A stretch of 56,130 nt of DNA from Halomarina oriensis (GTDB lineage Archaea > Halobacteriota > Halobacteria > Halobacteriales > Haloarculaceae). Positions within the stretch are counted from its first letter, which is position 1. Every line of letters begins with the position of its first letter. The notes under the pieces are model-generated. The model made no database searches. It saw only the letters and a program-made list of their open reading frames with translations, and was not told where the DNA came from. The stretch spans positions 1 to 56,130 of the forward strand of contig NZ_WSZK01000025.1 of the NCBI RefSeq assembly GCF_009791395.1, given 5' to 3'. The translations under genes and the position numbers were made by a program. Of the stretch, positions 1 to 56,130 are shown piece by piece.

Positions 1-71
1 CTCTACCTTTACATGTAAGTTCGCGCGGCGTGCGCCTGCCACGAATCGCCCGGGAAAGAGAGCCCGACCGT

Positions 72-1210
72 TCAGTCGTCCGGCGCGCGCGGCGACCCCC
101 CGAGAGGTCGATGTCGCCGTCGTCGAGGGCGGCCTCGACCTGCCGGGTCGCCGTGACCATGTTCTCCATCTTGCCGTAGGCGACCGTCCGAGGCAGGAGT
201 TTCAGCCCGCAGTCCGGCGAGACGGTCAGTTGTTCGGGGGGGACGACTTCGAAGCCCTGCTGGATGTTCTCGACGACGTCCTCGACGGGTTCGACCTCGG
301 CGGTGTGAGCGTCGACGACTCCCAGCGCCAGGTCCGCGGTGAACTCGTGTTCGGTGAAGACGTCTATCTGGTCGTAGTCGCCGTTGCAGAGTTCCACGTC
401 GAACTCGTCGATAGGGAAGTCGAGAATCTCCGGGTAGATACGCGAGTAGTCGCCGTAACAGACGTGCAGGCCGATGCGCACGTCGTCGGGGATGCCCTCG
501 GTGATGTACTCCAGACACTCGCCGACGATGGCGTGGTCGTCGGGCGTCGTGGCGAGTGCGGGTTCGTCTATCTGGACGTAGCGTGCGCCCGCCTCCACGA
601 GTTTCTCCACCTCGGTGTTGACGAGTTCGGCCAGCGCGAACGCGAGTTCGGCCTCGTCGTCGTAGTGCTCGTTGAACGACCAGTTCGCCAGCGTGTACGG
701 CCCGGTGATGGGGACCTTGACCGGGCGCTGGGCGACGTCGTCGGTGAACGCGAACTCGTCGACCAGCCACGTCTCGTCGTACTCGACTTCGTCGACCACG
801 CTGGGTTTGTCGAAGTAGTTGTGTCCCCACACCTTGACCGGGCCGTGGAACTCGTAGCCCGCGATACGGTGGGCGAAGTACTCGACCATCTCGTTGCGCC
901 GCATCTCGCCGTCGACGACGGCGTCGAGGCCCGCTCGCTCGTGTTCGTGGGTGATGAGCCGCGAGGCGTCGTCTTTCGCCTCCTGCCAGTTGTCCTCGTC
1001 GAAGTCGACGTCGATGTCGAAACTGCCGCGCGGTTCGTCGCTGGCGCGGTCGGCCGCCTTGACCTCCAACTCGCCGTGGTGGAGGTCACGGGCGCGGTTG
1101 AGCCACTTCGGCTTCGGATAGCTCCCCACGACGGTCGTGAGGATGAAGTGGTCGTTCGGGTGGTCGGCCGGGCGGAACTGCTCGCGGTTGGCTGCTGGGT
1201 TTCGTGTCAT
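72..1210 (-). CDS. metE: Methionine synthase, MetE C-terminal/catalytic type, frameshifted near its end
   Basis: Cobalamin-independent-type methionine synthase that transfers a methyl group to homocysteine in the cytoplasm. The protein opens with the family's VVGSYP-like start and carries VDGEMRRNE, GPYTLANWS, QIDEPAL, the HVCYGDY zinc-ligand region and SPDCGLKLLP near the end, so the catalytic UROD/MetE barrel is complete. Its ATG overlaps the stop of the upstream MetE-like gene (ATGA), which implies coupling. As sequenced the frame stays open to the window start. One extra G in the six-base run at 96-101 would give a stop at 72 after about 379 residues. I treat this as a homopolymer indel. 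The methyl donor is unknown, since archaeal core-MetE enzymes often do not use folate polyglutamates. Confidence 0.85.
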
Positions 1211-2196
1211 TGGGTCACCTCCTCGGTGCGGGTCAGCGCACCCAGTGCATCGAGTTTCGCCTCGAACCGCTCGGTCGGCAGGTAGAACGTCTCGGTGTTC
1301 GGCAGGACGAACGCCCGGTCGAACGTCGCGGCGGGGGTGTTCTCGTCGACCCACTCCACGCGCTGGCGGAGCAGGTCCGGCTGTTCGACGCTCGTGTTCT
1401 GCCCGTCGACGAACCCCAGCGCCACCGAGTCGGTCGTCCCGTACTCGTTGATGTTGTAGAGGTTGTCCTCGTGGTCGCTGACGAAGTCGTAGCCCACTGC
1501 GTCCACGTCGGCGTCGAGCAGGTGTGCGTGCGTCTTCTCGCTCAGCGCACCGTAGAACGGGTAGACGACGCTCTCTGCGTCGGACGCCCCGACGACGCGG
1601 TCGATGGCCTCGCTGGCACGTTCGTCCTCGCCGTCTTCGGGGGGTTCCTCCACCAGCGACGGTTCGAGGACGAGCAGGGTCGCGTGGTCGGGGAACTGCT
1701 CGACTTCGCCGACGAGGAACTCGGTGATGGCGTCGAGGAACCCCTCGCCGTAGTGGTCGTCGGTGGCGAGGTCCGCGAGCGTGTACGGGCCGGGAACCAC
1801 GGCCTGTAACTGGTCGCCCGGAACCTCGGCGGCCTCTAGGTCCGCCGCGAGGTCACCGGTCGGCGAGAGGTCGCCCGTCACGACCGGTTCGCGGTAGAAG
1901 TTGTTGTTGTCGTAGTAGCGGACGATACCCTGCGTCTCGACGTTCTCGGCGACGGCCAGCGGGTGCGCGAGGACGTCGTCCCACCGGAGTTGCCCCTCGA
2001 CGATGCGGTCCAGTCCGGCCGCCTGCTGTCGGTCCACGACCTCCGCGCGTGCCCGGTCGTACTGCTCGACCACGGCCGGCGGTTCGTCACCGCTGACCAG
2101 GTCGTCCTTCTGGTGGCCCTTGAGGTCCGCCAACTCCGACTTCGCCCAGTCGGGCAGCGGGAACAGCCCCGTCGTCGTCGCAACGAGTTCGGTCAT
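1207..2196 (-). CDS. MetE-like methionine synthase family protein (first gene of pair)
   Basis: A 329-residue UROD/MetE-superfamily barrel protein, first gene of a two-gene methionine synthase operon. It starts with a TTGLFPLPDW segment and has VEGQLRWDD, GPYTLADL and a conserved-looking C-terminal VLPNTETFYLP. It resembles the N-terminal half of classical MetE or a paralogue that partners the downstream enzyme. The usual His/Cys zinc ligands are less evident than in the downstream gene, so it may be the non-catalytic or methyl-donor-binding partner (inference). The ATG at 2196 is preferred to a GTG one codon upstream because the TATA-like box at 2222-2232 lies about 30 bases away. Confidence 0.8.
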   Translation of the reverse strand: MTELVATTTGLFPLPDWAKSELADLKGHQKDDLVSGDEPPAVVEQYDRARAEVVDRQQAAGLDRIVEGQLRWDDVLAHPLAVAENVETQGIVRYYDNNNFYREPVVTGDLSPTGDLAADLEAAEVPGDQLQAVVPGPYTLADLATDDHYGEGFLDAITEFLVGEVEQFPDHATLLVLEPSLVEEPPEDGEDERASEAIDRVVGASDAESVVYPFYGALSEKTHAHLLDADVDAVGYDFVSDHEDNLYNINEYGTTDSVALGFVDGQNTSVEQPDLLRQRVEWVDENTPAATFDRAFVLPNTETFYLPTERFEAKLDALGALTRTEEVTQ

Positions 2197-2221
2197 CACC
2201 CGCCGCTACGAAACGACCGGT

Positions 2222-2232
2222 GATAATATTTT
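2222..2232 (-). promoter_or_regulatory. TATA-like element of the metE pair
   Basis: AT-rich AAATATTATC on the minus strand about 27-30 bases before the ATG. This fits a leaderless haloarchaeal transcript. Confidence 0.55.
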
Positions 2233-2233
2233 C

Positions 2234-2255
2234 CTGTTGGCGCTATTCCCAACAG
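2234..2255. repeat. Inverted repeat between the hemK-like and metE genes
   Basis: Perfect 7-base arms, CTGTTGG (2234-2240) and CCAACAG (2249-2255), with an 8-base spacer. It lies directly after the stop of the methyltransferase gene and just upstream of the metE TATA-like box. It could be a transcript-end hairpin or an operator for methionine control. Sequence alone does not decide. Confidence 0.45.
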
Positions 2256-2834
2256 TTATTCAGCGTGGGCGAGTTCGAGGACGACCAGTCGCTCGAACGG
2301 GAACGACTCCTCGGCGACTTCTCGGGCCGCAAGCCCGTTCTCGGCCGCTCGCGCGGTGACGGCCCCGACGTCCGTCAGCGAGGAGACGAGCAGGAACGCC
2401 CGGCCGTCGGGAGCGAGCACCCGTGGTAGGTCGTCGAGGAACGGGTCGATGGCCCGCCGGCCGTCCGGCCCTCCCGACAGCGCGTACTCCATCCAGTCGT
2501 CCCACTCGGCGTCCGGGTCGGTCGGGAGGTACGGCGGGTTGAACGTGACGGCGTCGAACGGGCCGGTCAGGCCGTCGAGCAGGTTCGACCGGACGACGCC
2601 GACGCCGTGGTCTCGGGCCTCCCGGACCGCGAGCGGACTGATGTCCACGCCGAGCACGTCGAGACCGGTCTGCTCGCCGACGTGTGCGGCGACGTACCCC
2701 GACCCGGTTCCGACGTCCACGACACGGGCGTCGCCGGGGAGCGCCGCGAGTTCCTCGGCGGCCGTCTCCGCGAGCAGGTGGGAGTCCTCCGCCGGTTGGT
2801 AGACCTGCTCGGTGGCCGTCTCGCGGTCGACCAT
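2256..2834 (-). CDS. HemK2/Mtq2-type protein N5-glutamine methyltransferase
   Basis: A 192-residue class I SAM methyltransferase. It has the SAM-binding VVDVGTGSGYVA (about residues 38-50) and the catalytic NPPY motif in FNPPYLPTD, which mark the HemK/PrmC/Mtq2 branch. Relatives methylate the GGQ glutamine of class-1 release factor. It lacks the N-terminal domain of bacterial PrmC, as archaeal/eukaryotic Mtq2 forms do. Its ATG shares a base with the stop of the upstream MscS gene (TGATG), so it is the last gene of a coupled ksgA-mscS-hemK set. It could also act on other proteins or RNA. Confidence 0.85.
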   Translation of the reverse strand: MVDRETATEQVYQPAEDSHLLAETAAEELAALPGDARVVDVGTGSGYVAAHVGEQTGLDVLGVDISPLAVREARDHGVGVVRSNLLDGLTGPFDAVTFNPPYLPTDPDAEWDDWMEYALSGGPDGRRAIDPFLDDLPRVLAPDGRAFLLVSSLTDVGAVTARAAENGLAAREVAEESFPFERLVVLELAHAE

Positions 2835-3937
2835 CAGTCGCCACCTCCGGTCGCCTGTTCGCGTTCGCGCACCGATGTGTCGACGTCGGCCTCGAACGTC
2901 GCCTCCGGGCGCGTCGAGAGGACGCGCTGTGGGAACGGAATCCCGACGCCCTCGGCCTCGAAGCGGGTCTTGACGGCCTCGACGACCACGCTCTTGGCCT
3001 GCCAGTAGCGGGCCGCACTCGGGTTCTGAATCCAGAACCGGAGTTCGAGCACGACCGCACTGTCCCCGAACCGCGTCACGACCGCACGGGGACCGGGCGT
3101 CTCCATCAGTTCGTCGAGGTCACGCATCGCCTCCTCGGCGAGCGAGACGGCCTCCTCGACGTCCGTCTCGTAGTCGACGCCCACCTCCAGCGAGACGCGC
3201 AGGCGACCCATCCGCGAGCGGTTGACGATGTCGTTCGAGGTGACCTCGTCGTTCGGGATGATGACGTACTCGTCGTCGAACGTCCGCAGCGTCGTGTTGA
3301 ACAGGCTCACGTCCCGAACGATACCCTCGCGCTCGGACATCTCGACCCAGTCGCCGATCTCGAAGGGCCGGGAGAACAGCAGGACGAAGCCCGCGAACAC
3401 CGCACCGAGCGTCTGACGGGCCGCGAGGCCGAGGACGACACCCAGTGCCCCCGCGCTGAGCACGAGGTCACGCGGGTTGACGCCCGCGAGTGCCAGCAAG
3501 ACGAGGATCGTCAACAGATAGATGGCGAGTTGCGCGACGTGGTAGAACGCTTCCTGTCGGTGTCCCGTAATGTAATCACCGTCGCGTTCGACCAGCAGCG
3601 TCTTGCTGATTCGGGTGAGCGTGTAGGCGACTACGACGCTCAACCCCGCGACGATGACCCGGGCCCACGCCTTCCCGGCATCGACGCTCGGGAGGTCGAG
3701 GTTGTCGAGGAACTGACCGTTCGCGTCCCACGTCGTCAGCAGGAACCAGCCGGTGAGAACGGTCGCGACGGTGAACAGGATAGACTGGGTGGCGTCGGCG
3801 GACTCGGCACTGAGACGCCGCTCTAGCGGGTCGCCGAGACGGAGTATCAGCTTCCCGACGAACAGGAGCGCCGCCAGCGCCAGCAACGTGACGAGAACGT
3901 CGTTCACCTGCCCATCGAGGACGCCACCGCTCTGCAT
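2834..3937 (-). CDS. MscS-family mechanosensitive channel
   Basis: A 367-residue small-conductance mechanosensitive channel in the cytoplasmic membrane, expected to release solutes on hypo-osmotic shock. About five hydrophobic segments occupy the first 200 residues. The pore helix reads GALGVVLGLAARQTLG, followed by the beta-domain signature FEIGDWVEM and VIIPNDEVTSNDIVN, then a cytoplasmic alpha/beta domain. I chose the ATG at 3937, which shares a base with the ksgA stop (TGATG), over a start eight codons upstream inside ksgA. Presence within the ksgA operon is usual for haloarchaea, but any functional link is unknown. Confidence 0.9.
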   Translation of the reverse strand: MQSGGVLDGQVNDVLVTLLALAALLFVGKLILRLGDPLERRLSAESADATQSILFTVATVLTGWFLLTTWDANGQFLDNLDLPSVDAGKAWARVIVAGLSVVVAYTLTRISKTLLVERDGDYITGHRQEAFYHVAQLAIYLLTILVLLALAGVNPRDLVLSAGALGVVLGLAARQTLGAVFAGFVLLFSRPFEIGDWVEMSEREGIVRDVSLFNTTLRTFDDEYVIIPNDEVTSNDIVNRSRMGRLRVSLEVGVDYETDVEEAVSLAEEAMRDLDELMETPGPRAVVTRFGDSAVVLELRFWIQNPSAARYWQAKSVVVEAVKTRFEAEGVGIPFPQRVLSTRPEATFEADVDTSVREREQATGGGD

Positions 3938-4806
3938 CAGCGTGGCTCCCCGTACTCCCACGCGAGTGCGGCGAGTGCGGCGAAGTCCGCGGGCGAGAGG
4001 TCACCCGCCCGCGCGCTCAACAGGTCTTCGTCCGCTCGCTCGACCACCGCGTCCGCGTCGTCCAGTTCCGAGATGTGCGCCGTGTTGCGAATCGCGTTGC
4101 GGACCGTCTTCCGACGCTGGGTGAAGACGGCGGTGACGAACTGCAAGAAGAACTGGGCGTTCGGGACGTCGTAGTCGGGAGCACGCGGCGTCACGCGGAC
4201 GACGCTACTCTCGACGGCCGGTGCGGGCGAGAACGCCTCTTTCGGGACCGGTTCGACCACCGCCACGTCGGCGTAGTGGCCCGCCGTCACCGACAGGCGG
4301 CCGTACTCCGAGGTGCCGGGGTCGGCGGCCATCCGCTCGGCGAACTCCCGCTGGAACATCAGCACCATCGGGACACCGAGCGGCAGGAGGCGGAAGGTAA
4401 TCTCCGAGGAGACGCTGTAGGGCAGGTTCGAGACGCTCGCGGTCACGTCGTCGGGCAGGTCCACTTCGAGCGCGTCGCCTTCGAGGATGGACAACCGCCC
4501 CTCGTCGATGTCGTCGGCGAACTCCTCGCGGAGGAACCCCGCGAACATCGGGTCGCGTTCGACGACGGTCACCCGACCGTCCGCCGGGGCGCTCGCCAGC
4601 AGGCGGTCGGTCAGCACGCCCGGTCCGCCGCCGACTTCGAGGACGTGGCTCCGGTCGGCCCCCTCGGGGAGGTACTCCGGGATGCGGTCGACGACCCGGT
4701 CGTCGACGAGGAAGTGCTGGTCGTGGTTCGGGTCGCCACGCGCCCCCGCTCGACGGATGAGTGCATCGGGGTCGCGTGTCCCCGCCGTGACCGGTCGCTC
4801 GCTCAT
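3937..4806 (-). CDS. ksgA: 16S rRNA dimethyladenosine methyltransferase KsgA/Dim1
   Basis: A 289-residue enzyme that dimethylates two adjacent adenosines near the 3' end of 16S rRNA during small-subunit maturation. It shows the N-terminal DQHFLVDDRVV, SAM motif VLEVGGGPGVLTDRL, acidic motif VVERD and catalytic motif IV NLPYSVSS. The C-terminal helical domain includes TQRRKTVRNAIRN. The ATG at 4806 opens the recognisable N-terminus. The long open frame upstream is only the shifted frame of DUF655, not a fusion. The downstream mscS start overlaps its stop. Confidence 0.95.
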   Translation of the reverse strand: MSERPVTAGTRDPDALIRRAGARGDPNHDQHFLVDDRVVDRIPEYLPEGADRSHVLEVGGGPGVLTDRLLASAPADGRVTVVERDPMFAGFLREEFADDIDEGRLSILEGDALEVDLPDDVTASVSNLPYSVSSEITFRLLPLGVPMVLMFQREFAERMAADPGTSEYGRLSVTAGHYADVAVVEPVPKEAFSPAPAVESSVVRVTPRAPDYDVPNAQFFLQFVTAVFTQRRKTVRNAIRNTAHISELDDADAVVERADEDLLSARAGDLSPADFAALAALAWEYGEPR

Positions 4807-4865
4807 TGGCGCGACGTAGTTCGGCGGGACGCAAAAAGGCGTTTCATCGTCCTCGGCGGTGCTCG

Positions 4866-5415
4866 CTACTGGACGAACGAACGGTACTTCAACTCGTCTT
4901 CGCGCAGTTCTTCGAGGATGCGCTCGACGACGGTCTCCTTGGGGTCGTGGAGCCCCGAGACCCGCTCGTCGAGGTCCTCGAAGCTCTCGAAGGGACGACG
5001 CTTGCGCTCGTCGAGGATGGTGTCCCTGAGCTTCTTCCCGATACCCGGCAGGAGGTTCAACTGGTGGAGACGCAGCGTGATGGGCTGAGCCTCGTTGTAG
5101 TGGTCGACGAACCGCCGTTCGTCCTCGTCGACGATCTCCTGGACGGCGTACTCGAGTTCCGAGCGCGCCCCCCCCGGAGAGTTCCTCGTGGTCGACGCGC
5201 GAGACCGTCACCACGCCCTCGCCGTGGACGTCGATGCGGTCGCCAAACGAGATGTCGACGTCCGGTTCGAGGACGCACTCGTAGAGACCGAAGTTCTCGA
5301 CACCGAGTGCGTACGCGAGTGGCGACTTCTGCGAGCGGGGACGGTCGTCGTCGGCCCGTCCGTGTGGGAGGAAATCGAGGACGACCGCGACCGACCCACT
5401 GTCGGTACTGGACAT
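4866..5415 (-). pseudogene. DUF655 family protein, interrupted by a one-base insertion in a G8 run
   Basis: Archaeal DUF655 proteins (about 180-190 residues) sit beside ksgA and rpoF and contain a helix-hairpin-helix nucleic-acid-binding segment. The N-terminal half is clear in one frame (VVLDFLPHGR, KSPLAYALGVENFGLYE). The C-terminal half is clear in another (LNLLPGIGKKLRDTILDERK, then a tail DELKYRSFVQ). The switch is at the eight-base C run at 5168-5175 (G on the coding strand). Removing one base joins the halves into 182 residues reading through LSGGARSELEYAV. Length and motifs are otherwise intact, so this may be a sequencing error rather than a dead gene. Confidence 0.85.
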
Positions 5416-5551
5416 ACCACCGACAACGGGGAGGAGCTATTTAAGCGTACGTCGGATGCGTGCCCACTGGCACGATGAGTGCGTGCCCGCTGGCACGGTG
5501 GGTGCGTCGACTGGCCCGCTCCGAACGCGGGCCCGAGGAGACGTCGGTGGC

Positions 5552-5908
5552 TCAGACGTACTTCTTGACGACGTTGAGGAGGTCGTCGAGTTCGTCGCCC
5601 GACAGCGAGTAGCGCTGCTGGGCGTAGACCGACCGCATCTCGTTGCGCGTCCGCGGGAGCAGGTCGGCGATCTTGAACGCGATGGACTCGCTGACCTTCT
5701 CGTGTTCCTGCAACTCCTCGACGAGCGCACGCGAGTCCTCGGCGTCGAGTTCGGCGAACCGGTTGACGTGCTCGATGGCGCGCGCGAGTTCGTAGCGCAT
5801 CTCACGCTCCTCGTCGAGGGCTCGCTCGTCCTCGATGTCGGCGAGTAGCTCCTTGACCTCGGAGGTCGTGAGATACTCCTCGTCGACGATTTCCTTGAAT
5901 ATCGTCAT
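5552..5908 (-). CDS. rpoF: DNA-directed RNA polymerase subunit F (Rpo4)
   Basis: A 118-residue RpoF/Rpo4 subunit that forms the RNA polymerase stalk with Rpo7. Its helical Rpb4-like sequence runs from FKEIVDEEYLTTSEVKELL to LLNVVKKYV and is full length. The start lies two bases from the L21e stop on the same strand, so it is co-transcribed downstream of rpl21e. DUF655 and ksgA follow, the usual archaeal order. About 136 bases separate it from DUF655. Confidence 0.95.
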   Translation of the reverse strand: MTIFKEIVDEEYLTTSEVKELLADIEDERALDEEREMRYELARAIEHVNRFAELDAEDSRALVEELQEHEKVSESIAFKIADLLPRTRNEMRSVYAQQRYSLSGDELDDLLNVVKKYV

Positions 5909-5910
5909 TC

Positions 5911-6204
5911 CTACTCCTGCTGGCGCGTCAGGTGCGCGGCGCGGGCGATGAGCGTCTTGTCCTTCCCGCCGTCGTTGATCTGCACCTTGAACGCGCGTCC
6001 CTGCTGGCCGACGACCGTCCCGGTGTGGCCGTTGAACCGCGGGTGGAATCGCCCTTCGGGGGTCGAGGGGTCGATCTTGAGGTGGACCTTCTCGCCCTCC
6101 TCGTACTGCTGGATGGCACGCTGGGGCGGCGACGTACCGCGCTGGCGTGGGTCGTTCGACAGCTTCTGACGGGTGCCGTGGTAAGGGCCGTTAGAACTCG
6201 GCAT
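5911..6204 (-). CDS. rpl21e: 50S ribosomal protein L21e
   Basis: A 97-residue large-subunit ribosomal protein found in archaea and eukaryotes. The start [20 protein letters not shown] and the KOW-like [18 protein letters not shown] segment are diagnostic. It heads the rpl21e-rpoF unit. The ATG at 6204 is supported by family similarity and by a TATA-like box 29 bases upstream. The longer open frame reaching 6384 is not needed. Confidence 0.95.
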
Positions 6205-6229
6205 TTGCCGAGGATACCAACACGACGGA

Positions 6230-6237
6230 CATAAAAG
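6230..6237 (-). promoter_or_regulatory. TATA-like element of rpl21e-rpoF
   Basis: CTTTTATG on the minus strand, centred about 29 bases before the rpl21e ATG. Consistent with a leaderless transcript. Confidence 0.5.
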
Positions 6238-6250
6238 ATGCGTTCCTCGC

Positions 6251-6607
6251 TCACCGACGTGGGTCGTTGCCACGCTTTCGGCGTCGTCGTGCGACCAGCC
6301 ACGCGACGACCAGCACACCCAACAGCACGAACCGGTCGTACAGGAGGTGGTAGAGCGGGTGTGCGTGCGGGTGGAACCGCTCACGTCGCAACACCACCAC
6401 CTCCTCGAAGACGGCCATGACCACCGGGTCGGTCGGGTAGGGTTCCCGGTAGACCCGACGGGCGGTCCACGGGAGCGACCACTTCGCGGGGACGAACTCC
6501 GGTGGAATCCCGTCGCCCTCCCGAGTGACCGTCACCCGCCGCCCGACCGGAAGCTCACGGAGGCGGTCGAGTTCGGCCGGCGAGACGACGGGCGATGCCG
6601 CGCGCAT
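6251..6607 (-). CDS. Hypothetical membrane-anchored protein
   Basis: I do not recognise this 118-residue protein. A soluble N-terminal part of about 90 residues ([17 protein letters not shown] opening) precedes one hydrophobic segment ([13 protein letters not shown]) and an arginine/lysine-rich tail RRRRKRG, which predicts a cytoplasmic C-terminus. The soluble part would then face outward, or the protein could be tail-anchored. It lies between aEF-1beta and rpl21e on the same strand. The ATG at 6607 is a guess; an earlier in-frame start exists at 6637. Confidence 0.6.
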
Positions 6608-6721
6608 ACGTACTGCAACCGCGGACGAGGGTTTCACTCCGTTGGTTGCGGAGGATTCGGCCGGCCGCCGGCCGCGACGCTCGGCGGATCGGCGGCCCCT
6701 CGAAAATCGACGCGCGGTCGT

Positions 6722-6988
6722 TCAGATACGGCCCATCTGGTCGACGTCGACGCTCTCGACGCCGTCGACGTCGGCGAACGACTCCTCGACGGCCTCCGTC
6801 CCGCCGGCCTCGTCGGGGATGATGACCGTCGGCAGCAGGGCGACGAGACCGAACGCGACGTCCTCACGGTCGGTGCGCGATATCTTCGCCCCCTCGGGCA
6901 GCGAGTCCTCCAGTCGCTCCTGGAGGTCGTCGAGGTCGACGTCGGGGCTGTTCGGCATGACCTTGAGACGGGCGGCGACCTTTCCCAT
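6722..6988 (-). CDS. Translation elongation factor aEF-1 beta
   Basis: An 88-residue archaeal elongation factor 1-beta, the guanine-nucleotide exchange factor for aEF-1A. The start [20 protein letters not shown] and the compact alpha/beta domain ending [12 protein letters not shown] match the family, and the length is typical. It begins two bases after the stop of the zinc-ribbon microprotein gene on the same strand, so the two form an operon, an arrangement kept across haloarchaea. Confidence 0.93.
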
Positions 6989-6990
6989 GA

Positions 6991-7167
6991 TTACGGCCCC
7001 GTGAACCCGCAGTCCGGGCACTGGTAGAGGTTGCTCTGCTTGCGGCACTTCGAGCAGCGGTAGATCTGCTGTCCGCAGTCGGGGCACTTGAACGCGGCCG
7101 CGGTCGTCCCGGAGATGTTGATCCCGCAGGAGACGCATTTGCGCTTCTGGCGCTGTTCCTGACTCAT
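6991..7167 (-). CDS. Zinc-ribbon microprotein (HVO_2753 type)
   Basis: A 58-residue protein with four CxxC knuckles: CVSCG, CPDCG, CSKCR, CPDCG. These should form two zinc-binding sites. It matches the DUF1610-like zinc-finger microprotein studied in Haloferax volcanii as HVO_2753. It sits directly upstream of aEF-1beta, and conserved linkage suggests a translation-related role (inference). The start [10 protein letters not shown] is preceded by a TATA-like box 27 bases away. Confidence 0.9.
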
Positions 7168-7190
7168 ACCTCACGTCACCGGCCGACGCG

Positions 7191-7198
7191 GTTTAATC
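7191..7198 (-). promoter_or_regulatory. TATA-like element of the zinc-ribbon/aEF-1beta operon
   Basis: GATTAAAC on the minus strand, about 27 bases before the ATG at 7167. Leaderless spacing. Confidence 0.5.
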
Positions 7199-7269
7199 CT
7201 TGCCAAACCGCCGGGAGCGTGCGATTGTGACACACGCCCGCCGAAATCCTCGTTCTCCCGAGGGCGGCC

Positions 7270-8655
7270 TCAGACGCGCTCGAACTTCGTCCCGTAGCGC
7301 GTGACGCCCTCCTGTGTGTAGAGTCGGCGGAGAACGCCCCGAACCTCGTCATCCACGTCCACCTCACCGACGGTCTGTCCGGGGAGGCTCACCGCTCCGT
7401 CGCCGTCGGCCGCCGCGAACCGGACCACGACGACGCCGAACGCGCCACCGCGCTTCTGCTGGGGGGCGAACTCCGGCGGCGCACCGCCCTGCCCGATGCG
7501 TGTCGCCGCCTCGACGGTGCCTATCTCCGCTAGGCGCGTCTCCTCGTACTCGACCAGTTCACGACAGTCCGGACACGCGCCCTCCGGTGGGAACGCGAGC
7601 GCCCCACAGTCGGGACAGCGCCCGGCGACGAGTCGGTGACGCTGCGGGAGCGAGCGGTTCCACGTCGGCATCGTGACGTACGCCGCACCGGTGCCGGCCG
7701 CGTCGTCGCTCAGTTCCCCTCGGAGACGGAGTGCGTGGGCGTAGTCCACCTCGTCGCCCGCGTCGAGTGCGAGCGACGTGGGCAGGTCTCCCGATGCCTC
7801 GACTCGAAGCACGTCCGCGCCGCCCCCGCCGACGCCGACACAGAGGACCGCCTCGTGACCGGCCGCGAGTGCGCGGGCGAGCGCGAGCGGTGCGCCCGCC
7901 GCCCCGAGGTCACCCAGGTCGTGGACGACCGCACAGGCCCGGATGGCGTCGCTCTCCACCCCGAGTGCACCCGCCGCGCGGTAGGGCCGTTTCCCGTCCG
8001 GTGCGGTGATGGCGACGGCGTCGGCGTCCGCCGTCGTGACCGCCTCGCTCGCGGCCGCGACGGGACCGGTGAACGCCGAGCGGTCGTAGCCCGTGACGCC
8101 GAGACCGTCGATGCGGTCGCTCCCCGCCTCGCGGAAGCGCACGCCCGGTGCGGGTTCGGCGTGGGTCGCGTGGTCGACGACGCTCGCGGGTCCGTCCGCG
8201 CCGATCACGAACGCCGCCGCGCCCGCCCCCGCCGCGTGGCCCCGGTCGTCGTCCGGTTCGCCCCGTGGGCAGTCCGCGACGACGGCGAGGCCCGACTCGG
8301 GGGCGTCGAGCAGGGCCGCCGTCCCGGCGCGGGCGTCACCCGTGTAGAGTCGGAGCGTGGCGTCCTCGCGCAGGTCGAGCATCGAGGCGAGACGTGCGAG
8401 CAGGTCGCCCTCGGCCATCGGTGGGGTCGTCGTGGCGAACCCGAGCCAGTCGAGTTCGTCGGGGGCGACGTCGCCTGCGTCGAGTGCCCGCTTCGCCGCC
8501 GCGACGCCCATCGTCAGCGCGTCCTCGTCGGCCGCCGGTATCGCCGTGGACTCGATGCCCGAGGGTGAACTGCCCCACGCCTCGGCGATGGCGTCTGCGG
8601 AGAGTCGCCGAGCAGGGGCGTACCCACCGACGGCGCGGATGGTGGGTCGGGTCAT
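7270..8655 (-). CDS. HMG-CoA synthase/KAS-III-like protein fused to a DUF35 zinc-ribbon OB domain
   Basis: A 461-residue fusion. Residues 1-320 have the thiolase-fold HMG-CoA synthase/ketoacyl synthase III pattern (GGYAPARRLS opening, ATTTPP). Residues about 330-461 form a DUF35 domain with a zinc ribbon (Cys 347, 350, 361, 364) and an OB fold. The nucleophile segment reads GDARAGTAAL, with alanine 108 where active enzymes have cysteine, so the first domain is probably not a normal condensing enzyme. It overlaps the upstream thiolase gene by ATGA. In methanogens thiolase, HMG-CoA synthase and DUF35 form one complex that channels acetoacetyl-CoA; this pair looks like a fused, possibly non-catalytic relative. 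Confidence 0.75.
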   Translation of the reverse strand: MTRPTIRAVGGYAPARRLSADAIAEAWGSSPSGIESTAIPAADEDALTMGVAAAKRALDAGDVAPDELDWLGFATTTPPMAEGDLLARLASMLDLREDATLRLYTGDARAGTAALLDAPESGLAVVADCPRGEPDDDRGHAAGAGAAAFVIGADGPASVVDHATHAEPAPGVRFREAGSDRIDGLGVTGYDRSAFTGPVAAASEAVTTADADAVAITAPDGKRPYRAAGALGVESDAIRACAVVHDLGDLGAAGAPLALARALAAGHEAVLCVGVGGGGADVLRVEASGDLPTSLALDAGDEVDYAHALRLRGELSDDAAGTGAAYVTMPTWNRSLPQRHRLVAGRCPDCGALAFPPEGACPDCRELVEYEETRLAEIGTVEAATRIGQGGAPPEFAPQQKRGGAFGVVVVRFAAADGDGAVSLPGQTVGEVDVDDEVRGVLRRLYTQEGVTRYGTKFERV

Positions 8656-9884
8656 CGTGCCTCACCTCCGTCCTCACTCGCTCGCGGGCGTGGCCCGCTC
8701 GCGTCCCCCGAGGAGCGTGGCTCCTCGCGTTCCAAGAGGTGGACGACGGCCGCACCACCGCTCCCGCCGACGTTGTGCGTCAACCCGATACGTGCGCCCT
8801 CGACCTGTCGCTCGCCGGCGGTGCCCGACAGCTGGTGGAACGCCTCCGAGAGTTGGCCGGTCCCGGTCGCGCCGATGGGGTGACCCTTCGACTTCAGGCC
8901 GCCCGAGGGGTTGACGGGCAGTTCGCCGTCCAGTTTCGTCGCCCCGGACTCGACGTACGGGCCTGCTTCGCCCGGTTCGCAGAACCCCAAATCCTCGTAG
9001 GCCAGCAGTTCCGCGATGGCGAAGCAGTCGTGGACCTCCGCGAAGTCGACGTCCTCGGGCCCCATCCCGGCCTCGGCGTAGGCCGTCTCGGCGGCCTGCT
9101 GGCTCGCGGGGACGGCGGTGTAGGTGTCGCGCTGGAACAGGCCGACGGAGTCGGCGGCCGCGCCGACGCCCGCGACCCGGATTCGCTCGTCGGTGAACTC
9201 CTCGACGACGTCCTCGCTGACGACGAGGACGCAGGCCGCGCCGTCGGTGGTCGGACAGCAGTGGAACAGCGTGAGCGGGTCGGCGACGGTGGGTGCGTTC
9301 GTCGCCTGTTCGAGCGAGCACTCGAAGCGCAGGTGCGCGTGGGGGTTCTTCGCGCCGTTGGCGTGGTTCTTGACGGCGACGTGACTCAGGTGCTCTGTCG
9401 TGGTGTCGTACTCGGCCATGTGCGCGCTGGCCATCTGGGCGTAGACGCCGGAGAACGTCGTCCCGGAGAGGCGTTCCCACTCCGTCTCGCCGGAGACGCC
9501 CAGCCAGAACCGGACGGCGTCGTTCGAGACGTCGGTCATCACCTCGACGCCGCCCGCGAGGACGACGTCGGCGCTCCCCGCACGAATCGCGTTGACCGCC
9601 TGTCTGACGGCACTTCCGCCGGCAGCACAGGCGTTCTCGACGCGGGTGACCGGGATGCCGTCGAGGCCGACGTGGTCGGCGACGGCCGGCCCCGGCAGGC
9701 CGAGTTGGCGGCCGCCGACGCCGAGCGTCCCGACGTAGGCTTCGTCGATGGCCGAGCGGTCGAGTCCTGCAGGGACGCTGTCACGGGCGGCCTCGAACGC
9801 CGTGGCGAACAGCGACCGGTAGGTCTCGTCGGGGAACGAACCGAAGTCTGACTGGCCCGCCCCGACGACGTAGGCTTCGGGCAT
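8652..9884 (-). CDS. Thiolase family protein (SCP-x-like acetyl-CoA acyltransferase)
   Basis: A 410-residue thiolase. The acyl-accepting cysteine lies in VENACAAGG, about residue 86. HDCFAIAELL and the GHPIGATG histidine motif follow, so the catalytic set looks intact. The C-terminal NVGGSGG replaces the classic CxG, as in SCP-x-type thiolases. It should condense or cleave acyl-CoAs; the substrate is unknown. It is coupled by ATGA overlap to the HMG-CoA-synthase-like/DUF35 fusion, implying a shared complex. The ATG at 9884 is preferred to a GTG three codons upstream. The last 30 residues are rich in Arg/Ser/Pro and probably disordered. Confidence 0.88.
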   Translation of the reverse strand: MPEAYVVGAGQSDFGSFPDETYRSLFATAFEAARDSVPAGLDRSAIDEAYVGTLGVGGRQLGLPGPAVADHVGLDGIPVTRVENACAAGGSAVRQAVNAIRAGSADVVLAGGVEVMTDVSNDAVRFWLGVSGETEWERLSGTTFSGVYAQMASAHMAEYDTTTEHLSHVAVKNHANGAKNPHAHLRFECSLEQATNAPTVADPLTLFHCCPTTDGAACVLVVSEDVVEEFTDERIRVAGVGAAADSVGLFQRDTYTAVPASQQAAETAYAEAGMGPEDVDFAEVHDCFAIAELLAYEDLGFCEPGEAGPYVESGATKLDGELPVNPSGGLKSKGHPIGATGTGQLSEAFHQLSGTAGERQVEGARIGLTHNVGGSGGAAVVHLLEREEPRSSGDASGPRPRASEDGGEAR

Positions 9885-10016
9885 ACGCGACACTCAGTTC
9901 GCGGCCTCTTGACGGTGCGGGTCACGACAGTTCCCGACGACTCCCGACACGGTGTCGGCCGACGGGTGACGACGGGGAGCGGAATCGATTTGCCGTCGCC
10001 GCCCGTCGACTGCGCC

Positions 10017-10625
10017 ATGCGACGACGCGAGGCGCTGTTCCGTGTGGGAACCGCCCTCACGCCTCCGGTCGCCGGGGTGCTCGCCGGCTGTCAGCGGACG
10101 AGCGGTGCCGACCCGGCACCGGCCGTCACCCCCGCGGCCGTCCCCACCGACGCCGCCGTCGACTCCGAGTCGAGAGCCCCTCGACGCCGTACCGTCGTCC
10201 GGTCGCTCTACGCGCCGACGATAGACCGTGTCCGGCGGATGGACCGAATCGAGCACACGACGGTCGGCTACGGTGACGACACCGACCGCCACACGCTGAC
10301 GGTCCTCAACGAGAGTGCGACCCGGTGGAACCTCACGCTTCGTCTCCGACGCGAGGGGACGGCCGGCACGCTCCTGCTGGTCGACCTCACGCTCCCGCCA
10401 CGGACGTACCGGGTCTACGAGTTGACGCCGGCCGCCCGGTACCGAGTTCGCGTCGAGAGCGACGCCGGCGGCGCACTCGACGACGCGCTGGCCGACGAGT
10501 TCTCCGTCGGTGCGGACTGGTTCGAGCGCGACCACGCGGTGACCGTCGCTGGCATCACGCTCGACGGCTACTGGAGCGGGACGCTCCTCAATCGGGCACT
10601 CGCGGAGGAGTTCGCCGCGGAATGA
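10017..10625 (+). CDS. Hypothetical Tat-type lipoprotein
   Basis: A 202-residue exported protein of unknown function. The N-terminus MRRREALFRVGTAL has a twin-arginine RREALF motif followed by LAGC, a lipobox that predicts lipid anchoring at the cysteine on the outer face of the membrane. The mature part has Thr/Pro/Ala-rich sequence, then a beta-rich domain (WNLTLRLR, TYRVYELTPAARYRV). I chose this ATG rather than the longer frame from 9909 because it starts at the signal peptide. Its stop overlaps the following hydrolase start (ATGA). Confidence 0.75.
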   Translation: MRRREALFRVGTALTPPVAGVLAGCQRTSGADPAPAVTPAAVPTDAAVDSESRAPRRRTVVRSLYAPTIDRVRRMDRIEHTTVGYGDDTDRHTLTVLNESATRWNLTLRLRREGTAGTLLLVDLTLPPRTYRVYELTPAARYRVRVESDAGGALDDALADEFSVGADWFERDHAVTVAGITLDGYWSGTLLNRALAEEFAAE

Positions 10626-11500
10626 ACGACGACGCGTGGGACGAGGACGGTCCGTTCGCGCTCGGCCGGCGGGCCGACCACCCGTTCGTCCGCGTCGGCC
10701 CGCCGGCCCGCGACGTCGAGGCGTCGCCACTGGTCGTCGTCACCGGCCTCAACGACCCGCTACTCCGGGTGACGGACACGCTCTGGTTCGCGGGGTGTGT
10801 CGCCTCGCTCGGCGTCCGACTGCGTCACCGGGGCTACCCCGGCCCCGTCTACCTCACGAGTCGTCCGGCGGGTCTCCCGGCGGGTCACACGACCCGTGCG
10901 ATGGGCGCTGACCTCGCGCGGTTCCTGGCGGGGTTCGACCGCCCGGCGAACCTCCTCGGCGTCTCGATGGGTGGGTTCGTCGCCCACCACTGTGCCGTGG
11001 ACTTCCCCGACCGTGTCGAGCGACTCGTCCTCGGCCTCGCGGCCGCACGGCTCTCGGCCCACGGCCGCGCTCGGGTGGAACGGTGGCGCGAGTGGGCTGC
11101 TCGTGGGGAGTGGGGGCGCATCTATCGCGCCGGCTGTGACGCCGTAGCCGTCGGCCCGCTCCGAGTGGCGATGCGCGCGGCGACCTACCCGTACGACCGA
11201 CTGACCGGCTACCCGCCCGCTGGCCTCGACTTCGACGTCTCGGCCGTGGCCTGTCTCGGCCACGACGCGAGCGAGCGCGTCCCGCCGGTCCCGACGCTCG
11301 TCGTGGGCGGGACCGAGGACCCGTTTTTCACCGCGGCCGAGTTCGAGCGGACCGCACGACCGCTCGGCGCACCGTTCGAGCGACTCGACGGACTGGGTCA
11401 CGAGGCGGTCGTCTGTGCGGGCGAGCGGTTCGACCGGCCGGTGCTCTCGTTTCTGACCGGGCCGGCACGGACGGGCCGGCCGTCGAAACGACAGCGATAA
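10622..11500 (+). CDS. Alpha/beta hydrolase
   Basis: A 292-residue alpha/beta-hydrolase-fold enzyme with nucleophile elbow GVSMGG, acid candidate in GGTEDPF and catalytic histidine in GLGHEA, in the expected order. It is probably a cytoplasmic esterase, lipase or related hydrolase. No lid or substrate-specific motif was recognised. It is coupled to the upstream lipoprotein gene by a four-base overlap. The C-terminal tail is basic. Confidence 0.83.
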   Translation: MNDDAWDEDGPFALGRRADHPFVRVGPPARDVEASPLVVVTGLNDPLLRVTDTLWFAGCVASLGVRLRHRGYPGPVYLTSRPAGLPAGHTTRAMGADLARFLAGFDRPANLLGVSMGGFVAHHCAVDFPDRVERLVLGLAAARLSAHGRARVERWREWAARGEWGRIYRAGCDAVAVGPLRVAMRAATYPYDRLTGYPPAGLDFDVSAVACLGHDASERVPPVPTLVVGGTEDPFFTAAEFERTARPLGAPFERLDGLGHEAVVCAGERFDRPVLSFLTGPARTGRPSKRQR

Positions 11501-11572
11501 TCGTGCGCCGGTCGGAGTTCGAGCGATTCCAGCGACGATGGCCACCGCCAGCCCGGTCCGGAGCGTGCCCAC

Positions 11573-12802
11573 ATGAGAGACGCCAGAGCCGTCGTGCTCG
11601 CCGTCGTCGCCAGCACGTTCTTCGTCGGGTTCGGTGGCGGGGTGGTCTTCCCCATCCTCCCGAACCTCGGCGCACTGCTCGGCATCTCGCCGTTTCTCGT
11701 CGGCCTCATCCTGAGCGCCAACCGGTTCACCAGACTCGTCGCCAACGGACCGGCCGGTGCGCTCGTCGACCGTATCGGCACGCGATGGCCGTTCGTCGTC
11801 GGCCTGTTCGTCGAGAGCGTCGCCACACTGGGGTACGTCGTCGCCATCGACGCCTCGCTTCCCGAGGTGTGGTTCCTCCTCGCTCGCGTGCTGTGGGGTG
11901 TCGGGAGCGCGCTGGTGTTCGCCACCGCCTACACCATCGCCGCGGACGTGAGCGACGGCAGGTCTCGCGGGACGAGCATGGGCATCGTCCGCGGGGGCAT
12001 CACGCTCGGCTTCCCCGCCGGTCTGGTCCTCGGTGGTGTCGTCAGCGACCTCTACTCCGTCTCGACGGCGTTCGTCGTCGCCGCCGCGTTCGCCTTCCTC
12101 GCCAGCGGTCTGGCCTACGCGCTCGTCCCCGAGACGCACGTCTCGGAGCCACGCGGCGGCGTCAAGCCGTGGGACCTCGACACGACGCTGCCGACGCTCA
12201 CCGCCGGCCTCGTCAACTTCGGCCTCTACTTCGCGTATCTCGGTGCGCTGTTCTCGACGCTCGTCCTCTTCCTCGGCGAGACGGGCATCTCCGTCTGGGG
12301 CTACGGCCCGCAGGGGATGTCCGGGCTCCTGATGGCAGTGACGGTGCTCTCCGCCTCGGGGTTCATGGTGCTCGGCGGAAGCGTCAGCGACCGCTACGGG
12401 AGTCGAAACCCCGTCCTGTTGGCCTTCCTCGCCGTCTCGTTCGTCGGCTTCCTCGCGCTGGCGCTCGCGGACTCGCTCGCCACGCTAATCGTCGCCTGCG
12501 TCCTCGTCGGCGCGGGACAGGGCGGCACCAGCGGGCCGCTCGTCGCCCTGCTCGCCGACCTCACCCCCGACGAGCGCATGGGCCGGGCGATGGGCACGAA
12601 CAACGTTCTCGGTGACCTCGGGGGCGGACTCGGCCCGATGGTGTCCCTGCCGCTCGTCGAGACGGTCGGGTTCGGGCCGCTGTACGCCGCCTGTGCGGTC
12701 GTCCCGGTGCTCGCCGGCCTGGCGCTGCTCGCCGGGACCTACGCCCAGACCGGCCGGTTCGACCCGAAGACCCCCGCCGCGAGCGAGACGGCCGACGACT
12801 GA
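11573..12802 (+). CDS. MFS transporter
   Basis: A 409-residue major facilitator superfamily permease with about 12 hydrophobic segments in two halves, separated by a cytoplasmic loop around residues 185-205 (ETHVSEPRGGVKPWD). The loop 2-3 signature appears as GALVDRIGTRWPFVVG, and its counterpart in the second half as GSVSDRYGSRNPVLL. The substrate is not predictable; such permeases are often multidrug or metabolite exporters. It begins 72 bases after the hydrolase. Confidence 0.9.
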   Translation: MRDARAVVLAVVASTFFVGFGGGVVFPILPNLGALLGISPFLVGLILSANRFTRLVANGPAGALVDRIGTRWPFVVGLFVESVATLGYVVAIDASLPEVWFLLARVLWGVGSALVFATAYTIAADVSDGRSRGTSMGIVRGGITLGFPAGLVLGGVVSDLYSVSTAFVVAAAFAFLASGLAYALVPETHVSEPRGGVKPWDLDTTLPTLTAGLVNFGLYFAYLGALFSTLVLFLGETGISVWGYGPQGMSGLLMAVTVLSASGFMVLGGSVSDRYGSRNPVLLAFLAVSFVGFLALALADSLATLIVACVLVGAGQGGTSGPLVALLADLTPDERMGRAMGTNNVLGDLGGGLGPMVSLPLVETVGFGPLYAACAVVPVLAGLALLAGTYAQTGRFDPKTPAASETADD

Positions 12803-12883
12803 GTCCCCGTCACCGGGGAGCGCGGCCACGGCCGGTCACCCCCGGACGCCACGCACTTGCCCCCACCGCCCGAACGAACCGCC

Positions 12884-13804
12884 GTGAGCGAGGGCCACGA
12901 GAACGCCGGCTGGCGACGACTGTTCGGCGGGGACGACCTGACCTTCGGGACCGGGTTCCCGCTGACGGGGACACGCGAGTCCCGACCCGACGTCGACGAG
13001 GAGATGCGACTGGCCGCCCACGCCGAGGACCTGGGGTTCGACGCGCTCTGGGCGCGTGACGTGCCACTGTACTGGCCACGGTTCGGCGACGCGGGCCAGA
13101 CGTTCGACCCGTGGACGTGGCTGAGTCACGTCGCCGCCCACACCGACGAGGTGGCGCTCGGCACGGCGAGTGTCGTCCTTCCCCTTCGCCACCCGCTCCA
13201 CGTCGCCAAGAGCGCCGCGTCGCTCGACCACCTCTCCGGCGGTCGGCTCGTCCTCGGCGTCGCGACGGGCGACCGCGACCCGGAGTTCGACGCGTTCGGC
13301 CTCGACCACGAAGCTCGTGGCGCACGCTTCCGCGAGGCGGTCGACTGCCTCCGGACGGTCTGGAGCGAGGAGTTCCCCGCGGCGAGCGGCGAGTGGGGCG
13401 AACTCGACGGTGACCTCGACCTCGTGCCGAAACCGACGACGGAGACGGTTCCCCTCCTGCCGACCGGTCGCTCCCGCCAGTCGATGGAGTGGCTCGGCGA
13501 CCACGGGGACGGCTGGCTGTTCTACCACCTCCCCGACGACACGCTCGACTCCTACCTCGACCGATGGCGCGAGGCGGCCGGCGAGAAACCGTACGCGATG
13601 GTCGTCCGCACGGAACTGGCCGACGACCCCGCGGCCGACCCGGAACCGCGTCACCAGGGCTATCGCGCCGGCAGCGAGTGGTTCGTCGACTACTTCCGAC
13701 GGCTGGAGGAGATGGGCGTCGACCACGTCCTCGTCGGTGCCGACGGGGACGACCCAGAGCGAGGACTGACGCGACTGGCAGAGACCGTCGTCGAGCGGGT
13801 GTAG
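12884..13804 (+). CDS. LLM-class (luciferase-like) flavin or F420-dependent oxidoreductase
   Basis: A 306-residue TIM-barrel oxidoreductase of the bacterial luciferase-like family. Markers are EDLGFDALWARDV, TWLSHVAAHTDEVALGTASVV, HPLHVAKSAASLDHLSGGRL and GVATGDRD. Haloarchaeal members usually bind F420 or FMN; the substrate is unknown. The GTG at 12884 was chosen because it opens the acidic sequence MSEGHENAGW. A TTG nine codons upstream would add only a Pro-rich stretch. Confidence 0.85.
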   Translation: MSEGHENAGWRRLFGGDDLTFGTGFPLTGTRESRPDVDEEMRLAAHAEDLGFDALWARDVPLYWPRFGDAGQTFDPWTWLSHVAAHTDEVALGTASVVLPLRHPLHVAKSAASLDHLSGGRLVLGVATGDRDPEFDAFGLDHEARGARFREAVDCLRTVWSEEFPAASGEWGELDGDLDLVPKPTTETVPLLPTGRSRQSMEWLGDHGDGWLFYHLPDDTLDSYLDRWREAAGEKPYAMVVRTELADDPAADPEPRHQGYRAGSEWFVDYFRRLEEMGVDHVLVGADGDDPERGLTRLAETVVERV

Positions 13805-13847
13805 ACGGGGCCGGTCGGTCCGACGACCACTCCCCGTATCGGGACGG

Positions 13848-13853
13848 CTATAC
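13848..13853 (+). promoter_or_regulatory. TATA-like element of nop5-flpA
   Basis: CTATAC centred about 26 bases before the nop5 ATG. Confidence 0.45.
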
Positions 13854-13875
13854 GACGCCGGGCGGTAGCGCCCCC

Positions 13876-14772
13876 ATGAGCGACACCGAGGACGCGTGGT
13901 TCGCCGGCCTCGCCCCCGACGACATCGAGGAGGCGACCGCACGAGTCCGCGACGGGACGGGCGACACCCCTCGTGAGTGGCCGACGCTGGCCGTCGAAGC
14001 GGGGTACGCCACCGACACCGACGACTACTACCAGCGCCTCCACGAGGCGACGCTGGCGGCGACCCGTGGGGCCGTCCGAGAGGCCGAGACGGCCGACGAC
14101 CGCCAACTGGTCCACGCCGTGCGCTCGATGGACGACACCGAGCGCGTCGCCAACGAACTCGCCGAGCGCCTCTCGGAGTGGGCGGGAACGCGCTTCGAGG
14201 ACGCCGGAACGGGCGTCGACGCGGCCCGTCCCCTCGCGGAACGCGACCCGACCGGTCCCGCCGAGGCGCGTATCGTCTCGCTCGCACGGCGGGTGGTCGA
14301 CCTCACCGACGAGCGCGACGACCTGCGGGCGTTCGTCGAGCGCACCGCACCCGACGTCGCCCCGAACCTCTCGGCGATGGCCGGTCCCGTGCTCGCCGCG
14401 CGTCTCGTCGCGCTCGCGGGGGGTCTCGAACCGCTGGCGAAGAAGCCCTCGGGGACGGTGCAGGTGCTCGGTGCGGAGGACGCGCTGTTCGCCCACCTCC
14501 GGGGTCGCGCGTCCTCTCCCAAACACGGCGTCATCTACGTCCACGACTACGTCCGGAACACCGACCCCGACGAGCGCGGGTCGGCGGCCCGCGCGCTCGC
14601 CGGGAAACTCTCTATCGCCGCCCGCGTCGACCACTACTCGGGGGACCTGCGGCCCGAACTACAGTCGGACCTCGACGACCGTATCGCCACGATTCGCGCC
14701 CGGACGGGCGACCCCGCGCCGGGGGCCGGTGGCCCGGAAGGCACCCCAGAACCGGGAGGTGACGACGCGTGA
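13876..14772 (+). CDS. nop5: Nop5/Nop56-family C/D box RNP protein
   Basis: A 298-residue archaeal Nop5 core protein of the box C/D ribonucleoprotein that 2'-O-methylates rRNA and tRNA. The Nop domain shows NLSAMAGPVLAARLVALAGG, then the RNA-contacting KKPSGTVQVLGAEDALFAHL and SPKHGVIYVHDYV. The C-terminal tail is Gly/Pro/Glu-rich. The downstream fibrillarin gene overlaps it by four bases (GTGA), the standard archaeal pairing. Confidence 0.95.
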   Translation: MSDTEDAWFAGLAPDDIEEATARVRDGTGDTPREWPTLAVEAGYATDTDDYYQRLHEATLAATRGAVREAETADDRQLVHAVRSMDDTERVANELAERLSEWAGTRFEDAGTGVDAARPLAERDPTGPAEARIVSLARRVVDLTDERDDLRAFVERTAPDVAPNLSAMAGPVLAARLVALAGGLEPLAKKPSGTVQVLGAEDALFAHLRGRASSPKHGVIYVHDYVRNTDPDERGSAARALAGKLSIAARVDHYSGDLRPELQSDLDDRIATIRARTGDPAPGAGGPEGTPEPGGDDA

Positions 14773-15401
14773 CTCCGGAACTGCCCGACGGCGTCGAACG
14801 CCGCCCGTTCGACGAGCGTGAGCGCCTCGCCACGCGCGGTGACCCGGTGTACGGCGAACCGACCGACGGCGACTGGCGCGTCTGGGACGCCGGCCGGTCG
14901 AAACTCGGCGCGATGCTCTCGGTCGGGATGGACACCGGTCTCGACGGCGGCGAGACGGTGCTGTACCTCGGCGCTGCGTCGGGGACCACCGTCAGTCACG
15001 TCGCGGACTTCGCCGGGCCGACCTACGCCGTCGAGTTCGCACCACGACCGACGCGGGACCTGCTTCCCGTCGCCGAAGCCCGCGAGAACCTCTTTCCACT
15101 GCTCAAGGACGCCCGGAAGCCCGAGACGTACGCCCACGTCGTCGAACCGGTCGACGTACTGGTCCAGGACGTGGCGACCCGCGGGCAGGCGGAGGTGGCG
15201 AACCGCAATCGGCAGTTCCTCCGGGAGGACGGCCGACTGCTCGCCGTCGTGAAGGCCCGTTCCGAGGACGTGACGGCCGACCCCGAAGACGTGTTCGACG
15301 AGTTCCTCGACGCGCTCTCGGGCTACGAGGTGCTGGAGACGGCCACGCTGGATCCGTACCACGAGGACCACCTCGCGGTGGTCGCGCGACCGACCCGGTA
15401 G
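14769..15401 (+). CDS. flpA: Fibrillarin-like rRNA/tRNA 2'-O-methyltransferase
   Basis: A 210-residue fibrillarin, the SAM-dependent methyltransferase of box C/D particles. Motifs: WRVWDAGRSKLGAML, VLYLGAASGTTVSHVAD (SAM site), YAVEF and VLVQDVA. It begins at a GTG inside the nop5 stop, so expression is coupled to its partner protein. Confidence 0.95.
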   Translation: MTPELPDGVERRPFDERERLATRGDPVYGEPTDGDWRVWDAGRSKLGAMLSVGMDTGLDGGETVLYLGAASGTTVSHVADFAGPTYAVEFAPRPTRDLLPVAEARENLFPLLKDARKPETYAHVVEPVDVLVQDVATRGQAEVANRNRQFLREDGRLLAVVKARSEDVTADPEDVFDEFLDALSGYEVLETATLDPYHEDHLAVVARPTR

Positions 15402-15461
15402 ACGGTCGGGGACGGCCCCGGCGGACGCGAACGTAGGGGTCTCACGCTCGTGTCCGCAACA

Positions 15462-15468
15462 CTTTAGC
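15462..15468 (+). promoter_or_regulatory. TATA-like element of the lipoprotein gene at 15493
   Basis: CTTTAGC centred about 28 bases before the ATG. Confidence 0.4.
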
Positions 15469-15492
15469 GCGGCATCGTCTACGCTCCGGTGA

Positions 15493-16008
15493 ATGAATCG
15501 CCGCTCGTTCCTCGCCGCCCTCAGCCTCACCGCGCCCTCCGCCGTCGCTGGCTGCCTCGCCCCCGGCCGTACGGAAGACGCCCACCCCACGAACACGACG
15601 CCGGAACCACTCGAAGCCGAGATCAGCGTGCTGCAGTCCGGTGTCACGACTCGGAACGGGTCGTTCTCCGTCGTCGAGTACGGCGGCACCCTCACTGTCG
15701 TCCACCAGGCCACGGGCGAGGTGGTCGTGGAACGGACGTTCCAGTCCGAGCTATCGATGGGTACGCCGGACGAAGACGGCGTGCAGACGGGGTTCGGGAG
15801 CGGTGGCGGCTTCTACCACCCCACGGTGACGCCCAACGACACCTACGTCGTGACGGTCACCGTCGAGAACGCCTCCGAACGGTACGAGTGGACACCACGG
15901 GGACCGTACGGGCTCTCGGTCCGCACCACGCCCGACCGGGTGACGTTCGAGGAGGGGCGAAAGACCTTCCGACCGATTCCGACGCCGACACCGACACCGA
16001 GCGACTGA
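15493..16008 (+). CDS. Hypothetical Tat lipoprotein
   Basis: A 171-residue exported lipoprotein. MNRRSFLAALSLTAPSAVAGC contains an NRRSFL twin-arginine signal and an AGC lipobox. The mature part is beta-rich with several N-X-S/T sequons and ends in a Pro-Thr repeat tail (PIPTPTPTPSD). Function unknown. It stands alone between flpA and the AIM24 gene. Confidence 0.75.
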   Translation: MNRRSFLAALSLTAPSAVAGCLAPGRTEDAHPTNTTPEPLEAEISVLQSGVTTRNGSFSVVEYGGTLTVVHQATGEVVVERTFQSELSMGTPDEDGVQTGFGSGGGFYHPTVTPNDTYVVTVTVENASERYEWTPRGPYGLSVRTTPDRVTFEEGRKTFRPIPTPTPTPSD

Positions 16009-16111
16009 CTCGGGCCGGCCCGTCGGAGGCCCGGCAGCCGCCCGTTCCCGTAGTTTCTTGCGGTGTCGCTGCGACACTGCCGCACACGGTCTCACGACCG
16101 AGTCCCCGACG

Positions 16112-16768
16112 ATGAACGTCGAACAACTCACGTCCGACGCAGAGACGGCCGACACGCCGTTCCGACTGGAGAACAGCTACACTCTCGAAATCGACGTCGA
16201 CGGGTCGCTCCTGGCGAAAGCCGGGGCGATGATCGCGTACGACGGCGACCTCGACTTCACCGGGAAGGCCTCTGCCGAAGGCGGCATCACGGGCTTCCTG
16301 AAGGAGGCGGCCTCCGGCGAGGGGACGCCCATCATGACCGTCGAGGGGCAGGGGAGCCTCTACCTCGCCGACCGCGGGAAGAAGGTCCAGGTGCTCGACC
16401 TGGAAGCGGACGACGCCATCACCGTCAACGGCGAGGACGTGCTGGCGTTCGAGGAGTCGCTGTCCTACCGCATCGACCGCATCGACAGCCTCGCCGGCGC
16501 GTTCGCGGGCGGCCTGACGAACGTCTACCTCGAAGGGCCGGGGGCGGTCGCGCTCACGACCCACGGCGACCCCGTCGTCCTCGAACCCCCCGTCTCCACC
16601 GACCCCAGTGCGACCGTCGCGTGGAGCGGTGTCTCGCCCGACGTCGAGGTCAACCGGAGCCTCTCGGACATGGTCGGTCAGGAGTCCGGCGAGCGCTACC
16701 AGATGCGCTTCGAGGGCGACAGCGGCGTCGTCGTCGTCCAGCCGTACGAGGAACACGGCGGCGCGTAG
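16112..16768 (+). CDS. AIM24 family protein
   Basis: A 218-residue AIM24/TraAc-type beta-helix protein. The pattern FRLENSYTLEIDVDGS, LLAKAGAMIAYDGDLDF, GEGTPIMTVEGQGSLYLAD and VYLEGPGAVALTTHG is typical of the family. Bacterial and yeast members are linked to mitochondrial or membrane organisation, but the biochemical role in archaea is unknown. The ATG at 16112 starts the conserved region. Confidence 0.85.
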   Translation: MNVEQLTSDAETADTPFRLENSYTLEIDVDGSLLAKAGAMIAYDGDLDFTGKASAEGGITGFLKEAASGEGTPIMTVEGQGSLYLADRGKKVQVLDLEADDAITVNGEDVLAFEESLSYRIDRIDSLAGAFAGGLTNVYLEGPGAVALTTHGDPVVLEPPVSTDPSATVAWSGVSPDVEVNRSLSDMVGQESGERYQMRFEGDSGVVVVQPYEEHGGA

Positions 16769-16854
16769 GCGACGGGAGCACCGGCGAGCCACCGCGCACC
16801 GACGCTATCGCCGTCCCGAACACGTTTTTCTCCTCGGCTATCGTACCCCGACAC

Positions 16855-17310
16855 ATGAGCCTCGACGTCTCGCCGCCCGACCCGCCCGCCCTCGAACCGG
16901 CGTTCGACCCCGACGAATACGAGGACGCCGACGTGATGGGCGAGGACTACCGCCGCGAGGAACTCGACGAGTACCTCCACGACGGCGCGTGGGAACGGGC
17001 GTTCGGCGAGTGGGCCGAGCACACCGACCTCGGCGAGACGGAGTGGGCCATCGTCGAGGACCTCCACCTGGTTCGGGAGTTCGACTTCTTCTGGGACGAC
17101 TTCGCCGACCGGGTGGGCTACCACGCTCCCGGCCTCCCCGAGGACTGGCGCGAGCGCGACCTGCACCCGAAACTCGACTCGTGGGCACGCGTCTCGGGCA
17201 TCAACGCCGCGCTGACCGAACTCGGTGGCGTCGTCTCGGACGTGCTCAAAGCGGAGTACATCGAGTGGGAATCCGAGTTCGAAGCGCCCGACGACCTGCC
17301 GGATTTCTGA
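16855..17310 (+). CDS. Hypothetical acidic haloarchaeal protein
   Basis: A 151-residue, strongly acidic, soluble protein rich in aromatic residues (HLVREFDFFWDDFADRVGY). No domain was recognised and it has no signal peptide or membrane segment. A T-rich stretch at 16825-16829, about 28 bases upstream, could be its promoter. It is probably expressed separately from DUF5799, which starts 47 bases later. Confidence 0.65.
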   Translation: MSLDVSPPDPPALEPAFDPDEYEDADVMGEDYRREELDEYLHDGAWERAFGEWAEHTDLGETEWAIVEDLHLVREFDFFWDDFADRVGYHAPGLPEDWRERDLHPKLDSWARVSGINAALTELGGVVSDVLKAEYIEWESEFEAPDDLPDF

Positions 17311-17357
17311 ACGGTGAGCGGGCCAAGAGGTATGGTCCGTGGCGGCCCAGTCGGGGT

Positions 17358-17801
17358 ATGAGTTGGACCGACCGTCTCGTCGGCGCGCGGATGGCCCAAG
17401 ACCGGGAGTTCGGTGACCGGGTCGCCGAGTCGTCGCTCTCCCACCAGGAGTGGAACCTCGTCATGACCGCCACGGAGTTCCGCATCGAGGACGTCGACGA
17501 CCCCGAGCAGGCGCGACTGGTCGGCGACACCTCGAAGCTCCCGTCGGTGGTGCCCGAGATGGACCGTATCGCCAGCGAACAGCCCGACGCACAGCGCGAG
17601 CAGTCCTCCGGTGGGATGTTCGGCTCCATCAAGAGCGCCCTCGGGATGGGCGGCGGTGGCGGGAGCGACGACGCAGAACGCACCGCGGCCGCCGAGGAAC
17701 TCGTCGACGAGTACACGACACAGCTCCAGAACCGCCTCGAAGCGAACGGCCGCTGGGAGGAGATTCGGCAGGTCGCCGCCGAGGAACGGGACCGGAAGTG
17801 A
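17358..17801 (+). CDS. DUF5799 family protein
   Basis: A 147-residue haloarchaeal protein of unknown function. The opening (WTDRLVGARMAQDREFGDRV, SHQEWNLVMTATEF) and the glycine-rich linker after FGSIKSALGMGG fit DUF5799 as I remember it. The C-terminal third is a charged helix. No catalytic motif is visible. Confidence 0.75.
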   Translation: MSWTDRLVGARMAQDREFGDRVAESSLSHQEWNLVMTATEFRIEDVDDPEQARLVGDTSKLPSVVPEMDRIASEQPDAQREQSSGGMFGSIKSALGMGGGGGSDDAERTAAAEELVDEYTTQLQNRLEANGRWEEIRQVAAEERDRK

Positions 17802-17828
17802 GTCGTCGACGCTGACGAACGCCGCGGC

Positions 17829-18011
17829 ATGGCCACACAGGACTGGCTGCTCGTCGGGATGCTGCTCGCTATCGTCGGTGGGTCGCTCTACGTCGGAAAC
17901 GCGGTGAACGGGCACGCGGGCGACAGTGGTCTCCTACTAATCGGCGGACTCGTCGTCGGATTGGGCGGCTACGCAATCGCCCGACCGAACGCGTCGGCCG
18001 CGCGGGACTGA
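17829..18011 (+). CDS. Small two-helix membrane protein
   Basis: A 60-residue protein with two hydrophobic helices (WLLVGMLLAIVGGSLYVG and GLLLIGGLVVGLGGYAIA) joined by a short loop containing NGHAGDSG. Function unknown. It follows DUF5799 on the same strand and converges on leuB. Confidence 0.65.
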   Translation: MATQDWLLVGMLLAIVGGSLYVGNAVNGHAGDSGLLLIGGLVVGLGGYAIARPNASAARD

Positions 18012-18020
18012 GCAACCGAC

Positions 18021-18998
18021 TCAGAGCCGTTCGACGACCGCTTCCGTCACGTCCTCGGTCGCCGCTTCTCCACCGAGGTCGGGCGTCCGCGGCCCGTCGC
18101 TGAGGACGCCCTCGACCGCGTCGCGCACCCGCCGACCGGCCTCGTCCTCGCCGAGCCACTCCAGCATGAGCGCCGCCGAGAGCATCGTCGCGGCGGGGTT
18201 GGCGACGCCCTGTCCGGCGATGTCCGGGGCGCTCCCGTGGACCGGTTCGAACAGCGCGTTGTCGGTCCCGACGTTCGCGCTCGGGAGGAGGCCGAGGCCG
18301 CCGACCAGTCCCGCCGCGAGGTCGCTCAGCAGGTCGCCAGCGAGGTTCGGACAGAGCACCACGTCGAAGTCGGCGGGGCGCTGGACGAGGTGCATCGCCA
18401 GCGCGTCCATCAGTAGTTCGTCGTACTCCGCACCACGTTCGTCGCCCACTGCGCGCACCGAGTCGAGGAACTGCCCGTCGGTGACGCGCATCACGTTCGC
18501 CTTGTGTGCGACGGTCACGTCGGCACCGCGCTGCTCGGCGTAGTCGAAGCCGAACGCGGCGATACGTCGGGAGGCGTCGTCGGTGACGACGCGGGTGAGC
18601 GTCGTCACGCCCTCGGTTATCTCGTCCTCGATGCCGGTGTAGACGCCCTCGGTGTTCTCGCGGACGAACACGAGGTCCGTCTCCGGCTGGAGTGCGTCCA
18701 CGCCGGGATAGGCCCGTACGGGCCGGACGTTGGCGAAGCTCCCGACGGTCTCGCGCAGCGGGAGGATGACGTCCGCGGCGCTCTCGCCGGCCGCGCCGAA
18801 CAGCGTCGCGTCGGCGCTCTCGACGCCCTGGCTCGTCACCTCGGGGAGCGCCTCGCCCGCCTCGGCGAGCGTCCCGTCGCCCGCCTCGTACTCGGTGAAC
18901 GAGAACGGCACGTCGAGCGATTCGAGCACCCGCACCGTCGCAGGGGTCACCTCCCGTCCGACGCCGTCACCGGGGACGACGGCGATGTCGTAGCTCAT
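18021..18998 (-). CDS. leuB: 3-isopropylmalate dehydrogenase
   Basis: A 325-residue isocitrate/isopropylmalate dehydrogenase family enzyme for the oxidative decarboxylation step of leucine synthesis. Motifs: [35 protein letters not shown], and the metal/NAD signature around [20 protein letters not shown] and [14 protein letters not shown]. The context with leuC and leuD favours isopropylmalate over isocitrate. It starts inside the leuD stop (ATGA), last gene of the ilvB-ilvN-ilvC-leuC-leuD-leuB cluster. Confidence 0.94.
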
Positions 18999-19657
18999 GA
19001 TGCGTCGAGGTACGGCAGGCTGTTCGCCGTCTCGGCGATACGCTCGGGCACGGCGGCGAGCTGTGCCGTCGTGTCCCACTGCCCGTTCACGAGGGCGTGG
19101 TGCTGGGTGTCGTCGACGTCGGCCTCGACCCTCCGACCGTCGTAGGCGACCGTCTCCGCGGCCACGTCGACGGCGACGTCGGCGTCCGGGTTCGCCTCGA
19201 CGAACGACTGGAGGGCCTCGATGGCTTCGCCGTCCATCGTCACCGTCGGGACGCCGAGTGCGAGGCAGTTGCCCGCGAATATCTCGGCGAAGCTCTCGCC
19301 GACGACGGCGTCGATACCCCAGCGCTGGAGCGCCTGCGGGGCGTGCTCGCGCGAGGAGCCACAGCCGAAGTTCGAGTTCACGACGAGCACCGACGCCCGC
19401 CGGTGTTCGGGGTCGTTGAACGGGTGGTCGGTCTCCACCTCCTCGGTACCGTGGTCGGTCTCGACCTCCTCGAACCGCTGGTCGAAGAAGGCGAACTCGC
19501 CCAGCCCTTCGAAGGTGAGCACCTTCAGGAACCGCGCGGGGAGTATCTGGTCGGTGTCGATGTCGTCGCCCCGGACGGCGATACCGGTCCCCGAGACGTG
19601 CTCGACGGGGTCGGTGGCGGTCGTCTCGGTCTCGCCGTCGGCCGCGTCACTGCTCAT
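18995..19657 (-). CDS. leuD: 3-isopropylmalate dehydratase small subunit
   Basis: A 220-residue swivelling-domain subunit of isopropylmalate isomerase. Shows [31 protein letters not shown] and the substrate-binding loop. An acidic extension of about 20 residues precedes the core. It overlaps leuC upstream and leuB downstream by four bases each, so all three should be co-translated. Confidence 0.94.
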
Positions 19658-21102
19658 CGCGTCACCTCCGCGGGGTCGTCGGTATCCGTCCCGACCAGTG
19701 ACAGCTCACGTACGTCGGTCACCTCGCCGGTGACTGCCGCCGCGGCGACCATCCGGGGGCTCATCAGCAGCGTCCGGCCCTCCTTCGAGCCCTGCCGACC
19801 CACGAAGTTCCGGTTCGACGAGGAGGCACACACCTCGTCGCCGACGAGCTGGTCGTCGTTCATCCCGAGACACATCGAACAGCCGGGGGCACGCCACTCG
19901 AAGCCGGCGTCCCGGAACACGTCGTCGAGCCCCTCCGCCTCGGCGTTCGCGGCGACGCGCTGGCTGCCGGGGACGACGAGCGCGCGCACGTCGCCGTGGA
20001 CCGCCCGGCCACGGACGACGCGAGCGGCGTCGCGCAGGTCCGCGAGGCGGGCGTTGGTGCAGGACCCGAGGAACGCGACGTCGACGGGGTAGCCCTGCAT
20101 CGACTCGCCGGGCGTGACGCCGGTGTGTGCCTGTGCGCGCCGCGCGACGTCGCGCTGTCCCTCGGGGAGCGAGTCCGGGTCCGGGACGGGGTCGGTGACG
20201 CCGACGCTCTGTCCCGGCGTCGTCCCCCACGTCACGGCCGGTTCGATGGCGCTCCCGTCGATGGTCACCACGTCGTCGTACTCGGCGTCCGGACCCGAGC
20301 GGATGGACTCCCAGTACTCACGGAGTTCCTCGAACCGCTCCGGGTCGTCACGGAAGGCGTCCGTCTCGCGGAGCCATGCGTCGGTCGTCTCGTCGGGGTT
20401 CACGTAGCCCGCCCGCGCACCCCCCTCGATGGACATGTTACAGACGGTCATCCGTCCCTCCATGTCCATCGCCTCGACGACGGGGCCGCCGTACTCGTAG
20501 ACGTAGCCGACGCCGCCGTCGGTGCCGAGTTCGCGGATGATGGTCAGTATCACGTCCTTCGCGGTGACCCCTTCGTCGAGTTCGCCGGTCACCTCGATGC
20601 GCCTGACCCGCTTTTTCTCCATGGCGATGGTCTGTGTGGCCAGTACGTCCCGAATCTGTGAGGTACCGATACCGAACGCCAGCGCGCCGAACGCGCCGTG
20701 AGTCGCGGTGTGCGAGTCCCCGCAGACGACGGTCATCCCCGGTTGCGTGAGCCCCTGTTCGGGGCCGACGACGTGGACGATGCCCTGCCGTCCGGTGTCG
20801 GGGTGGTCGAACGCGATGGCCGAGTCGCCGACGTTGCGCTCCAGTTCGCTCATCATCGACTCCGCGGCGTCGTCGCCGTAGGGCCGCGAGCGGTCGTCCG
20901 TCGGGACGATGTGGTCGGCCGTCGCGTGGGTCAGGTCCGGTCGTGCGACCTCCAGTCCGCGCTCTTCGAGCATCCCGAACGCCTGTGGACTCGTCACCTC
21001 GTGGACGAGGTGGAGACCGACGAACAGCTGGTCCTGTCCCGAGGGGAGCGTTCGGACGCGGTGGCGCTCCCACACGTCGTCGTACAGTGTGTGCTGGCTC
21101 AT
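19654..21102 (-). CDS. leuC: 3-isopropylmalate dehydratase large subunit
   Basis: A 482-residue aconitase-superfamily subunit carrying the [4Fe-4S] cluster. Visible are [33 protein letters not shown] and [11 protein letters not shown], whose cysteines hold the cluster. Full bacterial-type length. The start [14 protein letters not shown] matches the family, so the ATG at 21102 is secure. Confidence 0.95.
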
Positions 21103-21124
21103 GGTGTGGTTGTACGCGCCGCAG

Positions 21125-21448
21125 TCATACCTGTTCGTCGGCGTCGTCCGACTGCTCCTCGTCGTGTTCGCCGCCGCGTTCGTGGACCCCGTTCGCGTCG
21201 GCGGCGTCCCGCGGTGGCGTGTGTTCGACGTCGGAGAGTGTCTCGTCGTCCGCCTCGGTAGGCTCGCCCTCCTCGACCCGTTCGGTCCCGCCGTCGGCGG
21301 CGACCGTCGGGCCACGGTGGTAGACCATCGCGTCACCGAAGCGCTCGCCGGTCCGTGGGTTGGTGTGGGAGAGGTCGCCGAGTGTCGGTCGGTGGCGCGC
21401 TCGATGCTCGTCGTCTCGTCGGCCGTCTCGTGTCGTGTGTTCGGTCAT
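21125..21448 (-). CDS. Small acidic hypothetical protein between ilvC and leuC
   Basis: A 107-residue, highly charged, probably disordered protein. Its only ordered-looking part is [20 protein letters not shown] followed by AMVYHRGP near the N-terminus. The rest is Glu/Asp/Thr-rich. It lies in the operon two bases after the ilvC stop and 22 bases before leuC. I recall small ORFs at this place in other haloarchaea, but no function is known. The position hints at a regulatory or assembly role (inference). Confidence 0.6.
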
Positions 21449-21450
21449 GG

Positions 21451-22503
21451 TCAGTCGTTGGCTGGTGCCGGTGGCGCGTCGGCCTCCTCGTTCCCGTCGT
21501 TCGTCCCGCCGTTCTCGCCCCACGCGAACAGCGCGCGGAGTTCCGCGCCCACGTCCTCGATGTCGTGGTTCTTCTCGGCGGTACGGCGCTGGGTGTAGGC
21601 CGGCCGCCCGGCCTGGTTCTCGGTGATCCACTCGCGGGCGAACTCGCCGTTCTGGACCTCTTCGAGGACCTGCTCCATCCGCTCGCGGGCGTGGTCGTCG
21701 ACGACCACCTCCCCGCGAGTGAGGCCGCCGTACTCGGCGGTGTCGCTCACCGAGTCCCACATCTCGCCGAGGCCGCCCTCGTAGAGCAGGTCGACGATGA
21801 GCTTCAGTTCGTTCATGCACTCGAAGTACGCCATCTCGCGGCTGTAGCCGGCGTCGACGAGCGTCTCGTAACCCGCCTTGATGAGTTCCGTGACGCCGCC
21901 ACAGAGCACCGCCTGCTCGCCGAACAGGTCGGTCTCGGTCTCCTCGCGGAACGTCGTCTCGACCACACCGGCACGAGTACAGCCGATGGCTTGCGCGTAC
22001 GCGAGTCCCTCGTCGCGGGCGTCACCGGTCGCATCCCGGTAGATGGCGAGCAGACCGGGCGTCCCCTCGCCGGCCTCGAAGTTCCGGCGCACGAGGTGGC
22101 CCGGCGACTTGGGGGCGACCATCGACACGTCGACGTTCTCGGGGGGCTCTATCTGCCCGTAGTGGACGTTGAACCCGTGTGCGAACAGCAGGGTGTCGCC
22201 GTCGTCGAGGTGCGGTTCGATGTCGGCGAACACGGCCGGCTGGACGGTGTCGGGGACGAGCATCGCCACGAGGTCGGCCTCGTCGGCGGCCTCGGTGGGC
22301 GTCGCTACCCGGAGGCCGTCGTCTTCGGCCGCGGCGCGTGACGAGGACCCCTCGCGCAGGCCCACGACCACGTCGATATCGCTGTCCGCGAGGTTGAGCG
22401 CGTGGGCGTGGCCCTGGCTCCCGTAGCCGAGGACGGCCACGGTCTTCTCCTCGATGTGCTCGTCCGATGCGTCGTCGTCGTAGTAGATGTGGTTGTCAGT
22501 CAT
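21451..22503 (-). CDS. ilvC: Ketol-acid reductoisomerase
   Basis: A 350-residue class I KARI that converts acetolactate or acetohydroxybutyrate to dihydroxy acids with NAD(P)H and Mg2+. The Rossmann motif is [15 protein letters not shown]. The metal-site helices include [18 protein letters not shown] and [19 protein letters not shown]-terminal acidic/Pro extension of about 20 residues is present. It belongs to the cluster after ilvN. Confidence 0.95.
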
Positions 22504-22642
22504 CGTCGGTGTTGCCGTCTGTCGAAGTCGTCTTCACGGGGCCGCTCACGGGTCGCACTCGTCGCCGGCAGCAGTGTTGCCGACTCCCTGCGAGAGTTCC
22601 GCGCTCGCGCTCCCCGTTCGTATCCGTGCGGTTCTCGGTCAC
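22496..22642 (-). CDS. Candidate 48-residue ORF bridging ilvN and ilvC
   Basis: A GTG overlaps the ilvN stop (GTGA) and the ORF's TGA lies inside the first codons of ilvC. It therefore fills the otherwise empty gap with coupling-type overlaps at both ends. The product is Arg/Thr-rich with an adjacent Cys-Cys followed by three arginines. Third-position GC is lower than in neighbouring genes. It may be a real small protein, a translated spacer that couples ilvC to ilvN, or chance. Confidence 0.3.
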
Positions 22643-23313
22643 TGTGCTCCCTCCGAACCGCGCTGTTTCTCGTAGCGCTCCTGTTCGTCCGGGGTCGTCC
22701 ACGTCGCGCCACGGGCCAGCGCGGTGTGGCCGGTGCGGGCGAGTTCACGGATGCCGAACTGCGCGAACGCGTCGATGGCGTCGTCGATGGTCTGCTCGTC
22801 GCCCGTTATCTCGACCGTGATGGTCCGTGGCCCGGCGTCGAGGGTCGTCCCGTCGTACATCTCGGTGACGGCCCGCACGTCGCCCGGCCGGTCGCCGTGG
22901 ACCTTCAGGACGACCAGTTCTCGGCGCACCTCGTCGTCGTCCAACTCGCCGACGGAGATGACGGGGCGCAGTTTCGCCAACTGGCGTTCGACCTGCCGGA
23001 CGCCGGGTTCGGGTTCGTCGATGACGAGCGTGATGCGCGCCGTCTCGGGGTTGGTCGTCGACCCCACGGTGAGCGACTCGATGTTGAACTGCCGGCGACT
23101 CACCAGTCCCGACACCTCCGCGAGGACGCCCGGTTCGTGGCGCACGAGCGCCGAGATGGTCGTCCGTCGCGGTTCGTGGGTCGCTTCGGCCTGCGGGTCG
23201 ATGCGGATACCCTGTGAGGAGCGCCGTCCGGCGGGCCGGTCACGCTGCTCGGGGTGCTGACCGGTCGCCCTGGGGGCCGTGTTCGGCCGTTCGGGAGACC
23301 CCTGCTGGCTCAT
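22639..23313 (-). CDS. ilvN: Acetolactate synthase small (regulatory) subunit
   Basis: A 224-residue ACT-domain subunit that confers valine feedback on IlvB. The ACT domain begins around residue 50 (ISALVRHEPGVLAEVSGLVS, RRQFNIESLTVG). The second domain continues with RELVVLKV and ends TALARGAT. The first 48 residues are a polar extension. The start overlaps the ilvB stop by ATGA. Confidence 0.93.
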   Translation of the reverse strand: MSQQGSPERPNTAPRATGQHPEQRDRPAGRRSSQGIRIDPQAEATHEPRRTTISALVRHEPGVLAEVSGLVSRRQFNIESLTVGSTTNPETARITLVIDEPEPGVRQVERQLAKLRPVISVGELDDDEVRRELVVLKVHGDRPGDVRAVTEMYDGTTLDAGPRTITVEITGDEQTIDDAIDAFAQFGIRELARTGHTALARGATWTTPDEQERYEKQRGSEGAQ

Positions 23314-25211
23314 AGCTGGTCCTCCGAGAGGGCGAACTGGCAGTTGTCGCCGCCGCTGGGCACCATCGGGTAGACGTTCTCCGCGGGGTCGACGTGCGCG
23401 TCGACGACGCTCGGACCGTCGTACTCGATGGCCGCCCGGAGCGTGTCGGCGGTGTCGTCGTACTCGCTCAGCGTGAACCCCTTCGCGCCGAACGCTTCGG
23501 CGAGCGACGCGAAGTCGGGCACCCACGGGTACTCCGAGGCCATCCGGCGGCCCTCGAAGAAGGCGTCCTGCCACTGCCGGACCATCCCGATGGCCTCGTT
23601 GTTCAGCACGACGACGGTGATGTCGAGGTTCTCGCGGACCGCGACGGCGAGTTCCTGTAGCGTCATGAGGAAGCTCCCGTCGCCGTCGAAACACACGACG
23701 TCGCGGTCCGGGGCGGCCACCTTCGCGCCGATGGCGGCCGGCAGACCGTAGCCCATCGTCCCGAGGCCGTGTGAGGAGATGTAGGTCCGTGGCTCGGTGT
23801 ACGTCCAGAACTGCGCGGCCCACATCTGGTGCTGGCCGACGCCCGTCGTGACGAGCGTGTCGTCGGGCGTCAGTTCGTCCGTCGCCTCCACGACGAACTG
23901 CGGTTTGAGCGGTTCGTCGTCGGGCGTGGCGTACGTCAGCGGGTACTCCGCCTTCCAGTCGGTGCAGGACTGCCGCCACTCCTCGTAGTCGTCCGGGGAC
24001 CGTCCCGCCGTCTCGAAGGCGTCGGGCAGCGCCGCGTCGAGCTGGTCGAGGACGGTCCCCGCGTCGCCGACCAGCGGGTAATCGGCGTGGACGTTCTTCG
24101 AAATCTCTGCAGGGTCGATGTCGACGTGGACGACCTCCGCGTCGGGCGCGAACGTCTCGATACCGCCGGTGAGGCGGTCGTCGAAGCGCGTCCCGACGGC
24201 GAGCAGGCAGTCGGTGTGGCTGATGGCCATGTTGGCGTAGCCCGTTCCGTGCATCCCGGCCCACGACAGCGAGAGGTCCTCGTCCTCCGGGAACGTCCCG
24301 ATGCCGGGCATCGTCGTCGTGACGGGGATACCGAACTCGGTGGCGAACGCACGCAGTTCCGCGCTCGCGTCACCCTTCGTCACACCGCCGCCCGAGAGAA
24401 TCAGTGGCCGGTCGGCCTCGGCGAGCGCTCGTGCGGCCCGCGCGACGCTTTCCTCGTCGGCCGCGGGCGGGTCCTCGGTCACCGGCTCGTCGGCCGGTTG
24501 TGGTCGCCGGGTCGTCTCGCCCGTCGTCACGTCCTTCGGCAGGTCGACGAGCGTCGGGCCGGGGCGACCGCTCGCCGCGATGGCGAGCGCCTCGCCGACC
24601 GTCGCGCCGACGGTGTCGGCCTCGCCGGCGAAGAAGTTCGTCTTCGTGATGGGACGCGTGACGCCGACGGTGTCGGTCTCCTGGAACGCGTCGTTGCCGA
24701 CGAACTCGGTCGGCACCTGCCCCGTCAGCGCGACCATCGGGTCGGAGTCCATGTTCGCGTCCGCGATGCCGGTGACGAGGTTCGTCGCCCCCGGTCCGGA
24801 GGTGGCCATGCAGACCCCCGGTCGGCCGGTCACCTGCCCGTAGGCGTCGGCGGCGTGGGCCGCCCCCTGCTCGTGGGCCATCGTGACGTGGTACGGGTCG
24901 GCGTCGTACAGCGCGTCGTAGACGGGCATGATGGCCCCGCCCTGCACGCCGAAGACGTGTTCGACGCCCGCCGCTTCGAGGGCGGCGACCGTTGCCTGTG
25001 CGCCCGTAGGCCGGGCCCCGACCGCAGTGTCGGCCGGTTCGTCATCGCCGGTCGAGTCCGTGGGTTCGGTGGACGTCGTCTCGGCGGCCTCGGCGTCGGT
25101 CGGTGGCTCCCGTTCCGTCGCCGCGGTGGTCTCTCCGGGTGGCTCCGTCGCCTCCCCGTCTGTGCGTCGTCGATACCGTTGTTCGTTGGATGTGCTCGTG
25201 CGCTCGCTCAT
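23310..25211 (-). CDS. ilvB: Acetolactate synthase large subunit
   Basis: A 633-residue ThDP enzyme for the first common step of valine/isoleucine synthesis. It has the catalytic glutamate region MAHEQGAAHAADAYG, VATSGPGATN-type sequence, and the ThDP motif from DGDGSFLM to VVLNNEAIG. The first 65 residues are a Thr/Glu/Asp-rich tail not found in bacterial enzymes; catalysis should not need it. An operator-like palindrome and a TATA-like box lie 70-100 bases upstream. It is the head of the ilv-leu cluster. Confidence 0.95.
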   Translation of the reverse strand: MSERTSTSNEQRYRRRTDGEATEPPGETTAATEREPPTDAEAAETTSTEPTDSTGDDEPADTAVGARPTGAQATVAALEAAGVEHVFGVQGGAIMPVYDALYDADPYHVTMAHEQGAAHAADAYGQVTGRPGVCMATSGPGATNLVTGIADANMDSDPMVALTGQVPTEFVGNDAFQETDTVGVTRPITKTNFFAGEADTVGATVGEALAIAASGRPGPTLVDLPKDVTTGETTRRPQPADEPVTEDPPAADEESVARAARALAEADRPLILSGGGVTKGDASAELRAFATEFGIPVTTTMPGIGTFPEDEDLSLSWAGMHGTGYANMAISHTDCLLAVGTRFDDRLTGGIETFAPDAEVVHVDIDPAEISKNVHADYPLVGDAGTVLDQLDAALPDAFETAGRSPDDYEEWRQSCTDWKAEYPLTYATPDDEPLKPQFVVEATDELTPDDTLVTTGVGQHQMWAAQFWTYTEPRTYISSHGLGTMGYGLPAAIGAKVAAPDRDVVCFDGDGSFLMTLQELAVAVRENLDITVVVLNNEAIGMVRQWQDAFFEGRRMASEYPWVPDFASLAEAFGAKGFTLSEYDDTADTLRAAIEYDGPSVVDAHVDPAENVYPMVPSGGDNCQFALSEDQL

Positions 25212-25283
25212 TGCTCGCTGTCGTGTGTCGTGCTGGTCGCTCGGTCGGAGTACGGTGCGGACGTGGTCTGAGGAGAGGGTGCA

Positions 25284-25302
25284 GTAGGGGCTAGACCCCT
25301 AC
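25284..25302. promoter_or_regulatory. Perfect inverted repeat, candidate operator of the ilvB operon
   Basis: GTAGGGG-CTAGA-CCCCTAC, 7-base arms and 5-base centre. It abuts the TATA-like element and covers the predicted transcription start region of ilvB, the usual place for an archaeal repressor site. It could also be the top of an RNA hairpin in the leader. Confidence 0.5.
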
Positions 25303-25311
25303 AATAATCAC
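25302..25311 (-). promoter_or_regulatory. TATA-like element of ilvB
   Basis: GTGATTATTGT on the minus strand. The start would fall near 25278, giving a leader of about 65 bases before ilvB. Confidence 0.45.
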
Positions 25312-25357
25312 GAGCGCGACGCTCACCGCGGGCGAGTCGGTGCCCCGAGTGTGCGTC

Positions 25358-25386
25358 ATTACCGTGCCCTACGAGCGCACGGTGAT
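25358..25386. repeat. Second inverted repeat in the leuA-ilvB intergenic region
   Basis: Arms ACCGTGC (25361-25367) and GCACGGT (25377-25383), extendable to ten pairs with one G-T. It sits about 50 bases upstream of the ilvB TATA-like element and downstream of leuA. Candidate activator site or leuA transcript-end hairpin. Confidence 0.4.
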
Positions 25387-25476
25387 AACCGTTTGTAGGC
25401 GGGCAAGTTTCGCCGGCCGCGCGACGAGTCGGCGTGAGCCGTCGCTCGCCGGACGTGCGAACCGTCTCGCGGGCCA

Positions 25477-26721
25477 TCAGCGCGTCCCCTCCGTGACCGT
25501 CTCGCGGGCGCGGTCGACGCCGACCGACTCGGCGAACTCGACGAACCGCTCGTCGGTGACGCGCTCTTTGGCCGCGCCGCAGTCCTTGACCTTCCGGGTG
25601 ACCGCGTGGACCTGCTCGTCGGTCGGGTCGTAACCGACCTCGCGCAGGCGTTCGCGGACCGAGTGGGTCCCGGTGTGTTTGCCCATCACCAGTTCGCGTT
25701 CCGCGCCGACCATCTCGGGGGTCATGACGCCGGGTTCGAACGTCGCGGCGTTCTCGATGACGCCCGCGGCGTGGATGCCCGACTCGTGCGCGAACGCGTT
25801 CGCGCCGACGACCGGCTTGTTCGCCGGCACCGGTACGGCGCTCTTCTCCTCGACCATCCGGGCCAACTCGGTGATACGCGTCGTGTCGATACCGGTGTCG
25901 ACGCCGTGGATGGACTCGACGGCCATCACGACTTCCTCGAAGGCGGCGTTGCCCGCCCGCTCGCCGATGCCGTTGACCGACACCTGCGCCTGGGCCGCGC
26001 CCGCCTCGAAGCCCGCCAGCGCGTTCGCGCTGGCGAGGCCGAAGTCGTCGTGCGTGTGGACGTCGATGCGTGCGTCGGTCCACTCCGTGAACTGCTCGAC
26101 GAGCGTGGCGAACCGCGCCGGTGTGGCCACCCCACAGGTGTCCGGGATGTTCACCCAGTCGACGCCCGCCTCGGTGACGGTCCCGACGACCTCCCGCAGG
26201 AAGTCGGGGGCCGTCCGGGTGGCGTCCATCGGCGAGAACATCACCTCGGCACCCGCTTCGCGGACGCGCTCGACGGCGTCCACGGAGCGTTCGACCACCT
26301 CCTCGCGCGTGGCGTGCATCGAGTCCGCCAGTTGGACGTCGCTGGTCGACGCGAAGACGTGGACGACGTCGACGTTCGCGTCGAGCGCCGCCTCCACGTC
26401 CGCGTCGACCACGCGGGCCAACCCGCAGACGTCCGTGTTCCCCGATGCACTCTCGGCGATGTCGCGTACCGCGGCGAACTCGGCGTCGGAGTTCACCGGG
26501 AACCCCGCCTCGACGACGTGGACGCCCATCGCGTCCAGTAGCGCCGCTATGTCGCGCTTGTCGTCGTACGAGAACGAGGTGCGTGGCGACTGCTCGCCGT
26601 CTCGCAGCGTGGTGTCGAAAATCCGTGCGGCTCCGAACTCAGCAGAAGTTCTCAGCGTACCGTCGAAGAACTCGACCCGCCGGGGTCTCCGACGTATCCT
26701 CCGTCGTGTGTGACATTGCAT
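25477..26721 (-). CDS. leuA: 2-isopropylmalate synthase (LeuA family, without regulatory domain)
   Basis: A 414-residue DRE-TIM metallolyase family enzyme. Motifs: RIFDTTLRDGEQSP, EAGFPVNSD, HTHDDFG (metal histidines) and NGIGERAGNAAFEEV. Context with ilv/leu genes points to isopropylmalate synthase, though citramalate or homocitrate synthase use the same fold. It ends soon after the communication region, so the C-terminal LeuA dimer domain that binds leucine in longer enzymes is missing. The basic N-terminus (CHTRRRIRRRPRR) is unusual. The ATG at 26721 fits a TATA-like box 25 bases upstream. ilvD is divergent. Confidence 0.88.
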   Translation of the reverse strand: MQCHTRRRIRRRPRRVEFFDGTLRTSAEFGAARIFDTTLRDGEQSPRTSFSYDDKRDIAALLDAMGVHVVEAGFPVNSDAEFAAVRDIAESASGNTDVCGLARVVDADVEAALDANVDVVHVFASTSDVQLADSMHATREEVVERSVDAVERVREAGAEVMFSPMDATRTAPDFLREVVGTVTEAGVDWVNIPDTCGVATPARFATLVEQFTEWTDARIDVHTHDDFGLASANALAGFEAGAAQAQVSVNGIGERAGNAAFEEVVMAVESIHGVDTGIDTTRITELARMVEEKSAVPVPANKPVVGANAFAHESGIHAAGVIENAATFEPGVMTPEMVGAERELVMGKHTGTHSVRERLREVGYDPTDEQVHAVTRKVKDCGAAKERVTDERFVEFAESVGVDRARETVTEGTR

Positions 26722-26741
26722 CCCTCGCAAACGACCGACCA

Positions 26742-26750
26742 GTAATAAGG
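26742..26750 (-). promoter_or_regulatory. TATA-like element of leuA
   Basis: CCTTATTAC on the minus strand, centred about 25 bases before the leuA ATG. Leaderless spacing. Confidence 0.5.
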
Positions 26751-27071
26751 GTTGCTCCGGCGGCGAACCTTACACTCGTCCAGAAATCGGCACGAGTCGG
26801 GAGAATCGCAACCCGGCGCGGCCTAATACGTCCTTGGTGGACCTGAAGGCGTATCCACGTCTCCCGTGTGGTACGGCAGCGCGGTCGGTGCAGGGCTTGC
26901 CGGGAGTCGACGCCGAGTCGGCCAGTCGGTGTCCATCAGCGGCTCGCGCGCACCGCACTCGGACACCTCGGCGGCCCACGGTGGCCGAGTCACGACCGGC
27001 CGGTCCCGCAGAAGGGTGCAACACCTGCCCCACTGTGGGGGTTCAAGAGCACGCGGGCGGTGAGGGTTCGT
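26751..27071. other. Intergenic region between leuA and ilvD
   Basis: About 320 bases upstream of ilvD with no convincing gene. Short open frames on both strands are Arg/Ser/Pro-rich shadows. An AT-rich spot near 26823-26830 (CCTAATAC) is the only TATA-like sequence toward ilvD and would imply a leader near 220 bases. A compact palindrome CCCCAC-T-GTGGGG lies at 27028-27040, about 30 bases before the ilvD ATG. No tRNA-like fold was found. Confidence 0.4.
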
Positions 27072-28799
27072 ATGAGTGGCGATAGCACAGACGGTGGCGG
27101 GAGCGAGAAGCGTCTCCGAAGCGCCGAGGTGACACAGGGGCCGGAACGAGCACCCCACCGGGCGATGTTCCGGGCGATGGGGTACGACGACGCGGACTTC
27201 GACGCGCCGATGGTCGGCCTCGCCAACCCCGCGGCCGACATCACGCCGTGTAACGTCCACCTCGACGACGTGGCCGACGCGGCCTACGACGCGGTGGACG
27301 AGGCCGGCGGGATGCCCATCGAGTTCGGCACCATCACCATCTCCGACGCCATCTCGATGGGAACGGAGGGGATGAAGGCCTCCCTCGTCTCGCGGGAGGT
27401 CATCGCGGACTCGGTCGAACTGGTCTCGTTCGGCGAGCGGATGGACGCGCTGGTGACCCTCGCTGGCTGTGACAAGAACCTCCCCGGCATGATGATGGCG
27501 GCCATCCGGACGGACCTGCCGTCGGTGTTCCTCTACGGGGGGTCCATCCTCCCCGGCGAGCACGAGGGTCGTGAGGTGACGGTCCAGAACGTCTTCGAGG
27601 GCGTCGGCACGTACGCTTCGGGCGAGATGAGCCGTGAGGAACTCGACGACCTCGAACGCAGCGCCTGTCCCGGCGCTGGCTCCTGTGGCGGGATGTTCAC
27701 CGCGAACACGATGGCGTCCATCTCGGAGGCGCTCGGGTTCGCACCGCTCGGGAGCGCCTCGCCCCCCGCCGAGAGCGAGGAGCGACTCGACACCGCCCGT
27801 CGCGCTGGCGAACTCGTACTGGAGTGCGTCGAGGAAGGCCGCACCCCCTCCGAAATCCTCTCGACGTCCTCGTTCGAGAACGCCATCGCGCTCCAGGTGG
27901 CGATGGGCGGGTCGACCAACGCCGTCCTCCACCTGCTCGCACTGGCGGCGGAGGCCGGCGTCGACCTCTCCATCGAGACGTTCGACGAGATATCGCGGAC
28001 GACGCCGAAGATAGCGAACCTCCAACCCGGCGGCTCTCGGGTGATGAAGGACCTCCACGACGTCGGGGGCGTCCCCGTCGTCTTGAAGCGCCTGCTCGAC
28101 GCGGACCTGATCGACGGCGAGGCGATGACCGTCACCGGGCGGACCATCGCGGAGGAACTGGACCATCTGGGACTCGACGGGTCCGAGGGGTCGGACGCGG
28201 ACTTCCTCCGGCCCGTCTCCGACCCCTTCAGCGAACAGGGTGCGATTCGTATCCTGACGGGCAACCTCGCGCCCGACGGTGCGGTGCTGAAGGTGACGGG
28301 GAAGGGCGACCTGCGCCACGAGGGACCGGTCAGAGTGTTCGAGCGCGAGGAGGCGGCGATGCGCTACGTCCAGGAGGGTCACCTCGAGAGCGGCGACGTG
28401 CTGTGTATCCGCAACGAGGGGCCACGCGGCGGGCCGGGGATGCGCGAGATGCTCGGCGTCACCGCCGCCGTCGCGGGCCAGGACCACGCCGAGGACGTCG
28501 CGCTGTTCACCGACGGCCGGTTCTCGGGGGCGACGCGGGGCTTCTCCATCGGGCACGTCGCCCCCGAGGCGTTCGTCGGCGGTCCAATCGGCCTGCTCGA
28601 AGACGGCGACGTCGTGACCATCGACGTGGACGCCCGAGAGCTATCGGTCGACCTCGATGACGAGCGACTCGCGGAGCGACGTGAGGCGTGGGAGCGACCG
28701 GAGCCGAACTACACGAACGGCGTGCTGGCGAAGTACGCGGCGACGTTCGGATCCGCCGCGGAGGGCGCGGTGACGAATCCGGGCGTGCGCGACGACTAG
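27072..28799 (+). CDS. ilvD: Dihydroxy-acid dehydratase
   Basis: A 575-residue Fe-S dehydratase of valine, leucine and isoleucine synthesis. Cluster cysteines are in TPCNVHLDD, AGCDKNLPGMMMA and GAGSCGGMFTANTM. The C-terminal domain has the FTDGRFSGATRGFSIGHVAPEA stretch. The ATG at 27072 gives the expected N-terminus; the frame is open further upstream but that part is not coding-like. Its last codons are part of a 33-base duplicated segment. Confidence 0.95.
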   Translation: MSGDSTDGGGSEKRLRSAEVTQGPERAPHRAMFRAMGYDDADFDAPMVGLANPAADITPCNVHLDDVADAAYDAVDEAGGMPIEFGTITISDAISMGTEGMKASLVSREVIADSVELVSFGERMDALVTLAGCDKNLPGMMMAAIRTDLPSVFLYGGSILPGEHEGREVTVQNVFEGVGTYASGEMSREELDDLERSACPGAGSCGGMFTANTMASISEALGFAPLGSASPPAESEERLDTARRAGELVLECVEEGRTPSEILSTSSFENAIALQVAMGGSTNAVLHLLALAAEAGVDLSIETFDEISRTTPKIANLQPGGSRVMKDLHDVGGVPVVLKRLLDADLIDGEAMTVTGRTIAEELDHLGLDGSEGSDADFLRPVSDPFSEQGAIRILTGNLAPDGAVLKVTGKGDLRHEGPVRVFEREEAAMRYVQEGHLESGDVLCIRNEGPRGGPGMREMLGVTAAVAGQDHAEDVALFTDGRFSGATRGFSIGHVAPEAFVGGPIGLLEDGDVVTIDVDARELSVDLDDERLAERREAWERPEPNYTNGVLAKYAATFGSAAEGAVTNPGVRDD

Positions 28800-28843
28800 A
28801 ACCTCGGCGGCGACCTCCGACGCGACGACTAGAACCCCGGCGG
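28788..28843. repeat. 33-base-period direct repeat at the end of ilvD
   Basis: A 23-base segment at 28788-28810 recurs at 28821-28843 with one mismatch (T to C). Both copies contain the codons for Asp-Asp followed by TAG in the same frame. It looks like a tandem duplication or loss-of-stop event that shortened or lengthened the ilvD tail. Confidence 0.6.
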
Positions 28844-28884
28844 TACGACCCGAAGTTCGTGCCACCGGTCGGTGGGGCTTCCCC

Positions 28885-29187
28885 TCAGGACCGGTCGGTC
28901 GCACGGAGGACGATGGTTCGGTCGGTGTGGACCTCTACTTCGTAGCCGCAGTACGTGAATCGGAGGTAGCCGTACGGGGCCTCCTCGGCGACCGGGCGGC
29001 GGTAGAGTCGTTCGAGCGCGTCCACGTCGATGGCCTCACCGAGCAGTTCGTCGACCTCCTCGATGGCACAGTCGTCCGTCTCCGCGACGGCCTCGACGAT
29101 AGCGGTGCCGAGGTGGACGTCGCTGCCGGCCCGTTCCCGGTACGAGACCGAATCTTCCACCGTCGGCGCCGTATCGTCTCTCGACAT
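28885..29187 (-). CDS. HalOD1 domain protein
   Basis: A 100-residue protein with the halobacterial output domain HalOD1 at residues about 25-100. Pattern: IVEAVAETDDCAIEEVDELL, IDVDALERLY and a final YLRFTYCGYEVEVHTDR strand pair. HalOD1 proteins are thought to act in haloarchaeal signalling or regulation, but the mechanism is unknown. No kinase or receiver is adjacent. The ATG at 29187 was chosen over a GTG six codons upstream. An AT-rich zone follows upstream. Confidence 0.75.
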   Translation of the reverse strand: MSRDDTAPTVEDSVSYRERAGSDVHLGTAIVEAVAETDDCAIEEVDELLGEAIDVDALERLYRRPVAEEAPYGYLRFTYCGYEVEVHTDRTIVLRATDRS

Positions 29188-29388
29188 ACAACTACATTGC
29201 GACACGTCATGTCATAGCTACATTAATGCTTCCAATAAAATTGACCCAAACAAACATGACCCAAATACAGTGTCGGAAGGCGACGGTTCCGGCCGAGACC
29301 GCTCGGCGTTTCCGAGGAGTCGCCGTCACCGGGTGTCCGGAGGCCTCTGGCGGCAGGCGTGGGGGCCGTGTCGCCGTCCCGAACCGAG
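29188..29388. other. AT-rich intergenic region
   Basis: About 200 bases without a supported gene. The part at 29210-29275 is markedly AT-rich for this genome and holds the likely promoter of the HalOD1 gene (CATTAATG-type sequence near 29220). Nothing else was recognised. Confidence 0.4.
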
Positions 29389-29541
29389 TCAGGAGTCGTC
29401 AGTGTGGGGCCGTCTCAAGGTCGTCTCGTGTCCGCTGGCGGACTCGTGTACCTCACTGAACCCCTCTGCGAGGGACCGGTTCGGGGCCTCGGCCCGGAAA
29501 TCGCAGTCGAGGCACCGAACGACCCACCGGTCTGTGACCAT
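29389..29541 (-). CDS. C2H2-like zinc-finger microprotein
   Basis: A 50-residue protein, MVTDRWVVRCLDCDF followed by RSLAEGFSEVHESASGHE. The Cx2C and paired histidines form a plausible single zinc finger, like many haloarchaeal zinc-finger microproteins. Role unknown; probably nucleic-acid or protein binding (inference). The ATG at 29541 rather than 29592 is supported by a TATA-like box 27 bases upstream. Confidence 0.65.
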   Translation of the reverse strand: MVTDRWVVRCLDCDFRAEAPNRSLAEGFSEVHESASGHETTLRRPHTDDS

Positions 29542-29564
29542 CGATACGTACCAGTGGTTCGATA

Positions 29565-29572
29565 CATATAGA
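29565..29572 (-). promoter_or_regulatory. TATA-like element of the zinc-finger microprotein
   Basis: TCTATATG on the minus strand, centred 27 bases from the ATG at 29541. This is one of the clearest TATA boxes in the window. Confidence 0.6.
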
Positions 29573-29723
29573 GTTTCGGAACAGTATTGCAATCAAATAT
29601 GTATGTGTGCCCGGTACGGCTCAGGGGGACTCGGACGGGTATCCGGTGAGGACAGTGGGGTGGGTGGGACCGACGTCGGTCGAACGAGCGCAGCTTTTTA
29701 CCCCCGCCCGCGAACCGACAGGC

Positions 29724-30017
29724 ATGGGCAACTTCGAACTCGACCTCGGCGCGGTCGAGCGCGAGATCTCCGACGACGAGGCGGCCAGCGGCGAGATCGT
29801 CCTCGGTATCCTCGACGGCGAGACGGGAGCGGCGGAGTGGCAGCGACTCGTCCGCAACGGCGCGGTGCTGGTACTCTCGGTCGACGGCGAACTCCGCGAA
29901 CTCGCCGCCGGGTTCGCCCGCGACGTCCGCGACATGGGCGGGCACCTCGTCCACTTCCGGGGGTTCCTCATCGTCTCGCCACCCGGCGTCCTCATCGACA
30001 CCGACCGACTGGACTGA
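29724..30017 (+). CDS. DUF5779 family protein
   Basis: A 97-residue haloarchaeal protein of unknown function. The pattern GEIVLGILDGETGAAEWQRL, GAVLVLSVDGELRELAAGFA and the tail FRGFLIVSPPGVLIDTDRL matches the family as I remember it. No membrane segment. A T-rich TATA-like sequence at 29692-29700 lies 27 bases upstream. Confidence 0.75.
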   Translation: MGNFELDLGAVEREISDDEAASGEIVLGILDGETGAAEWQRLVRNGAVLVLSVDGELRELAAGFARDVRDMGGHLVHFRGFLIVSPPGVLIDTDRLD

Positions 30018-30026
30018 GTGGGTCGC

Positions 30027-30515
30027 CTACGGCCCCGGCCTGAGCGTCCCGACCTGTTCGCCACAGTCCGTACAGCGCAGTCGATAGACGCGCCGGCCGT
30101 CCTCGACGGCTTCTTCGTGGGTTCGGTCCGTCGTCTCGCCACAGGCCGGACACTCCTCCTCGACGGTCGTGTCGTCGCTACGCTTCGGTGCGCCAGTGGC
30201 GACGACGACGGCGGGGTCCGGACCGACCGCGACCCCCTTCTGTGGTGAGTCGGGTTCGACGAAGAACGCCGTCCCGGCATCGACCCGGTACTCACGGTCG
30301 GGCGTCTCGAAGGCGACGGTTCCCGAAATCACGTAGAACAGTTCCTCGTGGTCGGGGTGACGGTGGTAGCCCCACGGCAACTGCTCACCGGGGTCGGCAG
30401 TGAGGACGTTGAAGCCGAACGCGGTCGCATCCACCGCTTCGTCGACCTCCTTCTTGTGGCGGGTCGGGTTCGGCGCGTCGGGCAACTCGTCGACACGGAC
30501 GTGCTCGTAGCCCAT
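30027..30515 (-). CDS. Cupin protein with C-terminal zinc ribbon
   Basis: A 162-residue protein. Residues about 35-110 form a cupin barrel with metal-ligand motif GYHRHPDHEELFYVISG and second motif DAGTAFFVEPDSPQ. Residues about 120-160 carry CPACG and CTDCG, a zinc ribbon not normally seen in small cupins. It could be a metal-dependent enzyme or sensor; the substrate is unknown. It lies next to the VOC protein on the same strand, 48 bases apart. Confidence 0.75.
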   Translation of the reverse strand: MGYEHVRVDELPDAPNPTRHKKEVDEAVDATAFGFNVLTADPGEQLPWGYHRHPDHEELFYVISGTVAFETPDREYRVDAGTAFFVEPDSPQKGVAVGPDPAVVVATGAPKRSDDTTVEEECPACGETTDRTHEEAVEDGRRVYRLRCTDCGEQVGTLRPGP

Positions 30516-30563
30516 GGGGCCCCCGAAGCGTGCGAGACGTAAATCGGTCGGCCCGGCCCTGGC

Positions 30564-31289
30564 TCACTCCTCCACGAGCGTGACGTAGTGGCCGTCGGGG
30601 TCACGAACCCGGAGCCCGTCCTCCACGGGGCGGACGTCGACGGCGAGCGAACGCACTCGCTCGGCGGTGGCGGTCGGGTCCGCGACACCGACACCCAGGT
30701 CGACGTGCACCCCACCACGCGCGTCGGCGATGCCGAGGTGCGGTTCCCACAGTTCGAGGTCGAACGGGCCGGCGGTGAGGCGGACTCGGCGGCGGTTCGC
30801 TCCCTCGTCGACCACCTCGAACCCGAGGTCGGTGTAGAACGCCACCGCTCGGTCGAGGTCCTCGACTTCGAGGACCACCTCGAAGACGCCGGTGAGGGCG
30901 TCGGCCGACGCTCCGCCCGACCCGCCCGTCGTCTCCGACCCGCCGGCCGACTCCCGTTCGACCTGTCCGATTTCGACGCAGTTGCCCGACGGATCGTAGA
31001 AGTACAGCGAGCGCGCCTCGCCGAAGCGGTGCTCTTCGAGGTCGAACCGCGAGGAGAGCCGTTCGTACCACTCGTCGTACCGGTCGAACGGCGTCGAGAA
31101 GGCGTAGTGGGTGTGGACGCCGCCGCGAGGGACGCCCGTCGGCCGGCGGAACACGAGCGTCGTCTCGCCGACCGAACAGCGGAGTTCGTCCCCGGTCCGC
31201 TCGGTCCGGAGGTCGAGGTGCGCGTCGTAGAACTCGCCCATCCGGTCGAGGTACTTCGCTTCGAGTGCGAGCCAGCGGAGCGACAGCAT
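30564..31289 (-). CDS. Two-domain VOC (glyoxalase/dioxygenase-fold) protein
   Basis: A 241-residue protein with two vicinal-oxygen-chelate domains. The first has GVHTHYAFSTP and SLYFYDPSGNCVEIGQ, the second FEVVLEVEDLDRAVAFYTDLGF and LRVRDPDGHYVTLVEE. A Gly/Ser/Thr linker joins them. Such pairs often form one metal site, as in ring-cleaving dioxygenases or glyoxalase I; the substrate cannot be told. The ATG at 31289 begins the first domain. Confidence 0.82.
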   Translation of the reverse strand: MLSLRWLALEAKYLDRMGEFYDAHLDLRTERTGDELRCSVGETTLVFRRPTGVPRGGVHTHYAFSTPFDRYDEWYERLSSRFDLEEHRFGEARSLYFYDPSGNCVEIGQVERESAGGSETTGGSGGASADALTGVFEVVLEVEDLDRAVAFYTDLGFEVVDEGANRRRVRLTAGPFDLELWEPHLGIADARGGVHVDLGVGVADPTATAERVRSLAVDVRPVEDGLRVRDPDGHYVTLVEE

Positions 31290-31363
31290 ACTCCCAGGTC
31301 GGTCCGCGCGGTAATAACTGCCGACCTCGTCCGACCGTCCAGCGTTCTGTCTCGTCGTCACCG

Positions 31364-31370
31364 TTTATAC
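31364..31370 (+). promoter_or_regulatory. TATA-like element of the gene at 31394
   Basis: TTTATAC centred 27 bases before the ATG. Confidence 0.5.
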
Positions 31371-31393
31371 GCCGAGCGACCGTGTGTCGACGT

Positions 31394-32068
31394 ATGCCGA
31401 TGAAAGGCTCTGGCACACCGACGCTCGCCGAGATAGACCGCTCAGCGGGCGGTGTCGGGTGGCTCGCGTTCCCCGACGAGGACATGCAACGAGCGAGTCA
31501 CGCGCTGGCGACCGAGGAGGGCGTCTACCTGGTCGACCCCGTCGACGCCGACGGACTCGACGACCTCCTGGCCGAGTTCGGGGACGTCGCCGGCTGTGTC
31601 GTCCTGCTCGACCGACACAACCGCGACGCCGACACCATCGCCCGTCGCCACGACGTCCCCGTCTACCGGCCGCGGTGGATGGACTCCATCGACTCGAACT
31701 ACCGGGCCACGGTCGAGGACCTCGGGTCGGAACTCGGGACGACCGGCTACGAGGTCCACGAACTCTACGACACCCCCGTCTGGCGGGAGGCGTACCTCTA
31801 TCACCCCGACGAGCGCACGCTGGTCGTCCCGGAAGCGCTCGGGACGGCGACGTACTTCAGGGCCGGCGACGAGCGGGTCGGCGTCCACCCGATGCTGCGG
31901 ATGACGCCACCGCGTGACCTCGCCCGGTTCGACGTCGAGCGACTGCGCGTCGGCCACGGAGCCGGCGTTACGGACCGGGCTTCGAACGCCGTCCGCGACG
32001 CCATCGAGGGCTCCCGACGCCGCGCGCCGAAGGCGTATCTCGGCGCGCTCCGCGGCATGCTCGACTGA
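31394..32068 (+). CDS. Hypothetical protein, possibly degenerate metallo-beta-lactamase fold
   Basis: A 224-residue soluble protein. The segment VVLLDRHNRDADTIARRHDVPVYRP resembles the metal-binding HxHxD loop region of MBL-fold proteins, with most ligands changed. PDERTLVVPEALGTATYF and RVGVHPMLRMTPPR follow, again an MBL-like order. Likely a non-enzymatic or altered member found in haloarchaea (inference). It precedes the CHAT gene by 56 bases on the same strand. Confidence 0.6.
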   Translation: MPMKGSGTPTLAEIDRSAGGVGWLAFPDEDMQRASHALATEEGVYLVDPVDADGLDDLLAEFGDVAGCVVLLDRHNRDADTIARRHDVPVYRPRWMDSIDSNYRATVEDLGSELGTTGYEVHELYDTPVWREAYLYHPDERTLVVPEALGTATYFRAGDERVGVHPMLRMTPPRDLARFDVERLRVGHGAGVTDRASNAVRDAIEGSRRRAPKAYLGALRGMLD

Positions 32069-32110
32069 GGCGAAGCCTTTTCGTTCGCACATCGATAGGT
32101 TCCGGTATCT

Positions 32111-32149
32111 ATGTCAGGGGCACCGTGTCGGCGGAGGACCACACCGTGA
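32111..32149 (+). other. Short upstream ORF overlapping the CHAT gene start
   Basis: ATG followed by 11 further codons and TGA, in a different frame from the CHAT gene, overlapping its first eight codons. It could reduce or couple translation of the GTG-initiated CHAT gene, or be chance. Confidence 0.2.
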
Positions 32150-34221
32150 CGTTCGTGCGAATCGAACGCGGCCCGGACGGGCAGCTCCGCGTCCGGGACC
32201 GTATCGAGCGTCGTCGCTGTGACCTCTTCGCCGACCGACCGGTGACGCCTCGTCCGGTCGCTGACGAGCACTTCGCCGCACCGGTCGACACCGCCGTCTC
32301 CGTCGACGTCGCCGAACTCTCCTACCCGGAGGTCGTCGAGACCTACGTCAGAGACGAGACGGGAGCCGTCGTCCACGGGATGCGGCACTTCGAGACCCAC
32401 GACCTCCCCGCCGGCGAGTACAGCGTCGAACTCTGCTCGCCCATCAAGCTCTACCTCCGGGTCGAGGGGCCGCTCACCATCGACGCCGACGGCAACCGGA
32501 CCTCGCTCACGTTCGGCCGTGACGTCGAGGTACTGCTCGGTGCCCGGTCGTACCACGAACGGCCCGCGACGACCATCACGACCACGACGGACCCACACGA
32601 CGTGATGGCCGCCGTCTCCCACCTCGGGTCGGCGTTGAAGACGACCTCCCCCGAACGGTCGTTTCCGACGCTCAGAGGCCACCCGCCCGGCATCCAACTC
32701 GGCGACGAACTGTCGATTCCCGACGGACTGGACAGGCCGGACTCCGGGGTCACCATCGAGGTGCCACCGACGCTCGACGCCGTCTACCCGGTGACGCCGC
32801 TGGCGTACTACCTCGCTGCCTCGGTCGAACCGGGCGACGACCCACGACTCGTCGCCGACGAGTTCGAGTACGCGCTGGACGGCCCGAACGGGTTCGAGTC
32901 GACCGTCGAACGCGTCCTGAAGCAGGTGCTGTTTCTCGACTGCGTCGTGCGGACCGAGGGGTACTACCCGGTCGAACTCCAGGAGCGGAAGATGGTCGAA
33001 TCCGCGCTGCCGTTCGACCTCTCGGCGGTGTACGACCGACCGCTCGCCGAACAGCTTCGGGAGTACCTCGCGGTCCCCTACGACACGCTCGAACCACACA
33101 TGCCGACGTGGAAGCTGACCAGCCACGTGGAACCGGTCGCCGCGAACCTGGAGACGCTCCCGTTCCTCCTCGACGACCTCTCGCTCATCCGGACGCCGGA
33201 CGCTCGGGAGGTGACGCCCGCCGAAGCACAGTCGACGGCTATCGACTCGTTCATGCGAGAGCGCACGACCCGGTCGTTCTCTTCGCCACCGACCCCACGA
33301 CTCGTCCGTCCCGAACCGACGGACTCGCTCGAACAGGCGTGGGTCGGCCCGGACGTTCCGGTCGGCGCGAGCAAGGTGACCGCCGCCGCGTTCCGGAACC
33401 GACTCCGGCAGGAACCGACGGAGGGGGACCTCTCGCTGGCCGTCATCTGCAACGACGACACGATGCTCGACGAACACGAGACGGCCAGCGACGTCTACGG
33501 CTCACGGGACTCGCTCCCGTTCGACGTCACCGTCCACCGTGACCTGACGACGGACCGACTCGCCGAGGTGTTCGCCGCCGACGTCGACTTCCTCCACTAC
33601 ATCGGCCACATCGACGACGCGGGCTTTCGCTGTCCCGACGGCCACCTCGACGCCACGACGCTGGACGACGTCGGCGTCGACGCGTTCTTCCTCAACGCCT
33701 GTACGTCCTACCAGCAGGGGATGGCGCTCATCGACGCCGGTGCCGTCGGGGGCATCGTCACCGTCGCAGACGTGGTCAACACCGGTGCGACCGCCGTCGG
33801 TCGGATGCTAACCCGGATGCTCAACGCCGGGTTCCCGCTCCAGGCCGCACTCAGCGTCGCTAGCGACGAGAGCCTCTTCGGCGCGCAGTACCTCGTCGTC
33901 GGGGACGGGAACACCGAAATCGCGCAGTCGGAGGCCGGTTCGACGTCGATAATGTACTTCGAGAATCGGCCGGACGGAGGGGGCGACCGCGAGACGTACG
34001 AGGTGTCGTTCCAGTTCTACCCGAACCGGCTCTACGGGATGGGGAGTCTCGGAACGCCGGTGCTGGAGGGGTACACCGACAGCATCCTCGCCGGGAACGA
34101 GACGCCGACGTACTCGGCGAGCGGACGAGACATCCGCTCGCTGCTCGATATCAGTTCCTGCCCGGTCAGAGTCGACGACGAGTGGAGATGGAGCGAAGAG
34201 CTCCCCCGAGACTGGTTCTAA
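32125..34221 (+). CDS. CHAT (caspase-like) domain protein, haloarchaeal type
   Basis: A 698-residue protein. The C-terminal third has a CHAT/caspase-like core: strand plus HYIGHIDD with catalytic-type His 495, then VDAFFLNACTSYQQG with Cys 526, followed by IDAGAVGGIVTVADVVNTGA. The spacing fits an active Cys protease. The first 400 residues are an unrecognised, beta-rich region without transmembrane segments. CHAT proteases elsewhere activate defence or cell-death effectors by cleavage. Its TAA overlaps the stop of a convergent 43-residue hydrophobic protein, a candidate partner or substrate. It starts at GTG, preceded by a small overlapping ORF. Confidence 0.75.
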   Translation: MSAEDHTVTFVRIERGPDGQLRVRDRIERRRCDLFADRPVTPRPVADEHFAAPVDTAVSVDVAELSYPEVVETYVRDETGAVVHGMRHFETHDLPAGEYSVELCSPIKLYLRVEGPLTIDADGNRTSLTFGRDVEVLLGARSYHERPATTITTTTDPHDVMAAVSHLGSALKTTSPERSFPTLRGHPPGIQLGDELSIPDGLDRPDSGVTIEVPPTLDAVYPVTPLAYYLAASVEPGDDPRLVADEFEYALDGPNGFESTVERVLKQVLFLDCVVRTEGYYPVELQERKMVESALPFDLSAVYDRPLAEQLREYLAVPYDTLEPHMPTWKLTSHVEPVAANLETLPFLLDDLSLIRTPDAREVTPAEAQSTAIDSFMRERTTRSFSSPPTPRLVRPEPTDSLEQAWVGPDVPVGASKVTAAAFRNRLRQEPTEGDLSLAVICNDDTMLDEHETASDVYGSRDSLPFDVTVHRDLTTDRLAEVFAADVDFLHYIGHIDDAGFRCPDGHLDATTLDDVGVDAFFLNACTSYQQGMALIDAGAVGGIVTVADVVNTGATAVGRMLTRMLNAGFPLQAALSVASDESLFGAQYLVVGDGNTEIAQSEAGSTSIMYFENRPDGGGDRETYEVSFQFYPNRLYGMGSLGTPVLEGYTDSILAGNETPTYSASGRDIRSLLDISSCPVRVDDEWRWSEELPRDWF

Positions 34222-34349
34222 GGGCCGTTGTTCGCCGCTATCGTGGACATCTCCACGCCGATAGTGCCCGCGGCCATCGTGCCGGCGAAGGCGTACTCCA
34301 TCAGTTTCGGGTGCGACTCGAGGAACGATTTGAGCTGTTTGCTCTCCAT
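34218..34349 (-). CDS. Hydrophobic microprotein (DUF7503-like)
   Basis: A 43-residue protein: a charged N-terminus MESKQLKSFLESHPKLMEY, a small-residue hydrophobic segment (FAGTMAAGTIGVEM) and the tail STIAANNGP. It resembles haloarchaeal microproteins I know as DUF7503, which share an xxHPKxM opening and a C-terminal Gly-Pro. Its TAG overlaps the TAA of the convergent CHAT gene. It has its own AT-rich promoter. It may insert in the membrane. Whether the CHAT protease cleaves it is speculation from the arrangement. Confidence 0.7.
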   Translation of the reverse strand: MESKQLKSFLESHPKLMEYAFAGTMAAGTIGVEMSTIAANNGP

Positions 34350-34377
34350 CGTGTCAGTTCGGTTGTGTTCGACGTTG

Positions 34378-34389
34378 ATAAATATATTG
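34378..34389 (-). promoter_or_regulatory. TATA-like element of the microprotein
   Basis: CAATATATTTAT on the minus strand, about 34 bases before the ATG at 34349. It would give a short leader of roughly 8-10 bases. The same AT-rich spot could serve the divergent gene at 34467. Confidence 0.5.
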
Positions 34390-34466
34390 TAACAGTCTTT
34401 ACATCAGAAAACCACCACCTCGTCCGCGGCCGACGCGCTCATGGCGGTCCGAAGCGTGGGTACGGC

Positions 34467-34862
34467 GTGGTCTACATCACGACTGGGCTCGTCGAACTGT
34501 TGCTCTCGATGGCCGGCGACCGTGACCCGCAGGTGGTGACCGTCGGGTTGACCGTCACGGACGCCGAGGCACTCGACGTGGACCTCGATCCCGACACGCC
34601 CGTGTTCACGCACTTCTACCACCCCGACGCGGGCGGGTCGGTCCGTGCGGTGTTCGGGATGGACCTCGCCAGTCCGCGCACTCAGGGGCGGTTCGTCTCC
34701 CATCCCGACGGTAACGACCGCCTCAAGCGGACCGACGACCTCCACGAGGTCGTGTTCGTCGGAGTCCCGCCGTGGGAGGAGCTTCGAGCGTTCGACCGGT
34801 CGGGGACGCGCCTCCCCGTCGACGTCGTCGACGCGGTGCCACCGTCCGAATCGGTCGCCTGA
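34467..34862 (+). CDS. Conserved hypothetical haloarchaeal protein
   Basis: A 131-residue acidic protein starting at GTG (MVYITTGLVELLLSMAG). The order LVELLLSMA, PVFTHFYHPDAGGSVRAVFG, GRFVSHPDG and DDLHEVVFVGVPPW has the feel of a JAB/MPN-like fold, but no complete metal motif is visible. I recall similar haloarchaeal proteins without known function. It is divergent from the CHAT-associated microprotein and convergent with the ribbon-helix-helix gene. Confidence 0.6.
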   Translation: MVYITTGLVELLLSMAGDRDPQVVTVGLTVTDAEALDVDLDPDTPVFTHFYHPDAGGSVRAVFGMDLASPRTQGRFVSHPDGNDRLKRTDDLHEVVFVGVPPWEELRAFDRSGTRLPVDVVDAVPPSESVA

Positions 34863-34872
34863 CCGGTCGTCG

Positions 34873-35082
34873 CTACTGCAGGTAGCCGAGGTCCCGCAAC
34901 TGGTTGGCTATCTCCTCGAACTCCGCTTCGCTCAACTGCCCCTCGCGCTGGTGCTGGATGACGATACTCCGCAACAGGAACCGAACGAGGTCGCTCGTCG
35001 AGGAGAAACTGGTGCCTTCGATGGTCTCCTCGACGCGCACGGCGAGGTCCTTCGGAATCGAGACGGTCGTGTACTCGGTCAT
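34873..35082 (-). CDS. Ribbon-helix-helix (CopG-like) regulator
   Basis: A 69-residue protein. The N-terminal strand TEYTTVSIPKDLAVRVEETI is followed by SSTSDLVRFLLRSIV, the ribbon-helix-helix DNA-binding fold that acts as a dimer. A short C-terminal helix may add contacts. No toxin-like neighbour is obvious, so an orphan transcription regulator is more likely than an antitoxin. A TATA-like CCGATAAG about 28 bases upstream supports the ATG at 35082. Confidence 0.8.
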   Translation of the reverse strand: MTEYTTVSIPKDLAVRVEETIEGTSFSSTSDLVRFLLRSIVIQHQREGQLSEAEFEEIANQLRDLGYLQ

Positions 35083-35271
35083 AACCACTCCACAGCACGA
35101 AGCCGCTTATCGGTTTGTGGTCGGCTGGCACCAGCTTTTTCTGTCGGGAGCCGCCACGTTCACGTGGAACCGAAATTACACACTGTGCGTTCGAACCGAC
35201 CTGGTTCGGACCGACCTCTGGTCCTTCCTACAGACGGACCGCATCACACGGTTCACACGCGTTCCGTCACC

Positions 35272-35598
35272 ATGCTCGCAACGAACGCCGACAGCGAAGC
35301 TGTCACGACACCGACGACCGACGAAGCGCTCGCGCTACTCACCGACGTCCACCGCCGTCGAGTGCTGGTCTCGTTGCTCGACGACGACATCGTCGACCCG
35401 GAGACGACACTGCTCGGTGACGACTGTCCGGCCGTCGAACTCCACCACGTCCACCTCCCGAAACTGGACGAGGCGGACGTCGTCGACTGGGACCGAGACG
35501 GTGGGTTCGTCCACCGCGGGGACCGCTACGAGTCGATTCGGCCGCTCCTCGAACTGCTCGCGGAGAACCCCGGCCACCTCCCGCCGAACTGGTTGTGA
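35272..35598 (+). CDS. DUF7344-type winged-helix domain protein
   Basis: A 108-residue protein with an HTH-like segment DEALALLTDVHRRRVLVSLL and a wing-like RDGGFVHRGDRYES, as in haloarchaeal DUF7344 regulators. It should bind DNA or act as a regulator. Its stop overlaps the GTG start of a HalOD1 protein (GTGA), so the two are co-translated. A 6-base-arm inverted repeat CGAACC/GGTTCG at 35192-35208 lies upstream. Confidence 0.72.
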   Translation: MLATNADSEAVTTPTTDEALALLTDVHRRRVLVSLLDDDIVDPETTLLGDDCPAVELHHVHLPKLDEADVVDWDRDGGFVHRGDRYESIRPLLELLAENPGHLPPNWL

Positions 35599-35873
35599 CG
35601 GACGCGGCCGACGCCAGCGACGACGTGCCGGTCGAACTGACGGCCTCGTTCGACCCCTCCGCCGACCGGCCGAGCGTCGCCGTCGTCCGAGCGGTCGCGG
35701 TCGCTACCAACGCATCGCCGACGACGATGACCCCGCTCGCGGCCACGCTGGACCCGGACGCGCTCGACGCCGTCTTCCGAGAGACGGCCGAGACGACGGT
35801 TCGGTTTCGCTACGGCGGGTTCCGGGTCGTCGTCACGGGGAGCGGGACCGTCCGACTCTCCGCCGAGCAGTGA
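35595..35873 (+). CDS. HalOD1 domain protein coupled to DUF7344
   Basis: A 92-residue HalOD1 protein. VAVVRAVAVATNASPTTMT, LDPDALDAVFRE and FRYGGFRVVVTGSGTV match the domain. It begins at a GTG inside the stop of the DUF7344 gene. DUF7344-HalOD1 pairing suggests a two-part regulatory module (inference); no sensor kinase is nearby. Confidence 0.75.
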   Translation: MTDAADASDDVPVELTASFDPSADRPSVAVVRAVAVATNASPTTMTPLAATLDPDALDAVFRETAETTVRFRYGGFRVVVTGSGTVRLSAEQ

Positions 35874-35919
35874 GAGTCAGTCGCAGGGTTTTCGGTCCTG
35901 TCGACGTTAGTGGGGCGTA

Positions 35920-36249
35920 ATGAGAGCACGGCCACCGACGGACGACATCGACGACGAGCCGGACAACGTCGCGTTCGGTATCGCGGCCCTCGACGCCCGC
36001 CTCGACCGGTCGGACCTCGCCTTCCCGGCGGACACCGCGGCCGTCCGTGAGGCGGTCGGCGACGTCGCCGTCCCCTACGACGCCTCTGGACGGACGATGA
36101 CGGTGGGGGAGGCGCTCGCGGACGTTCCCGACCAGGAGTTCTCGAACGAACAGGCGCTGCTCAACGCGCTCCACCCGGTGTTCGAGGAGGCCCGCCTGAC
36201 GAACCGGACGGGGCTGGTCGGACGACTCCGGTCGCTCGTCCCGTTCTGA
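35920..36249 (+). CDS. DUF5789-like protein
   Basis: A 109-residue acidic protein. LAFPADTAAVREAVGDVAVPYD, VGEALADVPDQEFSNEQALL and ALHPVFEEAR resemble the haloarchaeal DUF5789 family as I recall it. Function unknown. It follows the HalOD1 gene after 46 bases on the same strand and converges on aglJ. Confidence 0.62.
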   Translation: MRARPPTDDIDDEPDNVAFGIAALDARLDRSDLAFPADTAAVREAVGDVAVPYDASGRTMTVGEALADVPDQEFSNEQALLNALHPVFEEARLTNRTGLVGRLRSLVPF

Positions 36250-36285
36250 CCGGCCGCAGTCCGTCGTCCGGTTACGCCGGGGCGC

Positions 36286-37290
36286 TCAGTCCTCGGCGCG
36301 GAGTTCCCGTTCTTCCGTCTCGTCGAGGGCGTCGTACGACCGTGCGGTCGGCTGGCCGCGGGTACGGTCGTCCTGTAGCCGGTCGGCGACCGCCTCCAGA
36401 CGGTGGGTCTGCTCGCGGTTGACCGCGACGATCATGTCCGAGAGGACGGCGAACATCAGTAGTTGTGCGCCCAGCAGGATGGCGACGCCGGCGACGACGG
36501 CGTAGACCTGGTGGGAGATGCCGACGACCCACCACTCGTAGCCGACCCACGCGCCGATGCCGACGCCGACGAGCGCACTGATGACACCGACGCTCCCGAA
36601 GTAGAACAGCGGGTTGTTGAGTTTCGCCAGACTGTACAGCGCGAAGATGATGCGGCCGCCGTCCTTGACCGGGTGGAGGTTCGTGTCGGAGTCGTCCGGA
36701 CGCGGGTGGTAGGAGACGGGGACGACGGCGGTCCGGACGCCGTGTTTGACGCACTCGACGGCGAGTTCGGTCTCGATGGTGAACCCGTCGGATTCGAGTT
36801 CGATGCGGCGAATCGAGTCGAGCGTGAACGCGCGGTAGCCACTGAGGATGTCCCCGAGGTTCCGGCCGTGGATGGTGGCGAACGCGCTGTTGATGACCCG
36901 GTTGCCGAACTGGTTGAGGCGGGGCATCGCGCCGTCGTGCATGTCGGCGAACCGGTCGCCGATGACGTGGTCGGCCCGGCCCTCGAACAGCGGTTCGAGC
37001 ATCTTCGGGGCGTCCGCCGGGTCGTAGGTCATGTCGCCGTCGAGCATCAGCACGTACGGCACGTCGACGTAGTCGAACGCCTCGCGGACGGCCTGACCTT
37101 TCCCCTCGCCGCTCTGTTCGATGACCCGTGCACCACGCTCGCGGGCGAGGTCCCTGGTGCCGTCGGTCGACCCACCGTCGACGACGAGGACGTTCTCGAA
37201 CCCCTGCTCGACGAACCCGTCGATGACGGGGCCGATGGTCTCGGCCTCGTCGAGCGTCGGGACGAGTACGCACACGTCGGTGTTGGTCAT
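36286..37290 (-). CDS. aglJ: AglJ-type dolichol-phosphate glycosyltransferase
   Basis: A 334-residue family 2 glycosyltransferase. The GT-A domain (residues 1-230) has VCVLVPTLDEAETIGPVI, VVDGGSTDGT and the metal motif LMLDGDMTYD. Two C-terminal hydrophobic segments anchor it to the membrane. In Haloferax AglJ adds the first sugar of the N-linked glycan to dolichol phosphate. Linkage here to aglG and aglB supports this role over a generic dolichyl-phosphate mannosyltransferase. The start MTNTDVCVLVP is preceded by a T-rich TATA-like element near 37318-37325. Confidence 0.82.
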   Translation of the reverse strand: MTNTDVCVLVPTLDEAETIGPVIDGFVEQGFENVLVVDGGSTDGTRDLARERGARVIEQSGEGKGQAVREAFDYVDVPYVLMLDGDMTYDPADAPKMLEPLFEGRADHVIGDRFADMHDGAMPRLNQFGNRVINSAFATIHGRNLGDILSGYRAFTLDSIRRIELESDGFTIETELAVECVKHGVRTAVVPVSYHPRPDDSDTNLHPVKDGGRIIFALYSLAKLNNPLFYFGSVGVISALVGVGIGAWVGYEWWVVGISHQVYAVVAGVAILLGAQLLMFAVLSDMIVAVNREQTHRLEAVADRLQDDRTRGQPTARSYDALDETEERELRAED

Positions 37291-37340
37291 CTCGTTGCGA
37301 GAAATCGTCCGTACGCGCTGAAAAAGCTGCCGGCCGGCGC

Positions 37341-37945
37341 TCACCGACCGACCGCCCGCTCGACGTACGACGCGTGGTCGCCGAACCACGAGTCGACCGT
37401 CTCGGGGTCCCGGTAGGCGACGCGCACGCTCTCGTGACTCGGTCGGAGTTCCCCGTCGACGACGACACAGCGATAGAGGAGCGTCACCGCCCCGTGTGGC
37501 CCGTACGCCGGCGCGTCGATGTACGGTGCGGCGACCAGATCGGTCGGTCGCACGACGAGGCCCGTCTCCTCTTCGACCTCCCGACGGACCGTCTCTTCTC
37601 TTCGGGGGTCTCGCCGGACGCGGCGTGACCGCCCGGCAGCGCCCACGCGCCGCTCTCGGGTCGCTCGATGAGCAGGACTCGCCCGTCGTCGTCGGTGACG
37701 ACGGCCGTCGCGCCGACCTTCGGCGTCACGTGACCGAACTCCTCGGCGGTGAGGCGGTCACGCACCTCGTCGGCAGGGAGGTCCAGACCGCGGGCGTACG
37801 CCTCGCTCACGACGTGGAGGATGCGCTCGTAGCGCTCACGGTCGTAGTGGTCGTGTGGGTCGTCGCCGTAGGTGAGGCCGTTGCGCGCGACGATCTGGAG
37901 TTCGTCGAGGAGGGCGAGAAGCGGACGGGGTGACCGGTCGGCCAT
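37341..37945 (-). pseudogene. NUDIX hydrolase broken by a 5-base duplication
   Basis: N-terminal Nudix_N-type domain (LLALLDELQIVARNGLTYG) followed by a Nudix domain. The Nudix box starts GHAASGETPEE in one frame and continues ETVRREVEEETGLVV in another. Between them GAAGA occurs twice in tandem on the coding strand. Deleting one copy restores the exact GX5EX7REUXEEXGU spacing and a 199-residue protein. Family members cleave nucleoside diphosphates linked to another moiety. As sequenced the enzyme is inactive. The CGC microprotein gene lies five bases upstream. Confidence 0.85.
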
Positions 37946-37950
37946 CCCCG

Positions 37951-38082
37951 TCAGTCGTCGTCGGTGGCCGCGGCAGCACGCTGCTCCGAGAGGTGGTCCA
38001 TGATTTCGGCACAGCCACACCCGTCCTCGACGCCCTCGAGATGCGCCCGGTCTTCGTCAGCCGTCTTCGTAGTGTCGCTCAT
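37951..38082 (-). CDS. Small CGC-motif haloarchaeal protein
   Basis: A 43-residue acidic protein with VEDGCGCAEIMDHLSEQR; the two cysteines may bind metal or be redox-active. I recall similar short haloarchaeal proteins of unknown function. It starts the unit with the Nudix gene. A perfect 7-7-7 inverted repeat lies immediately upstream of the ATG. Confidence 0.65.
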   Translation of the reverse strand: MSDTTKTADEDRAHLEGVEDGCGCAEIMDHLSEQRAAAATDDD

Positions 38083-38083
38083 G

Positions 38084-38104
38084 GTTACTCGCTATCTGAG
38101 TAAC
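38084..38104. promoter_or_regulatory. Operator-like 7-7-7 inverted repeat
   Basis: GTTACTC-GCTATCT-GAGTAAC, perfect arms. It covers the predicted start site of the CGC-microprotein/Nudix unit, between the TATA-like box (38116-38123) and the ATG at 38082. The spacing of half-sites is about two helical turns overall, suited to a dimeric repressor. Confidence 0.55.
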
Positions 38105-38115
38105 TCAGGTCCGAC

Positions 38116-38123
38116 GTATAAAT
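38116..38123 (-). promoter_or_regulatory. TATA-like element of the CGC-microprotein gene
   Basis: ATTTATAC on the minus strand, about 38 bases from the ATG, giving a leader of about 10 bases. Confidence 0.5.
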
Positions 38124-38321
38124 CTCTTCGGGTGTCGGTCGGAGGAGCGGAGGGGCAGACAGCCCTGCTCCTGCCGGGTCGACCGCGAAGACGGCCGAAT
38201 CGGCCCCTGAGCACCGCCGTCCGGACCGACGGGGCTCCTCGCCTCGTGTGAGGACGGTCGCTCTCCGGGGACGACGCTGCTCGCCGTCGCCCGCGTCACC
38301 GGCGGTTTTACCACCCAGTAC

Positions 38322-38332
38322 GGGACAGTCCC
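38322..38332. promoter_or_regulatory. Palindrome at the TrmB-family gene start
   Basis: GGGAC-A-GTCCC, flanked by two CCCAGTA direct repeats (38313-38319 and 38330-38336). It lies between a TATA-like GTTTTA (38305-38310) and the ATG at 38336. Candidate autoregulation site. Confidence 0.35.
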
Positions 38333-38335
38333 AGT

Positions 38336-39178
38336 ATGAGCGAGACGGACGTCTTCGAGCGCCTCGGCCTGACCGAGTACGAGCAGACCGCACTCATCGA
38401 GCTGCTGACGCTCGGTCGGACGACCGCTCCGAACCTCGCCGAGGCGACCGGTATCCCGAAGGCACGTGTCTACGGCGTCCTGGACTCGCTGGCCGACCAG
38501 GGCTACGTCAAGATCATCCCCGGCCGACCGAAACACTACCAGCCCCACGACCCCGCAGCCATCCTCGACCGGGCCGAGGAGAACCGCCGGCAGGAACTCG
38601 AATCGTTCGTCCAGGCCGTCGAGACCGAACGCGAGTCGTTTCTCGCCGAGTTCCAGCCACGGTTCGAGGCGGCCGGCGAGGACATCACCGCCACCGAGGA
38701 ACTGTTCCACGTCGTCGACGTGGGCGACCCCTCCGAACGCGAGACGCGCCGCATCTACCGCGAGGCGGGCGACCGGGTCTGTATCCTCTCGAAGGGGTTC
38801 GAGTACTTCCACACCATCGAACCGGCGCTGACCGCCGCGCTCGAACGTGACGTCACGGTGGAGGTGCTCCTCCTCCACCCCGACCGGCTGTCGAGCGACG
38901 AGCGCGAGCGACAGGGGACGGTCGTCGAACGACTCACCGACCACGACGTCGCGGTCCGGTTCTCGACGGAACAGCTCCCGTGGCGGGGGACGTTCGCGGA
39001 CCCGACGTTCTCCTACGAGGGCGGCGAGGCCATCCTGCTCGTTCAGGAGGACGACGTCCCCAACCACCTCCGACAGGCGGCCATCACCGAGAACGGCGCG
39101 TTCGTCGCCGGCCTCGGTCGCTTCTTCGACCTGACGTGGGAGTACGAGAGCGAGGGCGTCGAGACGGTCGAAGAGTGA
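38336..39178 (+). CDS. TrmB-family transcription regulator
   Basis: A 280-residue regulator. The N-terminal winged helix (FERLGLTEYEQTALIELLTL, GIPKARVYGVLDSLADQGYV) is followed by a coiled linker and a C-terminal phospholipase-D-like TrmB sensor domain (RVCILSKGFEYFH onward). TrmB proteins sense sugars and control sugar transport or metabolism. Location among glycosylation genes suggests sugar-related control, but the target is unknown. Operator-like repeats lie both at its own start and at the divergent CGC/Nudix unit. Confidence 0.87.
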   Translation: MSETDVFERLGLTEYEQTALIELLTLGRTTAPNLAEATGIPKARVYGVLDSLADQGYVKIIPGRPKHYQPHDPAAILDRAEENRRQELESFVQAVETERESFLAEFQPRFEAAGEDITATEELFHVVDVGDPSERETRRIYREAGDRVCILSKGFEYFHTIEPALTAALERDVTVEVLLLHPDRLSSDERERQGTVVERLTDHDVAVRFSTEQLPWRGTFADPTFSYEGGEAILLVQEDDVPNHLRQAAITENGAFVAGLGRFFDLTWEYESEGVETVEE

Positions 39179-39196
39179 CTCGCCGCCCGTGGCTGG

Positions 39197-39676
39197 TCAC
39201 TCCCCGTCCCAGTAGTCCACGTCGTCGGCGAGTCGGTAGTAGCCGTGGAGACTCCGCTCGCCCCGTCGCCCCGGCGGCGCACCGACGAAGACGCCGAACT
39301 TCCCCGAGTCGGGGTAGACCGCGACGTCCGGGTCGTTCATCGTCGACAGCAACAGGTAGCGGAGCGGTTCGTCGCCGTCGTTGACGACCTTGTGCCCACC
39401 GGACTCGTCGGCCGGGAACGCGGCGTAGTCGCCCGCAGCGACGGTGTGCGTCTCGCCGTCGAGTCTGAGCGTCCCCTCGCCGGAGAGGACGTACAGCGCC
39501 TCCTCGTTGGCGGTGTGGTAGTGGTACGGCCACGCCCCGTCGCCGGGCGCGAGTTCGAACAGGCTACAGCCCAGATCACGCCCGTCGGCGGCCGCTCCGA
39601 GCTGCTTTCGTCGGAACCGCGCGTTCCCTTCGTCGAGGTCGGTCCAGTCGAGGTCGTCCTCGTTCACGACACCCAT
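39197..39676 (-). CDS. Cupin domain protein
   Basis: A 159-residue single cupin with AWPYHYHTANEEALYVLSGEG (three metal histidines and glutamate) and GDYAAFPADESGGHKV. Position among sugar genes hints at sugar binding or isomerisation, but small cupins are diverse. It converges on the TrmB gene. Confidence 0.8.
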   Translation of the reverse strand: MGVVNEDDLDWTDLDEGNARFRRKQLGAAADGRDLGCSLFELAPGDGAWPYHYHTANEEALYVLSGEGTLRLDGETHTVAAGDYAAFPADESGGHKVVNDGDEPLRYLLLSTMNDPDVAVYPDSGKFGVFVGAPPGRRGERSLHGYYRLADDVDYWDGE

Positions 39677-39729
39677 GGCTGGTGCTCGCCGACGAGCGAG
39701 TTAGTCCTGTGGTGACGGTGGGCGGTCGC

Positions 39730-40728
39730 TCAGCGCCACTTGAGCAGGCCGTAGAGATAGCCCAGCCCCACAGCACCGGTCAGCACGAACAGCATCACCA
39801 ACTGGAGCAGTTTGGCCGTCGAGAACTCCTCGACGAGTCCGCGCACGCGCGACGGGACGAACCGGAACAGCAGGTCGGCGAGGAACTCGTCTTCCTCTCC
39901 GGTCGACTCGGGGACGAACACCTCCATCCCGCGTTTCGAGTAGCCCTGCCAGAACGCCCGCTTGACGAGCCACGCGGGGTCGGTCCGGTAGTCGAATATC
40001 TTGTGTGCCACCTCCGCATCGGGGTTGTACTCGACGCCGACGCCGTACCGCTCGCGGAGGCGGGCACAGAGTTCCGTCTCGCCGCCTTGGAGGTGTCTGT
40101 CGCCCTTCCGGCCGCCGACGTTCGTGTCGAATCCGCCCAACTCCTCGAACACGTCCGCGCGAAACGAGATGTTGGAGCCGAACGTGTTGCGGACCTCACC
40201 CGGCGTCTCGGCGAACCCGCGGTGGGTGACGCCGACGAGCCAGTAGAACTCCGCCGGGAGGAACGCGGGTTCACCGGCGACCCACTTCGGGACCATCCTG
40301 CCGCCCGCGGCGAGCACCTCGTTTTCGCCACCGTCGACCGCACTCGACCACGGCCAGAGGCTGCCCTCGTAGACGGCGACGAGTTCGGTGAGCCAGTCCT
40401 CGGCGACGAGTGCGTCGTCGTCGACGAACGCCACGACGTCGCCGGTGGCGAGGGCCGCACCGACGTTCCGGACCGTGAGCAGCCCCGAGTTCGGTTCGTG
40501 GCGGTGAACGACCACCTCGTCGTGGTCGCCGAAGTCGTCGACTGCCCGTTCGTAGACGGCCTCGCTCCCGTCGCTGACGACGACCACTTCCCGGTCCCGG
40601 TAGTCGCTGGCGAGGACGCTCTCGACCGCCTCTCGCAGGTCCGGGTACCGCTTCGTGGCGTGTGTACAGACGACGACCGAGACTCGCATAGAGGCCCCTG
40701 CATCGTCCCGTGGGAAGGTGTTTTCCAT
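39730..40728 (-). CDS. aglG: AglG-type family 2 glycosyltransferase
   Basis: A 332-residue membrane-associated glycosyltransferase. VSVVVCTHATKRYPDL, VVVSDG, VVAFVDDDALVAEDWL (DxD site), EFYWLVGVTHRGFA, SNISFRADVFEELGGFD and AFWQGYSKRGM match AglG, which adds the second sugar (a hexuronic acid) of the Haloferax glycan. A C-terminal hydrophobic segment anchors it. It is divergent from aglB, as expected for this pair. The ATG at 40728 has leaderless spacing to a shared TATA-like box; the ATG at 40689 is the alternative. Confidence 0.82.
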   Translation of the reverse strand: MENTFPRDDAGASMRVSVVVCTHATKRYPDLREAVESVLASDYRDREVVVVSDGSEAVYERAVDDFGDHDEVVVHRHEPNSGLLTVRNVGAALATGDVVAFVDDDALVAEDWLTELVAVYEGSLWPWSSAVDGGENEVLAAGGRMVPKWVAGEPAFLPAEFYWLVGVTHRGFAETPGEVRNTFGSNISFRADVFEELGGFDTNVGGRKGDRHLQGGETELCARLRERYGVGVEYNPDAEVAHKIFDYRTDPAWLVKRAFWQGYSKRGMEVFVPESTGEEDEFLADLLFRFVPSRVRGLVEEFSTAKLLQLVMLFVLTGAVGLGYLYGLLKWR

Positions 40729-40750
40729 TCACCCCGACACGAGGTCAAAA

Positions 40751-40759
40751 GGCTTATGC
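40751..40759. promoter_or_regulatory. Shared TATA-like element between aglG and aglB
   Basis: GGCTTATGC is TATA-like on both strands. It lies about 27 bases from the aglB ATG and 28 bases from the aglG ATG, so both could be leaderless from one bidirectional box. Confidence 0.5.
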
Positions 40760-40782
40760 GGGTTTTGCCGTTCTGACAACCA

Positions 40783-43770
40783 ATGAGTCAGCCAACGGAG
40801 CGTGAGGACGGGCTGACGTTCGACGCGGACTCCGTCCTCGGCCGTGTCCGGGAGCTGTATCACATCCCTGCGGTCGCCCTGCTTCTCGCGTTCATGCTGT
40901 GGAACCGGGTGAAGACGTGGGAGAACTTCTCGTCGAACGGCGAGTTCCTGTTCCGGGGGAACGACGCCTGGTACCACCTCCGACAGACGAGTTACACGGT
41001 CCAGAACTTCCCGTTCACCATGCCGTTCGACCCGTGGACGAACTTCCCGACCGGCACCGCCTCCGGCCAGTTCGGGACGCTGTTCGACCAACTGGTCGCA
41101 CTCGGTGCGCTCGTCCTCGGCCTGTTCATGCCCCAGGACCAGGCGACGACGATGGCCCTCCTGTTCGCCCCCGCCGTCCTCGGGACGCTCGTCGCCATCC
41201 CGGCGTACTTCATCGCCCGCCGCTTCGGCGGCAAACTCGGTGGGGTCATCGCCGTCCTCGTCCTGGCGCTGACGCCCGGCGCGTTCCTGTTCCGAAGTCT
41301 CGTCGGCTTCTCGGACCACCACATCGCCGAAGTGCTGTTCCAGGTCCTCGCCGTCCTCGGCGTGATGGTCGCGGTCAGCGTCGCCCAGCGTGACCTGCCC
41401 GTCTACGAGCAGTTCCGCGCCCGCGAGTGGGGCACGCTCCGTTCGACGGTCGTCTACTCGGTGCTCGCCGGGGTCGCCCTCGGACTGTACGTCTGGGTGT
41501 GGCCGCCCGCCGTGTTCTTCGTCTCCGTGCTCGGCCTGTTCTTCCTCGTCCACGCCGTCTTCGTCTTCCTCAAGGGCCACAGCCCCGAACACGTCGCTAT
41601 CGCGGGGATCGTCATGTCCCTCGTGGCCGCCCTCCTCTCGGCGGTGAAGGTCAGCGAGTTCGCCTTCTCGGCCTCGGACTTCTCGCTCCTCCAGCCGGTC
41701 GCCTTCCTCGGCCTCGCCGTCGGTCTGGCCGCCATCGTCGGCCTCTCGCGTGCCGTCGAGGGTCGCTCCGACGCCTCGACGGTGTTCCCCGGAGCTATCG
41801 TCGGTGCCATCGCGCTCGTCGCACTCGTCGCGTGGCTCGCGGTCCCCGACACGTTCGGCTACTTCGTCGACCAGTTCCTCCGTGTCTACGGACTGGACGC
41901 GAACGCACAGGTCCGGACGGTCAACGAGGCTCGCCCCATCCCGCTCGAACAGGCCGGCGAGTTCTTCGCCGCCCGCTACGGCTTCACGTTCTTCGTGGCG
42001 GTCGTCGTCGCGGTCGGCGCGCTCGCACTGTACCTCCTCGACGACGACCCGCGTGGCGAGGTGCTGTTGCTGGTCACGTGGTTCGTCCTGATGGTGCTGG
42101 CGACGCTGACCCAGAACCGCTTCGAGTACTACCTCGCGGTTCCCGTCGCAACGCTGACGGCGCTCGGTGTCGGCGTCGTGGCGACCCGACTCCAGAGCAG
42201 TACGGGCACGGGCGACGGCATCAGCGCCGCGCAGGTCATGGTCGTGTTCACCGTCGTCCTCGTCGTCGTCGCCCCGTTCGTCGCCGTCTCGGGGCCGCTG
42301 ACGGAGGGCATCCCGCTCCAGTCCGCACAGTCCGCACAGTCCAACGGGCCCGGCGAGGTCACCCAGTGGGACGGCAGTCTGGAGTGGCTCGCCAACAGCA
42401 CGCCCGACGAGGGGCAGTACGGCACCGAGAACGCCGACAACGCCCCGATGGAGTACTACGGGACGTTCGAGCGGACCGCGGACTACGAGTACGGTCCGGG
42501 GACCTACGGCGTGATGTCGTGGTGGGACTACGGGCACTTCATCACCGTCGAAGGTGACCGCATCCCGAACGCCAACCCGTTCCAGCAGGGCTCGAACGAG
42601 GCGGCGAACTTCCTGCTCGCCCAGAACGAGTCGGCCGCGACCGACGTCCTGACTACCGACGGCGACGGCGACGGCGAGGGTGGCCGGTACGTCATGATAG
42701 ACTGGAAACTCGCGGACCCGCGTTCCCAGAAGTACACCGCGCCGACGGCGTTCGGCGACCACGGTATCAGCGCCTCCGGCCCCGGCGAGAACGCGCTCAT
42801 CGAGACGCTCACCTACCAGCAGTACTTCCAGGGCACACAGCCCCAGCCCCAGGTCTACATCCGTAACCAGGCGCACTACGACTCGATGCGAACGCGTCTC
42901 TACCAGTTCCACGGGAGTGCTGCCTCCCCGCGGACGAACGGGCAGGTCGTCGTCGTCGACTGGCAGCGCGAGGCGTTCACGGTCAACGGGCAGCAGACCC
43001 AGCCGTACCCCCAGAACGCGAGCATCAAGCGCTTCCCCACGATGGCCGACGCACAGGAGTACGTCGAGACCGACACCACCGCACAGATCGGTGGACTCCA
43101 GGGCGTCCCGACCGAGTACGTGCCCGCACTGGAGCAGTACCGCCTCGTCCACGCCAGCGAGGAGGCCAACCAGGTCGGGCCGTGGGTGAAGACGTTCGAG
43201 CGCGTCGACGGTGCGACCATCGAGGGAACCGGCCCCGCGAACGCGACGGTGACCGCCAGCGTCCAGATGCGTATTCCGACGCAGAACGGGACGCAGTTCG
43301 AGCGGTTCACCTACTACCAGCAGGTCCAGACCGGCGAGGACGGGTCGTTCACCATGACGGTGCCGTACTCGACGACCGGCTACGACGAGTTCGGGCCGGA
43401 GAACGGCCACACGAACGTCAGCGTCCGGTCGACCGGCCAGTACCGCCTCAGCGCGGTCACCCAGGGTGAGGACCTCTCCCGGACCATCTACGGTGCCAAC
43501 GCCACCGTGACCGAGGGGCAGGTCCTCGGGGAGGACGACGCGGCGACACAGGTGACGCTCGAAGAGGAGCGGACCGTCCAGGCCGGCGGCAACCAGTCGG
43601 GCAACGGTACGAACGTGACGGCCTCGCCCGACGGTGGTAACGAGACGACCGGCGACTCGGCGTCGAACGACACGAACGCCTCCGGGAACGGCACGAACAC
43701 CTCGGGCAACGGGTCGGCGAACGCCTCGACGCTCGCCGCCCCGGAGACGGTCGTCGCACGGGTCGCCTGA
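40783..43770 (+). CDS. aglB: Oligosaccharyltransferase AglB
   Basis: A 995-residue STT3/AglB enzyme that transfers the dolichol-linked glycan to Asn of N-X-S/T sites on the outer face. The first 520 residues hold about 13 membrane segments, with the metal-site motif GNDAWYH (N60-H65). WWDYGH is at residues 580-585, followed by a large extracellular domain. The last 60 residues are a Gly/Asn/Thr tail with ten N-X-S/T sequons between residues 937 and 980, a possible self-glycosylated extension. The downstream DUF368 gene shares the base of its stop (TGATG). Confidence 0.96.
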   Translation: MSQPTEREDGLTFDADSVLGRVRELYHIPAVALLLAFMLWNRVKTWENFSSNGEFLFRGNDAWYHLRQTSYTVQNFPFTMPFDPWTNFPTGTASGQFGTLFDQLVALGALVLGLFMPQDQATTMALLFAPAVLGTLVAIPAYFIARRFGGKLGGVIAVLVLALTPGAFLFRSLVGFSDHHIAEVLFQVLAVLGVMVAVSVAQRDLPVYEQFRAREWGTLRSTVVYSVLAGVALGLYVWVWPPAVFFVSVLGLFFLVHAVFVFLKGHSPEHVAIAGIVMSLVAALLSAVKVSEFAFSASDFSLLQPVAFLGLAVGLAAIVGLSRAVEGRSDASTVFPGAIVGAIALVALVAWLAVPDTFGYFVDQFLRVYGLDANAQVRTVNEARPIPLEQAGEFFAARYGFTFFVAVVVAVGALALYLLDDDPRGEVLLLVTWFVLMVLATLTQNRFEYYLAVPVATLTALGVGVVATRLQSSTGTGDGISAAQVMVVFTVVLVVVAPFVAVSGPLTEGIPLQSAQSAQSNGPGEVTQWDGSLEWLANSTPDEGQYGTENADNAPMEYYGTFERTADYEYGPGTYGVMSWWDYGHFITVEGDRIPNANPFQQGSNEAANFLLAQNESAATDVLTTDGDGDGEGGRYVMIDWKLADPRSQKYTAPTAFGDHGISASGPGENALIETLTYQQYFQGTQPQPQVYIRNQAHYDSMRTRLYQFHGSAASPRTNGQVVVVDWQREAFTVNGQQTQPYPQNASIKRFPTMADAQEYVETDTTAQIGGLQGVPTEYVPALEQYRLVHASEEANQVGPWVKTFERVDGATIEGTGPANATVTASVQMRIPTQNGTQFERFTYYQQVQTGEDGSFTMTVPYSTTGYDEFGPENGHTNVSVRSTGQYRLSAVTQGEDLSRTIYGANATVTEGQVLGEDDAATQVTLEEERTVQAGGNQSGNGTNVTASPDGGNETTGDSASNDTNASGNGTNTSGNGSANASTLAAPETVVARVA

Positions 43771-44741
43771 TGGTCGTCCGCGAGTACCTCGGCATCTACC
43801 TCCGGGGCATCGCCATGGGCGCTGCCGACGCGGTGCCGGGCGTCTCGGGGGGGACCATCGCCCTCATCACGGGCATCTACGGTCGGTTGGTGACGGCCAT
43901 CGCCGACCTCGACCCGCAGGCGCTCGCGCTCCTGCCCGGCGTGACGACGGCCGACGGTCGCACGCGACTGCGCCGACGGCTCATCGAGATGGACGTACCG
44001 TTCCTGATGGCGCTCGGTCTCGGCATCGTCACGGCGCTCGTGACGGTCGCACGGGCCGTCGAGTGGGCGTACCACGCCTATCCGGCACTGCTGTTCGCGT
44101 TCTTCTTCGGCCTCATCGCCGCGAGCGCCGTCGTGTTGCGCGACCAGATAGACGTAGGTACCTCGTGGCGACTCTTCGCGGGCGTCCTCGGCGTCACGCT
44201 CGGCGTCTTCGTCTCGGCGGTAGTCGGGAACGCGCTCCCGAGTACGCTCCCGGTCCTGTTCGTCGTCGGGGCGATCGCCATCTCGGCGATGATCCTGCCG
44301 GGCGTCTCCGGGTCGCTCATCCTGCTCCTGTTCGGGCAGTACGTCTACCTCACGGGGACGCTGTCGTCGTTCGTCGATTCGCTCATCGGCGTGGCCCGCG
44401 GTGGGAGCGTCGACCCGGTCGTCGAGTACGGCACCGTCGTCGTGACGTTCTGTCTCGGCGCAGTCGTGGGGCTGTTCTCGGTGGCCCACGCCGTCGACTA
44501 CGCGCTCGAACACTACCGCGAGGCGACGCTGACGTTCCTCGTCGCGCTGATGGTCGGGGCGCTCTACTACCCGGCCGCCGAGGTGGCCGACGAAGTCACC
44601 GTCTGGACGCCGACGGCGACGGCCGGCATCCTCGTCGCCGCCGTCGTCGGCGCGGCCGTCGTCCTCGTCGTCGACCACGTCACCGGGGACATCGACCTCG
44701 ACGGCGACGTGGACGAGCGCCCGGCCCCGACCGTGAAGTGA
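43770..44741 (+). CDS. DUF368 (PopT-type) polyprenyl-phosphate translocase
   Basis: A 323-residue polytopic membrane protein. It has the duplicated signature of DUF368: GIAMGAADAVPGVSGGTIALITG at the start and ISAMILPGVSGSLILLLFGQY in the second half. Bacterial DUF368 proteins return undecaprenyl phosphate across the membrane. Here the gene starts within the aglB stop codon, so the natural prediction is recycling of dolichyl phosphate released by AglB (inference). No other gene for that step is obvious in the window. Confidence 0.85.
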   Translation: MVVREYLGIYLRGIAMGAADAVPGVSGGTIALITGIYGRLVTAIADLDPQALALLPGVTTADGRTRLRRRLIEMDVPFLMALGLGIVTALVTVARAVEWAYHAYPALLFAFFFGLIAASAVVLRDQIDVGTSWRLFAGVLGVTLGVFVSAVVGNALPSTLPVLFVVGAIAISAMILPGVSGSLILLLFGQYVYLTGTLSSFVDSLIGVARGGSVDPVVEYGTVVVTFCLGAVVGLFSVAHAVDYALEHYREATLTFLVALMVGALYYPAAEVADEVTVWTPTATAGILVAAVVGAAVVLVVDHVTGDIDLDGDVDERPAPTVK

Positions 44742-44775
44742 CGACGCTCACGGCGGCGTGACAGTCGGTGCCGCG

Positions 44776-44790
44776 CCCCTCTCGGAGGGG
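44776..44790 (+). terminator. Hairpin followed by T-run after DUF368
   Basis: CCCCTC-TCG-GAGGGG (6-base arms) followed by a T5 run at 44796-44800. It could end the aglB transcript. The same T-run serves as the TATA-like box of the next gene, so the role is ambiguous. Confidence 0.35.
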
Positions 44791-44795
44791 AACCG

Positions 44796-44802
44796 TTTTT
44801 AA
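44796..44802 (+). promoter_or_regulatory. TATA-like element of the DtxR-family gene
   Basis: TTTTTAA centred 27 bases before the ATG at 44826. Confidence 0.5.
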
Positions 44803-44825
44803 CCGCCTGTCCGCTCTCTCCGTGT

Positions 44826-45515
44826 ATGCTCAGCGCCGTGATGGAGGACTACCTGAAGACCATCTACGTCCTCCAGCGTGAGGCGGGTGACGACCCGTCG
44901 GCCGAGCGTGTCGCCACCTCCGCCATCGCCGAGCGTCTGGACGTCACCGCGCCGACGGTGACGAGCATGCTCGACAAACTCGCCGAGCGCGGACTGGTCG
45001 ACCGCGAGAAGTACAAGGGCGTCCGGCTCACGGCCGAGGGTGAGACGGTCGCACTGGAGGTCCTCCGACACCATCGGCTCATCGAGGCGTACCTCGCCGA
45101 GGCGCTCGACTACGACTGGACGGACGTCCACGAGGAGGCCGACCGGTTGGAACACCACATCAGCGAGACGTTCGAGGCCCGTATCGCCGAGGTGCTCGGC
45201 GACCCGGACGTCGACCCCCACGGCGACCCCATCCCGCGAGCGGACCTCTCGCCGCTGGACGACGCGCCCGGGAACCGACTCGACGAGTGTGCCGTCGGTG
45301 ACCGCGTCGTCGTCCAGCGGGTCCGCCACCGGACGAGCGACGAACTGCGCTACCTCGCCGACGCCGGCGTGAGTCCGGGAGCGACGCTCGCCGTCGTCGA
45401 AGTCGCGCCGTTCGGGATGGTGACCGTCGACGGGCCGAGCGGTCAGCAGAGCCTCCCCGCCGAAGTCGCCCACCTCATCCGGGTGTCGCCCGAGGCCGAA
45501 GTCATTCAGGAGTAG
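44826..45515 (+). CDS. DtxR/MntR-family metal-dependent regulator with FeoA domain
   Basis: A 229-residue regulator. Winged helix at residues 1-65 (MEDYLKTIYVLQR, TAPTVTSMLDKLAERGLV), metal-binding/dimer domain with HHRLIEAYLAEAL and EADRLEHHIS, and a C-terminal FeoA/SH3-like domain (GDRVVVQRVRH to HLIRVSP). It should repress iron or manganese genes when metal is bound. It is a candidate to act on the iron-box-like palindrome at 53079-53092 (inference). Confidence 0.9.
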   Translation: MLSAVMEDYLKTIYVLQREAGDDPSAERVATSAIAERLDVTAPTVTSMLDKLAERGLVDREKYKGVRLTAEGETVALEVLRHHRLIEAYLAEALDYDWTDVHEEADRLEHHISETFEARIAEVLGDPDVDPHGDPIPRADLSPLDDAPGNRLDECAVGDRVVVQRVRHRTSDELRYLADAGVSPGATLAVVEVAPFGMVTVDGPSGQQSLPAEVAHLIRVSPEAEVIQE

Positions 45516-45696
45516 TCGGGACTCCTCGGACCGACTGCGAACGGGCGACCGACGCACCGCTCTCGACGGAGACGGTCAGACTCGTGACGACCCCGCCGTC
45601 CGAGCAGGTCGCCGCGTCGACAGGGCCGACGCCGAGACAGCCGGGGAGGAGCAGACAGCACGCTACGAGGACCGCGGGGAGCGTTCGAGAATCCAC
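45502..45696 (-). CDS. Possible small lipoprotein
   Basis: A 64-residue ORF from GTG: short N-terminus, hydrophobic stretch LPAVLVACCLLLPGC with a lipobox-like PGC, then a Ser/Thr/Val-rich mature part. It overlaps the 3' end of the DtxR gene in convergent orientation. The signal-like sequence is persuasive, but the length and GTG start make it uncertain. Confidence 0.35.
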   Translation of the reverse strand: MDSRTLPAVLVACCLLLPGCLGVGPVDAATCSDGGVVTSLTVSVESGASVARSQSVRGVPTTPE

Positions 45697-45782
45697 GAGA
45701 CGGTACTGTCCGTCGAGGAGATGACCCCGGCGGCGCTCGAACTCATCGAAGCCCTTAGTTGTCGTCACGCCCGAGTGGACTC

Positions 45783-46541
45783 GTGCGAATCGAGAACAGT
45801 TTCATCCCCGTTCAGGGCGTCGGGGAGACGACCGAACGCCGTCTGTGGGAGCAGGGCATCACCCACTGGGACGAGTTCGAGCGAGACGCGGTTGGGGAGG
45901 TGACCGGCGAGCGCATCGCCTCGTTCATCGACGAGGGGCGAGACCACCTCGCGTCCGGGAACGCGCAGTTCTTCGACGCCGCGTTCCCCAGTCAGCACCG
46001 CTGGCGACTCTACGAGGACTTCCGCGAGGGGGCGTGTTTCTTCGACATCGAGACGACCGGCCTCTCCCACCACCGCGACCAGGTGACGACCGTCAGCCTG
46101 CTCCACGACGGCGAGGTCCGGACGCTGGTCAACGACCCCGACCCCGTCGTCGGGGAACCGCTCACGCGCGAGACGCTTCGTGAGGCGCTCGACGCGCCGT
46201 TGCTCGTCACGTTCAACGGGACGACGTTCGACGTGCCGTTCCTGGAGACGAGTTACGACCTGGACCTCGACGTGCCGCACCTCGACCTGCGCTACGCCTG
46301 TGGCCGTGTCGGCCTGTCGGGCGGGCTGAAGGCTATCGAGAAGGACGTCGGTATCGAACGCGACCGACCGGACATCTCCGGGCGCGACGCGGTGCGTCTC
46401 TGGCACGAGTACGAAGGTGGGTCCGAGGACTCCCTGGAGACGCTCGTCTCGTACAACCGTGACGACGCGGTCAACCTTCGGACGTTGATGGACGACCTCT
46501 CGCGGACGCTCCACGACGACGCCACCGACGGACTGCTCTGA
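45783..46541 (+). CDS. YprB-type ribonuclease-H-like exonuclease domain protein
   Basis: A 252-residue protein with DEDD exonuclease motifs: FFDIETTGLSHHRDQV (D-x-E), LVTFNGTTFDVPFL and SYNRDDAVNLRTLM. The first 40 residues (IPVQGVGETTERRLWEQGIT) look like a helix-hairpin-helix DNA-binding segment. Likely a 3'-5' exonuclease in DNA or RNA metabolism. It starts at GTG; the ATG further upstream would add an unrelated stretch. Confidence 0.82.
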   Translation: MRIENSFIPVQGVGETTERRLWEQGITHWDEFERDAVGEVTGERIASFIDEGRDHLASGNAQFFDAAFPSQHRWRLYEDFREGACFFDIETTGLSHHRDQVTTVSLLHDGEVRTLVNDPDPVVGEPLTRETLREALDAPLLVTFNGTTFDVPFLETSYDLDLDVPHLDLRYACGRVGLSGGLKAIEKDVGIERDRPDISGRDAVRLWHEYEGGSEDSLETLVSYNRDDAVNLRTLMDDLSRTLHDDATDGLL

Positions 46542-46556
46542 GCGGCGAGAACCGGT

Positions 46557-46949
46557 CTACTGCAACTCGTCGCGGTCCGACAGCGGCGAGCGGCGGCCGT
46601 GTTCGACCGTCGAGACGTCCTGTACCTCGACCTCACCGATGGTCAGCGCCTCCGGGTGGTAGCGGCCGGTTCCCGGCAGATGCGCACCGGTCGGTTCGAG
46701 ACGGGCGGTGACCAGCGCTTGGGCCGTCCCGTGGACGGTGTGTTCGTCGGGGAACTCCTCGACGGCGTGACCCTGACAGCGGTGGAAGAGCGGTGTCCAC
46801 TCGCCGTCCATCCGTTCGACCTCCAACTGGAGGACGTCGCCCGCCGCGAGTCCACAGGGTCGGTCGTGGAAACTACAGGTCGCACGCGTCGGCTCCCCGT
46901 CGCATCCGACGAACGTCCCCGTCAGGTCTCGACAGAGCGAATCACGCAT
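46557..46949 (-). CDS. Cys/His-rich hypothetical protein
   Basis: A 130-residue protein. The N-terminal half has clustered Cys and His (LCRDLTGTFVGCDGEPT, CSFHDRPCGL, HRCQGH) that could bind zinc. The C-terminal half is beta-strand-like. No family recognised. A TATA-like GTTTATG near 47008-47014 would give a leader of about 35 bases. Confidence 0.6.
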   Translation of the reverse strand: MRDSLCRDLTGTFVGCDGEPTRATCSFHDRPCGLAAGDVLQLEVERMDGEWTPLFHRCQGHAVEEFPDEHTVHGTAQALVTARLEPTGAHLPGTGRYHPEALTIGEVEVQDVSTVEHGRRSPLSDRDELQ

Positions 46950-47110
46950 CGGTGTTCCCTCGCTGTCCCCCAGGCCGTTCCATACCTCGCCTGCATCGGT
47001 TGAGGAACATAAACCCGTTGAACGGCCCCCCGTCGCGGGAAGTAGACACGCCTTTCTATCCCGATTCGTCAGTGGGTGACATGTACGGACGGCGTCGAGG
47101 TGAGCGGTGA

Positions 47111-48175
47111 GTGGTCGACCCCGTGAGCGTAGTCGCAGTCGTCGCCGTCGCTGCCGTCGGCGGCGCACTCGGTGCCGCGCTAGGGGGGTATCTCTCCCTC
47201 GGCGTCCTCGGCTGTCTCGTCGTCGTCGGTCAACTGCTGGCGTACGCCGACGTGGCGCTTCCGGCGGCCGTGCCGACGCCGCTGGGCTACACCGTCTGGT
47301 TCGGCCCGCACGTCCTCTTCGGTGGGGGTGTGGCGGCGGCGGCCTACGCCGTCCGTCGCGGGTACATGGACGAGGGGTACCGCTACCATCCCGCGAAGGA
47401 CGTCACGACGCCGCTGTCGGCACACCCGAAGGCGCTCGCCGTCGGCGGCGCGTTCGGCGTCCTCGGCGGGGTGTTCGCGTGGGGCTACGCGACCCTCGGT
47501 GTCCCGTTCGACCCTATCACGGCCGCCGTCGTCCTCTCTGCGTTCGCCCACCGCGTCCTCCTCGGCTACCCGCTCGTCGGCGAGGTTCGCAGTGGACTCC
47601 TCGACATGTCGCCGTACGAGCGTGGCGAGCGTCGGGAACCGATGACCGACGGCGGACGGGTCGTCGAGTCGAACGACCGGCCCGCCGAGTCGTCGAGCGG
47701 CGTCCCGAACGTGACCACGCGGTTCGTCGTCGAACCGTTCGCGCCGTGGCAGGCCGACTGGCGGAGCGCCCTCGCACTCGGCGTCGTGGTGGGCCTCCCC
47801 GCGTCGGTACTCGCGTCCCTCACCGCGAGCGCACTGCTGGCGTTCGGCCTCGCTGCCGCCGCGCTGCTGGGGTTCGTCGTTCGTGAGGAGGTTCCGGTCT
47901 GCTACCACGTCGCGCTCGCGTCGGGCATGGCCGTGCTGGCACTCGGACCCGCGGACGCGACGGCGGCGACGTTCGCCGCGTCGGTGTCCCTCCCGGTGGC
48001 CGTCGTCGTCGGAACCGTCGGCGGCGTCGTCGTGGCCGTCTTCGGAGAACTTCTCCAGCGCGTGTTCTACGCCCACGCCGAGACGCACTTCGACGCGCCG
48101 TTCGCCGCCGTGTTCCTGTTCGGTCTCTGTCTGGGTCTCCTCGACATCGCCGGTGTCGCCACGCTCCCGTTCTGA
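47111..48175 (+). CDS. Haloarchaeal multi-pass membrane protein
   Basis: A 354-residue protein with about nine hydrophobic segments split by a cytoplasmic loop around residues 165-215 (SPYERGERREPMTDGG). No transporter signature was recognised. GTG start. It stands alone. Confidence 0.7.
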   Translation: MVDPVSVVAVVAVAAVGGALGAALGGYLSLGVLGCLVVVGQLLAYADVALPAAVPTPLGYTVWFGPHVLFGGGVAAAAYAVRRGYMDEGYRYHPAKDVTTPLSAHPKALAVGGAFGVLGGVFAWGYATLGVPFDPITAAVVLSAFAHRVLLGYPLVGEVRSGLLDMSPYERGERREPMTDGGRVVESNDRPAESSSGVPNVTTRFVVEPFAPWQADWRSALALGVVVGLPASVLASLTASALLAFGLAAAALLGFVVREEVPVCYHVALASGMAVLALGPADATAATFAASVSLPVAVVVGTVGGVVVAVFGELLQRVFYAHAETHFDAPFAAVFLFGLCLGLLDIAGVATLPF

Positions 48176-48223
48176 AGGGCCGCCTCGTCTCGTTCCGGGG
48201 AGTCGTCGCGCCCGTCGCCGCGT

Positions 48224-48388
48224 CTACTCCGCGACGGGGTTGTAGTTACCGTTGATGTCCCACTCGTGGAGACAGTAAGGGTCACCCTCGACGCCGCCGA
48301 TGACCCACGACTGTCGGTCGGCGTTCCAGTGGTCCTCGCGGCCACAGCGCTCACACGTCCGTTCGCTGGGCGGGGTGATTCGCACCAT
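48224..48388 (-). CDS. HEWD family zinc-binding small protein
   Basis: A 54-residue protein with CERCGRED and the signature YCLHEWDINGNYNPV, after which the haloarchaeal HEWD family is named. Cys-x2-Cys plus Cys/His suggests one zinc site. Function unknown. The ATG at 48388 begins MVRITPPSERT. Confidence 0.85.
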   Translation of the reverse strand: MVRITPPSERTCERCGREDHWNADRQSWVIGGVEGDPYCLHEWDINGNYNPVAE

Positions 48389-48503
48389 ACCACCAATCAG
48401 CGCACGGAGCAGTATCAATCCGACGCCGGCACGGCCGGCAGTCGGTCGTGGCTCGGGGGTTCGGACGGGCTACGACTATGCGGGTCGCCCGCTTCCACCG
48501 ACC

Positions 48504-49106
48504 ATGGGCTTTCACACCTACGACCCCGACCGAGCGCCGAACCTCGAAGCGGAGTCCCGATACCGGTTCTGCTCGGCCGAGGAACTGCGCGCGCTGTTCG
48601 ACCTCGGTGGCGTCGTCGCGGACCTCGGGAGCGGAACCGGCTTCTACACCGACGACGTCGCCCCCCACGTCGAGACGTGTTACGCCGTCGACGTCCAGCG
48701 GGAGATGCACGAGTTCTACCGGGAGAAGGGCGTCCCGCAGAACGTCGAACCGGTCGAGGCGGCCGTCGACGACCTGCCGTTCCCCGACGACCACCTCGAC
48801 GGCGCGTTCTCGACGATGACGTACCACGAGTTCGGGCCCGAGCGACCCGCGGACGGACGGCACGAGCGGACGGAGGCCGCGAGTGGCGAGGGCGCGCTCG
48901 CCGAACTCCACCGAGTCCTGAACCCGGACGCTCGCGTCGGTATCGTCGACTGGAGCGCGAACGGGGAGGGCGCAGAGGGCCCGCCCCTCGACGAACGGTT
49001 CGCACTCGACGACTGCACGGAGGCGTTCGCCGCCGCCGGATTCACCGTCGAGTTCGCCAGCGAGCGTCAGGAGACGTTCGCCTGCTCGCTCCGACTCGCT
49101 CCTTAA
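48504..49106 (+). CDS. Class I SAM-dependent methyltransferase
   Basis: A 200-residue methyltransferase. SAM motif GGVVADLGSGTGFYTDDVA, acidic YAVDVQREM, and DDLPFPDDHLDGAFSTMTYHEF (Methyltransf_11 pattern) followed by ALAELHRVLNPDARVGIVDW. The substrate is unknown. An insertion around residues 112-130 (PADGRHERTEAASGEG) is charged and probably a loop. Confidence 0.83.
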   Translation: MGFHTYDPDRAPNLEAESRYRFCSAEELRALFDLGGVVADLGSGTGFYTDDVAPHVETCYAVDVQREMHEFYREKGVPQNVEPVEAAVDDLPFPDDHLDGAFSTMTYHEFGPERPADGRHERTEAASGEGALAELHRVLNPDARVGIVDWSANGEGAEGPPLDERFALDDCTEAFAAAGFTVEFASERQETFACSLRLAP

Positions 49107-49136
49107 TCACCTAATACCTCCTCCGACGATACTAGT

Positions 49137-49160
49137 GTGTTAACACGTAACACGTTTACG
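49137..49160. promoter_or_regulatory. Overlapping palindromes before the rubrerythrin-like gene
   Basis: GTGTTAACAC is a perfect palindrome (49137-49146). TAACACG occurs twice in tandem (49141-49147, 49148-49154), and CGTAA/TTACG arms flank CACGT (49146-49160). The block reaches the TATA-like GTTTACGT, about 26 bases from the ATG at 49183. Confidence 0.5.
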
Positions 49161-49182
49161 TGACGGCTCCAGAGCGTCCGGT

Positions 49183-49332
49183 ATGAGCATGAGCACTGTA
49201 GACCCGTACACACCGGGGGAGGCCGTCTTCGAGTGCGTAGACTGTCAGCACCGCACCGCCTCGTCCGAGCACGTCGGTTCGTGCCCGGAGTGTGGTGGCA
49301 CGATCAAGAACATCGCCGTCGCTCGGGAGTAG
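49183..49332 (+). CDS. Rubrerythrin-like zinc-ribbon small protein
   Basis: A 49-residue protein with FECVDCQHRT and GSCPECGGTIKNIAVARE, a rubredoxin/rubrerythrin-type metal knuckle pair (four cysteines). It probably binds iron or zinc. An operator-like block upstream suggests tight regulation, perhaps stress-linked (inference). Confidence 0.8.
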   Translation: MSMSTVDPYTPGEAVFECVDCQHRTASSEHVGSCPECGGTIKNIAVARE

Positions 49333-49412
49333 CGACGACCCACCTTCTCGGCCGACCCCGTGACCGTCGGTGAGCGACGGTCGTGTGCCCCAACGGTTCG
49401 AGGAGCGGTCGT

Positions 49413-49811
49413 TCAGAACTGGCCGCCGTGGACCGTGATGTCGGCGTGGAGCGACTCCTTGAGCGAGTCGTGGACGTGACAGATCCCCTCGGCGCGTTCG
49501 ACGATGGCGTCGAACTCCTCGTCCGAGAGGTCCGCTTCGACGTGCATGACGAAGCGAATCGCGGTCAGGTCGTCGTCGTCGTTCAGGTCGGCTTCGACCT
49601 CCGTCGTGATCTTCCCGAGGTCGTCGTGGCCCTCCTTGTTCCCGCCGACGCGGAACGCGGGGATGAAACAGGAGGCGTAGTCCGCCGCCAGTACCTGGTT
49701 CGGCGTCGGGCCGTCCTCGCCCGTCGCGTCGACGGTCAACTCGAAGTCGCCGACGCGACTGACACTCGTGTACCCCTCTTCGGACGTTGTGGTTGCTTCG
49801 ACGTCTGCCAT
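49413..49811 (-). CDS. OsmC-family peroxiredoxin-like protein
   Basis: A 132-residue OsmC/Ohr-fold protein. GPTPNQVLAADYASCFIPAFRVGG holds the first redox cysteine, and AEGICHVHDSL the second. Such proteins reduce organic peroxides with thiol partners. Full typical length. Confidence 0.88.
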   Translation of the reverse strand: MADVEATTTSEEGYTSVSRVGDFELTVDATGEDGPTPNQVLAADYASCFIPAFRVGGNKEGHDDLGKITTEVEADLNDDDDLTAIRFVMHVEADLSDEEFDAIVERAEGICHVHDSLKESLHADITVHGGQF

Positions 49812-49921
49812 TGCGTCCGGACCCTTACGCGGACCGACCAAAAAGATAGGTCGTTCGTGCGTCGGGGGGCCCCTCCGTCCGCCGACCGAACGGACCGGCC
49901 CCGGCCGGAAGCCGTGGCCGG

Positions 49922-50245
49922 TCAGATTCGCTCGTTCGGGTCTACCGTCACGTACCCCGACGAGTAGACACGGACGAGACAGCCCGCGTACCTGAACGCC
50001 AGCCTGCACCGTGGAGCGGCCCCCGAATCCGGGCATCTGAGCGCGAACAGCGAGTCGAGTGCGTCCGGGTCGATGCTGTCGTGGACCGTCGGAATCTCCA
50101 GTGGCGACTCGCCGAGCGACTCCGCGACAGCGACTACGATGGTCTCACAGACCGACTCCGTTCTCGGGTCGAACCGCATCTGGAGGTCCGACCCGTCGTT
50201 CTGCCACGCGTTCTCCGCGAGTGAATGACTGCTCTGGCTACTCAT
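49922..50245 (-). CDS. HalOD1 domain protein
   Basis: A 107-residue HalOD1 protein. VCETIVVAVAESLGESPLEI, SIDPDALDSLFA and RLAFRYAGCLVRVYSSGYV match the domain. The start is uncertain: ATG 50245 is taken, but an in-frame ATG at 50329 would add 28 polar residues. AT-rich promoter-like sequences lie at 50365-50395. Confidence 0.7.
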   Translation of the reverse strand: MSSQSSHSLAENAWQNDGSDLQMRFDPRTESVCETIVVAVAESLGESPLEIPTVHDSIDPDALDSLFALRCPDSGAAPRCRLAFRYAGCLVRVYSSGYVTVDPNERI

Positions 50246-50494
50246 GGTGGATGCGATATCGGCACGCTGCTGGCTCGGCCCCGTCGAAGACGGTGGGTCA
50301 CACTCCGGAGAGTCGGAGCGCTCACCCATGGACCGAGAGAACCGGCAGCGCTGCCGTTCGATGTGATTATTCAGAGCACAAAAGGTGATAAATGTACTGT
50401 CCGTCGGACTCTCTGAATATGCGAACAACCAGCACTGCACGACGGCGACGGGGACGGGCCGCGTCCGACCGTTCGACGACCCGTGTCGTTCAGT

Positions 50495-51211
50495 TCACTC
50501 CAGCGTGAACGACTCGTCGCCGTCGAGGACGTGGACGTCGGCGTGGGTGCCGGTCGCCTCCACCTGTTCGACGAACTCGTCGGTGTCGACTTCGATGGGC
50601 GGGAACGTGTCGTAGTGCATCGGGAAGACGTGGTCGACGTCGAGCCACTCCGTGGCGATGGCCGCCTGCCACGGCCCCATCGTGAAGTGGTCGCCGACGG
50701 GGAGTGCGGCGGCGTCGGGCTGGAGGTACGGCGCGATGACCTCCTTCATCTCGGTCATCAGGCCGGTGTCGCCGGCGTGGTAGAACGACGTCGCGTCGCT
50801 GTCGGGACCGGGCCGTTCGTCGGAGACGACGAAGCCGGCGGGCATCCCGACGTCGTACTCGTAGCCCGTGTTCGCGCCGTTGGTGTGGTCGGCGCGGTGC
50901 ATCGTCACGAACGCGTCGCCGCACTCGACGGTCCCGCCGAGGTTCATCCCCATCCCGCCGATGTGGTTCTCCAGTCCCATCTCGTCTTCGAGGAACCCAC
51001 AGAGTTCGGGGACGGCGACGACTGTCGCGTCGGTGAACTCCCCCGCGTGGGCGATGTGGTCCTGGTGGGCGTGGGTGAGCAGCAGGTAGTCCGGGTCGAA
51101 GTCCTCGGGACCCATCTCGGTGTTCGGGTTCTCGAAGAACGGATCGATGAGCAGGTCCGTGTCGCCGACGGTGACCGACCACGTCGAGTGGCCGTGCCAG
51201 TTCAGTTCCAT
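50495..51211 (-). CDS. UPF0173-type metal-dependent hydrolase (MBL fold)
   Basis: A 238-residue metallo-beta-lactamase-fold protein. It has the metal motif [13 protein letters not shown] (HxHxDH), HRADHTNG, the YHAGDTGL aspartate and the final MHYDTF histidine, so a complete two-metal site. The start [11 protein letters not shown] is characteristic of UPF0173. Its substrate is unknown. Confidence 0.9.
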
Positions 51212-51310
51212 GACGGTCGGGGCCACTCACGCCTCGGGCTTAACGGTACGCTTGGTGGCAGGACGGTCGGTTTGAACAGGAGTTAACTCGGCGGCCGCGA
51301 AGGCGTCCGC

Positions 51311-52057
51311 ATGCGACTCGCACGCTTCCGGGACTCGACGGGGAACGTCCACCGCGGCGAACTGCACGGCGACCTCGACGACGAGGCCGAACTCACAGCG
51401 GACGGCGAGACGTTCGACCCCGCCGCCGTCGAACTGCTCGCACCGTGTGAGCCGAGCAAGTTCGTCTGTGTCGGCCGGAACTACGCCGACCACGCCGCCG
51501 AGATGGACAACGACGTCCCCGACCGGCCGCTGCTCTTCCTCAAACCACCCAACAGCGTCGCCGCCCACGGGGAGACGGTGACCCTCCCGAGCGGGAAAGA
51601 GCGCCTCGACCACGAGGCGGAACTCGCCGTCGTCGTCGGCGAGCGTGCGAAGGGTGTCAGTGCCGACGACGCGATGGAGTACGTCGAGGGATTCACCTGC
51701 CTGAACGACCTCTCGAACCGCGACGACCAGAACCGAGAGCAAAACTGGGTCCGCGGGAAGGCGTTCGACCAGTCCGCGCCGGTCGGTCCGGTCGTCGCCA
51801 CCCCCGACGAGGTGCCCGACGACGCGTTCGTCCGGGCGCGAGTCAACGGCGAGACGCGACAGGACGGCTCTCGAGACCAGTTCGTCTTCTCCGTCCCGGA
51901 CCTCGTCGAGGAGATAACGACCTACCTGACGCTGGAGCCGGGCGACGTCGTCGCTACCGGGACGCCCGCGGGGGTCGGCCCCCTCGAAGACGGCGACGTG
52001 GTCGAAATCGAGGTCGAAGGCGTCGGCACGCTCGAAAACGAGGTTCGGATTCCGTAG
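51311..52057 (+). CDS. Fumarylacetoacetate hydrolase family protein
   Basis: A 248-residue FAH-fold enzyme. KFVCVGRNYADHAAEM, LFLKPPNSV, DHEAELAVVVG (metal glutamates), DLSNRDDQ and ATGTPAGVGPLEDGD are the family motifs. Members hydrolyse or decarboxylate beta-keto acids; the exact substrate is open. It is divergent from the UPF0173 gene and convergent with the alpha/beta hydrolase. Confidence 0.9.
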   Translation: MRLARFRDSTGNVHRGELHGDLDDEAELTADGETFDPAAVELLAPCEPSKFVCVGRNYADHAAEMDNDVPDRPLLFLKPPNSVAAHGETVTLPSGKERLDHEAELAVVVGERAKGVSADDAMEYVEGFTCLNDLSNRDDQNREQNWVRGKAFDQSAPVGPVVATPDEVPDDAFVRARVNGETRQDGSRDQFVFSVPDLVEEITTYLTLEPGDVVATGTPAGVGPLEDGDVVEIEVEGVGTLENEVRIP

Positions 52058-52070
52058 TCGGACACACCGA

Positions 52071-52994
52071 CTACGCGGCCGCCTCCGCGTCCTCCTCGTC
52101 GAGCAGGAACGGTTCGACCGCGTCGAGCAGGTCGTCGAGCGCGTCGATAGGTGGCGAGTGGCCGCAGTCTTCGAGTTCGACGAGTTCGGCGTTCGGCAGG
52201 TCAGCGAGCGTCTCGTCGGCCATCTCACGCGGGATGACGAGGTCACGGTCGCCGTGGACGACGAGCGTCGGGTGCGTTATCTCGCTCGCCAGGCCCGACC
52301 CCTCGCCGTAGGCGTTCGTCTCGTCGCTGACGTTGAAGTGCGCCAGCGCGTGGTAGACGTCGACGATGTTACGCTGGGTGAGCATGTCGTCGACGTAGTC
52401 CTCGTAGAGGTCGTCTTCGGGCCGTTCGTCGGTGTAGATGAGCTGATTCCAGACCGCTTTGAACGTCTCTCTGTTCTCGGTCTCGTGGGCCTGATAGACC
52501 GGTGCGAGCGCGGGCGCGGCGGCTATCTCCTCGCGGGTGGTCATCGGTTCGCCGGTCGGTTGGCCGGTCTCGTCGGTGTGGAACAGCGGGTAGCCACGGG
52601 TGCTCACCGAGTCCATCAACACGAGACGCTCGACGCGTTCGGGGTGTTCGGCGGCGAACTGCATCGCCACGCCACCGCCGGTCGACCAGCCCCAGAGGTG
52701 GAAGCTGTCGAGGCCGACGGCGTCGGCGAACGGCCCCACGTCGGCGGCGAAGTCCGCCAGCGAGTCGACGGGTGTCTCGTAGCTCGACGCGCCGAACCCG
52801 CGCATGTCCATCGCGTAGACGTCGAAGCGCTCGTCGATGGCGTCGAGGACCAGGTCCCAGTGTTTCGAGGAGGTCATGTTGCCGTGGAGGAGGACGAGCG
52901 GAACGTCGCCCTCGCGGTGGCGGTAGCCGACGGTCTCGCCGGTCGGGAGGTCGACGGTTCGGACGGGCAGGTCGGAAACGGCTGCGACGGGCAT
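52071..52994 (-). CDS. Alpha/beta hydrolase
   Basis: A 307-residue alpha/beta-hydrolase. Oxyanion loop LLHGNMTSSKHW, MDMRGFGASS, nucleophile elbow GWSTGG, acid in HGDRDLVIP and catalytic His in CGHSPPID. The order resembles haloalkane dehalogenase/esterase-type enzymes; substrate unknown. The ATG at 52994 was preferred to the one at 53069, which would run into the divergent gene's control region. Confidence 0.87.
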   Translation of the reverse strand: MPVAAVSDLPVRTVDLPTGETVGYRHREGDVPLVLLHGNMTSSKHWDLVLDAIDERFDVYAMDMRGFGASSYETPVDSLADFAADVGPFADAVGLDSFHLWGWSTGGGVAMQFAAEHPERVERLVLMDSVSTRGYPLFHTDETGQPTGEPMTTREEIAAAPALAPVYQAHETENRETFKAVWNQLIYTDERPEDDLYEDYVDDMLTQRNIVDVYHALAHFNVSDETNAYGEGSGLASEITHPTLVVHGDRDLVIPREMADETLADLPNAELVELEDCGHSPPIDALDDLLDAVEPFLLDEEDAEAAA

Positions 52995-53071
52995 CGATGG
53001 ATGAGATGACACGACGGGAGAAAACGGTTCGCCCGCGGAGTCGACTCCCCGTCCGATTCCGGATGCCAACG

Positions 53072-53081
53072 CATAAGTTTA
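53072..53081 (+). promoter_or_regulatory. TATA-like element of the GMC dehydrogenase operon
   Basis: CATAAGTTTA, about 27 bases before the ATG at 53103. It overlaps the iron-box-like palindrome. Confidence 0.45.
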
Positions 53082-53092
53082 GGTCTACCTAA
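53079..53092. promoter_or_regulatory. DtxR-type iron-box-like operator
   Basis: TTAGGT-CT-ACCTAA, a perfect 6-base-arm palindrome very like DtxR/IdeR boxes (TTAGG..CCTAA). It lies between the TATA-like box and the ATG of the Tat protein/GMC pair. Confidence 0.6.
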
Positions 53093-53102
53093 TCCACGAC
53101 CG

Positions 53103-53675
53103 ATGCGACTGAGTCGTCGGGACGCGCTCGTTGCACTCGGAGCGACGGGGCTGGCGGGCGTCGGGGTGGCCACGGGTGTCCTCCTCGACGACGCCGCGCT
53201 CGACGAGGCCACCGACGAGGACCTGCTGCCGACGCTCGTCGGGGCCGCCGAGGTGCTGTATCCGAGCGACGTCGACGGCGTCGAGGCGTTCGTGGCGACG
53301 TACTCGCTCGGCCGACTCCGTGGCCGTGAGGCGTACCGCGAGGGCGTCGTGGCGGCCGTTCGAGCGGTCGACGAGGCGGCCCGCGAGTGGTACGACGGCG
53401 CGTTCGCGGACCTCGACGCCACGACCCGCGAGTCGATACTGCGCGAGATGGGGACCGACGTGGCAGCGGCCGACCCCGACGGGAGTCGAGCGGAGCGGGT
53501 CCGGTACTACGTCGTGAACGAACTGCTGTACGCGTTCTACGCCTCGCCGACTGGCGGGGACCTCGCGGGCATCGAGAACCCACCGGGCTACCCCGGCGGG
53601 ACGGAGAGCTATCGGCGGGGGCCGGGGCGCGGTCACCCCACCGACTCGTCCCCCGATGGCGGTGATGCCTCGTGA
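53103..53675 (+). CDS. Gluconate 2-dehydrogenase subunit 3-type Tat protein
   Basis: A 190-residue exported protein. The signal LSRRDALVALGATGLAGVGV is of Tat type. The mature part (LLPTLVGAAEVLYPSDVDGV, ESILREM, RYYVVNELLYAFYASPTGG, PPGYPGG) fits the gamma/subunit-3 family that escorts GMC dehydrogenases through the Tat system. The GMC gene overlaps its stop (GTGA). Confidence 0.82.
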   Translation: MRLSRRDALVALGATGLAGVGVATGVLLDDAALDEATDEDLLPTLVGAAEVLYPSDVDGVEAFVATYSLGRLRGREAYREGVVAAVRAVDEAAREWYDGAFADLDATTRESILREMGTDVAAADPDGSRAERVRYYVVNELLYAFYASPTGGDLAGIENPPGYPGGTESYRRGPGRGHPTDSSPDGGDAS

Positions 53676-55300
53676 ACACGGACGTCTGCATCGTCGGGAC
53701 CGGGCCGGCCGGGGCACTCGTGGGGTGTCGACTCGCCGAGGCGGGCCACGACGTGGTCCTGTTGGAGGCCGGGCCTCGATTCGACGGCGAGGACGAGGAC
53801 CGGGTCCGCCGGATGGAGGAGTTCGTCCGCACGGGCGACTGGCGTGGCGTCTGGGAGATGGGCGGGGAGCGCGACGCCTACACCAGCGAGGGGCGACACT
53901 ACCCGCTGAACCACGCCCGTGTCAAGGGCGTCGGTGGCAGTTCGCTCCACTGGCACGGGATGGTGATGCGCTTTCACGAGTCGGACTTCGAGCGACGAAC
54001 GCGGGACGGCGTAGGCGTGGACTGGCCCATCGGCTACGACGACCTGCGCCCGTACTACGCCGCCGCCGAGCGCGAACTGGGCGTCGCCGGGGCCGACGAC
54101 GACCCCCACGGCCCGCCCCGCGAGGAGCCGTACCCGATGCCCGCGTTCCCGCCGTCGTACTCGGACTCGCTGTTCGCGTCGGCCTGCGAGCGTCTGGGTG
54201 TGGACATGCACTCGGCCGGAAACGCCCGGAACAGCGAGGGGTACGACGACGCCCCGGCCTGCGTCGGCTACGGCACCTGCAAGCCGGTCTGCCCCTCGCG
54301 GGCGAAGTACACCGCCGAGCGCCACGTCGCACGGGCGGAAGCGGCGGGTGCGACCGTCGTCGCCAACGCCCCGGTCCAGCGACTGGCGACCGACGCGAAC
54401 GGTGAGCGCGTCGTCCGGGTGGTCTACACCGACGACGGGCCGTCCGGAGACGGCGAGGAACGGACCGTCGAGGCCGAGCAGTTCGTCCTCGCGGCGGGGG
54501 GCGTCGAGACGCCACGTCTCCTCTTGCTGTCGGCCGACGAGCGCACCCCCGACGGCCTCGCCAACTCCTCGGGCGCGGTCGGGCGGTACTTCATGGACCA
54601 TCTCTACGCCGGCACGGGCGGCGTCCTCGACGACCCGACCCGGCAGAAGCACGTCGGGTTCAACACCAGCGAGTGCCACCAGTTCTACGACGACCCGACG
54701 GCGGGTGCGTCGGGGACCGACGGGTCGGTTCCGGCGACCGACGCCGACTGTGGACCCATCAAACTGGAGTTCGTCAACTACGCCGGCCCCGCGCCGACGG
54801 ACGTGGCCCTCGACTCCGAGCGGTGGGGCGACGAGTTGCTGACAGCGGTTCGTGAGAGATACGGTCAGTTCGTCGAGGTGGGGGCGCTCGTCGGCCAGTT
54901 ACCCCGTGCGGAGAACCGCGTCGAACTCGACCCCGACCGGACCGACGACCACGGCAACCCCGTCCCGCGTGTCGTCTGGGACGTCGACGACCGGACCCGG
55001 CGAACCGTCGCCCGGGCCAACGAGATTCAGGAGGCGATCCTCGACGAACTCGGCGCGGAGAGACGCTGGCAGGTCGGTCCCGAGGACACCGGCCCCGCGT
55101 TCCACCACATGGGGACGACGCGGATGGGCACCGACCCCGAGACGAGCGTCGTCGACCCGAACCTGCGGACCCACGACCACCCCAACTGCTCGGTGGTCTC
55201 CTCGTCGGTGTTCCCGACCGGCGGCGCGATGAACCCGACGCTCACCATCGCCGCGCTGGCGTTACGTGCGGCCGACCGACTGGACGCGGCCTTGCGGTAG
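53672..55300 (+). CDS. GMC-family FAD oxidoreductase (gluconate/sugar dehydrogenase type)
   Basis: A 542-residue flavoprotein. FAD-binding DVCIVGTGPAGALVGCRLAEA, KGVGGSSLHWHGMVMR, CVGYGTCKPVCPSRAKY, AAGGVETPRLLLLS and the C-terminal HHMGTTRMG/GGAMNPTLTIAAL histidine-asparagine region are typical. It probably oxidises a sugar or alcohol and is carried outside with the Tat subunit. No cytochrome c subunit follows, so the electron acceptor is unknown. Confidence 0.9.
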   Translation: MNTDVCIVGTGPAGALVGCRLAEAGHDVVLLEAGPRFDGEDEDRVRRMEEFVRTGDWRGVWEMGGERDAYTSEGRHYPLNHARVKGVGGSSLHWHGMVMRFHESDFERRTRDGVGVDWPIGYDDLRPYYAAAERELGVAGADDDPHGPPREEPYPMPAFPPSYSDSLFASACERLGVDMHSAGNARNSEGYDDAPACVGYGTCKPVCPSRAKYTAERHVARAEAAGATVVANAPVQRLATDANGERVVRVVYTDDGPSGDGEERTVEAEQFVLAAGGVETPRLLLLSADERTPDGLANSSGAVGRYFMDHLYAGTGGVLDDPTRQKHVGFNTSECHQFYDDPTAGASGTDGSVPATDADCGPIKLEFVNYAGPAPTDVALDSERWGDELLTAVRERYGQFVEVGALVGQLPRAENRVELDPDRTDDHGNPVPRVVWDVDDRTRRTVARANEIQEAILDELGAERRWQVGPEDTGPAFHHMGTTRMGTDPETSVVDPNLRTHDHPNCSVVSSSVFPTGGAMNPTLTIAALALRAADRLDAALR

Positions 55301-55349
55301 TCGGTGACACGGCGCGTGGCGTCGCCGCTCTCGTAACGCTTTTCGGGGC

Positions 55350-55367
55350 TGACTGAATATTCAGTCA
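55350..55367. promoter_or_regulatory. Perfect 18-base palindrome upstream of tetR
   Basis: TGACTGAATATTCAGTCA, ending three bases before the ATG of the TetR gene. Very likely the autoregulation operator of the TetR-MATE operon. Confidence 0.7.
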
Positions 55368-55370
55368 CCA

Positions 55371-55961
55371 ATGAGTGCGGACACCTCCAGCGACGACTGC
55401 GAGGACACCCGCGAGGCCATCATGAAGGCCACCTACCGGGCGCTTCGTGACAACGGCACCGCGGACCTGACCATCCAGAACATCGCCGACGAGTTCGAGA
55501 AGTCGAAGTCGCTGCTCTACTACCACTACGAGACGAAAGACGACCTGCTCGTCGAGTTCCTGGGGTGGCTCATCGACCGGAACGCGGAGTTCCTCGACAG
55601 CGACGACGTGGAGACGACCGTCGAGTTCGTCGAAGCGATGATCCCTCCCGAAGTCGACGAGGAGCGTGCCGGCTTCCGGGCGGCGTTCGTCCAGATGCGG
55701 GCGGAGGCGGCCTCCGACCCCGACTACCGCGAGCAGTTCACGCTCTACGACCGCCTGTTCCGCGAGACGCTCGTCGAACTCATCGAACGGGACATCGAGG
55801 CGGGTCGACTCCGTGCGGTGGACGTCGACGCCCTCGCGGACGTACTGCTCTCGACCATCGACGGCGCGATGCTGCGCTACGCGACCACCGACGACGACGT
55901 GATGCCGACGACCCGCGAGGGCGTCGACCGTCTGCTCGCCTCCCTCCGAGGCGACGAATGA
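55371..55961 (+). CDS. TetR/AcrR-family regulator
   Basis: A 196-residue repressor. N-terminal HTH: REAIMKATYRALRDNGTADL, IQNIADEFEKSKSLLYYHYE. The C-terminal helical ligand domain is diverse. Its stop overlaps the MATE start (ATGA), so it probably regulates that exporter and itself through the adjacent 18-base palindrome. Confidence 0.9.
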   Translation: MSADTSSDDCEDTREAIMKATYRALRDNGTADLTIQNIADEFEKSKSLLYYHYETKDDLLVEFLGWLIDRNAEFLDSDDVETTVEFVEAMIPPEVDEERAGFRAAFVQMRAEAASDPDYREQFTLYDRLFRETLVELIERDIEAGRLRAVDVDALADVLLSTIDGAMLRYATTDDDVMPTTREGVDRLLASLRGDE

Positions 55962-56130
55962 GCGGGGGCGACGACCGCTCGGTCAACGTCACCGACGGCG
56001 ACCTCGTCAAGCCGATGCTGTTCCTCTCCGGCCCCATCATCCTCTCGATGCTCCTGCAGGTCGGCTACAACCTCGCGGACAGTTCTGGGTCGGCCGCCTC
56101 GGCGAGGACGCGGTGACGGCACTCGGCCTC
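55958..56130 (+). CDS. MATE-family efflux transporter, partial and frameshifted
   Basis: Start of a multidrug/toxin exporter that runs past the window. VKPMLFLSGPIILSMLLQVG and YNLAD are the first MATE helix. The next expected residues (FWVGRLGEDAVTALGL) are in another frame: one base is missing near 56081, where GACACGTTC-type sequence would be expected. As sequenced the frame stops at 56116. Confidence 0.82.

Follow-up and report, generated by a model that had tools for sequence, protein, structure and literature searches.

A conserved aglB–DUF368 gene linkage in Halobacteria points to a candidate dolichyl phosphate translocase for archaeal N-glycosylation

The gene for the oligosaccharyltransferase AglB and a gene of the DUF368 family are kept side by side, in the same order and on the same strand, in most genera of Halobacteria that were surveyed, including Halomarina oriensis. 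The DUF368 protein is probably a PopT-type translocase working in the haloarchaeal N-glycosylation cycle, returning dolichyl phosphate (DolP). We infer that DolP is its substrate, that transport is directed inward and that N-glycosylation is its main client. DUF368 proteins recycle the C55-P carrier in bacteria (Sit et al., PMC9876793). The same study noted the enrichment of DUF368 in Halobacteria and mentioned dolichol phosphate as a possible extension. Both the family and the pathway are known; the link between them appears to be undescribed in the open literature.

The window analysed here is a 56,130-nucleotide stretch of H. oriensis contig NZ_WSZK01000025.1. The aglB gene (positions 40783–43770, + strand) encodes an STT3-family oligosaccharyltransferase of 995 amino acids with matches to PF02516, PF22627 and PF18079. 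Its score against TIGR04154 is 811.5 bits (cut-off 450), confirming the identity first proposed for the gene upstream of DUF368. The DUF368 gene (43770–44741, + strand) encodes a putative PopT-like polyprenyl-phosphate translocase of 323 amino acids and is the only copy in the H. oriensis genome by PF04018 profile match. The initial annotation placed the start of DUF368 within the aglB stop codon, and direct reading of the junction (...GGGTCGCCTGATGGTCGTC...) bears this out. The TGA stop (43768–43770) and the ATG start (43770–43772) share one base in the motif TGATG (43768–43772, + strand), and the sequence across the junction is CGCCTGATGGTC. The span originally assigned to DUF368, 43768–44741, is correct at its end; the gene proper begins at 43770, and 43768 is the first base of the aglB stop codon. 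An aglG-like glucuronosyltransferase gene (39730–40728, − strand; NF041394, 459 bits, cut-off 440) lies divergent from aglB. The aglJ gene (36286–37389, − strand; TIGR04182, 448.6 bits, cut-off 325) encodes the glycosyltransferase that puts the first sugar on dolichyl phosphate. The presence of aglG and aglJ near the aglB–DUF368 pair marks the locus as an N-glycosylation neighbourhood.

The assignment of the downstream gene to DUF368 is firm, with a PF04018 match of 212.9 bits (cut-off 26; E-value 7.1e-63) that covers profile positions 1–226 of 246. Pfam presently describes this family as 'VCA0040-like, undecaprenyl phosphate translocase-like'. The protein scores 187.7 and 86.1 bits against the PopT equivalog profiles NF052563 and NF052564, short of their cut-off of 400 bits, and a Vibrio relative scores 478.8 bits. 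The H. oriensis protein is thus a member of the DUF368 family outside the curated bacterial PopT equivalog groups. An alignment of 63 sequences, drawn from Halobacteria, other archaea and bacteria, has 26 invariant columns, and all 26 residues are found in the H. oriensis protein. It thus has all the motifs that archaeal and bacterial relatives share: two PG-x-SG motifs plus flanking glycines. The first, PGVSG (within VPGVSGGT, in the region of residues 24–28; 43839–43853, + strand), contains the invariant residues P23, G24, S26 and G27 and falls at a break in helix 1 of the structural model. The second, PGVSGS (residues 177–182; 44298–44312, + strand), contains the invariant P177, G178, S180 and G181 and also coincides with a helix break in the model. 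The AlphaFold2 model (pLDDT 92.5, pTM 0.86) is all-helical and polytopic, and at each motif a helix is interrupted. No solved relative was found by sequence, and none by fold at an E-value of 0.001 or better. A PopT-like function, movement of polyprenyl phosphate across the membrane, is indirectly indicated by the H. volcanii homologue, which partly complements a Vibrio mutant (PMC9876793).

The closest characterized systems are the DUF368/PopT C55-P translocases VCA0040 of Vibrio cholerae and SAOUHSC_00846 of Staphylococcus aureus, which share PF04018 and a similar length with the H. oriensis protein. All invariant motif columns, including both PG-x-SG motifs, are common to the haloarchaeal and the bacterial proteins, and the H. 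oriensis protein shares 34–38% amino acid identity with its bacterial relatives. Unlike the bacterial genes, the archaeal gene is linked to an oligosaccharyltransferase. Its carrier would be dolichyl phosphate, and its proposed client is N-glycosylation instead of peptidoglycan. Since DUF368 is widespread in a class that has no peptidoglycan, the family's role does not depend on a bacterial wall.

PF04018 is present in 386 of 391 Halobacteria genomes. To describe its surroundings, 140 DUF368 loci from 119 genomes, picked by genus and copy number, were surveyed, and four AT-rich loci (L131, L205, L158 and L209) were checked by tblastn. In the protein tree, a branch with full support separates all haloarchaeal DUF368 sequences from the rest. 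Within them a derived clade, B, can be separated, and the remainder of the tree forms a grade, A, of 94 loci from 66 genera. In grade A, aglB lies directly upstream of DUF368, on the same strand and within 400 bp, at 82 of the 94 loci; it is 1.5–2.5 kb away at six and unlinked at the other six. Strand and gene order (aglB followed by DUF368) are always alike in the linked loci. The H. oriensis protein groups with those of three congeners and Halomarina, all of them linked to aglB. In a second set of 25 named haloarchaeal loci, retrieved by a similarity scan and therefore biased toward H. oriensis-like proteins, every locus was linked to aglB. Conserved adjacency, as raised in the initial annotation, thus holds for most genera and is not universal, since 27 of the 119 surveyed genomes have only an unlinked paralogue.

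A functional tie is indicated chiefly by the fact that aglB has been kept while its surroundings were reshuffled. The gene at position −1 is aglB in 84 of 91 scored A loci (92%). The second most conserved neighbour, a divergent aglG at position −2, is found in 43 of 87 (49%), and no family exceeds 20% at any remaining position, so that aglB alone among the neighbours is retained at a majority of the loci. Across the class, this pattern indicates an adjacency far beyond chance and a linkage that is ancient. The possibility that the adjacency is a passive relic of descent with no functional tie is very improbable, although related genomes share gene order and the gaps vary widely, because other neighbours were reshuffled in the same loci while aglB stayed at 92% with constant strand and order.

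The distance between the two genes is far less constant. They overlap in 15–16 of the close-linked loci (by 4 nt in L165), the gap is 20 nt or less in 43–44 (about half), and it is 25–278 nt in 38. Within the genus, the gap is −1 in H. oriensis and −1, +4 and +1 in three congeners; that of Halomarina halobia is +4 nt. The TGATG overlap is a local detail that is not conserved even within this genus. The term 'translationally coupled', applied to the pair in the initial annotation, is not upheld by these data: the overlap is real in H. oriensis, but only 15–16 of the 82 close-linked loci have one. Conserved aglB–DUF368 gene linkage is the better description and should replace that term.

Clade B comprises 46 loci from 30 genera (support 98) and sits within a larger group whose support is 99. 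In clade B loci, aglB is never found within 8 kb, and a search of their neighbourhoods for a conserved partner showed that no family, at whichever position, exceeds 18% of loci. Among the 119 genomes, 76 have A only, 27 have B only and 16 have both; these shares are not rates, as the sample was chosen by genus and copy number. In B-only genomes, genes other than DUF368 follow aglB, with one exception. Genome G116 carries behind aglB a DUF368 fragment that lacks its first half and contains an internal stop, and an intact B copy lies on another contig. The fragment seems to be a linked copy that has been decaying since B replaced it, and the combination of a decayed A copy with an intact B copy suggests that one DUF368 gene must be kept. 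Paralogue B thus appears often to stand in for the linked copy, and, being never linked and yet the sole copy in many genera, it indicates that linkage to aglB is not required.

Of the 391 Halobacteria genomes, five lack DUF368, seven lack AglB and four lack both (Fisher p 2e-7; 4e-4 with one genus trio counted once), a co-absence that we keep as weak support only, since adjacent genes can vanish in one assembly gap. For the same reason, absence of DUF368 was dropped as proof of co-loss with aglB. DUF368 occurs without AglB in G118, G225 (where the copy is of type A) and G282, and AglB occurs without DUF368 in G021. Neither gene strictly needs the other.

Outside Halobacteria, 242 genomes of the phylum were sampled, and 37 of them contain PF04018. 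The same linkage was not found in those 37 genomes, where STT3 lies elsewhere or 13–20 kb away with unrelated genes between. No STT3 gene was seen near DUF368 in woesearchaeal and methanobacterial loci. One Thermoplasmatales contig carries STT3 and DUF368 in a same-strand run with three genes between them, which is too little to count as linkage outside the class.

Published work on Haloferax volcanii connects the linked genes to experiment. Its DUF368 protein, HVO_RS12060, gives at least partial rescue of a V. cholerae DUF368 mutant (PMC9876793). In the same species aglB is HVO_RS12050, and aglF, aglI and aglG are RS12035, RS12040 and RS12045 (PMC5131992, PMC7749143). As locus tags step by five, HVO_RS12060 lies two tags past aglB. 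The described agl cluster of H. volcanii runs from aglJ to aglM (HVO_1531), which forms its end (PMC3871713, PMC5867893). In five related loci, aglB and DUF368 are separated by an aglM-type gene for a UDP-glucose dehydrogenase. Locus-tag order and the gene order of these relatives suggest that HVO_RS12055 is aglM and that HVO_RS12060, immediately beyond the agl cluster as so far described, is a member of the linked lineage. HVO_RS12060 would then be, like the H. oriensis gene, a haloarchaeal DUF368 near aglB, with one gene, presumably aglM, between the two, whereas the H. oriensis genes overlap. No paper remarking on the aglB–DUF368 neighbourhood in H. volcanii or other archaea was found in the open literature.

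The haloarchaeal AglB donor is dolichyl monophosphate, not DolPP (PMC8674786, PMC3871713), so the spent product should be the type of substrate that PopT-like proteins handle. In the proposed cycle, AglJ and other glycosyltransferases would build the glycan on DolP at the cytoplasmic side of the membrane, and the charged DolP-glycan would be flipped outward. AglB would then transfer the glycan to asparagine at the outer face, leaving DolP in the outer leaflet. The DUF368 protein would move the empty DolP to the inner face, where AglJ and its kin would reload it. If the two genes were co-transcribed, the capacity for recycling would keep pace with transfer. The return of DolP after AglB has acted, the step put forward in the initial annotation, is a reasonable reading backed by the survey, and we regard it as a partly supported functional hypothesis.

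The strongest competitor, which we consider a serious possibility at somewhat short of even chances, is that DUF368 returns DolP for all carrier pathways, including exopolysaccharide, O-linked and low-salt glycans, with the aglB link reflecting the biggest customer or shared expression. The persistence of DUF368 without AglB in the three genomes mentioned above, the frequent status of unlinked paralogue B as sole copy and the lack of STT3 linkage in other archaea and bacteria are consistent with such a general role. Against it, no other neighbour comes close to aglB in conservation, and beyond aglG no carrier-pathway gene is kept nearby. A narrower version of the preferred role, in which the linked lineage is a dedicated N-glycosylation recycler that takes DolP directly from AglB, possibly in contact, and was repeatedly replaced by the relocated paralogue, is offered tentatively and is slightly less probable than the general role. 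With a monophosphate donor, such a recycler would need no phosphatase step. If true, it would give archaeal N-glycosylation an assigned carrier-return step.

The DedA/UptA C55-P translocases (PF09335) have the same proposed task in bacteria and belong to a Pfam family unrelated to DUF368, with no aglB link in H. oriensis. These DedA/VTT proteins might return DolP themselves, leaving DUF368 as a minor or conditional helper, for example at high pH or sodium. PF09335 was found in 23 of 25 haloarchaeal genomes tested, H. oriensis having four such proteins, and bacteria use both families, each conditionally (PMC9876793, PMC10127716). DUF368, however, is near-universal in Halobacteria and linked to aglB, and one DUF368-bearing haloarchaeon (G217) has no PF09335 match. 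Moreover, the Vibrio DUF368 protein is most important at high sodium (PMC9876793), the condition in which haloarchaea live. We consider a minor role for DUF368 unlikely, and DedA proteins are plausibly its main rival or partner.

It is more doubtful still that DUF368 is the flippase that sends the charged DolP-glycan outward to AglB. The same adjacency would be expected, and the main H. volcanii pentasaccharide flippase is not firmly identified, AglR being implicated for DolP-mannose (PMC3871713). AglR and Agl15, the proposed DolP-sugar flippases of H. volcanii, act at a DolP-linked membrane step of the same pathway as proposed for DUF368; they are not DUF368 proteins, and the role suggested for them is outward movement of charged carriers (PMC3871713). 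The bacterial members of the DUF368 family, by contrast, carry C55-P back in its uncharged form, and in Vibrio the H. volcanii homologue partly stands in for one of them (PMC9876793), which makes an outward flippase improbable.

No protein assigned to the return of DolP after archaeal N-glycosylation was found in the open literature, and the linkage to aglB names a concrete candidate gene for this step. In H. volcanii, where deleting genes and analysing glycans by mass spectrometry are routine, the candidate lies just past the last gene of the accepted agl cluster. Most bacterial pathways first require the action of a pyrophosphatase (PMC12826051). With a monophosphate donor and no pyrophosphatase between transfer and return, haloarchaea would offer a simpler case of carrier recycling than bacteria.

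A remnant of a DUF368 gene, interrupted by an internal stop, lies directly behind aglB in genome G116 (L279:4771-5004, contig G116:C2), and an intact unlinked DUF368 paralogue is present in the same genome. The aglB gene was not found in genome G225, which carries a DUF368 gene of the aglB-linked lineage (L280, G225:C4); aglB appears to have formerly been located upstream of this gene and to have since been lost. Both AglB and DUF368 are missing in three genomes of one genus (G186, G205, and G306), reflecting either joint loss or an assembly gap common to all three. In one Thermoplasmatales contig, a single same-strand run (L034:4301-12514) comprises genes encoding STT3, an SdrD-like protein, AMMECR1, an amidohydrolase, DUF368, inositol monophosphatase, and PcrB. 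PcrB belongs to archaeal lipid synthesis.

Four VTT/DedA-domain matches were identified in the H. oriensis genome, on contigs C41, C7 (two), and C16, and these proteins are candidates for redundant carrier translocation. A TrmB-type regulator gene (window 38336-39178), located between aglJ and aglG, is kept in Halomarina halobia (L010) and could control the agl genes.

Outside the window, the H. oriensis genome encodes a divergent second STT3/AglB-like gene (G000:C7:293218-295185), also present in many other haloarchaea. Its frame of about 785 aa scores about 105 bits against TIGR04154, under the cut-off of this archaeal STT3/AglB profile. This gene could bear on the identity of the oligosaccharyltransferase of the low-salt glycan.
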